Below are positions 1 through 64,000 of a stretch of DNA of 64,000 nucleotides, piece by piece. The translations under genes and the position numbers were made by a program. Under the pieces are notes generated by a model. It saw nothing but the letters and a program-made list of their open reading frames with translations. It ran no database searches and was not told where the DNA came from. The first letter of the stretch is position 1; the number at the start of each line of letters is the position of its first letter. The stretch is from Rhizobium sp. NZLR1 (lineage in GTDB: Bacteria; Pseudomonadota; Alphaproteobacteria; Rhizobiales; Rhizobiaceae), in the NCBI RefSeq assembly GCF_017357385.1, contig NZ_CP071637.1, positions 62,001 to 126,000 on the forward strand, written 5' to 3'.

Positions 1-116
1 ATGCCCAACAATGCCCAAACCACAGGGACCGACGTCGTATTGTTGCTACTGGTTAAGCCGCGACTGCGAGCCTGCCGCTTCCGCCTCAACTGCGTTCTTA
101 TAGATCCGAGGATTTC

Positions 117-1850
117 ATGATTAAACCATCGATCAGAAGGCGGATCGTTTCGATCGTGGTGGGACTGACGATCCTCATGGTTGCGACTTCGGTGCTCTCG
201 ATGGTGATGGTCGGGCGGGTAGGGCGCCTGCTTGACGAACTGAAGGCGAGATATAATCCCGTCAACGCTCATCTGACACGGATCGAGACTCTCTCGCTTG
301 AACGAGCACTGACGCTCCGACGTCTCGTTATCGCGAAGCTGCAGCACCCGCCCGATGAGGAAGCTTTTACGGCCCGCAAGCAATTGTTCGAAGCCAAGGC
401 CGCGGAGGTTGACCAGGAAGCGCAATCTGCCCGCCAACTGATCAACGAAATGATAGCAGACCCGCGTGTCGCCTCTGACAAGGTGGGGTTGGCGCGCATC
501 GAAAGCCGCATTGAAGGCCTGATGAGCGACGGGCGGCTTCTCCTGACCCAAGCTAACGACGCTCTATTTGCTGCGCTTGATTCACGGGACTTTGCGGAAG
601 TGGCAACCCTTCTCACCCGCGTCGATCTTCTGCGTGACGAGCTGTCTCAAAGGATCGACGCGTTGCGGGAGGCAATGGCCGGAGAGAGTGATCGCGCTAT
701 CGAAACGATAAAGGCTCAGCAGTCCGAGGCGGTGGTCATTTCTGCCATCGCGACGTTTCTCGCAGCTCTCGTAGGATTGATATTCGCCAATCTTGTGAGC
801 GGAGGTATCGTTCGGTCGGTGCGCAAGTTGCTCGATGGAACGAAGGCCATCGAGGCCGGCCATCTCGATCAGTCGATCGATGTAACAACGCGGGACGAGA
901 TTGGCGAGCTGAGCGCCGCATTCAACCGTATGATCGTGCAGTTGCGCGTCAACCGGCGGGTCAAAGAAACATTCGGCAAATACATTGATCCTCGGGTCGT
1001 CGAAGGGCTCATCGATCAGCCGAACATAACGGCAGCGGAAGGCCAGCGTCGGTTGATGACGGTTATGTTCTGCGACCTGAAGGGTTTCACTACCTTGAGT
1101 GAAGGCTTGGTGCCCCAGGGCTTGGTGCGGGTGATGAATCGATACTTTTCGCTGATGTCTGAGCCGATCCGAGCCAACGGCGGCATCATCGACAAGTACG
1201 TCGGTGACGGCATCATGGCATATTGGGGTCCTCCGTTCGTTGGGGAGGCTGATCACTCCCGTCTGGCATGCCTCGCCTCGCTGGAGATGATTGGGCGCAT
1301 CGACACGCTTCGCCGGGAAATTCCGGAGATTTTGGGTGTCAGGGATACTCCAATGGAAAACTGCGATCTCAAAATAGGCGTCGCCACAGGCGAGGCACTG
1401 GTCGGAAGTATCGGCTCCGAAATCATGATGAGCTACACGGTAATGGGCGACGTTGTTAATCTCGCCTCTCGCCTGGAGGGTGCCAACAGGTTGTACGGAA
1501 CCCGGAACCTCGTCTCCGGAAAGACAGTTGCCGTAGCGAGCCAAACTCTTGAGGTTCGAGAAATCGACAGCATCGTCGTCGAAGGCCAGACACGTGCGGA
1601 GGCGATATTTGAGATCCTCGGACGCCGTGGCGAAGTTACGACCGAACGACTGGCATCGCGTGATTTCTATGAGATGGGTTTGGCGGCTTACCGCGAACGT
1701 CGCTGGGAGGACGCGGAATCTGCTTTCAAATCATCGCTGGCGTTGATCCCGGACGACGGACCATCGCTCACTCTACTAACCCGCGTTGAGGGAATGGAAA
1801 CGGCACACCTTTCTGTGGACTGGGACGGTTCGTGGCGTATCGCAAAATAG
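117..1850 (+). CDS. HAMP-domain adenylate/guanylate cyclase (class III)
   Basis: This 577-residue protein should make cAMP or cGMP in response to an extracytoplasmic signal. Visible order: membrane segment about 11-33, a helical sensor region 34-205, second membrane segment 206-228, HAMP about 229-280, class III cyclase domain about 313-490 and a C-terminal TPR-like stretch (520-560). The cyclase core has the metal-binding aspartates in VMFCDLKGF (D320) and YVGDGIMAYWG (D364), and the MGDVVNLASRLE segment. The base specificity is not clear from the sequence. Such receptor cyclases are numerous in rhizobia. Upstream bases 1-116 show no gene. The neighbouring HlyD-type pair starts 350 bases downstream and is probably a separate unit. 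Confidence 0.9.
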   Translation: MIKPSIRRRIVSIVVGLTILMVATSVLSMVMVGRVGRLLDELKARYNPVNAHLTRIETLSLERALTLRRLVIAKLQHPPDEEAFTARKQLFEAKAAEVDQEAQSARQLINEMIADPRVASDKVGLARIESRIEGLMSDGRLLLTQANDALFAALDSRDFAEVATLLTRVDLLRDELSQRIDALREAMAGESDRAIETIKAQQSEAVVISAIATFLAALVGLIFANLVSGGIVRSVRKLLDGTKAIEAGHLDQSIDVTTRDEIGELSAAFNRMIVQLRVNRRVKETFGKYIDPRVVEGLIDQPNITAAEGQRRLMTVMFCDLKGFTTLSEGLVPQGLVRVMNRYFSLMSEPIRANGGIIDKYVGDGIMAYWGPPFVGEADHSRLACLASLEMIGRIDTLRREIPEILGVRDTPMENCDLKIGVATGEALVGSIGSEIMMSYTVMGDVVNLASRLEGANRLYGTRNLVSGKTVAVASQTLEVREIDSIVVEGQTRAEAIFEILGRRGEVTTERLASRDFYEMGLAAYRERRWEDAESAFKSSLALIPDDGPSLTLLTRVEGMETAHLSVDWDGSWRIAK

Positions 1851-2200
1851 CATTGGTGCAACTGGCGTTCGCGATGATGTGGGGCAGAGAATGACGGTAG
1901 TCCTTCCGGACGCGTGCCTCCGTCGTGTAATGTTTGTCGTACTTTCTTACCGCCACGAGCAACGTCATACTCGGATCGACAAGCCGGCTAGTGAGGGATT
2001 AAATTTCACACGGGCTAAAATGAAGTTCCCGATCGCACTCACTTGTTGCTAATGGTCGTGCACAGCTATCAAATGATCTGCGGCCGCCAAGAGGCACGGT
2101 TGCGAGCCTATGCCCACACGTGCCAGTATCGCAGTTCGCGAAGAGAAACCGGTCATAACGTCTCTTCTCCAGTTGATCAAGCTCGCAGAAAGGAATTCAG

Positions 2201-2641
2201 ATGGCTCAAGCTCTTCACCCCGCAACTGTCGACCATTTGCCGGGGTTCATCACGGAGCCTGGACAGACCGACTATCTGTTCGTGGGAGTTGTCATCTTCC
2301 TGGTCCTCTTAGTCTTGATCATAGGCAATCTTTATTTCCAGCTCCACGCGGTTCCGGAGCGGATGGCACATCGAACAAGCAAGGTGCAGATGGAGATTGT
2401 GGCTGTATTGGCACTTATTTCGCTCTTTACGCATAATCATCTTTTCTGGATCGCGGGCCTACTGCTGGCCTTCGTGCACATCCCGGACTTTTCCACTCCG
2501 CTGTATTCCATTGCGCAATCATTGGGCAAACTCTCCGGCCGCGACGCTGCAACAAGCGACGACCCGGCGCTGCTTCTCAATGAAGCCCAGAAGCTGGAAG
2601 TGGAAAACCCAGTTAGCGGAAATCATGGCGGGGACAACTGA
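2201..2641 (+). CDS. small inner-membrane protein of an HlyD operon
   Basis: A 146-residue protein with two or three hydrophobic segments (about 27-50, 65-82 and 84-98) and a soluble C-terminal tail. The start is preceded by AGAAAGGAATTCAG, a good ribosome-binding site. It ends two bases before the next ORF, so the two genes are almost certainly cotranscribed. I recognise no family by name; small membrane proteins of this kind accompany rhizobial HlyD-like adaptors. A role in helping the adaptor form an efflux or envelope complex is inferred from the neighbour only. Confidence 0.75.
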   Translation: MAQALHPATVDHLPGFITEPGQTDYLFVGVVIFLVLLVLIIGNLYFQLHAVPERMAHRTSKVQMEIVAVLALISLFTHNHLFWIAGLLLAFVHIPDFSTPLYSIAQSLGKLSGRDAATSDDPALLLNEAQKLEVENPVSGNHGGDN

Positions 2642-2643
2642 CT

Positions 2644-3870
2644 ATGTTCGAACTAATACTTTGCTCCCTTCTGACCGTCTTCCCTGACTACCTCTATCGA
2701 CGTTATGTTCAGGGAAAACGTATCGGCCATGAAATCAATCTTTACACTATGTGGTATGAATTGCGGTGGGGCATATCGGCATGTCTGATGCTCACCATTT
2801 CTCTCATCACGATGATCTTTTATTTTCATCCCTCGACCAAAAGTGTCACAGCTGTGTTCCGTACAGTGACTATCTTGCCTCAAACGGTAGGGCGGGTTGA
2901 CGAAGTCTTTGTTGGTGTCAACGAAAAGGTTGACGCCGGTGCACCTCTCTTCCGGCTGGACGACGCGGAGCAGAAAGCAGCTGTTGAAACGGCACGCCGA
3001 AAGATTGCAGAACTTGAGGCTGAAGCCAAAGTGACCGCGACGGAGCTGGCGACAGCAGACGGACAAATCCAAGAGGCGCAGGGTGCGCTCCAAGTGGCGG
3101 TCGATGAGTATGAGCTGAAGGCCCAACTTCTAACACGGGATGCCGTTGCTAAGCGCGAAGTCGATCGTCTTGCCAATACGGTCGAGAGCCGCAAGGGTTC
3201 GTTGAGTGCCGCCGTCGCCAAAAAAGAGACATTAAGGGTGAAGATCGAGGTCTTGTTGCCATCACAAAAGGCAAGTGCCGAAGCAGCACTCGCGCAGGCA
3301 CAAGTAGAGTTGGATAAGACATTGGTGCGCGCCGGCATCGCGGGTACTGTACAACAGTTCACGCTCCGGAAGGGGGATGTCGTCAATACCATGATCCGGC
3401 CGGCTGGGATCCTCGTGCCGACAGAAGCGGGCCGTGGGACGTTGGTTGCTGGCTTTGGACAGATCGAAGCGCAGGTGATGAAACGTGGTATGATCGCGGA
3501 AGCCACTTGCATCGGGAAGCCCTTCACTATTATCCCGCTTGTCGTGACTGACGTGCAGGACGTTATCGCGGCTGGCCAGCTGCGTCCGACCGATCAACTG
3601 GTCGACATTCAACAATTGGACCAACCAGGAACTCTGACGGTCTTTCTTCAACCTCTATTTGAAGGAGGGCTGGACGATATCCCGCCGGGCAGCAGCTGTA
3701 TCGCCAATGCATATACCAACAATCACGAAGCGCTGGCCGACAAGAATATCAGCAGTTCGAAATGGCTGTTCCTGCATGTAGTGGATGCCGTGGGACTTGT
3801 GCACGCTATGATCCTACGCATGCAGGCGCTGCTGCTCCCGGTTCAAACTTTGGTCTTTGCGGGCCACTGA
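2644..3870 (+). CDS. HlyD/EmrA-type membrane fusion protein
   Basis: The 408-residue protein has an N-terminal membrane anchor (about 48-70), a split biotinyl-lipoyl-like part (VTILPQTVGRVDEVFVGVNE, then AGIAGTVQQFTLRKGDVV), and between them an Ala/Glu-rich coiled coil of about 100 residues (115-215). This is the layout of periplasmic adaptor subunits of efflux or secretion systems. The C-terminal 50 residues contain another hydrophobic stretch. No ABC or MFS transporter and no outer-membrane factor is encoded next to it, so the partner pump is either elsewhere or replaced by the preceding small membrane protein. Confidence 0.85.
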   Translation: MFELILCSLLTVFPDYLYRRYVQGKRIGHEINLYTMWYELRWGISACLMLTISLITMIFYFHPSTKSVTAVFRTVTILPQTVGRVDEVFVGVNEKVDAGAPLFRLDDAEQKAAVETARRKIAELEAEAKVTATELATADGQIQEAQGALQVAVDEYELKAQLLTRDAVAKREVDRLANTVESRKGSLSAAVAKKETLRVKIEVLLPSQKASAEAALAQAQVELDKTLVRAGIAGTVQQFTLRKGDVVNTMIRPAGILVPTEAGRGTLVAGFGQIEAQVMKRGMIAEATCIGKPFTIIPLVVTDVQDVIAAGQLRPTDQLVDIQQLDQPGTLTVFLQPLFEGGLDDIPPGSSCIANAYTNNHEALADKNISSSKWLFLHVVDAVGLVHAMILRMQALLLPVQTLVFAGH

Positions 3871-3879
3871 GTTCAGATT

Positions 3880-3914
3880 GCTCCCTGCTGACCTTTGCTT
3901 GGCGGGGAGCTTTC
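3880..3914 (+). terminator. possible terminator of the HlyD unit
   Basis: GCTCCC and GGGGAGC form a stem with a long loop just after the HlyD stop codon, followed by TTTC. The stem is imperfect and the T-run short. The gene on the other side (4009-5238) converges on this spot. Confidence 0.35.
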
Positions 3915-4008
3915 ACCGAAGTGTTTTAAATCGGCTCCGAGATGCTCCACGCTAATAGTTCCCTGACGAGTGACGTTGAAAAGAATCTCAGGTTGGTGTC
4001 TGGATTTT

Positions 4009-5238
4009 TCATCGATTGGTGACAGTGTCCTTAAGAATGCCGCTCAGTTCGTCGGCTTCGCTCGGCAGGTGTTGCCTGGTCGTCTGATCAACAACCGATT
4101 CCGGTAGGGCGATTCCAAGTCCAATAATCCCGCCAACGGACATCCCGATATCTGTCGATTTTCTGAAGATCCTGTCGCCAACGCCTTCATTCCAGTCATC
4201 AATAGTCTGGCCTTCTTCCAGTCGTCCGCCAATTAGCCTAACCAGTTCGGGGCTGGTTGCGAACTTCCCGTGATTGAGGCTATCATTGCTCCCATGTTTG
4301 GTTAAATCGATAACGGTGATGTCGTGTGCTGCAAGCTGCGTCTTGTAAGGTTCCGCTGTTGGATCGATCGCGCCCAGTCTCGCCGTGCTGCCCCAGAGTC
4401 TTCGCGAAAGCGCAAGCGCGCGATCGTCCCGCGAAACTAGCAAAGTGAATTTTGGTCTTGGGCTGCCCATGTCATCGATTTCATTCGCGAATACGTCCAC
4501 GTCAACATCCGGCGCGGCCAGCATGACGTCCTTAATCTTCAGCGGCAGCTGGTGATCGCGAATCGCCATTTGACGGAGGGTTTCTAACGTCAACCAGTTG
4601 CCCATTGAATGGGCAAGGATCGTTATCTCAGCGACGTTTTCATCCTTTGCCAGTAGATTGAGTACCTGCTCCAAACCGTCACGCGAAAAATTGGTGCTTT
4701 CACGATCGTAGCCATAGGCGAAAATGCTGCCGCGGGAGGGCCATGTGAACAACACCGGCACGAGCGGTGTGCCAGCGTCGTGGACAAACTGCGCTGAGCG
4801 AAATACGGCATCGTCGAAGCGGTTATTGAACCCGTGCACGAACACCAGAACGCGTCGTTTCGGCGTTAGAGCGGTATCGGACCGAACCCATTGCCGAGCG
4901 CCCTCGAGATCCAGTCTCTCTGCCTTTACTGTTACGAAATCAGTGGCGGGGTTGCCGGGCGTCTTTTGGGGCCATTCGACATCGCCGCTTTTGTGGGCTT
5001 CGCCCGGTGGGATGGAGACCACAACATTAGCAAAGCTCAATGCCCTGCCGCGCTCACCCGAGAACATTTCACCTGAGGCATCTGTCTTACGGGTCGTGGC
5101 CACCAACAGGTCGACTTTGGAGGTGCTGGGAATTTTTTCTGATATCGGAAGCAAAACATGTTCGGGTCGTCCTGCACATGCCGCCATTATGGCAAGCAAA
5201 GAGCAAGATAAAAGCACTTGACCAAACCTAATCTGCAT
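4009..5238 (-). CDS. alpha/beta-hydrolase lipoprotein (DUF900)
   Basis: A 409-residue esterase-like protein. The N-terminus has a lipoprotein signal (hydrophobic segment, then LLAIMAACAG, with C21 as the likely lipidated residue). The fold markers are FVHGFNNRFDDAVFR (oxyanion region), the nucleophile elbow AHSMGN around residue 210 and a late His in LTKHGSNDSLNHG. Families with this DUF900 arrangement are uncharacterised serine hydrolases of alphaproteobacteria. It stands alone between convergent and divergent neighbours. The C-terminal GGIIGLGIALPESVV segment is hydrophobic and may contact the membrane. Confidence 0.85.
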   Translation of the reverse strand: MQIRFGQVLLSCSLLAIMAACAGRPEHVLLPISEKIPSTSKVDLLVATTRKTDASGEMFSGERGRALSFANVVVSIPPGEAHKSGDVEWPQKTPGNPATDFVTVKAERLDLEGARQWVRSDTALTPKRRVLVFVHGFNNRFDDAVFRSAQFVHDAGTPLVPVLFTWPSRGSIFAYGYDRESTNFSRDGLEQVLNLLAKDENVAEITILAHSMGNWLTLETLRQMAIRDHQLPLKIKDVMLAAPDVDVDVFANEIDDMGSPRPKFTLLVSRDDRALALSRRLWGSTARLGAIDPTAEPYKTQLAAHDITVIDLTKHGSNDSLNHGKFATSPELVRLIGGRLEEGQTIDDWNEGVGDRIFRKSTDIGMSVGGIIGLGIALPESVVDQTTRQHLPSEADELSGILKDTVTNR

Positions 5239-5713
5239 TATCGATACTCACAGCCGAGTGAAACTGTTAAATGAGAAGTTAATCAACGCAAGAGTTTGAT
5301 AATAATGCAGAAACATGCTTATCGCTTTGGTGTCATTACCGATCCGAAACGCTTCTTGCATAGGTGTTATAGGTACAAGCCTCGGTTTTGGTTGCCTTGT
5401 GGCATTTCCCTTACGATCGCGGGCTAGTTGATCAAGAGCACCAAACCGGCGGCTCCACACACGGCGATGTCTGGATCCTATACTATCAGTAAGCATGGGC
5501 GGATGGAAATATCCGTCACGTTTTCGTTCTGGGAAGTGTCGTTCGGGACTGCGCGAAGCTGCTGTTGCGAAAATGGCCGCTCTTAAAACTGATCGGGCGG
5601 TTCAAGACTACGTTGACAGCCCCGCTTCGACGAATGGTAGAATGGGGCGCAACGCGAAGCGTTGCGCGGTCAAACTAACCGATACTTTTGATCGCCGACC
5701 GGCCGGAGGAATC

Positions 5714-6172
5714 ATGGACACCCCACCAATCATCAGCGACTATGCTGATGCGATCCAAACCTCCTTGGCCCCGGTATTTCTGCTTGCTGGTACCGCCGCG
5801 TTTGTGAGTATCTACTGTATCCGCCTCGGGCGGGTCTCCGACCGAGTTAACGAGATCGCGGACAAACAATCATCAGGTGAGAAGTCACGACAACAGCTTA
5901 TCTACCTGCAGACACGAACACTGGCTCTTGAACTGGCGGTTATACTTGGCGTTGTAGCGGGAATCTGCACCTGCGCGGCAATTTTGAACCTGCTTTCTGG
6001 CGCACTCGCGATCCGTCTTCGGCCTGAAAACTTGTCGTGGTTCTTTGGTGGTGCCATCGTCTCGCTGATGCTTTCGCTAGTCTCGTTCCTATTTGAACTC
6101 TTGGCCGCTGGTCGGAGCATGATTCTGCAAATCCGTAGAGACCGTAACGGGCAAAACAGAACGCAGGCATGA
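5714..6172 (+). CDS. DUF2721 family membrane protein
   Basis: I place the start at 5714 because GGAGGA stands directly upstream and the 73 codons before it look non-coding. The 152-residue product has three hydrophobic stretches (about 15-37, 70-100 and 110-135) with short charged links, matching the DUF2721 layout. Function is unknown. Upstream 5239-5713 holds no other recognisable gene and presumably carries the promoter shared divergently with the hydrolase lipoprotein. Confidence 0.75.
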   Translation: MDTPPIISDYADAIQTSLAPVFLLAGTAAFVSIYCIRLGRVSDRVNEIADKQSSGEKSRQQLIYLQTRTLALELAVILGVVAGICTCAAILNLLSGALAIRLRPENLSWFFGGAIVSLMLSLVSFLFELLAAGRSMILQIRRDRNGQNRTQA

Positions 6173-6383
6173 AGGTAGGCTCGAGGCGCGGCATCCCTGC
6201 GGTCGGCGCCGCGCCCTGATCATCACCGGAATTGCTGACGTCGATCGAGTGAAGGGCCCGCTTCGTGTTATGCAAATGCTGATGCTGCTTGTGCCCTAGT
6301 CCTCCGAGGCGAGTTCCTTAAGAGCTGGCTCGGGAAATCTGCACAGCTAGGATAAGTGGAATTTGTGCCTGACTTCGGCTTAG

Positions 6384-6497
6384 ATGCCGGGAACAGGAGA
6401 GACCATCACGAGACGACCGCGCCGGAACCACAGCCCGGCTTTCAAGGCAAAGGTGGCGCTCGCCGCCATCCGAGGTGAGCAGACGCTAGTGGAATTG
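6384..6497 (+). pseudogene. IS3-family orfA remnant (5' end)
   Basis: From the ATG at 6384 the frame reads TRRPRRNHSPAFKAKVALAA and continues IRGEQTLVEL, the classic N-terminus of OrfA of IS3-family transposases (helix-turn-helix start). It stops abruptly where the IS6-family terminal repeat begins at 6498. The remaining orfA and all of orfB are absent, so this is the stump of an element destroyed by the IS6 copy or a linked deletion. Confidence 0.75.
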
Positions 6498-7329
6498 GGT
6501 TCTGTCGCAAATTTTTAGCAAGGTCGCAGAACCAGCTGACGCTGGACACACCTACGCAGCGAGTGAAGCGAATTGCTGAAATGGCGATTGGCCACTGGGT
6601 GAAAATTGGCCCTTGCGGATCATGTGCGCCACTTCGATACCATCCAGTGTCGCTGACGCAGACTGAAAGGATTTGAAGCCTTTCATCGGGCCGGTCAGCT
6701 TCTTGATGAACCGGTGGTCCTGCTCAATCATGTTGTTGAGGTTATTTGACCTGCAGGATCTCGATCAGCCAGAACCATCCCTGCAACAGCAGTAGCCAGT
6801 TGATGTTTTGCAATCCTGCCAGGTTGGCACCGCTCTTATCGATGACGACCTTTTCAGGCCAGCCATTGTTCTTGATCGTGCGGGCGAAGAAAGCGCTGGC
6901 CGCAGCCTCATCGCGATGCTCAGACAGCATGAAATCAAGGGTTCTGCCGAATTTATCGACAGCCCGATAGAAATAGGTCCACTTGCCTTTGACCTGAATA
7001 TAGGTCTCGTCCATCCGCCAGGAGCTGCTGGTTGCGGATTTCCGGCGACGAGCCCGGCAGGCGAGAAGCGGCGAATACTTCACCACCCATCTGTTCAGCG
7101 TCGCGTGGTCAACGGTAACGCCGCGCTCGGCCATGATCTCTTCCAGATCACGATAGGAGACTGCATATCGGACGTAGAAAAACACCGCGTATAGAATAAC
7201 CTCTTTCGGGTAATGGCTGCCTTTGAAATCGACCATGATCTGGAACTCAACCTGCCTGCTCATCTTCAACCCAGATCTATGGCATCACCAACCTGGCGGC
7301 AAATGCGCTGAGAAATTTGCGACAGAACC
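6498..7329. mobile_element. IS6-family insertion sequence, 832 bp
   Basis: Perfect 17-bp terminal inverted repeats GGTTCTGTCGCAAATTT (6498-6514) and its complement (7313-7329) bound the element. The GGTTCTG tip is typical of IS6-family ends. The only gene inside is a transposase on the minus strand, broken by a frameshift. The flanking octamers (TGGAATTG and GAATCCGG) differ, so there is no target duplication; this fits IS6 replicon fusion/deletion chemistry or later rearrangement, with a different gene remnant on each side. Confidence 0.9.
6552..7269 (-). pseudogene. IS6-family DDE transposase, frameshifted
   Basis: The first frame (7269 to about 6744) carries the zinc/HTH-like start, the first catalytic Asp in WRMDETYIQVKG and the second in VVIDKSGAN. 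It then stops after IEILQVK. The expected continuation NNMIEQDHRFIKKLTG, containing the catalytic Glu, and FKSFQSASATLDGIE lie in the next frame down to a stop at 6552-6554. Comparing the junction with the usual QVKYLNN of the family, one extra base near 6743 in the GTTATTTG context accounts for the break. The copy cannot make an intact transposase unless the extra base is a sequencing error. Confidence 0.85.
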
Positions 7330-7590
7330 GAATCCGGCGTACCGGAAGAAGACGCCAACTTCTATGCTGAAGGCATCCGACGTGGTGGTTCGGTCGTAAC
7401 CGCTCGGGTCGACGAAAGCCGGGTTGCTTCGGCTGAAGCAATCCTCAACAGGTCGCCGCGTGTCGACGTCGCAGCACGGCGGGCGAGCTACGCCGAGCAG
7501 GGCTGGACGCGTTTCGACGAAACGGCCGACCCGTATACGGAGGCGCAGATTGCCGCGGAACGCGACCGGTATCGCCTGAACCGTCTTTAA
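7330..7590 (+). pseudogene. 3' fragment of a general-stress-type protein
   Basis: The frame runs from the IS6 border to a TAA at 7588-7590 and reads GVPEEDANFYAEGIRRGG, then VTARVDESRVASAEAILN and later YAEQGWTRFDE. This is the distal part of the small rhizobial proteins with a YflT-like heat-induced stress domain. The N-terminal half and start codon are gone, removed at the IS6 junction. Confidence 0.6.
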
Positions 7591-7654
7591 GTCGCTTCGA
7601 ACTCAGTTATCGGAAAGCCTTGCATAGCTGCGGGGCTTTTTGCTGACTTCTGCT

Positions 7655-7679
7655 GGGACCTTTTGAGACCTTTGGCGTT
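7655..7679 (+). promoter_or_regulatory. EcfG-type general-stress promoter (candidate)
   Basis: GGGAC at 7655-7659, 16 bases, then CGTT at 7676-7679. The alphaproteobacterial EcfG consensus is GGAAC-N16/17-CGTT, so the -35 box has one mismatch. It lies 28 bases before the start codon of the stress-type dehydrogenase, a sensible position. Confidence 0.45.
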
Positions 7680-7707
7680 GTCCTCTCAAAATCGAGAGGA
7701 GAGCAAG

Positions 7708-8670
7708 ATGTCATCGAAAGCCACCGCCGCAAAGCAGCGCGAGATCCAGCAACAGGTCGACAATGCCGACGAGAAGGCGAAGTCGAAGCCGAAGCCGTCC
7801 GGCGCTATGCAGGCAGGCGCGCGCCGCTATCCCGAACCGCCTTTTCCTGAGGTTCACCAGGCCAAGCCCGGCTCCGAAGCGGACCTTCCGCTCGCGCCCA
7901 TGTACGACGCGCCTTTCTACAAGGGCTCGGAAAAGCTGAAGGACAAGGTCGCCATCATAACGGGCGGAGATTCGGGCATCGGCCGTTCGGTGGCGATCCT
8001 GTTCGCACGAGAAGGCGCCGACGTCGCGATCGTTCATCTCGACGAGGATCGAGATGCCGCGGATACCAAGGCGGCCGTCGAGAAGGAAGGCCGCAAGTGC
8101 CTTGTTATAAAAGGTGATGTCAAGGATGCGAAGTTCTGCCGGAATGCCGTCGCAAAGACAGTCAGGCACTTCTCCCGGCTCGACATCCTCGTCAACAATG
8201 CCGCCTTTCAGGTTCACTCCGCCGAAATCGAAGACCTGACCGAAGAACATTTCGACGAGACGTTGAAGACCAACCTCTATGGCTATTTCTACATGGCGAA
8301 AGCTGCGATCCCGCATTTGACGAACGGCTCGGTGATCATCAACACCGGGTCGGTCACGGGCTTGGAAGGCTCCAAGGAGCTGCTCGACTATTCAATGACG
8401 AAAGGCGGCATTCATGCCTTCACCGAGGCGTTGTCCAGCCAGCTCGTGCCGAAGGGCATCCGCGTCAATGCCGTCGCGCCAGGACCGGTCTGGACGCCTC
8501 TCAATCCTTCTGACAAGCAGGCCGAGGACGTCGCGAAGTTCGGCAGCCAGACGCCGATGAAGAGGGCAGCCCAGCCCGAGGAAATTGCTCCGGCCTACGT
8601 GTTCCTCGCGTCACCCCAGATGTCGAGCTACATCACTGGTGAAATCCTGCCGATCGTCGGCGGCTACTGA
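7708..8670 (+). CDS. SDR-family oxidoreductase (YghA/YdaD-like stress protein)
   Basis: The start at 7708 follows GAGGAGAGCAAG. The first 90 residues are a Lys/Gln-rich and Pro-rich leader, followed by the Rossmann core: nucleotide-binding ITGGDSGIGRSVA, NNAAF, catalytic Ser in NTGSVTG and the YSMTK Tyr-Lys pair. This extended SDR class with the MYDAPFYKGSEKL linker is a common general-stress dehydrogenase in bacteria. An EcfG-like promoter directly upstream agrees with that. The substrate is unknown. Confidence 0.9.
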   Translation: MSSKATAAKQREIQQQVDNADEKAKSKPKPSGAMQAGARRYPEPPFPEVHQAKPGSEADLPLAPMYDAPFYKGSEKLKDKVAIITGGDSGIGRSVAILFAREGADVAIVHLDEDRDAADTKAAVEKEGRKCLVIKGDVKDAKFCRNAVAKTVRHFSRLDILVNNAAFQVHSAEIEDLTEEHFDETLKTNLYGYFYMAKAAIPHLTNGSVIINTGSVTGLEGSKELLDYSMTKGGIHAFTEALSSQLVPKGIRVNAVAPGPVWTPLNPSDKQAEDVAKFGSQTPMKRAAQPEEIAPAYVFLASPQMSSYITGEILPIVGGY

Positions 8671-8757
8671 GGCTGGCGCGATGGGAAGGTTCCATTGCCA
8701 TGCGCTCCGGGACGAAACCAAGGAGACGGCCGAAATCCAAGCTCAGGTGGCGATTGA

Positions 8758-9606
8758 GAGCCATGGCTGGTCGTCGAAAGACTCGAAGATGGTCGTGTTC
8801 AGCCTGAAGCTGTCGTGTCCTATGTCGAAATGGCGATCTACGAGGCCATCCTTCGACACCAGCAGGGAAAAGATCCGGAACTCGCCCGGTTCGATGGAGA
8901 GGTTCATGGACGGCTGGTCAACGAGTTCGCGGCGTTGGATCGAAGCCGCATGGCCCTGTCTCGCCTCGACGTCGTCCGGGCGCATCACAGGCGAATCCCA
9001 CAGATCAGCGGTCTCGGACCGGTCGGAATCCTTAGAGGTGAAATGGCACGGCGTCGCGGGCATATGCCGATCCGCCAGCTTATGCAGCGTGCCTCGCCAG
9101 CGATCCAGGCGTTGAAGCCTGTCTTCATGATGAGTCCTCTCTCGATCGCACAGTTCCTGCCGCCGGGCGTGCTCGAATTCGACCTTCTCGTCATGGACGA
9201 AGCCAGCCAGATTCAGCCGGTCGACGCACTAGGAGCGGTAGCCCGCGCAAAGCAGGTTGTGGTCGTTGGTGACGAACGGCAATTGCCGCCGACGCGGTTC
9301 TTCTCGAAGATGACGTCAAGCTCCGGGGACGAGGACGACGATGGCCAGGATGGCGCGCAGGTTTCAGACATCGAAAGCATCCTCGGATTGTTTTCGGCTC
9401 GAGGACTGCCGGAAAAGATGTTGCGCTGGCACTACCGCAGCCGGCATCAGTCCTTGATTGCCGTCTCCAACAGCCAGTTCTACGACAGCAAGCTGTATAT
9501 CGTTCCCAGTCCCTACACCGCGGAAGCAGGGATGGGTCTCAGGTTCCACCACGTGCCCGGCGGCGTCTTCGAGGATGGTATCAACAGGGTCGAGGCGAAG
9601 GTGGTT
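8758..9606 (+). pseudogene. internal fragment of a superfamily-I DNA helicase
   Basis: The frame shows Walker B-like LLVMDEASQIQPVDALG, motif III VVVGDERQLPPTRFF, and [17 protein letters not shown] typical of large superfamily I helicases of the DUF4011/DUF3320 type (normally over 1,500 residues). Only about 280 residues are present: no Walker A region upstream and no motifs V/VI downstream. An in-frame TGA at 8755 closes the frame upstream. After [10 protein letters not shown] (about 9606) the sequence switches to an unrelated gene fragment. A GTG at 8815 could start translation, but the product would lack ATP binding. Confidence 0.75.
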
Positions 9607-9925
9607 ATGGATCCTTCTTGCGACGGTGTCGCTGGCAGCCGACCCTGCTGGAGCCACGAACACGCCTTGCAGCGGAAGCAAGGGCGGTGTTGCGGGCTGC
9701 CGTGGCGACACATTCATCTGCAATGATGGCTCCGTAAGCGCCAGCAAGAAATCTTGTACGGGCTATCCCGGAGCTGCTGCTGGCCTTCTAGGCGGATCTT
9801 CGCCCCAGATGTCGCCCGCCATGGCCGGGGAGTGCTCCTGCCGGTCCGGCGCGTATTGCACGGGTCCGCGCGGAGGAAGGTACTGCATGACCGACGCCGG
9901 AACGAAAAGCTACTTGCGGAGATAG
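9607..9925 (+). pseudogene. Cys-rich exported protein, 5'-truncated
   Basis: In the second frame the sequence reads [16 protein letters not shown], the hydrophobic core and cleavage region of a signal peptide. It is followed by a Cys-rich mature part with [20 protein letters not shown] and [19 protein letters not shown]. The frame ends at 9923-9925. No start codon or basic n-region precedes the signal core, because the helicase fragment abuts it at about 9606. The family is a small secreted rhizobial protein of unknown function. If some upstream start restored a signal peptide it could still be exported, but I see none. Confidence 0.6.
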
Positions 9926-10016
9926 CCGCGCGGCCCATCGTCAAAACCCATAACGACCTGGGGGTTCCCGGAGCGGAGGCGACCGCGAACAAAAAAAGCC
10001 CCGCGTGCTGAACTGA

Positions 10017-10058
10017 CCCCCGAAAGTTGGACACCCAACTTCGGGGGATCAATTTTTT
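10017..10058 (+). terminator. stem-loop with T6 run
   Basis: CCCCCGAAAGTTGG pairs with CCAACTTCGGGGG (one bulged A) and is followed by ATCAATTTTTT. It could terminate the truncated exported-protein gene. The motif TGAACTGACCCCCGAAAG also resembles an insertion-sequence end, so an IS remnant is an alternative. Confidence 0.5.
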
Positions 10059-10102
10059 CGAGAAGCGTAGATAGCAGCCGCAGCCAAGCTGGTCCGCCGT
10101 CG

Positions 10103-10129
10103 AAAAAAGCCCCGCATTCGCGCGGGGCT
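10103..10129 (-). terminator. intrinsic terminator, minus strand
   Basis: Read on the minus strand: AGCCCCGC, loop GCGAAT, GCGGGGCT, then TTTTTT. An ideal rho-independent terminator, with no coding gene upstream of it on that strand within several hundred bases. Confidence 0.8.
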
Positions 10130-10280
10130 CTAGTTGGACAAACACGGACGTGCGACGTAGCAAGCACATCCATGTAATCGCAACCCGGAAAATAAAGAAA
10201 AGTTCCAACGCAAGCATTTGATTCATGCATTGCGCGGCCTAGAGCGAGCAAGGGCGGTCATCATTGGCTCGAATAGTAGT

Positions 10281-10304
10281 AAAGAAAAACCCGCCAAGGC
10301 GGGA
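10281..10304 (-). terminator. intrinsic terminator, minus strand
   Basis: Read on the minus strand: CCCGCC, TT loop, GGCGGG, then TTTTTCTTT. Again no coding gene ends here; the nearest minus-strand CDS stops at 10689. A perfect TATAAT on the minus strand at 10467-10472 would place a start roughly 180 bases upstream. Confidence 0.75.
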
Positions 10305-10688
10305 TCAAGATGGAGGGGTGTTTACTACAGCGCGTCTTCGCGCATTCGAAAAATAATGCTCCTTTCTCCACCATTTGCAATTAATATTATATTTACATGT
10401 CATTGTTTCCGCATTTTTATTAGGTTCTACTAAATTCAAAGCAAGGTAGAAAAGCATAACGCGAAGATTATAACTACAATTTGTATTAACAGTTTGCTAT
10501 TGTTAGCTCGGCCGCTCAGCGATCACTTGCTAAACCCTAAGCAAAGAGTCTCCTGTACGTTGGGCGGCCATCAATTTTCAGTTCGCAGTCGTCCGCGCCG
10601 GCCCCGAGATCCCGCCCAGCCCAATCTTCCGCTCCTGTACGAACGGGATAAGCCTTTTAAAGAACCGGTTCGGTTGCGTTCGAAAATA

Positions 10689-10916
10689 CTACTCGGCGGC
10701 TTGCCGCAAGGAGTTCTCCTCCGGGAGTGCCAATGGTCCGATGATTTCGAAATCGCATGGCATTGCGTGCTGGTCGGTGCCCAGCAGTGCAAGGGTCCAA
10801 TAGTTGGGATCTTCTCCGAAGACAGTCGAGACTTTCACAACGGTGAGCTTCCCGTCGAAGTGCTTTGCTGAACGCGCCCAGTAATAGGCTTCCGGAATCA
10901 AACTCGCGGTAAACAT
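10689..10916 (-). CDS. small conserved rhizobial protein, unknown function
   Basis: The 75-residue product starts MFTASLIPEAYYWARSAKHF and ends NSLRQAAE, a pattern I associate with small uncharacterised rhizobial proteins. I choose the ATG at 10916 because a GGGAG box sits eight bases upstream; an ATG at 10970 would add 18 residues of poorer quality. No membrane segment or signal. The middle has Asp/His/Met residues (GTDQHAMPCDFEIIG). Confidence 0.65.
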   Translation of the reverse strand: MFTASLIPEAYYWARSAKHFDGKLTVVKVSTVFGEDPNYWTLALLGTDQHAMPCDFEIIGPLALPEENSLRQAAE

Positions 10917-11424
10917 AACGCTCACTCCCGTTCGAGCGCGGAAGATATCAGAATTCTTATAAATGAACATGCCTCATGGTGCGCCGCCTGCAAACGGGAA
11001 CGGAGAATCCAATCCACCCTCATAGTGCCCAGGGATGTTTCTGCGGCCGCGACGAGGTCGACTGGACGATCGACTGAAACGACGGCGCCCTGCGCCCAGA
11101 CGCTGGCGCGTCCTCGAGGCGGGCGGCGAGGGAAGGCCTCCGCTGCTCGTCGAGTGGGTGCCGCCGAAGATCGTCTACGCTCCGGCGCGGTCTTCGATGG
11201 AGAAGGGGGCTGCGGTACTGGAATTCAAGGCGTGTAGCCGGCTCTCGGACGGCCTTCTCCCGCGTGTGAGGATGATGTTGTCAGTGGAATCCCGGATCTC
11301 GGACCTTGGTTGGGGGATAGCTCCGACTCAAGTCTTACACGTGGAACCGCTTGTGGGGGGGAGTGTTTTCGATTGGCGACGCCAAAGAGCGCCCCGCCGA
11401 TTTTTGGAGCCCCGGAGACGAATC

Positions 11425-11820
11425 ATGCGCCTGCTCATCGTCGAAGACGAATTGGGAATCGCTCTGGCGATCGAGGACGTCGCGATCGACGCCGGATTCG
11501 AAATCACTGGCATCGCGGGGACTATGTCAGAGGCTCTGGAGCTCGGCGCCGAAGCAGACATCGCCATCATCGACGTCCGGCTTGGGGATGGACTCACCGG
11601 GCCGTCCATTGCCCGCGCGCTCTTTTCCGAGTTCGGACTTGGGGTGGCTTATTTCACCGTGAATCCTGGCCTCATCGAGAACCCGGAGGGGCGACCTGTC
11701 GCCACCATGCGGACGAACCCCGAAAGAATAGTGGATGCGCTGTCCATGGCAGCCAAGAACGCCGCGCAAGAACGCATCGCGTCGCGAGCGGGCCTACCTT
11801 CCACTGAACGCTTGAGGTGA
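11425..11820 (+). CDS. single-domain response regulator receiver
   Basis: A 131-residue CheY-like domain. It begins MRLLIVEDELGIALAIEDVA (acidic pair ED), has the phospho-acceptor in IAIIDVRLGDG and the conserved Thr in GVAYFTVNP. The usual conserved Lys near the end (KPF) is missing; the corresponding stretch reads VATMRTNPERIV. GGAGACGAATC is the ribosome-binding site. Single receivers of this kind act as phosphate sinks or partners of HWE kinases, two of which are encoded 0.8 and 2 kb away. Without the Lys, signalling may be altered. Upstream 10971-11424 shows no recognisable gene. Confidence 0.75.
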   Translation: MRLLIVEDELGIALAIEDVAIDAGFEITGIAGTMSEALELGAEADIAIIDVRLGDGLTGPSIARALFSEFGLGVAYFTVNPGLIENPEGRPVATMRTNPERIVDALSMAAKNAAQERIASRAGLPSTERLR

Positions 11821-11824
11821 TCGA

Positions 11825-11977
11825 TTGGCTTCCAGCGACGGGAATAAATGGAGCAGCACACTGCACGTATTATCGGCCGAGATGCGAATCCCCGCGCCGC
11901 GATCCCAGGAAGCCTTAGAGATGCTCTCGGAGGCCGTACACGAACGGTTCAGCTTCTACGACGTCGGGCCAGACTAG
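11825..11977 (+). CDS. possible short ORF after the receiver gene
   Basis: From TTG at 11825 (GAGG immediately upstream, within the end of the receiver gene) a 50-codon frame contains MRIPAPRSQEALEMLSEAVH and FSFYDVGPD. The composition is protein-like and the frame continues after the TAG with similar character (ALEFFPHYGASGTEETQARW), so it may be a longer gene with a nonsense mutation. I do not recognise a family. Confidence 0.3.
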   Translation: MASSDGNKWSSTLHVLSAEMRIPAPRSQEALEMLSEAVHERFSFYDVGPD

Positions 11978-12075
11978 CAGGACTCGCACAAACTGCCGGC
12001 CGCCGCACTCGAATTTTTCCCGCATTATGGAGCAAGCGGCACCGAAGAAACGCAGGCCCGATGGTTGCATGGAGC

Positions 12076-12285
12076 TGCACCGTTGGTAAATTCAGTTGGT
12101 ATACCTATGAGGTGCCAGCATTGACCAGCGTGAAGCCTATCTCGAATGACGCTGTGCTTCTGACCTACGAGACAGAGCGCTCTTATCCAAATGGTTCAAA
12201 GCGGCGTGTGCTGCGAAGCTCCGTCTGGAAACACGACGGGCTCAAGTGGCAAATGTTTTTCCATCAAGGCACGATCAGGCCGTAG
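12076..12285 (+). pseudogene. C-terminal half of a DUF4440/NTF2-like protein
   Basis: The end of this frame reads WYTYEVPALTSVKPISNDAV, LLTYETERSYPNGSKRRVLR and WKHDGLKWQMFFHQGT, the distal beta-sheet of DUF4440 (NTF2-like) proteins. The N-terminal half is not in frame upstream, where the composition becomes Arg-rich and non-homologous. The fragment converges on another DUF4440 half-gene on the other strand. Confidence 0.6.
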
Positions 12286-12328
12286 CTTGCCTTGACGTCT
12301 GTGTGGTGCAACTGATCGGAGATCGCCT

Positions 12329-12526
12329 TCATCGGTGACCGCCCTCTTGCACAAGAAGATCGATGATCGTTGTTCGGTCGTATACGCTGCCAGAAGCTCC
12401 AAACTCAACGAAACCTTCCGCGAGCAAAATCTCGACCGCCTCCCTGCAACCGCTTATCTCTTGGCGGTGAAGAGCTTCTTCAAGAGACTGGATTTCCTCA
12501 AGGCTAGGAGCGATATCAGGCGCCAT
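12329..12526 (-). pseudogene. N-terminal half of a DUF4440/NTF2-like protein
   Basis: From MAPDIAPSLEEIQSLEEALH the frame continues EAVEILLAEGFVEFGASG and VYDRTTIIDLLVQE, the first half of a DUF4440 domain. It then stops (EGGHR) without the second beta-sheet. The ORF is open from a GTG directly after the stop of the upstream kinase gene (12607), so translation coupling is possible; 12526 is the ATG that fits the domain. A frameshift into the next frame (RAVTDEGDLRS) may follow. Confidence 0.55.
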
Positions 12527-12607
12527 GACCGGCCATCGGAGGCTTCGATGGTCGGCGTCATCGTTCTCGCGTGCGCGGAGCAGATATTTGCAAGGGTAGC
12601 GCCGCAC

Positions 12608-13645
12608 CTACATTGGAGAGTCGGAGCAATTTTGATCTTGCAGGCTCTGGAGCGACGCGTCGAGGCTGAGGATCAGGCCTGTCGGGGCATAATCAACAGA
12701 GACTTTTCCGAACGCAGACAGGCTGGAATTGATGAGCCGGGAGCCGAAGCCCCTCCTTTTCGGCGCTTCCACCGTCGGACCGCCGCGCTCTCGCCAACGG
12801 AGGGTGAGGTGGTCGGCGCCCGCTTCCTGACGCAGAGACCACTCGATTTCGATCACTCCGGTATCAACCGACAGGGCCCCGTACTTCGTCGCGTTCGTGA
12901 CAAGCTCGTGCAGCACGAGAGAGAACGCTAACACCGCCTGGGGGTTCAGCGTGACTGTGGGACCACTTGCTTTGAGACGGTCCGACCCAAGTCCGAGATT
13001 GACTGCGGTCGCCTCGACGATCGTGTCCATGGTCGCTGACAGCCAGTTCTTCTGCAGCAAAATGTCATGCGCGTGGGCATAGGCGTTGACGCGCGCCGAT
13101 ATCGACTGCTCCGCATCCTTCATGCTGCCGGCACTTCTGAATGACTGGCTGATAATTGCCTGAACGACGGCCAGCGTATTCTTGATGCGGTGCGAGAGCT
13201 CGTGCATGAGGACGTGCTGTCGCTGCTCATTTTCACGCTGCTCCGTTCGATCCCTGAGGATCTTTACGAATCCTTCGAGTTCGCCGTCATCCGACCTCAG
13301 CGTCATGAGCTGGCCTGATGCCCAGAATAACGAGCCGTCCTTTCGAACGTGCCAGCGTTCATCGTCTCCGTGGCCATCGATCAAAGCAGCGGTCATTTCC
13401 CGCTGGGGAACCCCAGTCTCGCGGTCTGCCTGTGTGAAAATTACGCCGACCGGCTGGCCAATGATTTCAGCCTCGTCCCATCCAAGGATCCTGCGCGCTC
13501 CCTCATTCCATGTGGTCACCCTGTGATCGAGATCCACGGAGATGATCGCATATTCGATGGCACTCTGGAGGATGGCTTCGAGGAAGCGTTCCCTGGCGCG
13601 ACTGGAATTGGAAAAAGGGTTCATGACATGTTTCGCCTGATCCAT
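12608..13645 (-). CDS. PAS-domain HWE sensor histidine kinase
   Basis: A 345-residue soluble kinase. A PAS domain spans about 17-140 (ILGWDEAEIIGQPVGVIFT, DGSLFWASGQLMTL, then a PAC segment). The dimerisation box ELSHRIKNTLAVVQ contains the phospho-His, VLHELVTNATKYGAL is the N box, and LRWRERGG gives the Trp-x-Glu that names the HWE class. It lacks membrane segments, so it senses a cytoplasmic cue. HWE kinases in alphaproteobacteria often feed the PhyR-EcfG general stress response. The gene stands divergent from a second HWE kinase 173 bases away. Confidence 0.9.
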   Translation of the reverse strand: MDQAKHVMNPFSNSSRARERFLEAILQSAIEYAIISVDLDHRVTTWNEGARRILGWDEAEIIGQPVGVIFTQADRETGVPQREMTAALIDGHGDDERWHVRKDGSLFWASGQLMTLRSDDGELEGFVKILRDRTEQRENEQRQHVLMHELSHRIKNTLAVVQAIISQSFRSAGSMKDAEQSISARVNAYAHAHDILLQKNWLSATMDTIVEATAVNLGLGSDRLKASGPTVTLNPQAVLAFSLVLHELVTNATKYGALSVDTGVIEIEWSLRQEAGADHLTLRWRERGGPTVEAPKRRGFGSRLINSSLSAFGKVSVDYAPTGLILSLDASLQSLQDQNCSDSPM

Positions 13646-13762
13646 CAGGTCATGAGCGGATGATCTTTCTCAACACTATACCCGACATCGCCGCATTACC
13701 ATCGAAGCCGTGATGTTCGCGTAAGGAAGCCATCGATCTGAGCTGAAAAGATGATCAGCGTG

Positions 13763-13788
13763 GGAAACAAAGGAACACGCGTGACGTT
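13763..13788 (+). promoter_or_regulatory. possible EcfG-type promoter of the LOV kinase
   Basis: GGAAA (13763-13767), 17 bases, CGTT (13785-13788), 30 bases before the start codon. The -35 differs from GGAAC in the last base, so this is a weak candidate. Confidence 0.3.
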
Positions 13789-13818
13789 ATTTGTCGACGT
13801 CTGATAAAGCGTGGAAGC

Positions 13819-14856
13819 ATGGCCAGCCATTTAACAAGAAAACTGCACGGAGATTTGCCTTCGGCATCGTCAAAAGCAGCCTTGGTTGATCGAAAAGACC
13901 TGGCAGCCATCGCGTTTGAACGAACAAGGATGCCGATGGTTGTCACCGACGCACGTAGGCCGGATCTGCCGATCGTGCTGGCAAACAAATCATTCCTCGA
14001 ACTGACAGGTTACTCCGCGGAAGAGGTGTTGGGCCGCAATTGCCGTTTCCTTCAGGGTCCGGCGACATCTCCGATCGCTGTCGCCGAAATTCGAGCGGGC
14101 ATCGCCGACGAGCGCGAGGCCAGCGTCGAAATCTTGAACTATAAGAAAAGCGGGGAGCCGTTCTGGAATCGCGTGCACCTGAGCCCTATCCATGGCGATG
14201 ATGGAAGAATCCTGTATTTCTTTGGGTCGCAAATCGACATGACGGAGTACCGGCGGATTGAGGCGCTGGAAGCTTCCGAGCATCGCCTGCTCATGGAGGT
14301 CGATCACCGGTCGAAGAATGTCCTCGCCATTGTTGACAGTATCGTTCGCCTCAGCAACGCCGATGATCCAGCCCTTTATGCAGCAGCTATCCAGCACCGC
14401 GTGCAGGCGCTTGCCCGTGCCCATAATTTGTTGGCTGAACGACGATGGGCGAGTATTTCGGTCGAGGAACTCGTGCGGTTGCAGGTCACGCCATTTTCGG
14501 CAACCCGTGCCGTCTTTAGCGGACCTGATGTCAGGTTGCCGGCGCCGGTTGTCCAACCGGTCGCGCTCGTTCTCCACGAGCTCGCCGTCAATGCGGCTCG
14601 CCACGGTGCGCTTGCCGCGCCACAAGGCAGGCTCTCAATCAGCTGGATGCACGGACCGTCCGGCGCCGGCTTCAAGCTTCGCTGGCAGGAGGCGGGTGTT
14701 GCTACGGCGCCGACCTCTACCAAAAAAGGTTTTGGCACGGTGATTGTCGGCGCGATGGTTGAAAAACAGCTGAAAGGGCGTGTCGAGAAAACCTGGACGA
14801 ATGATGGGCTTCTTATTGAGATCGAGGTACCTTCTGTCGGCTCAACTACCCGATAG
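13819..14856 (+). CDS. LOV-domain blue-light HWE histidine kinase
   Basis: A 345-residue protein. The PAS/LOV domain (about 35-145) has the diagnostic flavin-binding motif GRNCRFLQG; C75 is the residue that forms the photo-adduct with FMN. The following residues NYKKSGEPFWNRVHLSPI complete the LOV signature. The kinase half has EVDHRSKNVLAIV (phospho-His at about 163), the N box LVLHELAVNAARHGAL and LRWQEAG as the WxE element. This is the architecture of the blue-light receptors described in Brucella and Rhizobium leguminosarum. A light-modulated stress or surface-attachment output is likely from the family, not proven here. Confidence 0.92.
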   Translation: MASHLTRKLHGDLPSASSKAALVDRKDLAAIAFERTRMPMVVTDARRPDLPIVLANKSFLELTGYSAEEVLGRNCRFLQGPATSPIAVAEIRAGIADEREASVEILNYKKSGEPFWNRVHLSPIHGDDGRILYFFGSQIDMTEYRRIEALEASEHRLLMEVDHRSKNVLAIVDSIVRLSNADDPALYAAAIQHRVQALARAHNLLAERRWASISVEELVRLQVTPFSATRAVFSGPDVRLPAPVVQPVALVLHELAVNAARHGALAAPQGRLSISWMHGPSGAGFKLRWQEAGVATAPTSTKKGFGTVIVGAMVEKQLKGRVEKTWTNDGLLIEIEVPSVGSTTR

Positions 14857-14987
14857 CGCACGCTCTGGGCCGGATTTCTACGGGCTTGTTGAGGTCGCCC
14901 GCCATTTTGGGTTTCGGCCGTCACCAGGCAGTGGGACCGAGGGCGCTCGTGAATATCGGGCCATCCGGTTGCCACGGATCATAGGAA

Positions 14988-15236
14988 TCAGTGCAAAGAG
15001 TCGGAAGATGGCGCGTTGATTCGAGTGGCGGCCAGCCCCACATAGGTCCCGATCAAGATCGTCGCCATCTCCTCTACCGATCGGCAGCCGCGGTCGTATA
15101 GCTCGATCGCCGCATCGCAGAGAAACGAGGACGCCTGATCGTCCCATTCGACCTCATAGTACCGATACCATTCCCGGACAGCTTTCGACATGATGCGATA
15201 GTCGTTTGGAGCGCCCCTTGTCATCGAAGACCTCAT
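14988..15236 (-). CDS. small conserved rhizobial protein
   Basis: About 82 residues with no known domain. The core reads YRYYEVEWDDQASSFLCDAA and then YDRGCRSVEEMATILIGTYV. I choose the ATG at 15236, preceded by GGAGCCTTT; another at 15224 is also well placed behind GAGG. It resembles in length and helical character the small protein at 41884-42099. Function unknown. Confidence 0.6.
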   Translation of the reverse strand: MRSSMTRGAPNDYRIMSKAVREWYRYYEVEWDDQASSFLCDAAIELYDRGCRSVEEMATILIGTYVGLAATRINAPSSDSLH

Positions 15237-15309
15237 AAAGGCTCCTGCGTCGACGTGGCGAGGCAAGAGGTCGCCGGGTCGAGAGACCCTGAGAGCGTCA
15301 GCACACGGA

Positions 15310-15492
15310 TCAGCGTCGGCCGATTTCGGCTTCGACTTTCTTTCGGGAGTTTCCGGCGCTCTTGACCGCCTTTTTGACGGTATCCTTGGAGACGCCTTCC
15401 TTCTCCGCTTCGTATTTCACCTCGTGATCCTGGCCGCCCGCTACGCGGGCGCGATCTTGTACGCGGCCTCGGGAAGTCTGTGTCTTTGCCAT
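15310..15492 (-). CDS. DUF3606 small protein
   Basis: A 60-residue basic protein. The first part is Arg/Gln-rich; the rest (HEVKYEAEKEGVSKDTVKKA then VKSAGNSRKKVEAEIG) is the helix-turn-helix-like DUF3606 core. The ribosome-binding site AAGGAG precedes the ATG by seven bases. DUF3606 genes are often in the general-stress regulon, and an EcfG-like promoter lies just upstream. Molecular function unknown. Confidence 0.75.
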   Translation of the reverse strand: MAKTQTSRGRVQDRARVAGGQDHEVKYEAEKEGVSKDTVKKAVKSAGNSRKKVEAEIGRR

Positions 15493-15525
15493 TGGGTTTC
15501 TCCTTGATGAAGGTTCGCAAAAAGA

Positions 15526-15550
15526 AACTCGCTACGATTCCAGTGGTTCC
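15526..15550 (-). promoter_or_regulatory. EcfG-type promoter of the DUF3606 gene
   Basis: Minus strand: GGAAC (15546-15550), 16-base spacer, AGTT (15526-15529). One mismatch in the first base of CGTT. It lies about 34 bases from the start codon at 15492. Confidence 0.45.
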
Positions 15551-15987
15551 TCGGAAACAACAATGTCCGTCATGCTGCGCTGAAGCGACACTAAACCCGC
15601 TATGCATTATCGGACGAGCGGGATCAGGATGACGAGCGGTAACCTATGGACACTGAAGCATTGCGGGCGGGAATCACGCGGTAGTCTCGTTACTGGCGAC
15701 GCCTTGACCGAGTTTCTCTGCACCGAAGAACTGCCAGGGATCGTGCCGCCGGATTGGATCGTGACCAGCTTCGGATGGAAGAAGAGGACGACGGTGTTGC
15801 CGTTCATTCCTCGCCGCTCGGTTGGACGCTCCGCGCAAAGCGCATGGCGTAACTTCTGATATGCTTTCAACCCGGAATCAATCTGTGAACGCAATTCTGT
15901 AAGTTATTGAAAAATGATTCGTTTCGAGTCGGAACGAATCATCCTGAGACGTCTTTGAGTCGCGACAAGGTGATTCGGAGAAACGTC
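15551..15987. other. gap without a convincing gene
   Basis: Short overlapping frames exist on both strands here, but none has domain-like sequence. The last part carries an inverted repeat (ATGATTCGTTTCGAGTCG and GGAACGAATCAT) just upstream of the first Ku gene. The GGAAC is not followed by a properly spaced CGTT. Confidence 0.4.
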
Positions 15988-16896
15988 ATGGCAACAGGGC
16001 ATCGCGCGCAGTGGAAGGGCTTCGTAAAATTCGGTGAGGTCTCCTTCGGAGTAGCGCTTTATACGGCGGCAAGCACGTCAGAGCGCATTACATTCAACAC
16101 GATCAATAAGGCATCCGGGAACAGGGTGAACCGCATCTTCATCGACAGCGAGACAAAGGACCCGGTTCCGAAGGAGCAACAGACAAAAGGCTTCGAGGTC
16201 GAAACTGGCCAGTACATTATCATCGATCCAGAGGAAGTTGCCGCGACGATCCCTGAAAGCAACAAGACCCTCGAGATTGATGCCTTCATTCCCTGCTCAA
16301 ATGTGGACGACGTCTATTTCGACAAGCCCTACTACCTGACCCCTGACAAGGTGGGTAGCGACGCCTTCGCAGCTCTGCGCGACGGCATGAAGAAGTCGAA
16401 TGTCGTCGCCATAGCGCGCACGGTTCTCTTCCGGCGAATGCGGGCCGTGCTCATACGGCCGCATGGCAAAGGCCTTATCGCGACGACCATGAACTATGAC
16501 TACGAGGTACGGGATTCGAAGAAGGCCTTTGAGGAAATCCCCAAGCTCAAGATCGAGGGGGAGATGCTCGATCTAGCCAAGCACATCATCGGCACCAAGA
16601 AGGGAACCTTCGACCCTGCGACCTTCGATGATCGCTATGAAGCCGCTCTTGCCGACCTGGTCAAGGCGAAGATCGAGGGCAAGGCGTTGCCGAAGCCGAA
16701 GAAGGTCGAAGTGTCGAAGCCGAACGATCTTCTCGCCGCCCTGCGCGAAAGCGCAGGGATGATGAAGGCCACAGCGGACAAGCCGAAGCGCACTGCCGCC
16801 AACGCCAATCAGGGCACTGGCCGGCAGCGCGCCACACGCGGACCAGCTTCGAAGACCGCTTCTGCTGGAACCACCCCGCGTCGCAAGGCTAGCTGA
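15988..16896 (+). CDS. ku: Ku-type DNA end-binding protein 1
   Basis: The start at 15988 follows CGGAGAAACGTC and opens with HRAQWKGFVKFGEVSFGVAL, the standard bacterial Ku N-terminus. The Ku ring core covers about 1-230, with YYLTPDK and LFRRMRAVLI strands. The C-terminal tail (about 235-302) is Lys/Ala/Thr-rich and probably contacts DNA or ligase D. Bacterial Ku holds double-strand ends for nonhomologous end joining with LigD. No ligD is in the window. The second Ku gene starts 12 bases downstream, so the two form an operon, as in several rhizobia with multiple Ku genes. Confidence 0.93.
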   Translation: MATGHRAQWKGFVKFGEVSFGVALYTAASTSERITFNTINKASGNRVNRIFIDSETKDPVPKEQQTKGFEVETGQYIIIDPEEVAATIPESNKTLEIDAFIPCSNVDDVYFDKPYYLTPDKVGSDAFAALRDGMKKSNVVAIARTVLFRRMRAVLIRPHGKGLIATTMNYDYEVRDSKKAFEEIPKLKIEGEMLDLAKHIIGTKKGTFDPATFDDRYEAALADLVKAKIEGKALPKPKKVEVSKPNDLLAALRESAGMMKATADKPKRTAANANQGTGRQRATRGPASKTASAGTTPRRKAS

Positions 16897-16908
16897 GGAG
16901 ATTGACCC

Positions 16909-17718
16909 ATGGCACCGCGTTATTATTGGAAAGGCTACCTGAAACTCTCGTTGGTCACGTGCCCCGTTGCGATGACCCCAGCGACCAGCGAGAGCGAGAA
17001 GGTTCGCTTCCACACCCTCAATCGCGATACAGGAAACCGGGTCGTCTCGCAGTACGTCGATTCTGTCACGGGCAAACCTGTGAAAGACGAGAACGAAGCC
17101 AAAGGCTACGCACGCGGCGAGAACGACTACGTGATCCTCACCGACGACGATCTGGACAGGGTGGCGCTCGACACTGTGAAAACCATCGACATCGAAAAGT
17201 TTGTCCCGGCCGACAGCATAGAGTGGGTCTACTTGGAGAAGCCTCATTATCTGATGCCTGACGACGCGGTCGGGAACGAGGCTTTTGCCGTGATCAGGGA
17301 CGCGATGAAGGCCGACAAGGTCGTCGGTGTTTCGAAGCTCGTCATGGGCCGCCGCGAGCGTGCCGTCATCCTTGAGCCCCGCGACGAAGGCATTGTTCTG
17401 TGGTCGCTGCGGTTCGGCGACGAAGTACGTCCGGAGGAGAGTTACTTCGAGGACATCGAGGCCGAAGCCGATCCCGATCTCATTCCCCTTGTCCAGAAAC
17501 TCATCAAGCAGAAGTCAGCCCGCTGGACGACGAATATGGTCAGCGACCCGATCCAGGCCAAGCTGCTGAAGCTGATCGAGGAAAAGAAGAAGCTGCTTAA
17601 ACCCAAGAAGACCGCAAAGGGTAAAACAGCGACAGCGCCCGCATCGAACGTCGTCAATATCATGGACGCATTGAAAAAGAGCATCCAGGCGGACCTCAAA
17701 GGTCGGAAGGCGGGGTGA
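16909..17718 (+). CDS. ku: Ku-type DNA end-binding protein 2
   Basis: A 269-residue paralogue: begins APRYYWKGYLKLSLVTCPVA and has YLEKPHYLMPDD and VMGRRERAVILEPRDEG. The basic tail is shorter than in Ku 1 and includes KKKLLKPKKTAKGKT. A ribosome-binding site (TGAGGAGATTGACCC) lies right after the first Ku stop. Two different subunits in one operon suggest a heterodimeric Ku, as proposed for rhizobia. The stop is followed within three bases by a small ORF in the same unit. Confidence 0.92.
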   Translation: MAPRYYWKGYLKLSLVTCPVAMTPATSESEKVRFHTLNRDTGNRVVSQYVDSVTGKPVKDENEAKGYARGENDYVILTDDDLDRVALDTVKTIDIEKFVPADSIEWVYLEKPHYLMPDDAVGNEAFAVIRDAMKADKVVGVSKLVMGRRERAVILEPRDEGIVLWSLRFGDEVRPEESYFEDIEAEADPDLIPLVQKLIKQKSARWTTNMVSDPIQAKLLKLIEEKKKLLKPKKTAKGKTATAPASNVVNIMDALKKSIQADLKGRKAG

Positions 17719-17721
17719 GTC

Positions 17722-17985
17722 ATGCATCTGACAGACACCAAAGTGGCCCATCAACACACTGGCGGGCGGATCGACTTCGTCGGCGACGATGGCGACGCGG
17801 TCGCCGTCCACGTTGCCGACGGCGGGTATCTGGACGAAGGGACAGCGGTACAGCGCGCTCGGGCGATATTGGTGCAGTTGACGGAGTTTGGGACGCGCGG
17901 CGGCGGGAGGAGCCTGAATGCGTACGATGCCGCCAGCAACGGCAACTTCGACGACATCCAGCCACTGATCGGCACCCCTCATTAG
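17722..17985 (+). CDS. small protein cotranscribed with the Ku pair
   Basis: An 87-residue acidic protein, start three bases after the Ku 2 stop with GGCGGGGTGAGTC upstream. The motif YLDEGTAVQRARAILVQLTE, followed by SLNAYDAASNGNFDD, recalls a family of small uncharacterised alphaproteobacterial proteins. The location suggests a link to end joining, but no biochemical function can be read from the sequence. Confidence 0.65.
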   Translation: MHLTDTKVAHQHTGGRIDFVGDDGDAVAVHVADGGYLDEGTAVQRARAILVQLTEFGTRGGGRSLNAYDAASNGNFDDIQPLIGTPH

Positions 17986-18471
17986 CGCACGTGACATATC
18001 CCAGTCGCAGGCAATACGCAGCCTCGATGCCATTGAACGGTAGTCTGCCGTCGCCCGTTGCGGCCATCGCGCCTTTCTTTCGAGAGGTGGTTTTTGAAGT
18101 AGGGCCTCGCGAGGAAAAACGAACTGGTCCACGAAATCTGGCTCGATCGCGGGCCTGATGGCCTGATGGTCACAAGAGCACGCGAGCGAGCGTCTTTGTT
18201 CCAAGCGGTTTCGGGACACGCGTCCTGACACGACCGTACACGCGTCCGATTCATGCGGCCGGCCGGATCATTTCGAACGGGCATCGCACACAGACCGTTC
18301 CCCGATGTTGCCCGTTGTTGAAGTCGCCAGCGTCCTGATCAACGGGAACTACGATCACGGGCTCCTCGTTACGCTTGAGAGAGGGAAATTGTGAGACATG
18401 TCATGGCATCCGCGTGTTAAGTGTCCTCTCTATGTCCGTGCTTGAAGCCTAACTCGAGTATTGGAGAACGA
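17986..18471. other. intergenic region upstream of the PLD gene
   Basis: No gene recognised. It contains a well-matched EcfG promoter (18345-18370) about 100 bases before the phospholipase D-like gene. Confidence 0.5.
18345..18370 (+). promoter_or_regulatory. EcfG general-stress promoter, full consensus
   Basis: GGAAC (18345-18349), exactly 17 bases, CGTT (18367-18370). This is the complete consensus of alphaproteobacterial EcfG sigma factors. It lies about 100 bases ahead of the PLD-like gene, giving a plausible leader. Confidence 0.6.
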
Positions 18472-19959
18472 ATGGCGCCGCAGCCGCTGCTAAACCCGCC
18501 CGAAAATTGCTGGCGGATCGAGCGTGCCGACGAGTTTGCTTTACTGATTGATGCGGACTGCTATTTTGCCGCAGCGCGTGCAGCAATGAAGGCCGCGAAG
18601 CGTTCCATCTTCTTGGTTGGCTGGGATTTCGACGCTCGTGTCACTCTCGGACACCCCGATGTCAGCGAAGAGGGGCCTCGCGCAGTCGGTGATTTTCTAC
18701 TCTGGCTCGCGAGGCGAAATTCAGATCTGGAAATCCGACTGCTCCTTTGGAATCCTGCTTTTCTGGCGAATTGGGCCAAGTTTTCGAATGTTCCATACTT
18801 GCTGCGCTGGAAACTGCACCCGCGTATTTCAGTCAGGCTGGACGGCAACCACCCGGTAGGCAGCTCGCACCATCAGAAGATTCTGGTCGTCGATGACAGC
18901 CTCGCGTTTTGCGGCGGCATAGACGTCACCACGGATCGTTGGGACACGCGCGAGCACCTCGACAACGATCAGCGGCGCAAGCGGCCGAACGGAGTTCTCT
19001 ATGGCCCGTGGCACGACGCGTCCAGCTACTGCATCGGCCCGGCCGCGCGTGCTCTGGGCGACCTTTGCCGGGAACGGTGGAAGCTCGCGGGCGGCGAAGA
19101 GCTGGAACCTGCCGAGTGGCATCAGGCATTTCCCCGGGTCGACGGGGCGATAGCCTTTGGGGCCGTCGATCTCGCGATCTCGCGAACCAGTCCTGAATAT
19201 GAAGGTCGCCAGCGCGTGACAGAGGTTGAGAGGCTCTATGTCGATATGATCATGTCGGCGCGGGACGTCATTTATGCCGAAAGCCAATACTTCGCGTCCC
19301 GCATCGTTGCTCAGGCCATGGCGCGCAGGCTCGCGGAAATAGATTGCCCTGAAATTGTCCTGATCAATCCGGTTGAGGCGGATAACTGGCTTGGTTCGCT
19401 CGCAATGGACACCGCCCGTGCCAGGTTGCGGGAATCATTGCGGCGGCACGACCGGCGCAACCGATTTCGCATCTACCATCCCGTAACGGCGCAGGGCGCT
19501 CCCGTCTACGTCCATTCCAAGCTCATGATTGTCGACGACCAGGCGATGCGTGTCGGTTCGTCGAACTTCAATAACCGGTCCATGCGGTTCGACAATGAGT
19601 GCGACGTGGCGTTCGAGGCGCAGGGCTCGGATGCTCTTGCGCAACGGCTGCTGCACCTGAGAAACGACATGCTCGCCGAGCACCTTGGTACCGGAGTGGA
19701 AGAGTTCTCGGCAATCGTCGAGCGGAGTGGATCGCTGATCGGCGCAATTGAAGAAGTCAGAACGAGGCCGGGGCCCGGCGCGCAGCCCGCCTCGCGTACG
19801 TTGCTCCCATATCTCACGCCGGAGATTTCGGACCTTGCGGAATGGCTCGCAGATAACGAAATTCTGGACCCAGAAGGTCCGGACGCTGTGTTCGAACCGA
19901 TCGAAAAACGAGGCCTTTTCCGCGGAAAGCTCAAAGTTCCGTCCCTGCGCCGCGGTTAG
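18472..19959 (+). CDS. phospholipase D-superfamily protein
   Basis: A 495-residue enzyme with two HKD repeats: HHQKILVVDDSLAFCGGID (about residue 127) and VHSKLMIVDDQAMRVGSSNF (about 347). Both have the His-x-Lys and downstream Asp/Asn needed for the PLD fold's two-half active site. There is no N-terminal membrane anchor, unlike cardiolipin synthases, so it is probably a soluble phosphodiesterase or transphosphatidylase. Start at 18472 follows TTGGAGAACGA. An EcfG promoter lies upstream. Confidence 0.9.
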   Translation: MAPQPLLNPPENCWRIERADEFALLIDADCYFAAARAAMKAAKRSIFLVGWDFDARVTLGHPDVSEEGPRAVGDFLLWLARRNSDLEIRLLLWNPAFLANWAKFSNVPYLLRWKLHPRISVRLDGNHPVGSSHHQKILVVDDSLAFCGGIDVTTDRWDTREHLDNDQRRKRPNGVLYGPWHDASSYCIGPAARALGDLCRERWKLAGGEELEPAEWHQAFPRVDGAIAFGAVDLAISRTSPEYEGRQRVTEVERLYVDMIMSARDVIYAESQYFASRIVAQAMARRLAEIDCPEIVLINPVEADNWLGSLAMDTARARLRESLRRHDRRNRFRIYHPVTAQGAPVYVHSKLMIVDDQAMRVGSSNFNNRSMRFDNECDVAFEAQGSDALAQRLLHLRNDMLAEHLGTGVEEFSAIVERSGSLIGAIEEVRTRPGPGAQPASRTLLPYLTPEISDLAEWLADNEILDPEGPDAVFEPIEKRGLFRGKLKVPSLRRG

Positions 19960-20060
19960 CCAGGCTGGTCAGTTATGAAGCAGTGGAGACAGACAGGACC
20001 ATAAAGCCAACCGATCGCACCTGCCAGGGCGTTCTTACTTCGGCAGTAACGAGAAAAGAA

Positions 20061-20085
20061 AAAGGCCGCTCGCGGAAGCGGCCTT
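20061..20085. terminator. bidirectional terminator
   Basis: AAAGGCCGC, short loop, GCGGCCTTT. The stem has an A-run on one side and a T-run on the other, so it can end both the PLD gene (plus) and the exported-protein gene (minus) that converge here. Confidence 0.8.
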
Positions 20086-20114
20086 TGTCTTCCGAAACTT
20101 AAAGGCAGCTTCGA

Positions 20115-20570
20115 TCAGCCAGCGGCCTTGATGCTCGTGTTGCAGAGGCTCCAATAGCCGCCGCCCTTCTGGATCCACTTCAGATCTCCGAGCGATCCAG
20201 CATCCTTGGCGGCGTGATAGGCGTCGACGCAGGTGTGAAGGCGGCCCTTGGCCGGCGTCTCACTAGAGTATTTCTTGTCGACCGCTTTCGGGAACTTGAC
20301 GCTTTTCGGCGCCATGGTCGTCGGCTTCGCCGGCTCTTTGTCGGTTGTCTTAGCGACATCCGCCTCGTCGGCCTTATCGTCAGCGGCAGCGTCCGCTCCA
20401 CAGAACTTGGCGCGGAAATCGTTCCACTTTACGTTGGCGGCAGAACCGTCGGCCTTCGCTGCCTGATATTTCGTGCTGCATTCCTTCATGGTCAAGGCGT
20501 GCGCCGGCGACGACAGAACGAACGCTGCAAGGAGCGAGCCCGCGGCGGGCAGAAGCAGTTTCTTCAACAT
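20115..20570 (-). CDS. exported protein with two PsiF-like Cys repeats
   Basis: A 151-residue protein with a clear signal peptide (about 1-25, ending SSPAHA). The mature part has two similar modules: MKECSTKYQAAKADGSAANV with KWNDFRAKFCG, and LHTCVDAYHAAKDAGSLGDL with KWIQKGGGYWSLCN. Each has two Cys and a Lys-Trp pair, separated by an acidic Lys/Pro-rich linker. It looks like a duplicated periplasmic domain; function unknown. It starts inside the distal part of the upstream YidB frame. Confidence 0.75.
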   Translation of the reverse strand: MLKKLLLPAAGSLLAAFVLSSPAHALTMKECSTKYQAAKADGSAANVKWNDFRAKFCGADAAADDKADEADVAKTTDKEPAKPTTMAPKSVKFPKAVDKKYSSETPAKGRLHTCVDAYHAAKDAGSLGDLKWIQKGGGYWSLCNTSIKAAG

Positions 20571-20973
20571 GGGATGGCCTCGATGTGATGTTGACGGTGG
20601 CAGTCTTCACTTCCGCCGCTGCGTCAGGACGTGGACGACGGTAGTTCGGACTTGCTTGATCGATGGCGGTCGGAAGGTGCTCGGCGAGAAGCTCGGGCAC
20701 TTTGGTAATAACGATGCCAAACTTGGTGGCGAGAGCCTGCAGCTGTTCGGACGAAAGCGCTAAGCGGATCTGATCCGCGGTCACTGGCAGACTATCGCCC
20801 GTGCCGATCCAGGAAGCCACCTGATGGCCACGCCCGCTTTGATTGAGTTTCGTGAGAATGCCATCGAGTGCGCCGGCATTCTGGAAAACGTCTTCGGCGA
20901 CAACCAGAAGGTTGACCGGTCTGTCGTTCAAGACGCCGCTGACGATACTGCCCAAACCGTCGAAAAGTCCCAT
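20380..20973 (-). CDS. YidB-like DUF937 protein with runaway C-terminus
   Basis: Residues 1-105 match the YidB/DUF937 fold: MGLFDGLGSIVSGVL, ASWIGTGDSLPVTADQIRLA and LATKFGIVITKVPELLAEHL. AAGGGGAATGTC provides the ribosome-binding site. After LPTAIDQASPN the frame becomes Arg-rich and runs 190 bases into the downstream exported-protein gene in another frame. Family members normally stop soon after this point, so the last 90 residues are probably the result of a lost stop or a small frameshift. YidB function is uncertain (envelope or stress related). Confidence 0.6.
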   Translation of the reverse strand: MGLFDGLGSIVSGVLNDRPVNLLVVAEDVFQNAGALDGILTKLNQSGRGHQVASWIGTGDSLPVTADQIRLALSSEQLQALATKFGIVITKVPELLAEHLPTAIDQASPNYRRPRPDAAAEVKTATVNITSRPSHVEETASARRGLAPCSVRSVVAGARLDHEGMQHEISGSEGRRFCRQRKVERFPRQVLWSGRCR

Positions 20974-21114
20974 GACATTCCCCTTGGGTGCATTCGCCTT
21001 CTAGCATAGATGCTTATACCTACTGAATGAACTGGCGATGAACAGGTCACACCGGCTGACCCCGCTTGAGGCTTGGGTGTCGCTTGCTCGACCTTCGGCA
21101 CTTCTGAGGTGACA

Positions 21115-21993
21115 TTACTCAGGTGAAGAAAGCGGCCGCAACGCGTCGATCAGCTCCGTGGTGCCGCGGCGAACCTCGCCGGCGTTCGGTTCGATGTCGA
21201 TCAAGCCACCCATGTTCTTGGCATCGTTGGCTTTAATCAGGAGGTCGGCTAGGGTCGCTGGCACGGTCCGCTCGAATACCTCCTTCCATTGCGAGCGAGG
21301 TACCGCCCTTGCGTGAATCAGCCGGCCCGATAATTGGCTCACCGCCGTCGCAACATCGCTGGCGCTATATCTGCGTGGTCCTTCAGCGTGGATAACCTCC
21401 AGGTTATTTCCACTGTCGGGACGCAGCAAGAGATCGGCAGCAATCACGCCCAGATCCTGGGCCGATATCGTTGGTTGCGTCATATCGACCGGATCTTGAA
21501 AGGTCATCAAGTCGCCGGAGGCAACCGCCCGTGGAATAACGCGACTCCAATTGTGCACATGTTCTGCCGATCTCAGGACAAGCAAGTGGCTATCGATCTG
21601 GGTAAGTCGCGTCTCGAGCTCACGGAAAACGCTGGGCATCCCTATGTCATCGGCGACATGCGCGCCATAGTCGGAAATGGCTAACACCCGCTTTGGGCGC
21701 GCCTGGTCGAGTGCCTTGGCAATACCTTGGATCGATCGGCGCATATCTCCGGCTGGATCGGGCGCCGTCGGCGACACCGGGACGATGAGTTGAACGGCGT
21801 CTACATCGTCGATCACTTGGGCGAGGGAGCCCGCATCCTGCAGATCGGCGAGAGCAATCTCGCACCCAATCTCACGCAGCCGCGCTGCTTTTGTCGCGTC
21901 CCGAAGGATCGCCCTGACAGGCTGGCCCGCCTTGCGCAAGGCCAATGAAGTTGAATAGCCGACTCTTCCGGCGGCCCCGACGATTGCAAACAT
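21115..21993 (-). CDS. NmrA-type NAD(P)-binding protein
   Basis: A 292-residue atypical SDR: dinucleotide motif VGAAGRVGYSTSLALRKAGQ at the start, then RAILRDATKAARL and ISDYGAHVADDIGMPS. It lacks the YxxxK pair of true dehydrogenases, as NmrA/HSCARG regulators and quinone-oxidoreductase-like members do. It may sense NADP(H) or act on quinones. Single gene, with a gap on both sides. Confidence 0.85.
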   Translation of the reverse strand: MFAIVGAAGRVGYSTSLALRKAGQPVRAILRDATKAARLREIGCEIALADLQDAGSLAQVIDDVDAVQLIVPVSPTAPDPAGDMRRSIQGIAKALDQARPKRVLAISDYGAHVADDIGMPSVFRELETRLTQIDSHLLVLRSAEHVHNWSRVIPRAVASGDLMTFQDPVDMTQPTISAQDLGVIAADLLLRPDSGNNLEVIHAEGPRRYSASDVATAVSQLSGRLIHARAVPRSQWKEVFERTVPATLADLLIKANDAKNMGGLIDIEPNAGEVRRGTTELIDALRPLSSPE

Positions 21994-22261
21994 GCGCCAT
22001 TCCTTGGTTTTCGTTGTTCAAGATCTATGGAATCAGACGACACTATCGCACGGGATCAGCGAGGTCTTTGCACAGGGACCGGAGGAACGACCCGATGTTT
22101 TGCAACTCCGGGGATTGACGCGTCGAAGCTAAACAGGCGCTTTTGGATTTGTGATGAATACCTCACAGTGCAGAAGATCGAAACTTTTTTCTGTGGGGAT
22201 GGGCGGCGCAGGCGTCGCCCATCCCCTGCGCGCCCGATGGGCGCTGCGAACCATCTGCTGA

Positions 22262-22429
22262 GACGCGGACGCGCGTCGTGCCGTTGAGGGCAAGAACTAC
22301 GTCTTCGCCCCCGACGCTCATTGCCGAGATCGAGATCCGCGGCGGGACGACGACGGCAATTTGCGTCAGGCCTCCTACAAAGGCTTGCGCGAAGTCCAGA
22401 ATAATGCCGCGGTTTATGCGCTCGATTGA
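22262..22429 (+). pseudogene. C-terminal fragment of an unidentified protein
   Basis: An open frame without a start codon reads GKNYVFAPDAHCRDRDPRRD, then NLRQASYKGLREVQNNAAVY and stops. The composition is protein-like and ordered, but the frame is closed upstream by TGA at 22259. I do not recognise the family. A strong palindrome (GGGGATGGGCG...CGCCCATCCCC, about 22196-22227) lies just upstream and may mark the break. Confidence 0.35.
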
Positions 22430-22499
22430 GCCGCTAACGCAGAGCTAAGGACAAGGCAAAATTTTTTCTGCGAGCGCCCTTGAATCCGGAAATCTCAAA

Positions 22500-22601
22500 A
22501 ACCAAATCGATTGCCGCCAGCCGCTGGTAACAGGGCTGGCCTTGCTGGGAGCGCCGCTTTCGGCGATCCCGTACCCATGTTGCTTCAAGGAGGATATGGC
22601 T
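22500..22601 (+). promoter_or_regulatory. ROSE-like RNA thermometer of the hsp20 gene
   Basis: The leader ends TGTTGCTTCAAGGAGGATAT, where the U-U-G-C-U motif can pair with the AGGA of the ribosome-binding site. That is the defining feature of the 3' hairpin of ROSE elements that control rhizobial small heat-shock genes. A second hairpin, CGCCG-CTTT-CGGCG, lies just upstream. On heating, the imperfect pairing opens and exposes the site. I could not fold the whole leader, so the upstream border is approximate. Confidence 0.6.
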
Positions 22602-23078
22602 ATGGCAACATCTTACGACTACGCACCGCTGTTCCGCTCGAGCGTTGGCTTCGACCGGGTCTTCAATCTTCTCGAAAACGCTCAGCGCGCCCGTTCGACC
22701 AGTGACTGGCCGCCCTATGACATCGTCAAGACCGGCGATGACCACTACCGGATTTCGATCGCGGTGGCAGGCTTTGCCGAGGGCGATCTCGAAGTCACCT
22801 TCCAGTCCAACCTTCTGACCGTCACCGGCAAGAAGCAGGAAGCTTCCGCGGAAGGCTACCTGCATCGCGGCATCGCCGGCCGGCCGTTCGAGCATCGGTT
22901 CGAGCTCGCCGACCATGTCCGGGAGAATGGGGCGGACCTGAAGAACGGGCTGCTGTCGATCGAACTCGTTCGCGAAATCCCCGAGGCGCTCAAGCCGCGG
23001 AAGATCGACATCCAGAGCGAGCCTGTTCTCGCATCGCCGGCTGCTCCGGCACAGATCGAAGCGCAGAAGGCTGCGTGA
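22602..23078 (+). CDS. small heat-shock protein Hsp20 (IbpA-like)
   Basis: A 158-residue alpha-crystallin protein: N-terminal FDRVFNLLENA, then the crystallin domain from PPYDIVKTGDDHYRISIAVA to GLLSIELVREIPE, with the family G-x-L (NGLLSI) and a C-terminal extension (KPRKIDIQ). It acts as an ATP-independent holdase in the cytoplasm. Start at 22602 is nine bases after AAGGAGG; an in-frame ATG at 22596 is too close to it. The ROSE-like leader suggests heat control of translation. Confidence 0.92.
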   Translation: MATSYDYAPLFRSSVGFDRVFNLLENAQRARSTSDWPPYDIVKTGDDHYRISIAVAGFAEGDLEVTFQSNLLTVTGKKQEASAEGYLHRGIAGRPFEHRFELADHVRENGADLKNGLLSIELVREIPEALKPRKIDIQSEPVLASPAAPAQIEAQKAA

Positions 23079-23096
23079 TCAAAATCCATCGAGGTA

Positions 23097-23116
23097 GGCG
23101 CCGCTGTGGCGGCGCC
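23097..23116 (+). terminator. hairpin between hsp20 and the DUF982 gene
   Basis: GGCGCCGC-TGTG-GCGGCGCC, a perfect 8-bp stem directly after hsp20. There is no T-run, so it may attenuate transcription or stabilise the 3' end of the hsp20 message rather than terminate fully. Confidence 0.4.
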
Positions 23117-23149
23117 CGTTGGCGTTCCCGGGTTGGAAGGAGGAAAACG

Positions 23150-23449
23150 ATGAAACCCGATATGTTCAAAGAGCCTGTAACGATCCTTGTCGGCCTCGGT
23201 TTTCCGGCACAGGTCCGCGGCGTGATGGACGCCTACCGGCATCTCTCCGAATGGCCGGCGTCGCTGAGGGATACCGCGCACTCAGTTGCGCTGAAGGCTT
23301 GCAGTGCTGCGTTGCGCGGCGAGATCGAAGCAGAAACCGCGCGCGGCCTGTTTGCAGCCTTTGCCGAAAAACACGATCTGCTGGCGCCGGCAACCGACGC
23401 AATAGCCGCGTCTCGATCGCGGCGCGATAGAGATCCACACGTGCGATGA
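23150..23449 (+). CDS. DUF982 small protein
   Basis: The 99-residue product begins MKPDMFKEPVTILVGLGFPA and contains LSEWPASLRDTAHSVALKAC and AALRGEIEAETARGLFAAFA, the full DUF982 consensus. It is found in many copies in rhizobia, often next to small heat-shock genes as here. AAGGAGGAAAACG precedes the start. Function unknown. Confidence 0.85.
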   Translation: MKPDMFKEPVTILVGLGFPAQVRGVMDAYRHLSEWPASLRDTAHSVALKACSAALRGEIEAETARGLFAAFAEKHDLLAPATDAIAASRSRRDRDPHVR

Positions 23450-23458
23450 GGGTGACCG

Positions 23459-23737
23459 ATGATGGACAACATGTTGCAGCAGGTGGCCAGCAATGTGATG
23501 GCGATGGGGCCAGCGGTTCTGGTCCAGGGTCTGCAGTTTCGGCGGCCGATCGATGTGGTGAGGGCACCGGCACTTTCCGTTGATGACAAACGGACAATCC
23601 TCGCCGCCTGGGCATCGGATTATTATGCCGTCGATTCCAAACCGGCGCTGCGTCACCTTCCAGGCACGCCCGAACCAATTTCGATCGATGAGGTTCACGC
23701 GGGGCTGCGAGAACTCGACCGGCGATACGATCTCTGA
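23459..23737 (+). CDS. small conserved protein downstream of DUF982
   Basis: A 92-residue protein with VRAPALSVDDKRTILAAWAS, then KPALRHLPGTPEPISIDEVH, a pattern seen in small rhizobial proteins beside heat-shock and DUF982 genes. It starts ten bases after the DUF982 stop and is very likely in the same operon as hsp20. No membrane segment; function unknown. Confidence 0.7.
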   Translation: MMDNMLQQVASNVMAMGPAVLVQGLQFRRPIDVVRAPALSVDDKRTILAAWASDYYAVDSKPALRHLPGTPEPISIDEVHAGLRELDRRYDL

Positions 23738-23738
23738 C

Positions 23739-23764
23739 GGGCCGCAGGCTCAAGCGGCCCGTTT
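23739..23764 (+). terminator. operon terminator (candidate)
   Basis: GGGCCGC-AGGCTCAA-GCGGCCC followed by GTTT, immediately after the last gene of the hsp20 group. The T-run is short. On the minus strand the same bases overlap a possible small-protein remnant ending KRLAKPVKRAA (stop at 23750). Confidence 0.5.
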
Positions 23765-23861
23765 CACCGGCTTGGCGAGCCGCTTGAAGGCGTGGTCCAG
23801 CGACCGCTGCCCGTCGCAATAATCCTGCCAGGCGCTCGTTTTCCCACTGTGCGCAAGACAT

Positions 23862-24635
23862 TCAAAACAGTGTCGGCTGCGCGACAGGTTCCCCAGCTTT
23901 CGTGATGATGGTGGCTCCATAGGGTTCCCGCGAGGTCACGATGATCGCATCGTTTGGCAGCGGCCGGGCAAGCGCCTTAGCTTCGTCCCATGCCGCCCTC
24001 ATCCAGACATCGGTCTCCTCTTTCGTCAGCAGCAGCACCGGCATGGCCTTGTCATGGATTGGCTTGACGATCGCGTTCGGGTCGGTCGTCAGAAAGCCGT
24101 AGAGATCATCCGTCGTCTGCCCGTCCTTGACCTTTCGCACGCTGGTCCATTGAGGAACATGGAGGCCCGCGAAAAACATGAGCGGCTTGCTCTCGTCGCG
24201 CGCAAACCAGGCATTCGGCGTGTTCCCGCCTTCCTGCTTGCTCGCCGGATCAGGCTCGGCAAAACTCGTGACGGGCACGAGGCAGCGGTTCTCGACCCCG
24301 AACCATCTCTTCCAATGCGGGAAATTCAGCTTCCGGACATTCGTCGTCCCACTGTCGAGCTGCTCGCGGACAAGCCTTTCGAAATCCACCTCCTGGCCCT
24401 TGGCGCGAAGTTTTGCAGCTTTCTTCTCGGCCTCCTTTTCGAGGGCGAAGCGTGGCGACGGCAGGCCCCACCGCGCATGGACGAGCTGCTTGCGACCGTC
24501 GGCGGTGTTGCGCACGATCGGTCCTGTCTCGTTCGGGTTCATCTGGTAGGCTGGCATCAGGTTGATCAGGCTGTCGGCGTCCTGCGCCCACTTGGCAACC
24601 CAGTCCTTGTCTTCCATGCGGTACAGATTGCACAT
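23862..24635 (-). CDS. SOS-associated peptidase-fold protein (YedK/HMCES)
   Basis: The true start must be the ATG at 24635, because the family needs Cys as residue 2 ([11 protein letters not shown]). That Cys forms a thiazolidine crosslink with abasic sites in single-stranded DNA. Other signatures: [36 protein letters not shown] and [11 protein letters not shown]. The 257-residue protein protects abasic DNA during replication and is often beside SOS genes. It is divergent from the imuA-imuB-dnaE2 module. Confidence 0.9.
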
Positions 24636-24858
24636 CGAGCTGCGACCGTTTCCGTTGAACACCGCTAGCATCGTAGCTGACAGATTTGCAGAATGCCAAG
24701 CCGTCGATGATCAGACTGTGGCCCCGGCAAAAATTTGTACGGGGCCGGGAAATCGACAAGGCGACCCATAGCCATGATTCGCCACGCGAATCTGCCGGCC
24801 TGCTAAAATTGGGGGATAAAATTCCTATTTCCGGTTGCTTGACTCTTGGAGCAGCGGG

Positions 24859-24873
24859 GAACAGATAAGGAAC
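24859..24873 (+). promoter_or_regulatory. LexA box (SOS operator)
   Basis: GAAC-AGATAAG-GAAC, an exact match to the direct-repeat GAAC-N7-GAAC operator of alphaproteobacterial LexA. It stands 63 bases before imuA, so DNA damage should derepress the mutagenesis cassette. Confidence 0.8.
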
Positions 24874-24935
24874 ATCCGCATTTGAACGACATGACGTCGA
24901 TACTCCAACACGACCTGAAAGGAGGTTCGTGAACG

Positions 24936-25694
24936 ATGACTGCTGCCCGCGACAGGGTGATCTCCGATCTGCGCGACCGCATCGCCTCGTTTGAAAGGGG
25001 TGCTGCGAGAAAGGCCGGCTGCCTTGCCTTCGGGGTTTCCGAGATTGATGCAGTGCTGCCAGGCGGCGGCCTTGCTTACGGCGCCTTGCATGAGTTTGCG
25101 GGCGGCGGATCGGGAACAGTCGATGGGGCAGCGGCAGCGCTTTTCGTTGCCGGGATCGCGGCCCGGACAAAGGGTCAGATCCTTTGGTGTTTGACGCGTC
25201 CCGACCTGTTTTTCCCGGCGCTCGCGCAGGCAGGTCTTCATCCCGATCGTGTGGTCTTTGCCGAAGCCGACAAGGAAGAGGATGTCCTTGCGACCATGGA
25301 GGAGGGCCTTGGTTATGGCGGCTTGGGCGCCGTCGTCGGCGAGATCGTTCGCCTGCCGATGGTCGCCTCCAGACGGCTGCAGCTTGCGGCGGAAAAGAAG
25401 GGCACGCTGGGTTTGGCTGTCCGCCGATGGCGGCGGCAGACGGAGGCTTCGGATTTCGGGCAACCGACGGCCTCGACGTCCAGGTGGCGGGTGAGTGTGC
25501 TGCCATCGGAGGAGCTGCCAGTTACGGGCGTCGGACGTCCGAGGTGGCTGCTTGAGCTGATGCGGGTGAAAGCGGGTGAGTGCGCAGAGTTTATCGTAGG
25601 AGCGTGCGATGCCACGGGTCGTATCCATTTATCTCCCGGATCTCGCGATCGAGAGGATCAGACGGACGGCTGGCGCCGGCGAATTGTCGGCTGA
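24936..25694 (+). CDS. imuA: ImuA, SOS mutagenesis cassette protein
   Basis: A 252-residue RecA-like ATPase-fold protein with CLAFGVSEIDAVLPGGGLAY and QILWCLTRPDLFFPALAQAG. It works with ImuB and DnaE2 in damage-induced translesion synthesis. AAAGGAGGTTCGTGAACG precedes the start. It overlaps imuB by about 85 bases in another frame, a common arrangement that couples translation. Confidence 0.9.
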   Translation: MTAARDRVISDLRDRIASFERGAARKAGCLAFGVSEIDAVLPGGGLAYGALHEFAGGGSGTVDGAAAALFVAGIAARTKGQILWCLTRPDLFFPALAQAGLHPDRVVFAEADKEEDVLATMEEGLGYGGLGAVVGEIVRLPMVASRRLQLAAEKKGTLGLAVRRWRRQTEASDFGQPTASTSRWRVSVLPSEELPVTGVGRPRWLLELMRVKAGECAEFIVGACDATGRIHLSPGSRDREDQTDGWRRRIVG

Positions 25695-27126
25695 GCGCCC
25701 ACTTGTCGTCGTCGCGAAAAGCGGCTCGAAGCGTTGGATCACGGCTGCGGATCACAAGGCGCGCGAAGCCGGTATTCATGTCAATATGCCGGCCGCCAAG
25801 GCACAAGCGCTCGTCCAGGGCCTGCAGATGGTCGAGGCTGAAGTGAACGCCGACACCGCAGCTCTTGAACGGCTGGCGCTGTGGGCGCTGACGCAATATT
25901 CCCCTGTTGTCGCGGTTGATCCGCCGGACGGCATCGTCATGGACACCGAAGGCGCCGATCACCTGCAGGGTGGCGAAGACCTGATGTTGTCCGGTATCGT
26001 CAACCGTTTCCATGCCCGGGGTCTGACGGCGCGCGTTGCGATTGCCGACAACTGGGGTGCGGCCCATGCGCTCGCTCGGGTGAGCAAGCGCGCGACCGTG
26101 ATCGTTCCGCGTGGCGAGACAGCACGTTTCGTCGAGCGATTGCCGATCGCCTCGCTCAGGCTACCTCCCGAGATCGTTGCCAGCCTGCGGACACTCGGGT
26201 TTCAGACGATCGGCGAGCTGTCGGTTACGCCGCGTGCACCGCTGACCCTTCGCTTCGGCCCAGAGATCGGCCGGCGCCTCGACCAGATCTATGGACGGTT
26301 GCCGGAACCGATCGAGCCAATCCGCTCGATGGACACCATCGAGATCAGCCGCGCCTTTGCCGAGCCGATCGGCGCGCCAGAGACCATCGCCAAATATGTC
26401 TCGCGCCTGGTCGTCCAGCTTTGCGAAGCGCTTCAAAAGAAGGGCCTTGGCGTTCGCCGCACGGATCTGATCGTCCACAAGGTCGACAATACGATGCAGG
26501 CGATCCGCACCGGTACCGCAAAACCCGCCCGCGACGTCGCCTGGCTGACGAAGCTGTTAAAGGATCGGATCGAGAAGATCGAACCGGGTTTCGGTATCGA
26601 GAAACTCTCGCTCGTCGCCGTCATGTCCGAACCGCTCATCGAAACACAGAGGGCGTCTTCGCTGATTGAGGAGGAGGTCGTCGATATCGCCCCGCTGATC
26701 GACGTGATCGGCAATCGCGGCCAGCGCGTCTATCGCGTGGCGCCAGTGGCCAGCGATGTGCCCGAACGCAGCGTCCAGCGTGTCAACGCCGTTGCTGAAG
26801 AAACTGGAACGTCATGGAGCTTGCATTGGCCGCGGCCGGTTCGGCTGCTCGTCCAGCCGGAGCTCGTCGAGGTAATCGCGCTCCTGCCGGATCATCCGCC
26901 GGTCTCGATCACCTGGCGCGGCAAGCGCCGGCGGGTGAAACGCGCCGACGGGCCGGAGCGGATTTTCGGCGAGTGGTGGACGCGGGGCGCGGAATTCGAT
27001 GCGGTAAGGGACTACTTCGTCGTCGAGGATGACAGCGGCGAACGATTCTGGATTTTTCGCTCCGGTGACGGTGTCGATGCCGCGACCGGCTCGCACAAAT
27101 GGTTCCTGCATGGGATCTTCGCATGA
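25609..27126 (+). CDS. imuB: ImuB, inactive Y-family polymerase homologue
   Basis: A 505-residue Y-family protein. The palm region where an active polymerase has catalytic acids reads [16 protein letters not shown] and [13 protein letters not shown], so catalysis is unlikely and ImuB serves as a clamp-binding hub for ImuA and DnaE2. The HhH and little-finger parts follow ([20 protein letters not shown]). The C-terminal tail has WW-rich [12 protein letters not shown] and [11 protein letters not shown]. Stop codon overlaps the dnaE2 start (ATGA). Confidence 0.92.
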
Positions 27127-30100
27127 GCTACGCCGAGCTTCAGGTGACGACGCATTTCTCCTTCCTCCGGGGAGCATCCTCGGCCGACGAGCTGTTTGCC
27201 ACGGCCAAGCTGCTGGGCATCCAGGCGCTTGGCATCGTCGATCGCAACTCGCTGGCCGGCATCGTCCGGGCACTGGAAGCATCGCGCGCCACTGGCCTCC
27301 GGCTGGTTGTCGGCTGTCGGCTCGATTTGGCTGATGGCATGTCGATCCTCGTCTACCCCACCGATCGTGCCGCCTATTCGCGCCTTACTCGATTGCTGAC
27401 GCTTGGCAAGGGCAGGGGCGGCAAGGCCAAATGCATCCTGCATCTCGATGATGTGACGCTCTATGCGGAAGGCCTCATCGGCATTCTCGTTCCCGATCTG
27501 CCGGACGAGACCTGCGCCGTGCAGCTGAGGAAGATGGCCGAGATTTTCGAGGACCGAGCCTATCTCGCTCTATCGCTTCGCCGGCGGCCGAACGACCAGA
27601 TGCGGCTGTACGAACTGTCGAACATGGCCAACCGCTTCAAGGTCAAGACGGTGGTGACCAATGATGTGCTCTTCCATGAGCCTTCGCGGCGGCAGCTGCA
27701 GGATGTCGTCACCTGCATCCGCACCAGGACCACGATCGACGATGTCGGCTTCGAGCGGGAACGCCATGCCGATCGCTACCTGAAGCCGCCGGAGGAAATG
27801 GAGAGGCTGTTTCCCCGCTATCGGCAAGCGTTGGCGCGGACGATGGAAATCGTCAATCGCTGCAGGTTCTCGCTCGAAGAACTGACCTATCAATATCCGG
27901 AAGAGGCGATCGTGCCGGGCAAGGATGCGCAGGCTTCGCTTGAGCATTACGTCTGGGAGTGCGTGCCGCAGCGCTATCCTGAAGGCCTGCCACCAAAGGT
28001 GTTGAAAGTCGTCCGGCATGAACTCGACCTCATCCGCACCATGAAATACGCCCCCTATTTTTTGACGGTGTTTTCGATCGTCCGGTTCGCCCGCTCGCAG
28101 GGTATTCTCTGCCAGGGGCGGGGCTCGGCTGCGAACTCTGCTGTCTGTTATATCCTCGGAATCACATCGATCGATCCCGAGACCAACGATCTTCTGTTCG
28201 AGCGCTTTGTTTCCCAGGAACGCGACGAGCCACCGGATATCGATGTCGACTTCGAACACGAACGGCGCGAAGAGGTGATTCAATGGATCTACAAGACCTA
28301 TACGCATCAGAAGGCGGCGCTCTGTGCGACGGTGACAAAATATCGCGCCAAGGGCGCCATCCGCGATGTTGGCAAGGCGCTCGGGCTGCCGGAGGACATG
28401 ATCAAGGCGCTATCATCGGGCATGTGGTCCTGGTCGGCCGAGATGGCGGACGAAAGGAACCTTCGAGAGCTCAACCTCAATCCGGATGATCGTCGGCTGG
28501 CGCTGACCTTGCAGCTTGCGCAGCAGCTGATGGGGGCGCCTCGCCACCTCGGCCAGCATCCGGGTGGCTTCGTGCTGACCCATGACAGGCTCGATGATCT
28601 CGTGCCGATCGAACCTGCGTCCATGGCCGATCGGCAGGTGATCGAATGGGACAAGGACGACGTCGAGGCGCTGAAATTCATGAAGGTCGATGTCCTGGCG
28701 CTCGGCATGCTCACTTGCATGTCAAAAGCGTTCAGGCTGATCGAAGAGCAGAAGGGCAGACCGATTGATCTTGCCGGCATCGAGCAGGAGGATCCCAAGA
28801 CCTATGCGATGATCCGCAAGGCCGACACGCTGGGTACCTTCCAGATCGAGAGCCGGGCGCAGATGTCGATGCTGCCCCGGATGAAGCCCAAGACTTTTTA
28901 TGACCTGGTGATCCAGGTGGCGATCGTCCGACCTGGTCCGATCCAGGGTGACATGGTGCATCCCTATCTGCGTCGGCGTGAGGGCAAGGAGAAGCCTGAA
29001 TATCCAACACCCGAACTGGAGGCAGTTCTCGGCAAGACACTTGGCGTGCCGCTCTTCCAGGAGAGCGCCATGAAGGTGGCGATGGTCTGCGCCGGCTTTA
29101 CCGGCGGCGAAGCCGATCAGTTGCGCAAGTCGATGGCGACATTCAAGGTCACCGGCGGCGTGTCGCGGTTCCAGGAGAAGCTGGTCTCGGGCATGATCCG
29201 GAACGGCTATTCGCCGGAATTCGCCGAAAAGACATTCAAGCAGCTGGAAGGCTTCGGCTCCTACGGATTTCCGGAAAGCCATGCAGCGAGCTTTGCCCTC
29301 ATCGCCTACGCCTCGAGCTATGTGAAATGCCATTTCCCGGACGTGTTCTGCGCTGCTCTGATCAACAGCCAGCCGATGGGTTTTTACGCTGTCGCCCAGA
29401 TCGTCGGCGATGCCAGGAATCACGGCGTCGAAATCCGCCCGATCTGCATTAATCGGTCACGTTGGGATTGCACGCTGGAACAGATCGAAGGCAGCGATCG
29501 TCACGCCGTCCGGCTCGGCATGCGGCTGGTGCGAGGACTTGCAGCGGTCGATGCCGCCCGAATCATTGCCGCCCGCGCCGATCAGCCCTTCGACAGTGTC
29601 GACGACATGTGGCGGCGCTCCGGCGTACCGGCGGCTTCGCTGGTGGAACTGGCTGAGGGCGATGCCTTCTTGCCGTCACTGGGCCTGCAGCGCCGCGATG
29701 CGTTCTGGGCAATCAAGGCACTGCGTGACGAGCCGCTGCCATTATTTGCCGCGGCATCCGAGCGCGAGAGCAAGTCGATCGCGGAGCAGCGGGAACCGGA
29801 TGTTGCACTGCGGCAGATGACGGATGGGCACAATGTCATCCAGGATTATAGCCACACGGGTCTTACTCTGCGCCAGCATCCGATCGCGTTCCTGCGCAAA
29901 GACCTTACGGCGCGCAGCATCGTCACCTGCGAGGAGGCGATGTCTGCCCGGGACGGTCGCTGGCTGATGACGGCCGGCCTCGTTCTCGTCCGGCAGAAAC
30001 CCGGATCAGCAAAGGGCGTGATGTTTCTGACGATCGAAGACGAGACCGGCCCGGCGAACGTCGTCGTCTGGCCAAAACTGTTCGAGCGACGCCGGCGTGT

Positions 30101-30428
30101 GGTGCTGGGATCGAGCATGATGGCGATCAACGGACGCATCCAACGGGAAGGCGAGGTTGTGCACCTTGTCGCCCAGCAGCTCTTCGATCTCTCCGGCGAC
30201 CTGTCGGCTTTGGCGGATCGTGATGAAGCATTCAAGCTTCCGACCGGTCGCGGCGATGAGTTCGCCCATGGCTCGCCGGGCAGTCCCGATGCCCGGGATC
30301 GGGCTGCCGTGAAGACGCGCGATATCTATGTTCCGTTATGCCGAATTCGGCATAAGGGGACTTATACCGAGCCCGAGACTATGCCGAGCCCATTCCCTAG
30401 ATCCCGATTTCCGGTAATCCAGGATTGA
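27123..30428 (+). CDS. dnaE2: DnaE2 error-prone polymerase, C-terminus replaced
   Basis: The start ATG at 27123 overlaps the imuB stop. The PHP domain ([20 protein letters not shown]) is followed by the PolIIIalpha catalytic part with [16 protein letters not shown] and [14 protein letters not shown], HhH motifs and an OB-fold ([18 protein letters not shown]). Up to TRDIYVP (30335) it is a normal DnaE2. It then runs 31 codons into the inserted element ([14 protein letters not shown]...). The native end DLHIDALKVKSRNFH is found 3.17 kb away at 33502-33549. The polymerase is probably still made with a foreign tail; effects on partner binding are unknown. Confidence 0.9.
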
Positions 30429-30441
30429 AAGCTCGGCATAG
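30362..30441 (+). repeat. left terminal inverted repeat of the dnaE2 insertion
   Basis: Starts TTATACCGAGCCCGAGACTA and ends GCTCGGCATAG. The arm contains its own inverted pair CTATGCCGAGC (30379-30389) and GCTCGGCATAG (30431-30441), suggesting recombinase-binding sites. It aligns with the reverse complement of 33414-33495 over its whole length at roughly 80 percent by eye. Confidence 0.85.
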
Positions 30442-30521
30442 TTTGAATGCGTTGGAAGACCGGGTTCGGCCCAAAGCGGCCGTCGGCCCAATGCCATCGT
30501 GCCAATTGGGCTGACCCCGCA

Positions 30522-30758
30522 TCACTGCTCGCAAACATATAGGCCAAGTGGAAACAACTCTTCGTAACGCGGATGGTCCCTGATGCATTCAAGGCAACCC
30601 TCATGGCGAATGACATCAATCATATCGTCAGCAACACGCTGCATGTAGGCTTCGAGAATGTGCATCGCCGTGTCGAGACCCGAAGCCGTTGCGGCTGTCA
30701 GAATTGAATCTCGATCAGCTCGGGAGGCTCCTTGTTGAAATCGGAATATCGAATCCAC
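30522..30758 (-). pseudogene. possible DJ-1/PfpI C-terminal fragment
   Basis: The frame reads SILTAATASGLDTAMHILEA and then MQRVADDMIDVIRHEGCLE. The first part resembles the TSGxxAGIDLALHLVE helix near the end of DJ-1/PfpI/GlxA proteins. No other domain part is present and it overlaps the PNPOx gene end, so the call is tentative. Confidence 0.3.
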
Positions 30759-31123
30759 CGCGGCGTTGCTTTGAACATCACTGCTCCTCTCTCGATGAAC
30801 TCCCTTTCGGCCGGAACGCTGTTGAGATGGGCTTCCTGGTATTGTTCGATATCTGCGGCACGAACACTTGTTGCCTCACCCTCGTATTGAACCGTGATGT
30901 TGTCGTTCCATCCGACAACGAATGCGACGCCGGGACGCTCCGCGAGATTGTTGAACTTCCGTGTGTCTTTGAAAGTGTCGAACACGATCTCAAGATTGTC
31001 CCGCACCGAGAAGTCGACCGTAGCCGCCTCCGGCGTTCCGTTGCGGTGGCATGTCGCAATGACCGCCAAGGTGTGCTTCCTCAGGAATTCAAGGATCATG
31101 CGTTTCGTATGATCTTCGTCCAT
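30698..31123 (-). CDS. pyridoxamine 5'-phosphate oxidase-fold protein
   Basis: From MDEDHTKRMILEFLRKHTLA the 141-residue product has the split-barrel flavin-binding fold: VIATCHRNGTPEAATVDFSV, FDTFKDTRKFNNLAERPGVA and VQYEGEATSV. Such small PNPOx-like proteins bind FMN, F420 or haem and reduce diverse substrates; the true substrate cannot be told. Start at 31123 follows a GAGGGATGAGG-type site. It is cargo within the dnaE2 insertion. Confidence 0.75.
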   Translation of the reverse strand: MDEDHTKRMILEFLRKHTLAVIATCHRNGTPEAATVDFSVRDNLEIVFDTFKDTRKFNNLAERPGVAFVVGWNDNITVQYEGEATSVRAADIEQYQEAHLNSVPAEREFIERGAVMFKATPRWIRYSDFNKEPPELIEIQF

Positions 31124-31313
31124 TGCCTCATCCCTCAGTGAGTTTTCTCGACTTTTGTGCAGTCCCATTCGACAGCCCGCCGGCCTCGGCGGCGTTTGGC
31201 CGCCAGCGCCGCGAGCTTGCGAGATATGCGTTCACCACCCGACCCAGCCATCGATGCGTCCGTTCTAATCTCGTGCCTTCCAGGACGATTAACACATTGC
31301 TCACCCTCGTTCG

Positions 31314-32099
31314 ATGGTCATCGGCCAGCAGGGTCCTGCGCCGAACATCATGAAGACGGTCAAGGTTCTAAAAGAACGCAAGATCGCCGACAGGACCGCT
31401 CTTGGCGCTTTCCTGCCTAATGAAAGCTCCTCGATGATTGGTGGGCTCGTTTTCGAAGCCTCTTTCCTGCTACAAATTCAGCGGGTCCTTGCCATCCCTG
31501 GGAAGATCGGGTCGAACCGAGAGGTGCAATTCCTCACCCGCAACGAGATCAAAGCGATCCTCGCGGCTCCTGATCTGCGAACTTGGGTTGGGCGGCGGGA
31601 CTATGTCCTGATGCTGACGGCTGTACCGACAAGATGCGCCTTTCCGTACTCGTCGGGCTTGATCGAAGCGCCGTCACTATTGGAATGGGCGCACACATTC
31701 GGGAAAGGTCGCAAGGAGCGGACCACGCCGATCACCAAGATGCTCAATGCAAAACTCAAAGCGTGGTTGGACGAACCGCCCATGCGGAACTCGAATGCTC
31801 TTTTTCCGACCATTCACGGTGAGCGGATGAGCCCCGATGCGGTGCAGTACCTTCTGGCAAAATACGTCTTGGCGGCGTCCAAGGGCTGTCCGTCTTTACG
31901 ATCAAAGCGGATATCACTTCATGTCCTTCGCCACAGCGCCGCAATGGAACTGCTGGATGCAGGCGTGGACAGCACGGTGATCTCGTTGTGGCTCGGCCAA
32001 AGGAGGCCGCTCTTGCCAAGATCGATCCGTACAATGATCTCTCGCATGGGCGCTTCCGGGCTGGCGACGAACTCTTGGCTTTCCTCGATAAACTCTGAT
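31314..32099 (+). pseudogene. tyrosine recombinase (integrase), decayed
   Basis: Segments of a C-terminal recombinase domain are spread over two frames: EVQFLTRNEIKAILAAPDLR, then (other frame) MRLSVLVGLDRSAVTIGMGA, back to FGKGRKERTTPITKMLNAKL, SPDAVQYLLAKYVLAASKG and the catalytic HVLRHSAAMELLDAGVD. The region with the catalytic Tyr is deleted between LWLGQ and KEAALAKIDPYNDLSHGRF. At least two frameshifts plus this deletion make the protein inactive. N-terminal core-binding domain also missing. Confidence 0.8.
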
Positions 32100-32249
32100 C
32101 CTTAGGAATCATCGATCGCTAAAGCCGCGATATCATTCTGTCCGGAGACCCGTTTCCGGGGTGGATCGCCGAAGGTCGTGGCTGATCTTCAGGAACGCCA
32201 CGACGCCGACGCCCATTGACGCGGCGAATGAACAGGGAATCTCTATCGG

Positions 32250-33056
32250 CTAGCTGTGCCGCCATACGTTAATTGCGGATATCAGCAAAATCACCGCTAG
32301 CGCTGGCAGAAGTACGGAATTCGGGACAAGGCCAAGAAGCAGCCCGCCGACAAAGGTCCCGATTATCGAGCCTGCTGCCATAATCAGCAGGAACGCTTTG
32401 TTACCGCCAAGGACCGAGAAGCTCTGATCGCGGCTGTACCGTGTGAAGCCGACAAGCATGGTGGGCAGACTGACTGCAAGAGAGAGGCTGCCAGCCAGTT
32501 TGATATCCGCACCGAACAACAACACCAGCGTCGGGATCAGCAGCTCGCCGCCTGCCACGCCAAGCAAGGCTGCGACAATACCGATGATGAAGCCCGCGAT
32601 CACGCCACCAATAAGCTGAGCTACTCCAGTCACCAACGGCTGCCCGGCGGTCGCATCATGACCGAGAACCAGCACCACAGCGATGATGATCAGCATGGCT
32701 GCTATGACTTTGTAGAGCGTCTCCGACCTCAAACGTGTCGCCCATCCTGCGCCGAACCAGGCTCCGATCAGGCTTCCGGCAAGGAGGTTGGCGATAATCG
32801 CCCAGTGATCTGCAATTGTTCCAAAGGAGATAGTTCCAGCACGGAACGGCAGCGCTGTCGCCACGACGACGAGGCTCATGGCCTTGTTCAGGATGACGGC
32901 TTCCAGCGCCGCAAAGTTGAACAGGCTGATGAGGATCGGGAGACGGAATTCCGCGCCCCCCAGCCCAATCAGACCTCCAAGAGTGCCTATGATTGCCCCC
33001 GCGACAAAGGCTGCGGGCTGATTTCGAGTAGTCGATGGATTGGCGGCGTCACTCAT
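32250..33056 (-). CDS. TauE/SafE-family membrane transporter
   Basis: A 268-residue protein with eight or so hydrophobic segments. The paired Gly-rich motifs characteristic of the family are FVAGAIIGTLGGLIGLGGAE and FIIGIVAALLGVAGGELLIP, arising from an internal duplication. Members export sulfite, sulfoacetate or related organosulfur anions, but the substrate here is unknown. I prefer the ATG at 33056 over the upstream one at 33140. It is the largest intact cargo gene of the dnaE2 insertion. Confidence 0.85.
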   Translation of the reverse strand: MSDAANPSTTRNQPAAFVAGAIIGTLGGLIGLGGAEFRLPILISLFNFAALEAVILNKAMSLVVVATALPFRAGTISFGTIADHWAIIANLLAGSLIGAWFGAGWATRLRSETLYKVIAAMLIIIAVVLVLGHDATAGQPLVTGVAQLIGGVIAGFIIGIVAALLGVAGGELLIPTLVLLFGADIKLAGSLSLAVSLPTMLVGFTRYSRDQSFSVLGGNKAFLLIMAAGSIIGTFVGGLLLGLVPNSVLLPALAVILLISAINVWRHS

Positions 33057-33105
33057 GACCGGTATGTATGCACAATAAATACGGGCTGGATAGAAGACGA
33101 ACCTG

Positions 33106-33372
33106 ATGAGTGTAACAAATTGCAGATGGTGTGTTGCCAACGGAGAAATGCTTTCGGAAGCAAAGCGCTACCGCGCGGAATTCAAGTCTGATGGTTTCAC
33201 CATTGGCTGGAATGTCGGCTCAGCCGGTGGCCAGCATGTTTTTCATGCCCATCTGCACGTTATCTGCAGATATGAGGGCGAGCCGAACGCCGGGCGTGGA
33301 TTGCGAAACCTTGCCCGCCAATTGCGAACGTTTTCAAAGCCAATTTCGACGACTCAATCTCTCGCCGATTGA
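33106..33372 (+). pseudogene. HIT-family protein, short or truncated
   Basis: The distal half carries IGWNVGSAGGQHVFHAHLHV, which includes the histidine triad (HAHLH), followed by GRGLRNLARQL. The N-terminal half expected of HIT nucleotide hydrolases is replaced by about 30 unrelated residues. It starts 49 bases from the divergent TauE gene. Probably a remnant. Confidence 0.5.
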
Positions 33373-33413
33373 TCGTAGGGCGGAGCGAAGTAGACAGCAG
33401 ATCGAATGCGGAT

Positions 33414-33495
33414 TTATGCCGAGCTTATAATCCCGGATTAGCGGAAATCTCGGGCTTTAGGGAAGTCGCTCGGCATAGTATCGGGCTCGGGATAA
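33414..33495 (-). repeat. right terminal inverted repeat of the dnaE2 insertion
   Basis: Reverse complement begins TTATCCCGAGCCCGATACTA and contains TATGCCGAGC and GCTCGGCATAA like the left copy. The outer 20-bp palindrome of the left end is absent here, so this end may have lost about 25 bases. Confidence 0.85.
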
Positions 33496-33501
33496 ATTTC
33501 T

Positions 33502-33549
33502 GACCTTCACATTGACGCCCTCAAGGTAAAGAGCAGGAATTTTCATTGA
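33502..33549 (+). pseudogene. dnaE2: detached 3' end of dnaE2
   Basis: Translates DLHIDALKVKSRNFH then TGA. DnaE2 proteins end with a RDIYVPDLHIDTLKVKSRNF-type sequence, and the main gene breaks off exactly after RDIYVP. This 16-codon piece is the missing terminus, displaced by the element at 30336-33501. Confidence 0.92.
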
Positions 33550-33578
33550 GCTTCAGCCAGAATGCGGTCGCCCCAGGA

Positions 33579-33782
33579 TCAGAGCACGGATACCTTCTCG
33601 GCCTTGGACTTTCCGGTCTTGCGGTCCTGACCGACTTCAAAGCTGACCTTGTCACCCTCCTTCAGCGAACCGCCACGCTGCAAAGCAGACACGTGAACGA
33701 ACATGTCCGTTCCGCCATTGTCAGGCGTGATGAAGCCGAATCCCTTGTCGTCGTTGAAAAATTTGACTGTACCGGTAGGCAT
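33579..33782 (-). CDS. cold-shock protein (CspA family)
   Basis: A 67-residue single OB-fold: [20 protein letters not shown] with RNP1 (KGFGFI), then [10 protein letters not shown] with RNP2 (VFVH-like MFVHV). Binds single-stranded RNA/DNA as an RNA chaperone. Start at 33782 follows TAAGAGGAAGTTTC. The long leader (33783-33900) is typical of csp genes and may itself be temperature-sensitive. Confidence 0.9.
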
Positions 33783-33919
33783 GAAACTTCCTCTTAGCTT
33801 CCATTCCAAGACTCGCGTGCGGAACCTATATCGCCAACCGCTTTCGATCAACACGCGAGCGATTCCCTATCATTGAGCTACGAAAACTCGGTTAGACTTC
33901 ATCCATATTACAGGGCCGC

Positions 33920-33940
33920 GGTTCGTATCCTTTCAAGAGC
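33920..33940 (+). repeat. tRNA 3'-end-like fragment A
   Basis: GGTTCGTATCCTTTCAAGAGC looks like a T-loop plus acceptor strand but has no tRNA body. Near-copies occur at 49185, 57947 and 59580. It overlaps the start of a broken GFA gene. Confidence 0.4.
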
Positions 33941-33945
33941 TTAGA

Positions 33946-34289
33946 TATGAAGGAAGTTGTCACTGTGGTGCAGTGTCATTTGAAGTTGAAGCGGACCTTC
34001 CAGACAGTGCGATCAGTTGCAATTGCTCTCATTGCCGGAGAAAAGGCTTCCTTTTGTCCTTCTTTCCCGCGTTGAGTTTCCAGCTGAAAGCGGACGAGAG
34101 CGCATTGGAAACCTACACCTTCAATACGCACAAGCTCGCTCACAGGTTCTGCAAAACCTGGGGGTGCAGCCCTTTGCAGAGGGGATTGGCCCCGACGGAT
34201 CGGAGACGCGGGCTGTGAACCTCCGGTGTGTGGCAGCATGCGATCTCGGCGCTTTGCGTGTGCAGGAATTCAATGGCGCCGATCGGTGA
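33946..34289 (+). pseudogene. GFA-family (Mss4-fold) protein, frameshifted
   Basis: First frame: YEGSCHCGAVSFEVEADLPD, then CNCSHCRRKG (zinc ligands) and THKLAHRFCKTWGCSP. A missing base at about 34172 shifts the rest (FAEGIGPDGSETRAVNLRCV) into the next frame, ending at 34289. Together they give a full glutathione-dependent formaldehyde-activating-type domain. No clear start codon precedes YEGSC, so the 5' end may be damaged as well. Confidence 0.65.
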
Positions 34290-34662
34290 ACTGTCGACGT
34301 GCGGGCGGCGTCGCCCGAGTGACCTCGGCGGCTGCGGGCTGTGTCAATTGACTCAGTTCGATCGTTAGGAGGGGGAGGCGCTCACAGACAGGGATACCGA
34401 GCTTCTTCGCCTTGTCGGGGAGATTGCCCTGAATGCCGGTGCCCGGGAAGTGCATCACACCGATAGGCAGGATGTCCAGCATCTGATCGTTACGCTTGAA
34501 CGGCGCGGCCTTGGCGTGTTTGGGCCAATCGAGCGAAATGACACCAACGACGCGTTCACAGTCTCCCCTAGGCCGCGCCAAGGTAATGAACCTAACAAAC
34601 AAATGGCTTTCTTTTAGGGTGGGACGCAGCATCGCCGCGCCCCACCGATGAGTAAAGCTCAC
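34270..34662 (-). pseudogene. DUF2493 protein remnant
   Basis: The useful part is AKAAPFKRNDQMLDILPIGV, then FPGTGIQGNLPDKAKKLGIP, which is the end of DUF2493 proteins (SLOG-like nucleotide-binding fold common on rhizobial plasmids). Both ends are unlike the family, so I regard it as a decayed copy. Confidence 0.5.
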
Positions 34663-34752
34663 CAGGGTAGAACTCGCTCTCCAGACGTCGAAACGGTCTC
34701 ATATTCTGCTCCCATCAAGAGCCCCGGTAGTTGGCCGCACGGGGTAGAGATG

Positions 34753-36636
34753 TCAACGTCGCTGCGAGGCAAGCCGGACGGTTGCGCCAGCGGCAGGTTG
34801 AGCCATTGCTTTCGCCGTCGAGCGAAGAATCGCGGACTGGTTTGAGACGGCGTCATCGAGCCTGAACTGGCCAACGAGCTCGCGAAGTTTCTGGGCTTCC
34901 TGAGCGAGAGAGGTGGAAGCGGCCGTCGATTGTTCTACCATGGCCGCATTCTGTTGCGTTGTCTGATCCATTTGATTGACTGCAATGTTGACTTCGCTCA
35001 GGCCGACCGACTGCTCTTTGGCAGAGGTTGCGATCGCATCCATGTGCTGATTGATCTGCGTGATGAAGCTGCCGATGGTCGTGAGAGCTTGGCCGGTGTC
35101 GCGCACGAGCTTGACACCGTTTTCCACCTCTTTCGAGGAGTTCAGGATCAAGCCCTTGATTTCCTTGGCAGCGCTTGCTGAGCGCTGGGCAAGTTCGCGC
35201 ACTTCTTGGGCTACGACGGCAAAACCCTTGCCTGCTTCGCCGGCTCTCGCCGCTTCCACGCCCGCATTGAGCGCGAGAAGATTGGTCTGGAATGCGATTT
35301 CATCGATGACGCTGATGATGTTGGAAATCTGTCGCGACGAGGTCTCGATGCGTTCCATTGCCTCTTCGGCGTGGGAAACGACTTCCGCAGACATCGCAGC
35401 GCTTCGGTTCGCCTCCGTGGCCACCTTACGGGTCTCTTCGGTGCGCTTGCTCGAATTCGCCACGTTCGCGGTAATCTCTTCCAGTGCTGCGGCCGTCTCT
35501 TCAAGCGAGGCGGCCTGCTGTTCCGTACGCTTTGAAAGATCGCCTGCCCCGGAAGAGATTTCGCGAGTGCCATCATCGATGGTGGTGATGCTGCTGGAAA
35601 TCGACTTCAACGCTCCACCAAGTTGGGTGACAGATTGGTTGAAGTCGCGGCGCAGGGCCTCGAAATCGGGAGCGAACGCCTCATCGAGCTGAAAGGCAAG
35701 ATCGCCTGCAGCAAGCCGCCTCAAGCCGGCAGCGAGACCCAATGTGGCGACGCGTAAACGCTCGGCGGCATCGGATTCTGCTTGTTGCTGGGCGGCGATG
35801 CGATCAGCCTCCGCTTGCTTCCGGTTTTCCTCCGCTTCCACCTCCATTCGCTTGTTTGCTATAGCGGCCTGGCGAAAGATCTCCACCGCGCTCGCCATGG
35901 AACCGATTTCGTCTGCACGACCGGCGAACGGAATGTTGGAACCGGTGTCGCCCTCGGCCAGTCGCCTCATCGAGGCTGTGATCTGGGTCACGGGATTGGC
36001 GACGCCTGTCAGCACAAAGGCAATCGCGCCGACGACGAGCAGGCCTGCGAGACCAATCGCGGCAAAGAGGTAGAACTTCACCGACGCGTAGGTCGTCTTG
36101 CTCGCGTCGGCAGCCTGTTTGCTGCCGATAACATTCAATTCAACCAGGGACGCCGTCAGTTCTTTCAGCTTATCCGAGTAGGTCCGCATCTCTCCGCCGA
36201 GATATTGCCCGGCTTCACCTATCTTGTTTGCGCGGGATAGGGCGAGAAGCTGCGGCCTGCCGGCGATGTAACTCTCGAAGTTTGCTCTTATTCCGGCGAT
36301 CAACTGGCGCTCGCCGTCCGATGACGCCAATGGAAGATAAGCATCTATCGAGTTGCGAACCGTATCCTCCGCGACGGTGATGGCCTCTTCGCGCGATTTC
36401 TTGTCAGCTTCCGTCTGTGCGATGACGTGATCGCGGTAAGCGAGGCGCAGGTTTGCCATGTTGAGATTGATCACCCGGGAAGCCTGTACGCTCGGCAACC
36501 ATTTCGTCGCGATTTCTTCGGTGGACCCGTTCGTCTTGCTTAGACCATCGATCGCAAGATATGCGACAATGCCGAAAAGCAGCGCTATGCTGCCAAATAT
36601 CAGGAGCAGGCTGGATTTTATACTCGGACGATGCAT
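34753..36636 (-). CDS. methyl-accepting chemotaxis protein
   Basis: A 627-residue chemoreceptor. Membrane segment about 9-29, a four-helix-bundle ligand domain 30-185, second membrane segment 186-210, HAMP 211-265, a second HAMP-like stretch 300-350 and the signalling domain 370-590. The hairpin tip reads DEIAFQTNLLALNAGVEAAR and GKGFAVVAQEVRELAQRSA, binding CheA/CheW. Four-helix-bundle sensors detect small ligands directly. No CheB/CheR pentapeptide tether is visible at the C-terminus. Monocistronic, with its promoter in 36637-36780. Confidence 0.93.
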   Translation of the reverse strand: MHRPSIKSSLLLIFGSIALLFGIVAYLAIDGLSKTNGSTEEIATKWLPSVQASRVINLNMANLRLAYRDHVIAQTEADKKSREEAITVAEDTVRNSIDAYLPLASSDGERQLIAGIRANFESYIAGRPQLLALSRANKIGEAGQYLGGEMRTYSDKLKELTASLVELNVIGSKQAADASKTTYASVKFYLFAAIGLAGLLVVGAIAFVLTGVANPVTQITASMRRLAEGDTGSNIPFAGRADEIGSMASAVEIFRQAAIANKRMEVEAEENRKQAEADRIAAQQQAESDAAERLRVATLGLAAGLRRLAAGDLAFQLDEAFAPDFEALRRDFNQSVTQLGGALKSISSSITTIDDGTREISSGAGDLSKRTEQQAASLEETAAALEEITANVANSSKRTEETRKVATEANRSAAMSAEVVSHAEEAMERIETSSRQISNIISVIDEIAFQTNLLALNAGVEAARAGEAGKGFAVVAQEVRELAQRSASAAKEIKGLILNSSKEVENGVKLVRDTGQALTTIGSFITQINQHMDAIATSAKEQSVGLSEVNIAVNQMDQTTQQNAAMVEQSTAASTSLAQEAQKLRELVGQFRLDDAVSNQSAILRSTAKAMAQPAAGATVRLASQRR

Positions 36637-36846
36637 TGAAGGCCCCCCAATTTCCGACGCACAGCCGGATCGCCAACAAGTATGTATCCAAACGAATTAA
36701 TAAATCACGCAAACGTAATGCAACGTTTACCGGGACAGGTGGGGTCGCTGCATCCCGTGGCTTCTCACGGCACACGAAGCGCGAGATAAATGGCGCCGTC
36801 GCCAGTGTGCTGCTGCGGATCTGAGCCGCAGTTCGGAGAATGTGGC

Positions 36847-37200
36847 GTGTTAGGTGCGCTAACTGCTTTGACCGGGTCTGCGTTGGCGGCCCAGCCGGCC
36901 AAGATGGTCGAGACGAAAATGGGCAAGGTCCTGGCCACCGAAAAAGGCGTGGTGCTCTACACCTTCGACAAAGATACAAAGGGCCAATCCAACTGCGATC
37001 GCGATTGCCTGAAGAAGTGGCCGGCGTTCCACGCTGGAGCCAAGGCCAAGGCGGAAGGCGAATGGTCTTTGGTTAAAGCTGCGGATGGCAAAGAAATGTG
37101 GGCCTATGAGGGTAAGCCGCTTTACACCTTTGTCGAGGATAAGAAAGCCGGCGAAGCCAACGGCGATGGCGTTGGAGGAGTGTGGCACGTTGCCAAATAG
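36847..37200 (+). CDS. COG4315-type repeat protein, exported
   Basis: Two copies of the short repeat are visible: TEKGVVLYTFDKDTKGQSNC with CDRDCLKKWPAF, and MWAYEGKPLYTFVEDKKAGE. This is the secreted repeat domain (PF03640 type), of unknown function. The sequence before them (VLGALTALTGSALAA) is a signal-peptide core, but the basic n-region is missing from a GTG start at 36847; the open frame extends to an ATG at 36790 with a Cys-rich start. The 5' end may therefore be damaged. Confidence 0.65.
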   Translation: MLGALTALTGSALAAQPAKMVETKMGKVLATEKGVVLYTFDKDTKGQSNCDRDCLKKWPAFHAGAKAKAEGEWSLVKAADGKEMWAYEGKPLYTFVEDKKAGEANGDGVGGVWHVAK

Positions 37201-37504
37201 GTCACCGGCGACGGTTCGAATGGGCGGTCGTCGGATCGCCCTGAACTCAAGGCCAACTTCTGGAATGGCCTATCTGTCTCTGTGTGCCTTCGCCGACAAA
37301 CCCGGCCTGCCCGTTCGATAACCGCTGGCGAGGGACAACGTCGTCAGGGCACTGCATATCGATACCCTGACAGTCGAAGCCACGAATTTCCACTAGATGG
37401 TCCGTCGCCTCGCTCTGCAAACGCGAGCCGCGGCTCGGCGGATGTCACTAAAACGCGTGACGCCCAATTTAGCTCATGGATCGAGCGTCCTTCTTACAGC
37501 TTAT

Positions 37505-37623
37505 GCGGTGTAACGCATTGTTTTGGATCACGAAGGGGAATATTCCTCGCGGTGGGCACCGGTTTCCTCGATCGCCGCCAAGCTGGGCTGCACGACGCAA
37601 ACGCTCAGTGAATGGGTAAGGAG
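37505..37623 (+). pseudogene. IS3-family orfA remnant (internal)
   Basis: One frame reads VLDHEGEYSSRWAPVSSIAA and continues KLGCTTQTLSEWVR, the helix-turn-helix of IS3-group OrfA proteins. Upstream there is a stop in frame and downstream the similarity ends. Just an insertion-sequence scar in a gap (37201-37862) with no other gene. Confidence 0.65.
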
Positions 37624-37862
37624 TTGGAAATGCACATGGTTCCCGGCCTGGACTTCCAAGCGGCGGAGCCACCGCGTTGACAACGCGAGCGCCATAATTT
37701 GATTGGTGTCGTTGCCCACCCCTCGTTGGCCTGGCGGATCTGCGATTCCTCCGGCCGAGCGTCCGGGCATTCATCATACAATTCCTAGAATCATCACCCA
37801 GTTTTATAATCATTCTTAATTGGAACATGCTTCACTTGTCCCAAGGACGAGGGATAGCATTC

Positions 37863-38867
37863 ATGTCGACAATATTTCGAATTCTGACCGCAGCACTGAT
37901 CTGGCTGCCGACAGCCGTCTTTGCTGCTGCCGACGAGTGGCGGATCGTCAAGGCGACGGATCAGGTGAAGTATACCGTCGACAGGACGAATTGGCTGGAC
38001 TTGCGCGCCGGCGAGGTGGTCCCCAACCGGGCATGGGTTTCGACTGGTCCGCGGGGGCGAGTTCAGCTTTCCAGAGGGGTGGAGAGCGTCACCTTCCAGC
38101 CAAACACGGTTGCCGCCATCACCACCAACGAATCCGCTGTCATGAAGACGCAGATCTACCAGCAGGTCGGTGCGCTGGACCTTGAAATCGAGAAGCGAAG
38201 CCAGCCGCATACAACAGTACAGACGCCCTATCTCGCGGCGGTAGTCAAGGGAACGATCTTTCACGTGACCGTCGGTAAGGCGAAAGCTTCCGTCTCCGTC
38301 GATCGCGGCCTAGTCCAGGTCACCTCCTTCGCCAGCGGCCAGCGGTCGAATGTGGCGCCGGGTCAGAGCGCGACTGTCGACAAGAAGGCCGGCATGACGG
38401 TGGCGGGCCGGCTATCAAAGCCCGCAATCACCTCGGTCGCGCCGTCGGTCGCCCAGATTCCCGCCGTCGGCACCACGAAACTCGCCGGCGCCACCCCCGA
38501 CGCCACGAGCAGTTCTTCGGCAACGAGCGGAAACACCAGTTCCAGCGCCAGCGACGTTGACGACAGCGGCAATGGCAATGGCAGCAGCAATTCCAGTAGC
38601 AGCAGTGGCAACGGCAATTCCAATGACAGCGGTAACAATGGGAATGGCAACGGCCACTCCGGTGGCAACGGAAACGGCAACAGCGGCGGCAATGGCAATT
38701 CCGGAGGAAACGGCAGCAATGGCAATTCCGGTGACAGCGGTAACAATGGGAATGGCAGCGGCAATTCCGGCGGCAATGGCAATGGAAACAGCGGCAAGGG
38801 CGACAACAACGGCGGTGGCAATGGTAACGGCAACTCCGGCGGAAACGGTAAAGGCAAGGACAAGTGA
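37863..38867 (+). CDS. exported FecR-domain protein with Gly/Asn/Ser-rich tail
   Basis: A 334-residue protein: signal peptide 1-22, then a FecR domain (about 40-165: LRAGEVVPNRAWVSTGPRGR, TPYLAAVVKGTIFHVTVGKA). The last 110 residues are low-complexity Gly/Asn/Ser repeats of the NGNGNSGGNGN kind, which may bind polymer or act as a spacer. The stop overlaps the GTG start of the CHASE2 protein (GTGA), so the two are translationally coupled. FecR-CHASE2 pairs are known; the FecR protein probably presents a periplasmic signal to the CHASE2 sensor. Confidence 0.85.
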   Translation: MSTIFRILTAALIWLPTAVFAAADEWRIVKATDQVKYTVDRTNWLDLRAGEVVPNRAWVSTGPRGRVQLSRGVESVTFQPNTVAAITTNESAVMKTQIYQQVGALDLEIEKRSQPHTTVQTPYLAAVVKGTIFHVTVGKAKASVSVDRGLVQVTSFASGQRSNVAPGQSATVDKKAGMTVAGRLSKPAITSVAPSVAQIPAVGTTKLAGATPDATSSSSATSGNTSSSASDVDDSGNGNGSSNSSSSSGNGNSNDSGNNGNGNGHSGGNGNGNSGGNGNSGGNGSNGNSGDSGNNGNGSGNSGGNGNGNSGKGDNNGGGNGNGNSGGNGKGKDK

Positions 38868-41631
38868 GAGATAGGAAGGCGGCTGGGGACTATCTCTCCA
38901 AGGGCATCGGCACGATCACGGTTCGGCTTCTGCTGATCGCCGCAATGCTGGCGCTGCCGGTGGCGGGATCCAGCGTCGGCATCATCCAGGGCATCAAAAA
39001 CAGCCTTTTTGCCAAGCGCTTCCAATGGGCGCCTCGCACCGCCACCGGCAACGTCGTCTTCGTTGCGATCGACAAGCACTCCCTCGACGCCGTTGGGACA
39101 TGGCCCTGGCCGCGGAGCATCTACGCGAAACTGCTCGACAAGCTGGTCGCCTCAGGCGTTAAGGACGTCTTCCTCGACGTCGATTTCAGCGCATTCTCCA
39201 GCACTGAGGAGGACGAGCTTCTTGCAGCGGCGCTGGCGAGATCCGGAGGAGGGGTTCTTTTGCCGGTGTTCCGGCAGCAGGAGATGGCGTCATTGTCTGA
39301 GACCGCGGTGACGAGACCAATCCCGCAGCTCCTTCAGAATGCCTGGCCTGCATTCGCCAATGTCGCGATGGATGCAGACGGGATCGTCCGCCGTTTCGAT
39401 CTGGGAAGCCAGCTCGATGGCAACCCCATCCAATCCGCCGCAGCAGCCCTTGGCAGGATCGACGGCAGTTCCGGTTCTCTGCTGATCGACTACTCGATAC
39501 GACCCGACACCGTTCCGACATTCTCCTTGTCGGACGTGCTGAACGGGACCGTCCCGGCCGAGGCAATCAGAGACCGCTCGGTCGTGGTGGGAGCATCGGC
39601 AGCCGAGCTGAAAGACATTTTCGCCGTTCCCGTCTACGGCGCAATCGCCGGCCCGCTCATTCACGTGCTCGCGTCGGAGACGTTGCTCCAGAACCGTTTC
39701 CTCAGAATGGTCGATGAGATTCCGCTGGAACTCTTGTTTGCTGCCTTGCTGATCGTCGGCGTCGTCTGCAGCCGTTCAACCAGCCTAGTCACGATGATGG
39801 CGGTCGCACTGACCATAGTTGCCGTCGGCGAGATCGGCGCATTCCTGCTGCAGTGGCGGTACGCGATCCTGGTCGGAACGGCGGTGCCGTGGTTGACGCT
39901 GCTGCTTGCGTGGATGCTCGCTCTGAACGAACGAGTCGATCTCGGGCGCATGCTTGTCGCCATCGCCAATACCGAGGCTCGAAACACCCGACGGCTGATG
40001 AGAAGGATCATCGCCGACAGTTCGGACGGTGTCGTTGCATTCGACAGCAATCTAAGGATCGTCGAGGCGAGCGAATCCGCAAAGGCGGTGCTGCGAGCCG
40101 AGATCGGCGCCTCGCTTCTCGGCAGCACGGAGACCGCGGTTATCGACATCGTGCGCAGGCTGGTCTCGGAGCACGAGGCCGAACCGGGCAAGGTGCACAC
40201 TGCCCTTGTCGATTTCGCCGCGCAGGCTGGGTATTACGAGGCCTCCGTCACGATTTCGCCAATTGAACAGCCGGATGCGCATCTAGCCACGGCGCGATCG
40301 CGATTTGCCGGTTGCCTCATCATACGGGACATCACCGCCCGATATGATTATGAAGAGCGGTTGAAGACGCTCTCCGAGCGGGACGAGCTCACCGGGCTGC
40401 TCAATCGTCGGGAGTTCGCGTATCGACTAGCAAGCCTTGAGGGTGGGAGCTGCGTCTCGGTGCTGAATATCGAACGTTTCTCCTACCTTTGCGCCACGCT
40501 TGGATGCGACGTCGGCGACGAGGTCCTGAAAGCCGTGGCAGTGCGGCTTGGGAATGCATTCGCCGGTGATTTGCTGGCAAGGTTGGACCGCGACCATTTT
40601 GGCATCGCCACCGCCGCGACAGATGCGCTTCCCATCGAAGATTTTGCCGATGGTCTTTTGGCTCTGTTCGAGGAGCCTGTACAACTCACCGGCGCGGCCT
40701 TGCCGATCTCGGTCTACCTCGGAATATCTCGCTCAGGCGACACGGCGGCCCCTAGCGCCCTGCTGAACGCCGCCGAATCCGCTCTGGATGCCGCAAAGGC
40801 CGCGCCAGGCAGGCGGTGGTCTTCTTTCGATCCGTCTGTCGCCGTTCGCCAGGCCCGGTCGCGCCGGCTGGAGCGGGACATGCGCGACGCTCTCCGGGAC
40901 CGGCAGTTCTTCCTGCTGTTCCAGCCGCAGATTGAGTTGGCGAGCGGGCGCCTTTTAGGTGCGGAAGCCCTGATCCGATGGAACCATCCCGAGTTCGGTT
41001 TGATATCGCCGGCCGAATTCATCCCGATCGCCGAATCCTCCGGCTTGATCTGCGAGATCGGCCGCTGGACGCTGTTCGAAGCTTGTACCGAGGCGGCCGC
41101 GTGGCCTGGTGACCTCGGTGTTGCCGTCAACGTCTCGGCGCTTCAGTTCGAGCGATCCGACATCGAGGCCGATGTAAGGCAAGCCTTGTCCGGCAGCGGA
41201 CTTCCCTCTTCCCGCCTGTGCCTCGAACTGACGGAATCCGCGTTCCTCGATCAAGGGGGGGCGCTATCGCAAAGATGCGAGCGCTTCGCGAAACCGGAGT
41301 GGTCATTGCCTTGGACGACTTCGGGACCGGCTACTCATCGATGAGCTACCTTGCCGATCTTCCTCTCGACAAGCTCAAGATCGACCAGTCTTTTGTCCGG
41401 CGCATGGACGGAAATCCGACCGTATTGGAAATCGTCCGAGCGATCATTTCGCTGGCGCACGGCTTGAACCTGCAGGTTGTTGGCGAAGGAGTCGAAAATG
41501 AACTGGAGGCCGACGTGCTACATCGGCTCGGATGCGAGACAGGGCAGGGCTATCTCTTCGGGAGGCCAGACCAGTCGACCCGGATGCTTTCCGAGTGGAA
41601 AGTCCCGAAACCTCTGGCCGCCGATGCTTGA
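38864..41631 (+). pseudogene. CHASE2-GGDEF-EAL protein, frameshift in a G7 tract
   Basis: The first frame (to 41344) has a membrane segment, a CHASE2 sensor (about 40-280), three further membrane segments (285-365), a PAS-like linker, a degenerate GGDEF domain (RLDRDHFG replaces GGDEF) and the start of an EAL domain (LLGAEALIRWNHPEFG, LELTESAF). The G7 run at 41255-41261 then shifts the frame. The rest (ALDDFGTGYSS, LKIDQSFVRR, VVGEGVENE) is intact in the other frame to 41631. One more G restores a complete c-di-GMP phosphodiesterase. Sequencing error, phase variation or -1 ribosomal slippage are possible. Confidence 0.8.
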
Positions 41632-41883
41632 CGATTCGGATCTACACTGAAGTGGCGCCTACCCTCGCGAGAGTGCGTCAAGGCAAAATGCAGGTTGCAA
41701 TCTCGAAGCATGTTACATGTGGCTTCGAGTTGAACCGTCAATCGTCGCAAGAGCGAAGCGTGGTTCGCACGTTGGAAGGGGATTGATTCCTCAGTGTGAA
41801 GCTATAGGCAGCAGCGGTTTCCCTTCATCCTGGGTTCAGGCTCGATGTTAGAAACTCAGGCATCTTCGTGGGAGATGTCCACC

Positions 41884-42099
41884 ATGACCAAAGCTGATTT
41901 CGCTGCAACCGATGCACCATTGCAGAACGAAGATATTGTGATCTGTAAAAGAGTCTTCGATCATATCTGCGCCACCGGGGAAATAACGGACGGCGATGCC
42001 TGCGACGAACTCGCAACCCAGATAATCTATTTCTATCAACATGGCGTCAGGAACGAAGATAGCTTGGAACAGCTGCTCGCGAGGGTTGTCGAGAACTGA
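41884..42099 (+). CDS. small acidic conserved rhizobial protein
   Basis: A 71-residue protein (VFDHICATGEITDGDACDEL then ATQIIYFYQHGVRNEDSLEQ). GGGAG is nine bases before the ATG at 41884, which is why I prefer it to the earlier ATGs at 41845 and 41875. Similar small helical proteins occur in many rhizobial copies, including probably the one at 14988-15236. Function unknown. Confidence 0.65.
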   Translation: MTKADFAATDAPLQNEDIVICKRVFDHICATGEITDGDACDELATQIIYFYQHGVRNEDSLEQLLARVVEN

Positions 42100-42145
42100 G
42101 GCGGGATGAAACATGGCGGGCCGCTTTCCAAGCCGCTATCCCCTG

Positions 42146-43303
42146 TCATTCCACCTTCGTCCGTCTCAGTGACGTTCGCTGGGGGCTAAGAGTTGAACTC
42201 AGCATCGCATCCACAGCCGTCAGACGCATTACATGACGGTGCAAGCTCGGCGTCTCCTTTGGGCATTCGGGAAACGACGGAGCAAATTGATCATCGAATT
42301 TCGACCTATTCATTCGCGGCGGGTCTTCACCGTTTGCGGTGCTCGTCCCAAGACGAAGACAGTGCCGTATTCCGCGCAGCCCCTTCTGAACTACAAGCCG
42401 AACCACGAAATACGGGTCTTTTGGCAGTATGGACCAAATGGATACAAGCGACAAATATGTTGCCCGAGCTTGTCGAAATTCCCAAAACGCATATTTTTGG
42501 GTGGCGTCGAGTGCTCCCCGGACCGCGTATTGCGGGAGATTCGGATTTGCGGCCAGCGAACGCCTAATCACTTCCAAAGCACTTTTGCCCATTCGAGAGT
42601 GATTGGAAGACATGCTGCCGGGATGCTTTCGGTATCCCACCAGTCGTTCGGGAACGACTTCGATGCAGTAGCGCGTGGCCAGCCTGAGCTCGAAATCGAG
42701 GTCTTCGCAGCCTCCAAGACCGGCGGCTGAATATGAGCTATCAAACCCACCGATTTCAAGCGCGACGTTCCGCCGGACGAGAAGCGCGCTTCCATTGCCT
42801 ATGTACTTAAAATTCAGATGTCGGGCATAGATATATCCCCTTGCAACTTCGGAACTTCCAGGCTGGATAACCTCGTCGTCTTCGTTGATGAGGCAATGCT
42901 GCACATAGACCGCAGCCCACCGCGAGGACAACCGGTTGAGAGCGTTCACCTGCTTTTCGATTTTTGTCCGGTGCCAGAGATCATCGGCGTCAAGGAATGC
43001 CACAAATCGGCCTGATGATACCTTGATCCCAGTATTCCGTGCAGCCGCGACACCACGGTTCGGTGTGGAGAGGAGACGGATCCGCGAGTCCGACATCGCT
43101 ATCTGCTCAACGAGTTTTGCCGTGTCGTCCGTGGAACCGTCATTGACGACGATGATCTCTAAGGCGGTGTAGGTCTGGCGCAGAGCGGATCGAAGCGTCC
43201 GCTCAACATAGGTGGAAGCGTTGAAAGCCGGGATGACCACTGAGACCAAAGGCTGCTCAGAATTAAAGGTCCCTCGTCGATGCTCCTCTGTAGATGAAAG
43301 CAT
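42146..43303 (-). CDS. family 2 glycosyltransferase
   Basis: A 385-residue GT-A fold enzyme: VSVVIPAFNASTYVERTLRS, IIVVNDGSTDDTAKLVEQ and FVAFLDADDLW (DxD metal/nucleotide-sugar site), plus GLGGCEDLDFELRLA (ED base motif). It should transfer a sugar in polysaccharide or lipopolysaccharide synthesis, but no other polysaccharide gene is adjacent. Start taken at 43303 (MLSSTEEH); the open frame begins at 43387. No membrane segments apart from a weak hydrophobic patch near the end. Confidence 0.88.
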   Translation of the reverse strand: MLSSTEEHRRGTFNSEQPLVSVVIPAFNASTYVERTLRSALRQTYTALEIIVVNDGSTDDTAKLVEQIAMSDSRIRLLSTPNRGVAAARNTGIKVSSGRFVAFLDADDLWHRTKIEKQVNALNRLSSRWAAVYVQHCLINEDDEVIQPGSSEVARGYIYARHLNFKYIGNGSALLVRRNVALEIGGFDSSYSAAGLGGCEDLDFELRLATRYCIEVVPERLVGYRKHPGSMSSNHSRMGKSALEVIRRSLAANPNLPQYAVRGALDATQKYAFWEFRQARATYLSLVSIWSILPKDPYFVVRLVVQKGLRGIRHCLRLGTSTANGEDPPRMNRSKFDDQFAPSFPECPKETPSLHRHVMRLTAVDAMLSSTLSPQRTSLRRTKVE

Positions 43304-44057
43304 TGCAGATCTCTCGCCACGCCAACGACAAAGATACTTTCGTACAGATGAAGGACTGCCTTGTTGAGTTCTGCCGTTCTCCCACATTCAATTCGGAGCG
43401 GGAAATCCCAGCCACCGACAATGTTGGAAGATCGCCTTCAACGTGCCTACACTCTAACATTGTTTTGCGGGCGAAAACGGACTTTGGTCTGACGTAGACC
43501 CCTCTACTTTGGGAGAAGAAGAGGCCGCAGGCGGCCTTATCCGGCGACGCTGGATCTTCTCATGCATTGCATTTGGAAGTCATTTGAACCGAAGCGCGAA
43601 CGCTTACGACTCTTTAACCGCTGCCCACAGCCAGGCACTTTGTTGCTTCGCGAAAACTGCCTTGAATAGCATCCAGGCCCGTTCTCTTGCCATCGTCTGT
43701 CGGCCAGGCGAGGACAAGGGCTTTGGCAACCTCGCCAAGTGATCGAGCCTGTACTTTTCCTGACCGTTCATCACAAGCATCAGAGGGGCGAAATCGTTCC
43801 CGGAGCCGCCCTTTATTCCCAAGACGCGACGCCCCGCCATGGATCGACAATTCTTCACCAGGGAGGTTCTGACTGGAGATCAGGGCTACGCGACCGAACC
43901 TCCCCGGTGTCCTTTTAACAAGGATCAGAAGAATCTAAGCCGGATCGCGCAGAGAGGAAGACGGACTTAGGTCGGACTGGCGCCCAGAACCCGCTTCTCA
44001 TATTAGGTGAGGTAACATGAAGGTCCGTGGAGGGGCAGGACAGGACAGGAGGACGGT
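43304..44057. other. gap without a confident gene
   Basis: A minus-strand frame at 43604-43858 (QEKYRLDHLARLPKPLSSPG and ARERAWMLFKAVFAKQQSAW) has protein-like composition and a CTGGTGAAG-type upstream region, but I recognise no family. The rest shows no coding signal. Confidence 0.3.
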
Positions 44058-44330
44058 ATGAGGTTCGGTTCCGATAACACCAACCACGAAGAGCGCTGCT
44101 CGCAAGGCCACAGTTCAGCATCGACGATTGCAACAATCGAAGCGGCGCTTTCCGCTGATCCGGATATCGACAGCATTGCCATCGAGATCAGGATGCTCGG
44201 CCCTGTCGTCCTGCTCGAGGGCTACATTACAAACACCGCGGACCGCGAGAAAGCCATCTCGCTTGCAGCGATGATCGTCGGCGAAGAAAACGTCCAGGAT
44301 CGGATGCTGAGCCGCTTTCCTACGCAGTAG
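44058..44330 (+). CDS. BON-domain small protein
   Basis: A 90-residue protein: TIEAALSADPDIDSIAIEIR, then VVLLEGYITNTADREKAISL and a final GEENVQDRML. This is a single BON (phospholipid-binding) domain without a signal peptide. GGAGGACGGT precedes the start. Single BON proteins in rhizobia are often stress-induced; role unknown. Confidence 0.75.
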   Translation: MRFGSDNTNHEERCSQGHSSASTIATIEAALSADPDIDSIAIEIRMLGPVVLLEGYITNTADREKAISLAAMIVGEENVQDRMLSRFPTQ

Positions 44331-44394
44331 GCAGAGGTATCCAGGCGGGCTCGGACCAAGGTCTGACAAAGCCCCGGCATGAGGTCTTAAGTCT

Positions 44395-44419
44395 GGAACA
44401 CATCCTCCTTTTGACGGTT
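44395..44419 (+). promoter_or_regulatory. possible EcfG-type promoter of the DUF1236 gene
   Basis: GGAAC (44395-44399), 16 bases, GGTT (44416-44419): one mismatch from CGTT. It lies 55 bases before the DUF1236 start. Confidence 0.4.
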
Positions 44420-44473
44420 TGCTTTTCCAGCGGAACCAACCGCTACAGCCAACCGCTTCAAGGAGGAAAACAG

Positions 44474-44869
44474 ATGAATATCAAATCAGTAGCTATTGCC
44501 GCTGGTGTCCTGTTGGCGTCGACGTCTGCCTTTGCGCAGTCGTCGACGGTCACAGGTGCGGCGGGTGGTGCTGCAACGGGTGCGATCGTCGGCGGCCCGG
44601 TCGGTGCAGCTGTCGGCGGCATCGTCGGCGGCGTGGCAGGTAGCGTGATTGATCCGCCGCCGCAGCAGGTGGTGACCTATGTTCAGCAGGCTCCCGCCCC
44701 GACCGCACGGGTCGTGGTGAAGGAGAAGGTCGTCGTAGGACAGCCGCTGCCGGAGACGGTGGTCGTGACGCCGATTCCCGACGACCCGAAATATGCATAC
44801 GCGATCGTCAACGACCAGCGTGTGATCGTCGAACCTTCCTCCCGCAAGGTCATCCAGGTCATTCAGTGA
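44474..44869 (+). CDS. DUF1236 exported protein
   Basis: The start at 44474 follows AAGGAGGAAAACAG. A 131-residue protein: signal peptide 1-21 (VLLASTSAFAQ), a Gly/Ala-rich stretch with GAATGAIVGGPVGAAVGGIV (glycine-zipper-like, may insert into membranes), then the DUF1236 domain (ETVVVTPIPDDPKYAYAIVN, QRVIVEPSSRKVIQVIQ). Function unknown; rhizobia carry several copies. A second, ruined copy follows. Confidence 0.85.
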   Translation: MNIKSVAIAAGVLLASTSAFAQSSTVTGAAGGAATGAIVGGPVGAAVGGIVGGVAGSVIDPPPQQVVTYVQQAPAPTARVVVKEKVVVGQPLPETVVVTPIPDDPKYAYAIVNDQRVIVEPSSRKVIQVIQ

Positions 44870-44874
44870 CCGAC

Positions 44875-44895
44875 GGGCGGCTTCAGCCGCCCTTT
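44875..44895 (+). terminator. terminator of the DUF1236 gene
   Basis: GGGCGGC-TTCA-GCCGCCC-TTT, six bases after the stop codon. Confidence 0.75.
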
Positions 44896-44964
44896 CCAAC
44901 CATCAGGGCAGGCATGCACCGCACGAGAATGCGCGCGGGCATCGTCTACAGTCGGAGGTCAACT

Positions 44965-45813
44965 ATGAAAAGCAATCATCAACCATGCTCCTGGCAGCGC
45001 TGTCACTTAGTGCATCGCCACTTGTAACATCGCCGGCGGCAGCTCAGCAGGACACCAAGAGCAGCGGCCAGGCCCAATCCGGCTCTCAGACGGGCACGGA
45101 CGCCGGCTCGCAGTCGGGCTCCGCCAGGACCGGCACCGACTGCACCCCCGACGCGTCCGGAGCCTGCCCAGGCAAGGCCAGTCTTCTCAGCAGAAATCCG
45201 GTCAGGGCTCGGACATGAAAAAGAGCGCTGAGCAGCCTTCGACCGATGGCTCGACGAGCGGAAGTGCGTCCGGCAAGACTTCGATAGAAACCAAACCTAC
45301 CTCGAAAGACGCCAGCGGTGGCGCCACGACAGAACAGAAGCCCGCCGCCAAGTCCGGCACCACGGATAGTAGCGGTTCGGCCACCGCAGGCACGAAGAGC
45401 ACCACGCAAAATGCCAAGCCCGCCGAAGGCACAAGTGGCGGTCCACCACCGGTGATACGTCGAAGCAGTCGACCGATCAGAACGCGACGACAAACAAAAC
45501 CAACGTCAACAACAACACCACGACAAACAACCAGACCACCAACACCAAGACCAACGTCAACATCTCGGTCGAGTAGCAGACCGAAATTCGAACGGTGGTG
45601 AAGGAAGTCCATGTCGCGCCCGTGAAGGAAGTCGACTTCACGGTCTCCGTCGGAACGAAAATCCCGAAGAAGATCCGACTGGAAAGGCTGCCGACGCGCA
45701 TCGTCAAGATCGTTCCGCAGTATGAAGGTTACCGGTTCTTCATCCTTGCGGATGGCCGGATCGTCATCGTCGATCCCGATGCTCTGACGATTGTCTACAT
45801 CATCGAGGCCTAA
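44965..45813 (+). pseudogene. second DUF1236 protein with several lesions
   Basis: Starts at 44965 behind GGAGGT, but the signal peptide (MLLAALSLSASPLVTSPAAA) is in another frame. The Ser/Thr/Lys/Gln-rich middle is in a third segment (from 45215), then NVNNNTTTNNQTTNTKTNVN again in a different frame, followed by an in-frame TAG (in VE-stop-QTEIRTVVKEV) and the intact DUF1236 end (VKEVDFTVSVGTKIPKKIRL, DGRIVIVDPDALTIVYIIEA). At least three frameshifts and one nonsense codon. A GC-rich hairpin follows at 45824-45850. Confidence 0.75.
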
Positions 45814-45863
45814 CACGGTTTTTCCCGGCGGTGTCTTATGCGCCGCCGGGCCGCAGGAGCAAA

Positions 45864-46016
45864 ATGATCTACCATGAAGATAAGCCGTCCGGCGCCGCGT
45901 TTCCCATCATCGTTATCCTGATCGCCATGGTCGCGATTGTCGGCAGCCTGGTCCTGTCATCAGGCCACCAGGCATCGGCTCGGGTCTGGGTTCCTGGTAC
46001 TTCGGCTGGCCCCTGA
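45864..46016 (+). CDS. small single-span membrane protein
   Basis: Fifty residues: MIYHEDKPSGAAFPIIVILI then AMVAIVGSLVLSSG, one membrane helix (about 13-34). CAGGAGCAAA precedes the ATG. Similar short proteins are frequent in rhizobia; function unknown. Confidence 0.55.
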   Translation: MIYHEDKPSGAAFPIIVILIAMVAIVGSLVLSSGHQASARVWVPGTSAGP

Positions 46017-46077
46017 TCCGGCGGTGTCCAAAGGCGTACTTCCGATCCGACTAACAGCACCTATGATGAGAGCATGT

Positions 46078-46296
46078 TCATCGCAGATAGCGGCGTGAGA
46101 TCGCCTTGACGCTCTCCGCCTTAGACTTCCTGATCCTGCCTTCCTGGCCAAGCTCGTACGATATCTTCTGGCCGTCGCGCCGTAGCGTCGACCCTTGGAT
46201 CGCAGTTGCATTCACGAATACGTCTTGGCCACCGTCATCCGGCGTGGTGAAGCCGATCCCTTTGTCTTGATTGAGAAACCCAACCGTCCCATTCAC
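46078..46296 (-). CDS. divergent cold-shock-like protein
   Basis: A 72-residue OB-fold, starting with GTG at 46296 behind CGGAGAATGCT. NGTVGFLNQDKGIGFTTPDD has KGIGFT where RNP1 should be KGFGFI, and DVFVNATAIQ has VFVN instead of VFVH, so two aromatic/His nucleic-acid contacts are lost. The C-terminus carries extra basic residues. Either a decaying paralogue or one with changed binding. Confidence 0.65.
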   Translation of the reverse strand: MNGTVGFLNQDKGIGFTTPDDGGQDVFVNATAIQGSTLRRDGQKISYELGQEGRIRKSKAESVKAISRRYLR

Positions 46297-46576
46297 CACA
46301 GCATTCTCCGAAGTCACGTTAAAAGAGCATGATTCATAGTGGTGCCTCAGTCCGCAGCGCTTTGTCATACTTCGAGCGACCTCGTGTCGATCGGCTGTCC
46401 GAGCAAATTTCACATCGCTCTCCTCGAGCTTAACCTAGGGAATACCGAGCGCTTGAGACACAGCGTGAAGGTGTCGGGAGCTTATCGCGGCTTAGCCGCG
46501 TTTTCACACCGGCTCGTGACAACACTCAAAACTCACCTTAATGGTTTGTTAAGCTTTAGAGGCGCGGGAGGTTCGC

Positions 46577-47653
46577 ATGCATGGGAGCGAGATCAAGAAG
46601 GCATTTTACCCGAACTTCAACATGATCAGGCTCGTGGCAGCCTCCACGGTGATCTTCTCGCATGCCTTCCTTATCTCGGAGAAGACCTCGGCGAACGAGC
46701 CCTTTGAGCGTTTGCTCGGAGAGGTTAATATCCTCGGCCTCTTCGGCGTCTATGTTTTTTTCATCAGCAGCGGCTTCCTCGTCACGCAGAGCGCCCAGTT
46801 CGGCAGCGCGGGTGGTTTTCTCTGGCGGCGGGCGCTGAGAATATACCCGGCGTTTATCGTCTGTACGCTGCTCAGCGTCTATGTCTTGGGCGCCTTGTAC
46901 AGCCCGTTGGGCGTCAGTGGTTACTTGCTCAAGTCGCTTCATATGAAGACGACACTGCATTCGTTGCTCAACCCGAACTTTGGCATGACCCTGCCGCATG
47001 TGCAGTTTTATGACCCCGCCATCTCTTGGCTTGCCACCTCGGTCAACGGCTCTCTTTGGACGATCGGGCAGGAAATCTTCTGCTACCTCATCGTCGCCGG
47101 ATTAATGGTAATCGGGCTTCTGCGAGCCCCGATCATGGCACTTGCCCTCGCCGTGGGCGTGACCTGGCAGCTTTTCTTCGATCATCCGTGGCCAAACATA
47201 CGGTTCCTGACGGATTTTACTTTTATCGCTCCCTACTTCTTCTGCGGTTCGCTTCTCTGGTTCGCGATGGAAAAGCGGCAGCCCAATATTGTCCTGGCAT
47301 TGATCTTCGTGGCGCTCGGTATGCTCTGCCTCGTCTTCTGGCCCGGCTATCTTTACGGCCGCATGTTGTTCGCCTATCCGCTTGTCTACATCGCGACCTC
47401 GCCGGTGATACGCCTGCCGACCCTCGAACGATTGGGCGACGCCTCCTACGGGACCTATCTCTATGGCTGGCCAGTGGAGCAGATGATGAACCACGCCCTC
47501 GGCCAGTACAGCACGTGGTGGGCGGTGTTTGCGCTTTCCCTGCCGACAGCGTGGTTGCTTGGCTGGCTTTCGTGGCATCTCCTGGAAAAGCGTGCGCTGC
47601 GGTTGAAGCGGATCGCGCTCATCCAGCGACAGCCCGTCAGTGAGAAAAGCTGA
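46577..47653 (+). CDS. acyltransferase family 3 membrane protein (OafA/ExoZ-like)
   Basis: A 358-residue integral membrane protein with about ten hydrophobic segments. The family hallmarks are NMIRLVAASTVIFSHAFLIS (His in the first helix), FFISSGFLVTQS, FLWRRALRIYPAF (Arg cluster) and SLWTIGQEIFCY. Such enzymes O-acylate exopolysaccharide, lipopolysaccharide or Nod-type glycans. No polysaccharide cluster is nearby. GGCGCGGGAGGTTCGC upstream fits translation start. Confidence 0.88.
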   Translation: MHGSEIKKAFYPNFNMIRLVAASTVIFSHAFLISEKTSANEPFERLLGEVNILGLFGVYVFFISSGFLVTQSAQFGSAGGFLWRRALRIYPAFIVCTLLSVYVLGALYSPLGVSGYLLKSLHMKTTLHSLLNPNFGMTLPHVQFYDPAISWLATSVNGSLWTIGQEIFCYLIVAGLMVIGLLRAPIMALALAVGVTWQLFFDHPWPNIRFLTDFTFIAPYFFCGSLLWFAMEKRQPNIVLALIFVALGMLCLVFWPGYLYGRMLFAYPLVYIATSPVIRLPTLERLGDASYGTYLYGWPVEQMMNHALGQYSTWWAVFALSLPTAWLLGWLSWHLLEKRALRLKRIALIQRQPVSEKS

Positions 47654-47816
47654 CTTCGACCCACACATCGCAGCGAGGGCCTTGATTTCATTTTAAAGCA
47701 GAGATCGCGTACCTGGCTGGGGCACGGGAAGCAGCTATCCGATAAATTCTGAAGCGGGCTATGAAAAAGTATGCTCGCCTCAGAATTGCTGCCTCTCCTC
47801 TGCAACTGAGAAGTCG

Positions 47817-48190
47817 CTACTGTACCTTGATCACGACTTTGCCCTTGGCGCGACCCGTCTCGACATAGGCCAAAGCCTCTGGCGTCTTGGTGAATGGGAA
47901 TATCTTGTCCACGACGGGATGAACCGCGCCGGTATCGATCAACCCGGCAATCTCCTCCAGTTGCCTGCCATTGGCCCGCATGAACAGGAAGGAATAGTGA
48001 ACGCCGCGGCTCTTCGCCTTCTTGCGAACGCTCCGGCTCAACAGACGGACGACGAGCTTCAGGAGCGCGTTCAGTCCGAGATCTTTGGCAAAGACCGGGT
48101 CCGGCGGGCCGGAAATTGAGACGAGGTGGCCACCCGGCTTTAGAATGTTCACCGATTTCATAAGTGTCTTTACGCCACTGACACTGAAAT
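47817..48190 (-). pseudogene. C-terminal part of a zinc-type/quinone oxidoreductase
   Basis: GVKTLMKSVNILKPGGHLVS and continuing ISGPPDPVFAK, then TGAVHPVVDKIFPFTKTPEA and LAYVETGRAKGKVVIK form the end of medium-chain NADP-dependent quinone oxidoreductases. The N-terminal catalytic domain and the dinucleotide motif are not present; upstream of about 48190 the similarity ends. An ATG at 48161 could start a meaningless short product. Confidence 0.7.
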
Positions 48191-48523
48191 AGCGGGATCA
48201 ACGGTTCTGGCACGGCGAGAGCTTTCGAGGCCAGCGTTCGACTTGTTGCTATGGGGTTCACGTTTTAGGCCGTGAAGATCGCATAATCCATCGACCGGAA
48301 TACACAAGCCGAAGTGGGGAGGGGCGGAGAGCAGTCTTTAGGAGCGGCTTCATTCACCTTGCGTGGCTGCCGGAATCTGCTGCGGATAGATGCCGTGCAT
48401 CACAGAGGAGTTCGGACGCTTCAAGAGGCCGCGACGAGTTATTCGTTGCCCCAGATGTAGGTTTGACCGACACTCATTCGTCATGAAGGCGTAACCTCAA
48501 TCGATCGGTCACGGAGAACGCAA
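48191..48523. other. gap without a recognisable gene
   Basis: Nothing with coding character apart from the promoter region expected before the reductase-like gene at 48524. Confidence 0.4.
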
Positions 48524-49099
48524 ATGACCAAGGTCGCTTTCAATATCAGCATGTCGCTCGACGGCTTCATTACCGCAGGAAACCAGACCAGGGAGGAACC
48601 ACTCGGCAAGAACGGCGAATTTCTTCACGAATGGTTCTTCAACAGCGGTAGAGAGGGCGACGCATATGTGCAGCGCCTCACCAGCAATGTTGGCAGCGTG
48701 ATCTGCGGGCGCAAATGCTATGACGACTCGATCCCATACTGGGACGAGAACGGGCCGACGGGGCCGTTAAAGCTGCCGCTTTTCGTCGTCACCCACCGGC
48801 CGTTACTCGCCTCGCACAGCACTGGAATCTATCACGCGGCTGGGACAATTCCCGACGCGGTGAAGCAGGCGAAGTCGGCGGCCAGAGGCAAGGATGTGAG
48901 CCTCATGGGCGGAGCCGAGGTCTTTCGCCAAGCACTGGCCGGCGGGCTTGTCGACGAGATCGAGTTGCATATCGTGCCGGTGCTCTTTGGTGCTGGGAGT
49001 CGCCTGTTCGACACGCTGCCCAACCAGATCAAGCTTGAGCCCACCAGCATGCTCGACACGCCACTCGCTCGGCATATCGCCTATCGCATTGTGAAGTAA
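48524..49099 (+). CDS. dihydrofolate reductase-fold protein (RibD C-terminal type)
   Basis: A 191-residue protein with KVAFNISMSLDGFITAGNQT, SVICGRKCYDDSIPYWDENG, KDVSLMGGAEVFRQALAGGL and DEIELHIVPVLFGAGSRLFD. These mark the YyaP/RibD-C branch that reduces pteridine- or pyrimidine-like substrates with NADPH. CGGAGAACGCAA precedes the start. Not a true DHFR. Single gene. Confidence 0.88.
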   Translation: MTKVAFNISMSLDGFITAGNQTREEPLGKNGEFLHEWFFNSGREGDAYVQRLTSNVGSVICGRKCYDDSIPYWDENGPTGPLKLPLFVVTHRPLLASHSTGIYHAAGTIPDAVKQAKSAARGKDVSLMGGAEVFRQALAGGLVDEIELHIVPVLFGAGSRLFDTLPNQIKLEPTSMLDTPLARHIAYRIVK

Positions 49100-49184
49100 G
49101 CGAACGCAACCAGCCCTGTCTGACCAGGGTCCAGTCCCACAAATACCGTTTATGCCCCGCGCCGCCTCAAAAGACGTGGTCGAC

Positions 49185-49206
49185 GGTTCGATTCCCTTCA
49201 AGGCGC
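49185..49206 (+). repeat. tRNA 3'-end-like fragment B
   Basis: GGTTCGATTCCCTTCAAGGC, then GC. Upstream CCTCAAAAGACGTGGTCGAC could be part of a variable/T-stem, but no anticodon or D-arm is recognisable. Matches fragments A, C and D. Confidence 0.4.
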
Positions 49207-49391
49207 ACGGCTTCATCCTCCGTGTGATTGTTACTCTGCCCCGTTAATGGAATCCGTTGACGGAAATCCTGCACTCGGATGTGTGGGCGGATACGCTGTT
49301 GGTCTCTATAGACTGCTGTCCAGGTAACCGCTATTTGCGATGCTGAGCACGTAGCCGAGACCTCTTGTTGACACACCCAAGGCCTCTTGAA

Positions 49392-50063
49392 ATGAAAAAA
49401 GTCCAACGCAGTTTTGCCGTCGAGTATAAATCCGGGCAGCGGAAGACCGATCCCAAGGCCAACTCCATCTGGGGTAATATGGATCTTAAGTCTGTTGCCC
49501 GCGATGTAGAGGAAGAGGCAATGCCATTTCTGTCGGGCGGCCCGCAGGAGCGCGAAGCTACCGGCGAAGTGCCTTTCCCTGCATCAGAACAGGCCGGGCC
49601 TTTGTTGACACTGCCGCTCGGGCAGGAGACAACTGCATCGGCTTTAAAGGAGACAATGATGGCCGACGAAAGCGATACGATGACCAATACGAATGCGCCG
49701 GCCGTTGTCGAAACCGAACTTGCGCCAAAGAAGCAGCGTAAACCCCGCGCCAAGAAGGCGGCCCCTGAAACGGTTCTCGCCGAGGTAACCGCGGAACCGG
49801 CCGTAGCTTCAGGCGTAGCGGGTGGAAGGCAGAAAAGGGGACGCAAGTCCAAGTCGGTTGAAGCTGTCAGCAGTGCCAAGCGCGCGCCGGTGAAACGTGC
49901 GACGAGGCCTGCGCAGACAGTAACGATGGCCCCGATGGCGGCGGGCGATGAGATGGCGGATCTCCTGCAGTTGGAAGAGGAAAACCAAAGACTGCGCAGG
50001 CTGCTAGCCGAACAACTCCGCGCTGAGAATGCCGATCTGCGAAAGCGACTTAAGCTCGATTGA
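49392..50063 (+). CDS. SyrB-like regulatory protein
   Basis: A 223-residue protein. N-terminus KKVQRSFAVEYKSGQRKTDP, then an acidic section, a Lys/Arg/Ala-rich middle (KKQRKPRAKKAAP, RQKRGRKSKSVEA) reminiscent of AT-hook or histone-H1-like tails, and a C-terminal coiled coil (LLQLEEENQRLRRLLAEQLR, ENADLRKRLKL). This layout fits SyrB of Sinorhizobium meliloti, a negative regulator of syrM expression. Target here unknown. A second member follows 128 bases downstream. Confidence 0.75.
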   Translation: MKKVQRSFAVEYKSGQRKTDPKANSIWGNMDLKSVARDVEEEAMPFLSGGPQEREATGEVPFPASEQAGPLLTLPLGQETTASALKETMMADESDTMTNTNAPAVVETELAPKKQRKPRAKKAAPETVLAEVTAEPAVASGVAGGRQKRGRKSKSVEAVSSAKRAPVKRATRPAQTVTMAPMAAGDEMADLLQLEEENQRLRRLLAEQLRAENADLRKRLKLD

Positions 50064-50190
50064 AAATAACAGAAGGCCAGCCGCAGGCGCATTTCCGTGG
50101 CTATCGGGTTATGCATTTGGCGGCAGTTACCGCTATCGCCAAAGCCGGAACTTGCAGCCTGCATGCGGGAAAGAACGCGAGGTCGAATAG

Positions 50191-50718
50191 TTGGCGTCTC
50201 CATTGAAATTTCTTGCTCGGTTGGTGCGGAGGCGAGAAATAGGCACAGTCGAAGACGTGAAGCCCGACATTTTGGCAATTGGCGGTCCAATTGAAGCGTC
50301 TGCCGAGGAAAGCCTGAACACCGCTGATCGAACGTCAGACGAAAAGGCACAGCCTCGCAGTCAACCTGAGCCGTCCGAAGAAATCGGAAGCGATGCTCAG
50401 GATACCGCCGACACTGCAAACGCCGAGCTAGTGAGAGCCGCTGATCTGGCTTTATTCGATGGCACTGACATCGCCGCCGCCCACCGCGCTCCGGAGCTTG
50501 ACCAGACTACCGAAAGCGCGCCGCGCAAGCACGGCGGCCGTGCCAAGAGACCCGAAGCGGTTGCAATCATTTCACCGGCCTCTCCGGTCGCGCCGACCTT
50601 CTCCGATAAAGCGAGGAGCTTGGATGAAGAGATCAGGGTGCTCCGCGCGCAGTTGACGAGCAAGCTTCAACTGCAAAACGCCCAACTGAAAAAAATGCTG
50701 GAGCGATTCGAACGCTGA
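50191..50718 (+). CDS. second SyrB-like protein
   Basis: A 175-residue protein starting at TTG (50191) with GAGG eight bases before. The C-terminal coiled coil (SLDEEIRVLRAQLTSKLQLQ, NAQLKKMLERF) matches the end of SyrB-type proteins, and a basic patch (APRKHGGRAKRPEA) precedes it. The N-terminal half is acidic. Probably paralogous partner of the gene before it. Confidence 0.65.
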   Translation: MASPLKFLARLVRRREIGTVEDVKPDILAIGGPIEASAEESLNTADRTSDEKAQPRSQPEPSEEIGSDAQDTADTANAELVRAADLALFDGTDIAAAHRAPELDQTTESAPRKHGGRAKRPEAVAIISPASPVAPTFSDKARSLDEEIRVLRAQLTSKLQLQNAQLKKMLERFER

Positions 50719-51218
50719 TCCATTTGTTAGCGACGACAGCGTCACGCTCAGAAGCCAGAAACAGTCTCCGATTTGAAATAGGTGCCAACGGTTCAACCTC
50801 CTCGAGACCCTCAGCGCTCCAACCCATATGAGACCAACTGCAAGGTCGCTGCCGAACCAGGTCGCTTCCGGATAACGACGGGCTCGATATTTGATACGCG
50901 CCTACACCCCGGTCGACTGGGACACGATCCCGGCCGCACCTCCATCATTGGCTATGTGCATGGCGCAGGACCGGGGAGTGATTGGCTCGGAGAGCGAAGG
51001 CAGGGAAGGCATGTGACTTCTTAGACGTCACCACCCGGTAGCTGCTCGATAAGGAAGCGAGCATCCACGGCTTTGGAATAGCGGCGCGGCGACAACTCCA
51101 TTCTGAACGGACATCACACAATCAATTCCAGTCGGACTCGCGTGTCCGACCGGCTCGTTCGTGGACGAGCCTTCTTCCGCGCGCATGAGGATCGATAGGT
51201 CGGAGATCCATCACGTTT
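50719..51218. other. gap of 500 bases without a recognisable gene
   Basis: No domain-like frame on either strand. It separates the SyrB pair from the minus-strand redox cluster. Confidence 0.45.
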
Positions 51219-51728
51219 CTAGAAATGACACGCTTTGTCTTCGGCAACATTCTCGACCCGCTTGTGGCGCACACGCCAGTCGCCGGCGTCCGTCCTGGTG
51301 AGCCGATCCGTCACCATGGCGTAGGAGATCAGCTTCGGCAGATGCTCGTCATATTCCATGATCTCCATAGGCGCGGACTTGAGTTTGCTTGCCTCGCTCG
51401 ATGGAGCGATGCGGATAAGCAGGATGTAGTAGGTGACGATGATGTCGTCGTCCGGTCCAGCGTCGATCACGTGGTTACAGTTGTGCCGCCGAACGCCATG
51501 GGTGATGGGCTCGTAGCCCTTCAGGAATACCGCTAACTCCTCCTTTCCGGCACTTCGTCCAAGCGGATGATCGACGATCACATCGTCCGAGAACGCGGCA
51601 AGCAGTTCCTCCGGTTGCCATCGGTCAAATAGGAAATTGACCCGGTTCACGAAATCAATAGCCTCGAACCGGGTATCGGCGTCGATGCGCCGCTTCGGTT
51701 GGGCGAGCGGCATGGCGCTGGTGTTCAT
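51219..51728 (-). CDS. NTF2-like (SnoaL-type) protein
   Basis: A 169-residue cone-fold protein: DFVNRVNFLFDRWQPEELLA, FSDDVIVDHPLGRSAGKEEL, NCNHVIDAGPDDDIIVTYYI and WRVRHKRVENV. The start at 51728 follows AAGGAATCTTCC. SnoaL-like proteins are hydratases, isomerases or binding proteins; the substrate cannot be read. It is downstream of the SDR gene on the same strand (117-base gap), perhaps one unit. Confidence 0.8.
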   Translation of the reverse strand: MNTSAMPLAQPKRRIDADTRFEAIDFVNRVNFLFDRWQPEELLAAFSDDVIVDHPLGRSAGKEELAVFLKGYEPITHGVRRHNCNHVIDAGPDDDIIVTYYILLIRIAPSSEASKLKSAPMEIMEYDEHLPKLISYAMVTDRLTRTDAGDWRVRHKRVENVAEDKACHF

Positions 51729-51845
51729 GGAAGATTCCTTTTGCAGAGGTTGGGGCACACGTCGGCGAGGCCCGGAGAAGTCAGGGGGCTGGGCTCTTCA
51801 GCGGTCTGAGGGCTGGAGAACTGGCAGGCGCCTTTGGATGGTGCG

Positions 51846-52622
51846 CTAGACGAGCGAGTCCACGACGCCGCCATCGACTCTCAGCGCCGCACCGGTCGTG
51901 GCGGACGCGAGGGGAGAGGCGACGTAGACCACCATGTTCGCGACTTCCTCGACCGTTGCCGGCCGCTGGATGATCGAGGTCGGCCGATGCGTTTTGACGA
52001 AGTCGATGCCGGCTTGCTCGAAGGACCGCTTGGCCGTGACATGCCCCTTGAGCATCTCGGCGGCGCCTTCGGACATGGTCGGGCCTGGTAGCACCGAGTT
52101 CACCGTCACTCCCGTGCCAGCCATGCGCTTGGCGAGACCGCGCGCAACCGCAACGTCGGCGGTCTTGCTGACGCCGTAGTGGATCATCTCGACGGGAATA
52201 TTGAAGGCGGATTCCGAACCGAGGAAGATGAAGCGCCCCCACGACTTGGCAGCCATTTTCGGAAGGTAGGCGCGCGCCAGGCGCACGCCGGCCATGACGT
52301 TGACCTGCCAGTGGCGGTCCCAGATAGCATCGTCGGTCTCGAAGAAATCCAACGGCTGAAAGATTCCGAGGTTGCTGACGACGATGTCCGGCTCGGGTTC
52401 GGCTCGGATCATCGCGTCACAACCCTCGGCGCCGGCGAGGTCGAGCGCATGACCGCGCGCACGGCCGCCGAGGCGCGCCACCGCTGCATCGACCTTTTGC
52501 CGGGTGCGGCCGTTGATAATGACTGCTGCGCCCGCCTCATGGAGGCCGCGGGCAATGGCAAATCCGATGCCTTCGGTGGATCCTGTAACCAGGGCGACAT
52601 TACCTGAAAGGTCGATGTTCAA
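51846..52622 (-). CDS. SDR-family dehydrogenase
   Basis: A 258-residue classical SDR: LVTGSTEGIGFAIARGLHEA (cofactor), catalytic Ser in FIFLGSESAF and YGVSK (Tyr-Lys) are all present, and GGVVDSLV ends the protein. I prefer the TTG at 52622, just after GGAGAAGCAAG, giving MNIDLSGNVALVTG. Function: NAD(P)-dependent reduction or oxidation of an unknown alcohol/ketone. Confidence 0.88.
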   Translation of the reverse strand: MNIDLSGNVALVTGSTEGIGFAIARGLHEAGAAVIINGRTRQKVDAAVARLGGRARGHALDLAGAEGCDAMIRAEPEPDIVVSNLGIFQPLDFFETDDAIWDRHWQVNVMAGVRLARAYLPKMAAKSWGRFIFLGSESAFNIPVEMIHYGVSKTADVAVARGLAKRMAGTGVTVNSVLPGPTMSEGAAEMLKGHVTAKRSFEQAGIDFVKTHRPTSIIQRPATVEEVANMVVYVASPLASATTGAALRVDGGVVDSLV

Positions 52623-52743
52623 CTTGCTTCTCCTGGAAGGTTGGCCGGGCGCCGCGTGCATCGCGCCGCCACCAGTGTGTTGGACGGAGCCGGCGCTTCG
52701 GACCCGGTGATGGCGACGTCCCTGTCGGCAATGCGGGAGCGGC

Positions 52744-53637
52744 TTACGCCGCCGCGTTCAGGGTATTGAAGGCGGCCCGGTGCGAGGTGACGAAGTCCTG
52801 AACGGTCATCGGCGGCACGCCCGTCACTTCGGCGATGATCTTGTCGGCGCCCGAGAAGATCCCGTTCTGGTAATCGAGGGCGATCGCGCAGAAATGCTGG
52901 ATCAGAAATTCCGGCAGGCCGAACTTTTCCAGGCGATCGCGATAGGCGGGGATGGTCAGCGGCTGGTAGCTGATCTTGCGGCCGAGCACCTCGCTGATGG
53001 CCGCGGCGATGCCCGGCTGGTCAAGCTCGGTCGACCCATGAAGCGTGTAGGTCTTGCCGATATGGGCGGCCGGATCGGCCAGCAGCAAGGCGATCAGACG
53101 GGCCTGGTCCTCGGCGGCGATCGGCGCATGGCGGCCAGCGCCGTAGGGCAGGTCGATGATGCTCTGCTCGACGATCGTCTTGCGTGCAAACGGGTAGAGC
53201 AGCCATTGCGAGAAGAAGGTCGGCCGCAGGTGGATGGTGGGAATACCCGACCAGTCGAAGATCCGCTCGGCGATCCAGTGATCGCGCGCCGCATGGCTCT
53301 TGGAATCTTCGCGCGCGGAGATCTGCGACATGTTGATTACGGCCTTCAGCCCGGCGCGCCTGGCCGCATCGGCGAAATATGCCGTCGTCTGGATGATGCC
53401 GGGACGGACGGGATAGCAGAAATAGGCGGCGGCGGTGCCGGCGGCGGCGCGGATAACGTCGTCATGCTCGAAGAGGTCGCCGACCACGACCTCCGCGCCG
53501 TCGCTGCGAAGCGCCTCGGCCCGCTGGTCCTCCTTGTGGACCATGGCCCTGACGGCATGACCCTTTTCGAGCAGACGTTGGACGGTGTAGCGGCCAGTCT
53601 CACCGGTCGCGCCGGTAACGAGGAACGTGTCAGTCAT
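52744..53637 (-). CDS. NmrA-type NAD(P)H-binding oxidoreductase
   Basis: A 297-residue atypical SDR beginning MTDTFLVTGATGETGRYTVQ, with RAMVHKEDQRAEAL and INMSQISAREDSKSH. Close in type to quinone-oxidoreductase 2/azoreductase-like members that reduce quinones. AAGGAGATAGAA precedes the ATG at 53637. A perfect 14-bp palindrome (53671-53684) sits 34 bases upstream; the same palindrome flanks the MarR gene, so the MarR protein probably controls it. Confidence 0.85.
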   Translation of the reverse strand: MTDTFLVTGATGETGRYTVQRLLEKGHAVRAMVHKEDQRAEALRSDGAEVVVGDLFEHDDVIRAAAGTAAAYFCYPVRPGIIQTTAYFADAARRAGLKAVINMSQISAREDSKSHAARDHWIAERIFDWSGIPTIHLRPTFFSQWLLYPFARKTIVEQSIIDLPYGAGRHAPIAAEDQARLIALLLADPAAHIGKTYTLHGSTELDQPGIAAAISEVLGRKISYQPLTIPAYRDRLEKFGLPEFLIQHFCAIALDYQNGIFSGADKIIAEVTGVPPMTVQDFVTSHRAAFNTLNAAA

Positions 53638-53670
53638 TTCTATCTCCTTGTGTTTGGCTGCATCGTGATA

Positions 53671-53684
53671 TGTGTAATTACACA
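53671..53684. promoter_or_regulatory. MarR operator 1 (NmrA gene)
   Basis: TGTGTAATTACACA, a perfect palindrome. Same pattern as 54145-54158 and 54235-54248. Confidence 0.65.
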
Positions 53685-53704
53685 CTTTCGGGTAAAAAAG
53701 GGAG

Positions 53705-54139
53705 CTACCCGCCGAGGTTCAGCTCCAGAATTTCATCGCGCATGCGCACGGCACGGTCCTGTCCGACCTCCCGCTCAAACGCGGCCTGGGCGTTTTCCCA
53801 GAGCGGAATCGCCTCCGCCACCTTTGCAACGCCCGAAGGGGAGAGTGTGACATCGAAGGCGCGGCCGCTGTCGGCTCTGCCGGCGACAGCCCATCCGGCC
53901 ATCTGCAGCGGCTTCAGCGCGCGGACCAGAGTCGTGCGCTCCATGCTCAGCATTTCAGCCAGACTGGTGATCTTGAGGCTCTGGTAGGCCTCGAGCAGGG
54001 ACAGGATGGAGAACTGCGAGACCGACAGTCCGGCAGGCGCCAGATGATTGTCGTAGAGACGACTCAGATGTCGCGCGTTCTGGCGTGCGGCGAGGGCGTA
54101 ACAGAGATGGGGACCAGTTGGTGTCGGCATGGGGTACAT
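53705..54139 (-). CDS. MarR-family transcriptional regulator
   Basis: A 144-residue winged-helix protein: LCYALAARQNARHLSRLYDN, ISVSQFSILSLLEAYQSLKI-like (LSVSQFSILSLLEAYQSLKI) and SLAEMLSMERTTLVRALKPL, the recognition helix region. Dimeric MarR proteins bind 14-16-bp palindromes and are released by phenols or oxidants. Palindromes of the type TGTGYAATTRCACA lie before this gene, before the NmrA gene and before the plus-strand NTF2-like gene, giving autoregulation and control of both neighbours. Confidence 0.88.
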   Translation of the reverse strand: MYPMPTPTGPHLCYALAARQNARHLSRLYDNHLAPAGLSVSQFSILSLLEAYQSLKITSLAEMLSMERTTLVRALKPLQMAGWAVAGRADSGRAFDVTLSPSGVAKVAEAIPLWENAQAAFEREVGQDRAVRMRDEILELNLGG

Positions 54140-54144
54140 CTAAA

Positions 54145-54158
54145 TGTGCAATTGCACA
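54145..54158. promoter_or_regulatory. MarR operator 2 (autoregulation)
   Basis: TGTGCAATTGCACA, a perfect palindrome 5-18 bases upstream of the MarR start codon, overlapping its promoter or leader. Confidence 0.7.
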
Positions 54159-54234
54159 GTGTCAAGTCCATACCTCGCCTCCGATCGACAAGGCGTCAGA
54201 CCTACAAAGCCGCGGTTCAGGGCTCATTGCTTAA

Positions 54235-54248
54235 AGTGCAATTACACA
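54235..54248. promoter_or_regulatory. MarR operator 3 (NTF2-like gene)
   Basis: AGTGCAATTACACA, one base off the perfect palindrome, 80 bases upstream of the plus-strand gene at 54329. Confidence 0.6.
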
Positions 54249-54328
54249 CTACGTTCAGGAATGTCGCAGTCGAGTTTGGATCGCGCTTACGCGACACGAT
54301 AGAAATCACGCCATCCCGGAGAAACGAC

Positions 54329-54733
54329 ATGTCGAGCAGTAACGGAGAAAAGCATCCATTCCTTGATGATCTTGCTGAAGACGCGGAGCTGAGAGGGACG
54401 GTCCTGCGCCGTCCGGTTTCGGGTCGTGACAATATCAAGCGCCTGGTCGAGGCGGTCGGCACGCTCTACGCCTCGCAGACGCCCACCTTCTATGGGGCGA
54501 TCGATCAGCGCCATTTCCTGCAATACAAGGCAACACTTCGCACCGGCCTCGATCTGGAAGCGGTAGGTGTCATCGAGCGCGACGAGACCGGGCTCGTTCG
54601 GCGCGTGACGATGACGTTTTCGCCTTTGGACGCTGCGCTGTCGCTGTCGGCAGGACTGGGCGGCATTGTCGGGGAGGAGTTTGGTGACGATCTCTTTTAC
54701 GACGCGTCGGTCAACGCGATCACGGCGTCCTGA
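54329..54733 (+). CDS. NTF2-like (SnoaL-type) protein
   Basis: A 134-residue protein: MSSSNGEKHPFLDDLAEDAE, then FYGAIDQRHFLQYKATLRTG and GVIERDETGLVRRVTMTFSP, matching cone-fold proteins that bind small molecules. Start chosen at 54329 because CCGGAGAAACGAC precedes it and the N-terminal extension in the longer frame is not protein-like. Divergent from the MarR gene; the MarR operator lies in its promoter region. Confidence 0.75.
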   Translation: MSSSNGEKHPFLDDLAEDAELRGTVLRRPVSGRDNIKRLVEAVGTLYASQTPTFYGAIDQRHFLQYKATLRTGLDLEAVGVIERDETGLVRRVTMTFSPLDAALSLSAGLGGIVGEEFGDDLFYDASVNAITAS

Positions 54734-54810
54734 TTGCCAGACTCGCATACGATCGCATGCAAAGGCGCCGGAGGCTGGGCTACAGCCAGCCCCCGGCCTT
54801 TCCCACGCCA

Positions 54811-55782
54811 TCAGCCGCGAAGGAACGCCAGCAGGTCGGCGTTCAAGCGGTCCTTGTCGACATGCAGCAGCCCATGCGAGCCGCCTTCGTAGACAATGAG
54901 CTTGGCATGTGGAACGAGCCCGGCGGTCAGTTTCGCGGAGATTTCCAGCGGGACGATCTGGTCGTCGCTGCCGTGGACCACCAGCGCGGGAACGGTGATC
55001 TTCTTGAGGTCGTCGCGGAAATCGGTTTCGGAGAAGGCGCCAAGCGCGTGATAGGCGGCAAGAAAGCCAGTTGCCTGCCCCTGCCGCCAGTAGCTCTCCC
55101 GCAGGCCCTCCGAGATGTGCGCCCCCGGCCGGTTGAAGCTGTAATACGGCATGGCGACCTCGAGATTCCACTGTGACCGGTTTGCCTGCACCGCCGCACG
55201 GAATGTATCGAACAGTTCCTTTGGCGCACCGTTCGGGTTGGTCGCAGTCTTCAGCAGGAAAGGTGTCACCGAGGAGACGAAGGCGACCTTGGCGACGCGG
55301 CTCTGGCCATGGCGCGCGACATAGCGTGCGACCTCTCCACCGCCCATCGAATGGCCGACGAATGTCGCCTCGCGCAGATCGAGCGCCTCGACGAGCTGGG
55401 CCAGATCATCGGCGAAGGTATCGTAGTCGTAACCACCGGCCGGCTGGCTTGATCGGCCAAAACCCCGGCGGTCATGGGCGATGACGCGGTAGCCATTCTG
55501 CAACAGGAAGAACATCTGGTCCTCCCAGGCGTCGGACGAGAGCGGATAGCCATGGCTGAACACCACGGCCGGACCGGTGCCCCAGTCCTTAAAGTAGAGG
55601 CTGGTGCCGTCTTTCGTGACCAAGCGGTCGCCTGTGAGCTTCCCGGCATGGACTGACGCGGGCGTTTTTGCTGCCGCCAAGTTCGCGCTAGCACCGGCCG
55701 CCGCCAGTCCGACGCCGGCGATGGCGGCCCCTTTCAGCAGGTTGCGCCGGGAAGTTCTGTCGGGTGTTGAGATCGTAGACAT
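54811..55782 (-). CDS. Tat-exported alpha/beta hydrolase (non-haem chloroperoxidase type)
   Basis: A 323-residue protein with a twin-arginine signal (TSRRNLLKGAAIAGVGLAAA, cleavage near AAA). The mature enzyme has FSHGYPLSSDAWEDQM (oxyanion), nucleophile elbow GHSMGGGEV, Asp in VVHGSDDQIVP and His in GGSHGLLH, the full catalytic triad. The family includes cofactor-free haloperoxidases and esterases. Export to the periplasm distinguishes it from the usual cytoplasmic members. AAACTCCGTGAG-type leader; operon status unclear. Confidence 0.9.
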   Translation of the reverse strand: MSTISTPDRTSRRNLLKGAAIAGVGLAAAGASANLAAAKTPASVHAGKLTGDRLVTKDGTSLYFKDWGTGPAVVFSHGYPLSSDAWEDQMFFLLQNGYRVIAHDRRGFGRSSQPAGGYDYDTFADDLAQLVEALDLREATFVGHSMGGGEVARYVARHGQSRVAKVAFVSSVTPFLLKTATNPNGAPKELFDTFRAAVQANRSQWNLEVAMPYYSFNRPGAHISEGLRESYWRQGQATGFLAAYHALGAFSETDFRDDLKKITVPALVVHGSDDQIVPLEISAKLTAGLVPHAKLIVYEGGSHGLLHVDKDRLNADLLAFLRG

Positions 55783-55878
55783 GAGGAAACTCCGTGAGAA
55801 TTATGCCGCCTGGGCGGCGCGATTGGCGAATGTGGTTGGGCGTCGGTGCCGTGTTCGCACCCCTTTCGTGCGGGTGGA

Positions 55879-56564
55879 TCAGAAGCCGAGCCTGCGCAGA
55901 TCCTCCGCGACGAACATCTGGCCGCTGCGATTCTTGACGCTCGGCAGTTCGGAGACCTTGGCGCGCCAGGACTTCAGCGCGGAATGATCGTCTGGGATGG
56001 CAATGCCGGCGGCGTCCGCGAACATCAGCCCGGCAAACACGTGATGTCGGCCATCGAGAATGCATCGCCGGCGACGTACGAACGATCCCGCAACACCCTG
56101 TCGAAATACCTCATGCCGGCGAGCGCCTTGTCGCGCTGGCGATTGCCCCAGTCCTGACGGCCGGCCCATTCCGGGCTCTTGAACACCTGCAGCTCGGCGC
56201 CGAGGCCCGGCGTCGCGTGATGGAAGTAGTTGCCGACAGCATCGAGCAGTTCGGTCTCGGCCCGTTTCTGCATCATGTGGATCACGGCCTTTTCCTTCGG
56301 CGTCTTGCCGGTGAGCCGAGGATCGCCGTCGAGATTATCGAGGTATTCGGTGATGGCGGTTGCCTCCGCGATGTAAGTGCCGTCCTCGAGCTGGAGGACC
56401 GGCAGCACGCCAGACGGGTTCTTTTCGAGGAAAGCCGGCTGTTTGTGTTCGGCGCCGATGAGGTCGACGGAGACGAACTCGACCTGCGGTTCGAGGCCCT
56501 TCTCGGCGAGCACGATGCGGATACGGGCCGGATTGGGAAAGCCGGGGCGATCGAAGATTTTCAT
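55879..56564 (-). pseudogene. glutathione S-transferase, single-base frameshift
   Basis: N-terminal thioredoxin-like part FDRPGFPNPARIRIVLAEKG, with NPSGVLPVLQLEDGTYIAEA (glutathione site), and the helical domain up to AFSMADIT. The frame then stops (CLPG) because one base is missing near 56040. The remaining VFAGLMFADAAGIAIPDDHS ... SWRAKVSELPSVK follow in the next frame to 55879. Restoring one G gives a normal GST of about 228 residues. A divergent TetR gene and two operator-like palindromes sit upstream. Confidence 0.8.
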
Positions 56565-56582
56565 GGGAGACTCCTTTGTCTG

Positions 56583-56594
56583 TCTATCGATAGA
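56583..56594. promoter_or_regulatory. TetR operator-like palindrome, GST side
   Basis: TCTATCGATAGA, a perfect 12-bp palindrome, 19 bases from the GST start codon. Confidence 0.55.
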
Positions 56595-56640
56595 TAGATT
56601 GCAGTCGTGGTTTATCCCTTCCCTTTTCTGGCGTCAACAA

Positions 56641-56658
56641 CTATCTATCGAGTGATAG
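56641..56658. promoter_or_regulatory. TetR operator-like inverted repeat, regulator side
   Basis: CTATC-TATCGAGT-GATAG, the same CTATC/GATAG half-sites as in the palindrome 47 bases away, just before the TetR gene. Confidence 0.5.
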
Positions 56659-56668
56659 GTAAGGATCG

Positions 56669-57244
56669 ATGATGGCCAAAACCAAAACGGATATGCGCGA
56701 GGCGGTCATGACCGCCGCAAGGGCGACGGTGCAGTCGCATGGCTACAATGCGCTCAGCTTTCGCGAACTCGCGAAAGAGGTGGGGATCAAAAGTGCCAGC
56801 GTGCACTACCACTTCCCGACCAAGGGCGACCTGGGGGCGGCGTTGGCGCGCCGTTATACCGAGGAGGGGGCGGCCTATCTCGCTGAGCTCCTGGCGACGT
56901 CCGAGGACGCGACCTGGTGTATGGACAAATACACGGCGATCTTCCGCTCGGCCCTAGCCAACGATAACCGCATGTGTCTGTGCGGCATCATGAGCGCCGA
57001 GCTTGACGATCTTCCGATCGAGGTTCGGACCGAGGTCGACAAATTCGCGGCCATGAACGTTGGTTGGCTTGTCACGGTGCTCTCGCGGGCAAAGCCTTCA
57101 GTGAGCGAACAGGACCGGCGGGAACAAGCGATGGCGATCTTTGCCGCCATCGAGGGCGCCCAGCTGGTCGCGCGCGGCTGCCGGGACATCGGCATCTACG
57201 ACCGGACGATCCGGTCTTATCGGACGACTGGTCTTATCCCGTGA
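56669..57244 (+). CDS. TetR/AcrR-family regulator
   Basis: A 191-residue protein: MREAVMTAARATVQSHGYNA and FRELAKEVGIKSASVHYHFP (helix-turn-helix ending in the typical YHYFxxK-like HYHFPTKGDLG), then an effector-binding domain with ANDNRMCLCGIMSAELDDLP. Divergent from the GST gene; control of GST by an electrophilic ligand is likely from the arrangement. Cys residues (CLCG) near the pocket may sense thiol-reactive compounds, which is speculation. Confidence 0.88.
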   Translation: MMAKTKTDMREAVMTAARATVQSHGYNALSFRELAKEVGIKSASVHYHFPTKGDLGAALARRYTEEGAAYLAELLATSEDATWCMDKYTAIFRSALANDNRMCLCGIMSAELDDLPIEVRTEVDKFAAMNVGWLVTVLSRAKPSVSEQDRREQAMAIFAAIEGAQLVARGCRDIGIYDRTIRSYRTTGLIP

Positions 57245-57511
57245 TTGGTGATTATGGACCATCCTTTCAGAGTTCATAAGATGCTGAAACGATCGGGCTC
57301 TCTCCCGAGAAAGACCCGTTTCGCAGCAGGGATTGGGGGACACATCCAACTTCCGTCGCCGTGGCGCTGCCCTACGGCAGCCGACCGTGGCGCGACGGCT
57401 GCAGATCAAGTTTGCTGACCACGGCTTATGTTTCGGTGGATGCAATTGTTCATATTGCAGCCACTTGGGACCCGCGGGCACCCCGCGACGGCGGCGGAGA
57501 AGACAGGCGCA
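57245..57511. other. short gap without a recognisable gene
   Basis: Only overlapping frames with no domain-like sequence. Confidence 0.35.
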
Positions 57512-57694
57512 TCATAGGGTGTTTTTCAGATGGTATGCTGCCCGATCTGCCGAATCTCTATCGGAACGATGGAGGTTGATTATGCGACCCGCATCTGTGA
57601 TGCTTATCCCGTGCTTCTTTGCGAAGTAGGCTACGTCATAAGGGTCTGAAACCTTTTTACGTGTTTCCTGCACAATGAGATGATCTCGGTTCAT
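57512..57694 (-). CDS. DUF3606-like small protein
   Basis: Sixty residues: DPYDVAYFAKKHGISITDAG, then RIINLHRSDRDSADRAA. A helix-turn-helix-like small protein related to DUF3606 and common in rhizobia. CCAGGAGATGCA is a good ribosome-binding site before the ATG. Function unknown. Confidence 0.65.
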   Translation of the reverse strand: MNRDHLIVQETRKKVSDPYDVAYFAKKHGISITDAGRIINLHRSDRDSADRAAYHLKNTL

Positions 57695-57906
57695 TGCATC
57701 TCCTGGTAGCTGATCGATCCGTTGAGCAACGATGGCCGCTTCGTCGTTGTTTGGCGAGAGACAATCTCAGTTTGTGTCTTTTGATCGAAAGCTCTGGGGC
57801 AGGTGTTGCAGATTGGACTCAAGTAAACCGATATGGAACGCGCACCATCTGGCTGGCCGATATTGTTCTTACCAAGCGGTCATTCTTGTCGATGTCAAAA
57901 TGCTAC

Positions 57907-57971
57907 GGCCTTGGTTAGCTCAGAAGTTTCAATAATGAGGGTCGGTGGTTCGAATCTTATCAAGGCGCGCA
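57907..57971 (+). tRNA. degenerate tRNA-like remnant (fragment C)
   Basis: GCCTTG (57908-57913) and CAAGGC (57961-57966) can form an acceptor stem. Between them are TTAGCTCAG (D-arm consensus) and GGTTCGAATC (T-loop). The span is only about 65 bases, with most of the D-arm and anticodon arm deleted, so it is not a functional tRNA. It may be a pseudogene or the scar of an integration event at a tRNA gene. Confidence 0.5.
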
Positions 57972-58145
57972 TAGGCGGCCCTTCGTATCGGCTCTCATTT
58001 GGACCCTCAATGCCTCAATGATCGCCGCGCGATTCTCACGGTCGCCTCAGCCGCACTGAACGTCGATAACGAGTCAGACTAGAACGCGATCAACCTACCT
58101 GCTCATCAAAATAGCTTTCTGCGCAGGAAGATTGGTCGCAATCGA

Positions 58146-59297
58146 CTATGGTTGCTTATCGGGCGATTGATCGTACTGAGCGTACGCATCTAGCATCATC
58201 TGCGTATACTCACTCGTGCTGGAGGTTAGCTCGCCCAGTCCAGGCCAGGCGAAAGGTATGGAGGACCACATCGATTCAAGTTCAACCTCGATACCCAGCT
58301 GGGCCGCCACAATCAAAGCCTGAACCGGCTCTTTGTCGTGCGGCCACAAGTCGTCCTCTAGCGATATCCAGACGTCATTCTCGTCATCGACACTGATCCG
58401 AGCTTGAAGCGCGCCGAGCCTCTCGCTGATGTTCGTGGCGTCATCAAGCAAAGCACTTCGGATGAGGAGAGTGATCTTCTCCTCATTCAGCTCGAGTTTG
58501 GGTCCGTCATCTACAAGCCGGAAACGGGGCTTGTCCCCGTCCACGGTGCTGTCAGTTTTCACGGGCGGGAGAGATTTGCCCTCATCTTCACACCAGAAGG
58601 CCGTGTCGAAGATGTCGAGAGGAGATGCGCCACACCCGGGGCAATGCCAGAGGTTTTGAGCGATCTGAGTACCGGTAATCGTTCCGTTACAATGTAAGCA
58701 GAACCACACTCCCGAGTCTCGGCCCCACAGCGGGTGGCGAACCACCCCGTCGATGTCAGGTTTTGTGGACCGTCGGGGCCAATCGGTAGAGATCTCACCA
58801 CGAACCTGGACCGCCCGATCTCTGACCAGGCTAAGCGCCTTCTGAAGAAATTTTGGGTCAAAAACAGGGCATTTCCCATCATTTTCGGTAGATGTCTGGA
58901 CGATCGGTGACGCGCCAGGGTTCCCCGGCACCGTGATACTCCACCCATCTCCGGCCATGATGACGTCGTGGAAAGCCACTTGAAGGCGGTATGCATGACC
59001 TCCAATCACGCCATGCTCGGCCTGTTCCAGAAGTGCGAAGCGGCGGGTCATCGCTTCGGGATCTCCGGTCTGAAAATCCGGCACCGGAAGAGCATGTGCC
59101 ACGAAGGATTCAACGCTCGCCATCTGTTCGGAATTAGGCATCCAATCATTCTTGCTGACGGAAATCAGCTTTGTCCAATTGGCAAAACCCAATTTCACCG
59201 CAACCAAGTCAAGAGCTTGGTGTAGCGTAATCCTGTTGGCCCGCGCGTATCGTTTAGCAAGAAGCTTGAGGCTACTAAGTTTGTTCGCTTCGGTCAT
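58146..59297 (-). CDS. large hypothetical protein with zinc-ribbon-like centre
   Basis: Start taken at 59297 (MTEANKLSSLKLLAKRYARA) because AGGA is seven bases upstream; the frame is open to 59465. The N-terminal 55 residues (NRITLHQALDLVAVKLGFAN with W) match a helical domain often fused to glyoxalase-like proteins. The middle has CLHCNGTITG and CPGCGASPLD, a four-Cys zinc-ribbon-like motif. The C-terminal 130 residues are acidic. About 383 residues. I do not know its role; it could be a plasmid-linked regulator. Confidence 0.65.
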   Translation of the reverse strand: MTEANKLSSLKLLAKRYARANRITLHQALDLVAVKLGFANWTKLISVSKNDWMPNSEQMASVESFVAHALPVPDFQTGDPEAMTRRFALLEQAEHGVIGGHAYRLQVAFHDVIMAGDGWSITVPGNPGASPIVQTSTENDGKCPVFDPKFLQKALSLVRDRAVQVRGEISTDWPRRSTKPDIDGVVRHPLWGRDSGVWFCLHCNGTITGTQIAQNLWHCPGCGASPLDIFDTAFWCEDEGKSLPPVKTDSTVDGDKPRFRLVDDGPKLELNEEKITLLIRSALLDDATNISERLGALQARISVDDENDVWISLEDDLWPHDKEPVQALIVAAQLGIEVELESMWSSIPFAWPGLGELTSSTSEYTQMMLDAYAQYDQSPDKQP

Positions 59298-59579
59298 ATC
59301 CATATCCTGAAATGATCCGACCATGTGCCCGCTAATGGCCAGACCATGCCTATTGGCACGGAGTGACACTTCAGAAATGAAACGCTGACATAGCTTTGCG
59401 TGGCGGGCACACCGGCCCGCGTGTAGGGCCAGGCTTTGTATGCCAGGCAGGGCGTTGTCGGTCAAGCGGATGCAAATTTGCCCACAGCGATTTCACACAG
59501 CACGCCGGCAACCGCGGAGCGGTGAGGACATCGTCGCCTTATTTTCAATACGTTAGTTTCAAGTGGCCGGCGGGCCGCG

Positions 59580-59600
59580 GGTTCGCATCCCTTCAAGAGC
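59580..59600 (+). repeat. tRNA 3'-end-like fragment D
   Basis: GGTTCGCATCCCTTCAAGAG then C, preceded by GGGCCGCG as in fragment A (only two differences over 21 bases). No tRNA body. Confidence 0.4.
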
Positions 59601-59708
59601 TCGGAATGGCGTGTCCGATCCTTCTCTGGAAAAGGCGCTTGAGCGTAGTCAGCTCCTGATAGCAGGTGTCGCCGTGTTCGCGACGAGGCTCATATTGATG
59701 CCCATTGA

Positions 59709-60611
59709 TTACCATATAATATTTCGGATGCGGGGCTCGAGCAGCGGAATCATTTCTTTGACCTTGGGAGAGGAATTCCTCTGAGAGGCATATACGAGAT
59801 AGCTCGGCCACGGGGCCGTTGACCACTCCGGAAGTACGCGCATCAGCCGTTTTTCCGAAATGCTGCCATGAACCAGAGTGGGCGGCATGAGGGCAATTCC
59901 TTCGCCGATCAAAGCGAGGTGCTTGATAGCACCAACCGAGTTTGAGGAGATACGGGCTTGTGGAACGATCCTGGCTTTTTCGCCGTCGGTGGAGACCAGA
60001 TTCCAGGTGGTCAAGCTGTTGGTATTCTGCTCGGGTAATATGACAAGACACTGATGATGTGCCAGTTCGCGTGGCAGGCTAATCTCGTGCGACTGCTCCA
60101 GGTATTGGGGAGCCGCAACCAGGATCAGGCCGGCTTCCCCCAATCGCTTTGCCGTAAACCCGGCGTCCTTGAGCGGACTTGCCCTGATGGCGATATCGAC
60201 CCCTTCACCGACCAAGTCCACAAGGCGATCCGTCAAGAGCATTTCGACTTTCACGTCGGGGAACTTCTTCGTGTACTCAATTGCGGCATCGCAGATCGAC
60301 GCGTAGTCGAAATCGACGGGCGCTGTGATTTTCAGGGTGCCCGAAGGGTGCTGCTGAAACGACGAGGCTTGAGCGCCGGCGCTCGCCAGCGCAGCCACAG
60401 CTTGCTCCGCTCTCTCGAAAAATATGCTTCCAGCGTCCGTGAGACGGAGTTTTCTAGTCGTGCGCACGAGAAGGCTCACTCCAAGCGCTTTTTCGAGGTC
60501 GGAGATCCTATCGCTGACAGTCGAATTGGGAAGCTCCAGTTCTAGCGCGGCTTTCGTGAAGCTTCCCAGCTGCGCGACCCGAACAAATATCTTCACGCCA
60601 TTCAAGTCCAC
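59709..60611 (-). CDS. LysR-family transcriptional regulator
   Basis: A 300-residue regulator: MDLNGVKIFVRVAQLGSFTK, then AALELELPNSTVSDRISDLE (winged helix) and LLVRTTRKLRLTDAG, followed by a periplasmic-binding-like effector domain. The NSTVSDRI recognition helix is of the CrgA type with dual-function members. It is divergent from a SnoaL-like gene at 60741, the likely target. The 130-base gap has space for LysR T-N11-A sites. Confidence 0.9.
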   Translation of the reverse strand: MDLNGVKIFVRVAQLGSFTKAALELELPNSTVSDRISDLEKALGVSLLVRTTRKLRLTDAGSIFFERAEQAVAALASAGAQASSFQQHPSGTLKITAPVDFDYASICDAAIEYTKKFPDVKVEMLLTDRLVDLVGEGVDIAIRASPLKDAGFTAKRLGEAGLILVAAPQYLEQSHEISLPRELAHHQCLVILPEQNTNSLTTWNLVSTDGEKARIVPQARISSNSVGAIKHLALIGEGIALMPPTLVHGSISEKRLMRVLPEWSTAPWPSYLVYASQRNSSPKVKEMIPLLEPRIRNIIW

Positions 60612-60740
60612 GGGCCCCTCCGACTCACTGTCCGGCTCAGCGGATAATATAATCGAAATGTACGGACTAATCTACCAGGACAAAGCGGTCTATCTCTTGC
60701 ACTCGTACAGATCAAAAAAGAAAATTTAAGGAAAAACCGC

Positions 60741-61142
60741 ATGTCACAGAGCCACACGGACAAAATCCAGATCGAGCAACTCATCGAAAAGTATATCGGC
60801 GCACTGAACCATTCGAAAGCCGACGACGTGGTGGCGTTGTTCACCCCGGACGCCGTGCTGATGGGAGCGGACGCCCCAACGGTGGAGGGGGCGGAGCAGC
60901 TCAAGGCTTTCTTCGACCACGGCTTCGGCTTGATCAAGCTCGAACCTAAAATCGACATCGACGAGATAATCTTCACCGGAGATTTCGCGTTCGCAAGATC
61001 GCATTCGCAGGTGCGGGTCACCGTTTTGCAGGCCAACAAATCCCATTCCGAAGAGAACCGCGAGCTGTTCATATTCAGAAAGGATGGCGGCGAGTGGAGA
61101 ATTGCGCGGTACATGTTCAACAAGCTACCTCCCGCCCATTAA
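60741..61142 (+). CDS. SgcJ/EcaC-type NTF2-like protein
   Basis: A 133-residue protein: TDKIQIEQLIEKYIGALNHS, then KADDVVALFTPDAVLMGADA and FDHGFGLIKLEPKIDIDEII, with GGEWRIARYMFN at the end. It fits the SgcJ/EcaC branch of NTF2-like proteins seen with oxidoreductases. Start at 60741 after GGAAAAACCGC. Possibly regulated by the divergent LysR protein. Function unknown. Confidence 0.8.
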   Translation: MSQSHTDKIQIEQLIEKYIGALNHSKADDVVALFTPDAVLMGADAPTVEGAEQLKAFFDHGFGLIKLEPKIDIDEIIFTGDFAFARSHSQVRVTVLQANKSHSEENRELFIFRKDGGEWRIARYMFNKLPPAH

Positions 61143-61339
61143 CGGTATGACGAGCTACCCGTTTCAGAAACCCTGTGTTCTGGACAGTCTGCCATCCGCT
61201 CGTCGCGATGGCGACGGCAGGGTTTGGCCCTGCCGTCGAACGCGGATCGTCTTTGCCGGTAGGACCGCAAGAAGGGCGGCGAGTCTTTCTGCCGGAGTTG
61301 TCTGGCGAGTGGTGGTGTTTTCGCGGCGGTGCCCGGCGC

Positions 61340-61774
61340 CTAGAAAGCGGCCTCACCGATCGACGCCCCGCCATCGACATGCAACGTCTGGCCGGTCATG
61401 AAGGCGGCATCGTCGGAGAGCAGGGAGGCGATGGTCGGGGCGATCTCTTCCGGAGCGCCGAAGCGTCCCATTGGCACGCCGGCCAGGTATCGTGCTTCAC
61501 CGGCGCTGCCGGCCGGATTGTTGGCCCGGAACAGTTCGGTCTCGGTCGGACCAGGCGAGACGGCATTGACCGTGATGCCCGAGGTCGCAAGTTCCAGGGC
61601 CCAGCCGCGGGTGAAACTGACCAGGGCCGCCTTTGCTGCGGCGTAGGCCGTAGGCTCGACACTACCGAGAATCGTCAGGCTCGTTATGTTGACGATCCGT
61701 CCCCAGCCTCGCGCCTTCATGCCGGGCAATGCTGCCTGGGTAGACACCAGCGCTGGATGCAGGTTGACCCGCAA
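61340..61774 (-). pseudogene. C-terminal part of an SDR dehydrogenase
   Basis: Residues from NLHPALVSTQAALPGMKARG through RIVNITSLTILGS, the catalytic YAAAK and the end GQTLHVDGGASIGEAAF are typical. The N-terminal cofactor-binding GxxxGxG part and the NNAG motif are not present upstream in any frame, so the gene is truncated. A few matching residues (DDNREDVSLLVLR) suggest degradation rather than a clean break. Confidence 0.7.
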
Positions 61775-61912
61775 GACGAGCAGACTGACGTCCTCGCGAT
61801 TATCGTCTCCGGCGAAGGACGTCTGATATGTTGCGAGGCAGCCGAGGATGCCCCAGCTTTGCGGTGCGACGTCCCCTGTAAGAGAGGATGTTCGCGGCCT
61901 TGGCGAGGATAT

Positions 61913-62823
61913 CTAGCCACTTCTACGGACGCCTGCCGGTCCTGCCTCGATCAGCATGTTGATCCTGGAGAGAAATGTCGCGAGGACGGGAGAGGGGTTG
62001 TCGCGGCGATAGCCAACCGCCAGCTCGATTGTCGGTGGTTCTCCGTCGAGAGGGCGACTTACAACCGACCAGGGAAGTAGCGGCTCAACATACGCAGGAA
62101 GCAGCGCAATTCCCCTTGTTGAGGCAACGAGCGAAATCCCCATCGCGAAATTGTCAATGCGGTGGGAAGGGGTGATATCGATCCCTTTGTCCCGTAGATA
62201 GTCGTCGACGACCGCGCGCAAGACGTGCGGTACGTCGGAAAAGCCAATGATGCTCTCGCTCGCCAAATCTAGAGGGGTGACCACGGAGCCGGCCGCAAGC
62301 CGATGATCACTCGGCAGGACGGCGACCAGCGGTTCGCGCGCCACGACTTGGTAGGTAACATCCGGGCGCGGCTCAACGCGCAGAAAGCCGAGGTCAAGCT
62401 CACCGCTCTGGAGAGCGTCGGCCACATCGGCGAGTACAGGCTCGATACTTTGAAATCGATCAAAGGCAGTTCGGCGCGCAGGATTTGTGTGACATGCGGC
62501 AGCCAATCGACCTCCTGTCCCGTGAGAAAGCCCACAGCAAAGGTAGCCTTGGCAGGCCGTGCCGCGCGTCGGGCTGCAGCAATTGCCTCGTTTGCTTGAC
62601 CGAGCGCCAGCCTCGCATGATCGAGAAACGCTGAACCCGCAGGCGTCAGCGTGATCCCACGGGCATTGCGGATGAAAAGCTCGGCGCCGACCTCGAGTTC
62701 GAGATCGCGAAGTTGTCGGCTGAGAGACGGCTGTGCGGTATGCAAGCGCTTTTCTGCCGCTACCGTGAGGCTGCCCTCTTCAGCGACCGCGATGAAATAT
62801 CGAAGGTGACGCAGTTCCATCAA
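61913..62823 (-). pseudogene. LysR-family regulator, frameshifted
   Basis: The first frame (62823 down to about 62440) gives MELRHLRYFIAVAEEGSLTV, AEKRLHTAQPSLSRQLRDLE and ARPAKATFAVGFLTG. It then loses homology (SPMWPTLSRAV). The effector domain continues in another frame: LADVADALQSGELDLGFLRV, VTYQVVAREPLVAVLPSDHR, GFSDVPHVLRAVVDDYLRDK and IALLPAYVEPLLPW to 61913. A single-base lesion near 62440 explains it. It lies divergent to the SDR at 62996. Confidence 0.8.
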
Positions 62824-62995
62824 GCCATGCCTCTGAGGTATCGCTCGCGAACATATAAAGTCTTTTTCCAGGCCGCAAGGATAACTTATCTATCCCTCAA
62901 CGAGATCGAGATCACCCGATGGCAAGCGCTACCGAACACAAGCGCTTCCGAGTGTGAAACCACTTGTTTTTCGAACATAGGAAAAGGAAACCATC

Positions 62996-63742
62996 ATGGA
63001 AAACCAAGTCATTCTGATCACTGGCGGCCTGACCGGCATCGGTCGGGCAACGGCGGTCGCCGCTGCACAAGCGGGCCATACAGTCGTCGTGTCAGGTCGC
63101 AACAGCGAGACCGGCGAGGCATTGGTCAACAGTTTGCGTGCCGCCGGCGCCGAGGCTGAGTTCGTTCGCGCCGACGTCCGCAACGACGACGATGTTCGCG
63201 CGCTCATCGACCATACCGTCAGCCGGTTCGGCCGGATCGATGCAGCCATCAACAACGCCGGCACGGAAGGCACGCCCGGCCCGATCGGCGATCAGACCGG
63301 TGAAAGCTATGCCCAGACCTTCGACACTAACGTCCTCGGCACGTTGCTGAGCCTGAAGCACGAGCTGCGCATCATGCAGAACCAGGGCCATGGAAGCATC
63401 GTCAACATCTCGTCAACCTATGGCCATGAGGGTGCTGCCGGCGCTTCGATCTACTCGGCCAGCAAGCACGCTGTGGAAGGCCTCACCAAATCCGCGGCTC
63501 TCGAAGCGGCACCACATGGGGTCCGTGTCAATGCGGTGGCACCGGGACCGACCGATACGGGCATGCTCGATCGCTTCACGGGTTCCGAAGACCGGAAGTC
63601 AGCCCTTGCGAGGTCTGTGCCGCTCGGCCGTGTCGGCAAGCCCGATGAACTTGCCGCAGCAATTCTGTTTCTCGCATCACCCGCCGCATCCTTCGTGACG
63701 GGGCAGATCGTTACCGTTGACGGCGGCAAGACGGCTGGCTGA
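62996..63742 (+). CDS. SDR-family oxidoreductase
   Basis: A 248-residue classical [43 protein letters not shown], catalytic Ser in [15 protein letters not shown] (Tyr-Lys) and GGKTAG end. Close in type to glucose-1-dehydrogenase-like/short-chain enzymes next to LysR genes. GGAAAAGGAAACC precedes the ATG. An alpha/beta hydrolase gene follows 33 bases downstream, probably same unit. Confidence 0.92.
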
Positions 63743-63775
63743 TTTTCTCAACCGATTTCACACATGGGCTCTGCT

Positions 63776-64000
63776 ATGACCAACTATACCCACGATACCG
63801 TCCCGACGCAGTTCGTCGAGGCCAACGGCATCCGCTTCGCCTACCTCCGGTTCGGCAAGCAAGGCGGCATACCGCTTGTCTTCAACCAACATTACAAAGG
63901 CACGATGGATAACTGGGACCCGGCTGTGACCGATGGGCTTGCCCGGGACCGCGAGGTGATCCTGTTCAACAATGCCGGCGTGGCGAACTCATCCGGTGAG
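63776..64000 (+). CDS. alpha/beta hydrolase, 5' part only
   Basis: From ATG at 63776: MTNYTHDTVPTQFVEANGIR and FAYLRFGKQGGIPLVFNQHY, then VTDGLARDREVILFNNAGVA. This is the start of an alpha/beta-fold hydrolase (epoxide hydrolase or haloperoxidase type); the N-terminal strands and the GIRFAYLRFG motif are typical. The nucleophile elbow lies beyond the window end, so the gene is incomplete here. Confidence 0.75.
   Translation, partial: MTNYTHDTVPTQFVEANGIRFAYLRFGKQGGIPLVFNQHYKGTMDNWDPAVTDGLARDREVILFNNAGVANSSGE

Follow-up and report, generated by a model that had tools for sequence, protein, structure and literature searches.

Introduction

Recombinase-In-Trio (RIT) elements have been known for more than ten years, from genome sequences. 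They are recognized by three neighbouring tyrosine-recombinase genes that share one orientation and overlap by 4-8 bp, the products belonging to the families RitA (with two CB domains), RitB and RitC (with an additional C-terminal helix). In the parts of the literature accessible to us, published RITs interrupt an IS66 transposase gene and, in two species, radC (PMC2864759), and Table 1 of a 2023 paper has RITs as not tested for target specificity, empty sites or movement (PMC10214605). The available part of a study of imuABC mutagenesis cassettes reports that a plasmid-borne cassette raises mutation after plasmid transfer (PMC4151985). In this work we have analysed a 64,000-nucleotide stretch of DNA from Rhizobium sp. 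NZLR1 (the window) in which dnaE2 (imuC) is split 15 codons ahead of its stop by a 3,166-bp insertion (30336-33501). The target is noteworthy, as it is the conserved end of an SOS error-prone polymerase which is often plasmid-borne. Our literature search found no paper connecting dnaE2 with a tyrosine recombinase and an integration site, or with an integrase, a genomic island and an insertion site, and earlier RIT literature may already print parts of the end structure. Judging from the sequences compared here, it is very probable that RIT-related elements recurrently target the end of dnaE2, and that the window copy is one of them which has since decayed to a RitC remnant with unrelated cargo.

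Results

The interrupted gene and the insertion

The features of the locus, in window positions, are as follows.

25609..27126, + strand: ORF of 505 aa, presumably imuB, the Y-family polymerase-like partner, 5' of dnaE2
27123..30335, + strand: dnaE2/imuC as far as the insertion (PRK05672), alternative start 27099
30330..30335, + strand: core 1, GTTCCG (Val-Pro codons), on the dnaE2 side
30336..30355, no strand: perfect 20-bp palindrome, TTATGCCGAATTCGGCATAA
30356..30361, + strand: core 2, GGGGAC (GTCCCC on the opposite strand), facing the other way from cores 1 and 3
30362..30440, + strand: left inverted repeat
30698..31168, - strand: cargo, pyridoxamine 5'-phosphate oxidase-like protein (Pfam PF01243, 62.9 bits)
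31314..32105, + strand: tyrosine recombinase remnant, RitC type (Pfam PF00589 and comparison with pRL11 RitC)
32250..33140, - strand: cargo, TauE/SafE-type membrane exporter (Pfam PF01925, 103.6 bits)
33106..33372, + strand: cargo, HIT-family protein, C-terminal piece (Pfam PF01230, profile positions 59-97 of 98)
33415..33495, - strand: right inverted repeat
33496..33501, + strand: core 3, ATTTCT (Ile-Ser codons)
33502..33549, + strand: displaced native dnaE2 end, DLHIDALKVKSRNFH and stop

We take the 505-aa ORF to be imuB from its position; the order imuA-imuB-dnaE2 is also the annotated one in loci L149-L151. The dnaE2 frame is normal up to RDIYVP, ending at 30335, and its product scores 1372.6 bits against NCBIfam PRK05672 (error-prone DNA polymerase, cut-off 939), covering positions 4-1043 of the 1047 in the profile. 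The native terminus, DLHIDALKVKSRNFH followed by a stop, stands displaced on the same strand at 33502-33549, just as the first-pass annotation had it, and the edges given there for the insertion are exact, 30336 being base 1 of the palindrome and 33501 the final base of the right-hand 6-bp core. The element had also been described as bounded by inverted repeats of about 80 bp. Such repeats exist (79 and 81 bp, 84% identical), but they stop short of the insertion's left edge, the palindrome and one core being outside the left repeat. The altered dnaE2 frame is open through to a stop at 30428, and the foreign tail, read from palindrome, core and repeat (30336-30430, + strand), comes on recounting to 30 residues plus the stop instead of the 31 residues first reported. 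The displaced end is strongly conserved, and uninterrupted relatives do carry it as expected, in the form RD[IM][FY][VI]P-DLHID.LKVK.RNF[HQ]. The same genome has a second dnaE2 of full length, and this paralogue, 50% identical, likewise ends RNFH; the genome also holds a decayed dnaE2 remnant that retains an uninterrupted VPDRHIDALKVKA. The palindrome is present in this genome as a single copy in a search allowing up to one mismatch.

The element had been called recombinase-type, and a RitC-like remnant is indeed found inside it, 76.6% identical over 184 residues to RitC, which is the third recombinase of the pRL11 trio, with a second stretch out of frame. About the first 98 residues of this remnant are unrecognisable and its C-terminal part lies in another frame. 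Neither RitA nor RitB was detected within 30300-33560. By its content the window copy is RIT-derived rather than a complete RIT. Having lost all recombinases but the RitC remnant, and carrying unrelated cargo, it cannot move on its own.

Recurrence at one codon

A comparison of the 80 nearest dnaE2 loci gave 76 with an uninterrupted gene end and four which the same palindrome cuts at exactly the codon seen in the window. The 76 comprise 75 recognized by the tail pattern and L042, whose tail, DLHVDTLKVKARNFH, the pattern missed; automatic classification had given 35 intact, 41 undecided and four occupied loci, and inspection by eye showed native tails in the 41. The gene is cut at the same codon on plasmids pRL10 and pRL11 of R. 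johnstonii 3841. With at most one mismatch, the palindrome occurs at 24 places in 20 of 148 genomes of the genus and is present in 4 of 199 genomes of the family. DnaE2 directly adjoins it by tblastn in 17 of 26 sites, always ending on the 5' side; most of the nine sites where tblastn detects no DnaE2 keep just some 6-8 codons like its end.

The repeat ends tell the same story from the other side of the element. There are fifty, from 36 of 38 loci, and they join the palindrome (23), the dnaE2 tail (21), element B, which is annotated with an IS91-family transposase and a tyrosine recombinase (4), another sequence (1) or one that is undefined (1). As a control, random positions in the same loci were scored as a dnaE2 tail 36 times in 200,000, as against these 21 of 50 repeat ends. 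In nine plasmid loci chosen blind to dnaE2 (from 12 fetched, out of 109 records), each of the ten repeat ends adjoins either a dnaE2 tail or the palindrome, sometimes in variant form. The repeat-end pattern was found at 15 places in 11 of 394 family genomes, covering eight genera, and 12 of these places are clearly at dnaE2. L163 is ambiguous, L169 (three mismatches) is not a dnaE2 site, and in L166 the repeat runs straight into a dnaE2-like end, there being no separate palindrome. Several loci are non-independent, L132 and L151 for instance differing in one dnaE2 codon. The polymerases with an altered tail in L149-L151 carry a plain error-prone polymerase annotation. Taken as sequence comparisons, these data suggest that dnaE2 in many root-nodule and related soil bacteria is a dedicated landing site for relatives of the element.

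Could dnaE2 on rhizobial plasmids simply be dispensable and open to any element, its last codons being merely permissive? Occupied copies are often broken or truncated, and only 8 of the 26 palindrome sites retain DnaE2 as an uninterrupted protein longer than 1050 aa, as such tolerance would predict. However, the insertions of this family seen in dnaE2 all lie at one codon boundary and none elsewhere in the 3.2-kb gene. This fixed position counts against general tolerance, which is disfavoured and which we find scarcely credible.

Layout at dnaE2 and at other targets

The sites share a common layout: dnaE2, a 6-bp core, the 20-bp palindrome, an inverted core, a repeat of about 81 bp, the element, the second repeat, a core and the dnaE2 tail. 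The core usually consists of Val/Ile-Pro codons; its width of 6 bp is an alignment reading, and a true width of 5-7 is possible. Only 3 of the 13 sites where both are readable have the same sequence in core 1 as in core 3. To see if core 1 could be the former target core, we compared it with the core of the nearest intact dnaE2, and the two agreed at only 2 of 18 sites. Full trios of recombinase genes are present at some of the dnaE2 sites of relatives. On pRL11 the trio is intact, with overlapping tyrosine-recombinase genes of 410, 306 and 331 aa in the same orientation and ATGA at both overlaps, and on pRL10 a frameshift splits its first gene. All three recombinases match XerC/XerD-type NCBIfam models with scores below the cut-off. 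The trio points toward dnaE2 in seven cases and away from it in seven. Relatives of RitC are found in 584 plasmid records, including nine from Cupriavidus.

The same arrangement of core, palindrome and inverted core was found in five of six other RITs that we fetched, at places other than dnaE2. Their targets are an IS66 transposase gene (two cases), a zincin metallopeptidase gene, a strawberry-notch gene and one place without a gene name. For the strawberry-notch case, L180, the assignment comes from AAA_34 on the left side and from annotation on both sides, the right flank having no Pfam match; the flank of L179 gave no match to a Pfam family. In L177 our search found no inverted repeat, and it was left out of the five.

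These observations bear on a two-step history, in which a minimal, non-autonomous palindrome with its core would have entered dnaE2 and RIT or other elements would have piled in later, drawn by the palindrome rather than by dnaE2. Element B directly adjoins the palindrome in L117-L119 and L121, so the palindrome attracts or tolerates other insertions. However, none of the 26 sites clearly shows a palindrome that lacks all of these neighbours: a repeat, a recombinase and element B (L134 is ambiguous). Moreover, RITs in other genes bring a palindrome with them, again 6 bp away, and we therefore regard it as part of the element. A two-step origin thus seems unlikely to us, and we keep to the reading that RIT-related elements target the end of dnaE2 directly.

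The altered polymerase

Some elements which integrate at the 3' ends of genes rebuild the gene. Is it possible that this element likewise provides DnaE2 with a working C-terminus? In the occupied sites displayed, translation can continue for about 30 residues, and dN/dS between the window dnaE2 and its nearest intact relative is 0.051, inside the range of intact pairs (0.050-0.080, 12 closest), although this ratio mostly reflects the time before insertion and cannot separate it from the time after. L132 and L151, the sole two records with an insertion in common, differ by one codon; the three other pairs compared are identical, each probably one genome represented twice. The substitute and native tails are dissimilar, however, decay is seen in other occupied dnaE2 copies, and the occupied copy L128 has a dN/dS of 0.181. 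All this makes a useful tail very unlikely. The first-pass suggestion that the polymerase may remain active has the open frame and the almost complete PRK05672 match on its side, but the end that is displaced is a strongly conserved one. Our guess at the likeliest effect on the host is that DnaE2 is still made with the substitute 30-residue tail, and is either impaired or neutral.

Discussion

The recurrence of these elements suggests that they are mobile, and the layout lends itself to a simple scheme. A circular form would carry a dyad-symmetric junction in which repeat, core, palindrome, inverted core and repeat follow one another. Crossover of either core with the core of the target would always leave the palindrome 5' of the target, with the trio pointing either way. 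If the direct cores 1 and 3 recombined, the whole insertion would be excised and the dnaE2 frame closed; if the inverted cores 2 and 3 did so, the trio would be flipped. Our inference from the sites at dnaE2 and elsewhere is that RITs insert in a gene-targeted way, by means of an attachment site with two cores and dyad symmetry.

Perhaps each RIT subfamily is bound to one conserved codon motif of one gene through a two-core dyad site built like this junction around the 20-bp palindrome, which would offer a reason for three recombinases, and the dnaE2 subfamily, lodged in the polymerase of the SOS mutasome, changes or switches the induced mutagenesis of plasmid imuABC on entry or exit. This wider proposal is speculative, and we consider it improbable in its full form. 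Since empty and occupied dnaE2 sites yield the exact ends, the core and the target, integration assays should be straightforward to design.

How does the element compare with known systems? According to the accessible parts of two RIT papers (PMC3414803, PMC2864759), it resembles RITs in that its pRL11 relative has three consecutive tyrosine-recombinase genes overlapping by ATGA, that inverted repeats form its ends, one of them with a palindrome close by, and that it inserts within other genes. It differs in that the window copy has a RitC remnant and cargo without the trio, and its repeats are about 81 bp long, as against 28-29 bp (PMC3414803) or 34 bp (PMC10214605) in the published text available. 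It is targeted to dnaE2, where a 6-bp core is defined, whereas RIT targets and ends are given as unresolved or not tested in the portions of the literature at hand. The interrupted dnaE2 belongs to an imuABC cassette of the plasmid-borne kind; the published cassette, as far as the accessible text describes it, is intact, whereas here a mobile element displaces the end of the polymerase (PMC4151985). GInts, in the available part of their description, also combine a fixed target gene with three recombinases, and they have end repeats that are direct and imperfect as well as 6-nt staggered cuts (PMC5385486). A GInt is further recognized by a fourth gene of ginD type behind its three integrases. 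Tn554 and the SEs (strand-biased circularizing elements) share with our element tyrosine recombinases, target specificity and a 6-bp footprint that differs between the ends (PMC10214605, in part). The accessible section of that description makes no mention of a 20-bp palindrome, and it gives these elements one ordinary and one large RHRY-motif recombinase with helper proteins, as against three recombinases of 306-410 aa here. The composition of one long and one ordinary recombinase with a small helper is thus not that of the pRL11 trio, with its 410, 306 and 331 aa.

Structure of the interrupted dnaE2

The first-pass annotation held that dnaE2 (imuC), the SOS error-prone polymerase gene of the imuA-imuB-dnaE2 cassette, is split 15 codons before its stop, and this was borne out: the frame is normal to RDIYVP (30335), and 3,166 bp separate this point from the native end, DLHIDALKVKSRNFH plus stop, at 33502-33549. 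DnaE2, which spans positions 4-1043 of 1047 in the PRK05672 polymerase model, gains 30 residues from the altered frame. The intervening DNA carries a remnant of a Recombinase-In-Trio (RIT) element, a type with three adjacent tyrosine recombinase genes (RitA, RitB, RitC).

Features between the two parts of dnaE2, in order
30336-30355, perfect 20-bp palindrome, directly after RDIYVP
6 bp GGGGAC (core 2), between the palindrome and the left inverted repeat
30362-30440, left inverted repeat
PNPOx-like gene, the first after the left repeat, ahead of the RitC-type remnant
RitC-type recombinase remnant, between the PNPOx-like gene and the TauE/SafE gene
TauE/SafE gene, between the RitC-type remnant and the HIT gene piece
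partial HIT gene, the last gene feature ahead of the right repeat
33415-33495, right inverted repeat
6 bp ATTTCT (core 3), after the right repeat, directly before the displaced dnaE2 end

A search of the window genome for a further copy of the element found none: contig C1 matches the TauE and PNPOx genes in part, and RitC has no close match there other than the remnant. Movement of the window copy in trans is possible. Upstream of the cassette, an ORF at 23862-24671 (minus strand) resembles an SOS-response-associated peptidase, judged by eye from its translation. Just downstream of the displaced end, at 33579-33854 (minus strand), is a gene for a cold-shock protein (Pfam CSD).

Empty and occupied sites

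As the first-pass annotation had anticipated for related strains, the native dnaE2 end is in place in 76 of the 80 nearest loci of the species collection; in the other four (L034, L058, L065 and L083) the gene is interrupted at the window's codon by TTATGCCGA[AG][TC]TCGGCATAA. The second dnaE2 of the window genome, a 50%-identical paralogue, likewise has RNFH at its end. The junction is uninterrupted in a decayed C-terminal dnaE2 remnant on the chromosome (G000:C1:3409153-3409361; loci L140, L142).

In R. johnstonii pRL10 and pRL11, dnaE2 is cut at the window's codon and its tail lies at the far side of the recombinase trio, which is intact in pRL11 (410, 306 and 331 aa, with ATGA overlaps); in pRL10 a frameshift splits RitA. 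The tail side is present in pRlX2 of strain TP60, and the 5' part of dnaE2 was not found within the fetched stretch. The palindrome occurs at 24 places in 20 of 148 genomes of the genus and in 4 of 199 genomes of an evenly drawn family sample; these places, fetched as 25 regions, make 26 sites with the window. By tblastn, DnaE2 directly adjoins the palindrome in 17 of the 26, always ending on its 5' side, and is uninterrupted over more than 1050 residues in eight of the 17. No DnaE2 was detected by tblastn beside the palindrome at the other nine (L112, L114, L117, L120, L121, L122, L126, L130, L131). By eye, most of these have a short RD[IM][FY][VI]P-like motif ahead of the palindrome; L114 has a somewhat longer decayed dnaE2-like stretch, and L122 is apparently frame-shifted. 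At L117, L120 and L126 the tail is present at the far repeat.

What adjoins the repeat ends? In 38 loci, counted after removing six duplicates of others (the near-duplicates L132 and L151 were kept), 36 had 50 repeat ends, next to which stood the palindrome (23), the dnaE2 tail (21) or a second element, B (4); one of the remaining two has a seemingly frame-shifted tail (L122) and one is not defined. None of the 50 joined tail to palindrome. Of 200,000 random positions in the same loci, 36 satisfied the criterion for a tail, against 21 of 50 repeat ends. Twelve plasmid loci were sampled from 109 plasmid records having the repeat, three (L149-L151) for their polymerase annotation; in the nine chosen regardless of it, all 10 ends were at the tail, the palindrome or a palindrome variant. 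Across 394 family genomes the repeat-end pattern occurred at 15 places (11 genomes, 8 genera), 12 clearly at dnaE2, one probably (L166), one unclear (L163) and one not (L169).

At L125:6822-10328 the palindrome is the meeting point of two oppositely oriented dnaE2 pieces, an apparent rearrangement, and on the Ti plasmid pTi-SAKURA (L148:6081) a RitC gene and repeat end are joined to a short tail, APDLHIDTLKIK. Very short versions at the same codon (L149:5643-6081, L150:5305-6081, L127:10010-11001) have about 0.4-1 kb between repeat ends, with no room for the trio.

Element B comprises an annotated IS91-family transposase and a tyrosine recombinase. In pRL10 and pRL11 it separates the palindrome from the trio and is oppositely oriented in the two plasmids. 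It directly abuts the palindrome in both orientations (L118:10327-12405, L119:10106-12184, L117:7691-9769, L121:10298-12377), which means that unrelated elements gather at the dnaE2 site.

Cores and a possible mechanism

Core 1, the 6 bp on the dnaE2 side of the palindrome, consists with few exceptions of Val/Ile/Thr/Asp-Pro codons. Core 2 has codons of this kind on the opposite strand, and core 3 immediately precedes the tail; in the window, drift has left core 3 with Ile-Ser codons. Both core 1 and core 3 are readable at 13 sites, and at three of these (L123, L124, L126) the two match exactly. Where recombinase sequence remains (14 sites), it points toward dnaE2 in seven and away in seven, two of these calls (L113, L149) being based on matches that are weak (about 40% identity).

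We suggest that a circle joining both ends would have a dyad junction, repeat-core-palindrome-inverted core-repeat, and that the target core could pair with either junction core. Both ways the palindrome would come to lie on the 5' side of the dnaE2 target, and the choice of core would alter only trio direction. Such a junction with either-core pairing would explain why the palindrome keeps to one side, why trio directions divide 7:7 and why core 2 is inverted.

Six other RIT loci were fetched, their RitC identities ranging between 38% and 64%; none lies at dnaE2. Five have repeats of 28-46 bp; in every one of the five, a 20-bp palindrome stands on the outer side of just one repeat, separated from it by 6 bp that hold an inverted core. 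Their direct cores agree at 6 (L178, L179), 5 (L176), 4 (L180) and 2 (L175) of 6 positions. The Bradyrhizobium and Rhizobium elements split an IS66 transposase gene at the same place, between DDE_Tnp_IS66 and DDE_Tnp_IS66_C (Pfam), the Phaeobacter element a zincin metallopeptidase domain (MPTase-PolyVal) and the Sphingobium element a strawberry-notch gene; the fifth is from S. meliloti. The RIT insertions described in part of PMC2864759, which disrupt an IS66 transposase gene and, in two species, radC, fit subfamily-specific targets.

Host effect and comparison with known systems

The window dnaE2 has an open frame and, against its nearest intact relative, a dN/dS of 0.051, like intact pairs (0.050-0.080), which says little on the time since insertion, given the distance to that relative (dS about 1.1). 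In another occupied copy (L128) dN/dS is 0.181. Uninterrupted full-length dnaE2 is lacking beside the palindrome at 18 of the 26 sites, a sequence pattern consistent with loss of function in many lineages.

According to a passage of PMC10214605, the target specificity of RITs had not been formally tested, and an excerpt of PMC3414803 states that RIT repeats and an overlapping palindrome did not match known binding sites. For Tn554, SEs and GInts, portions of PMC10214605 and PMC5385486 describe a 6-bp exchange region, and the cores at the dnaE2 site are also 6 bp long.
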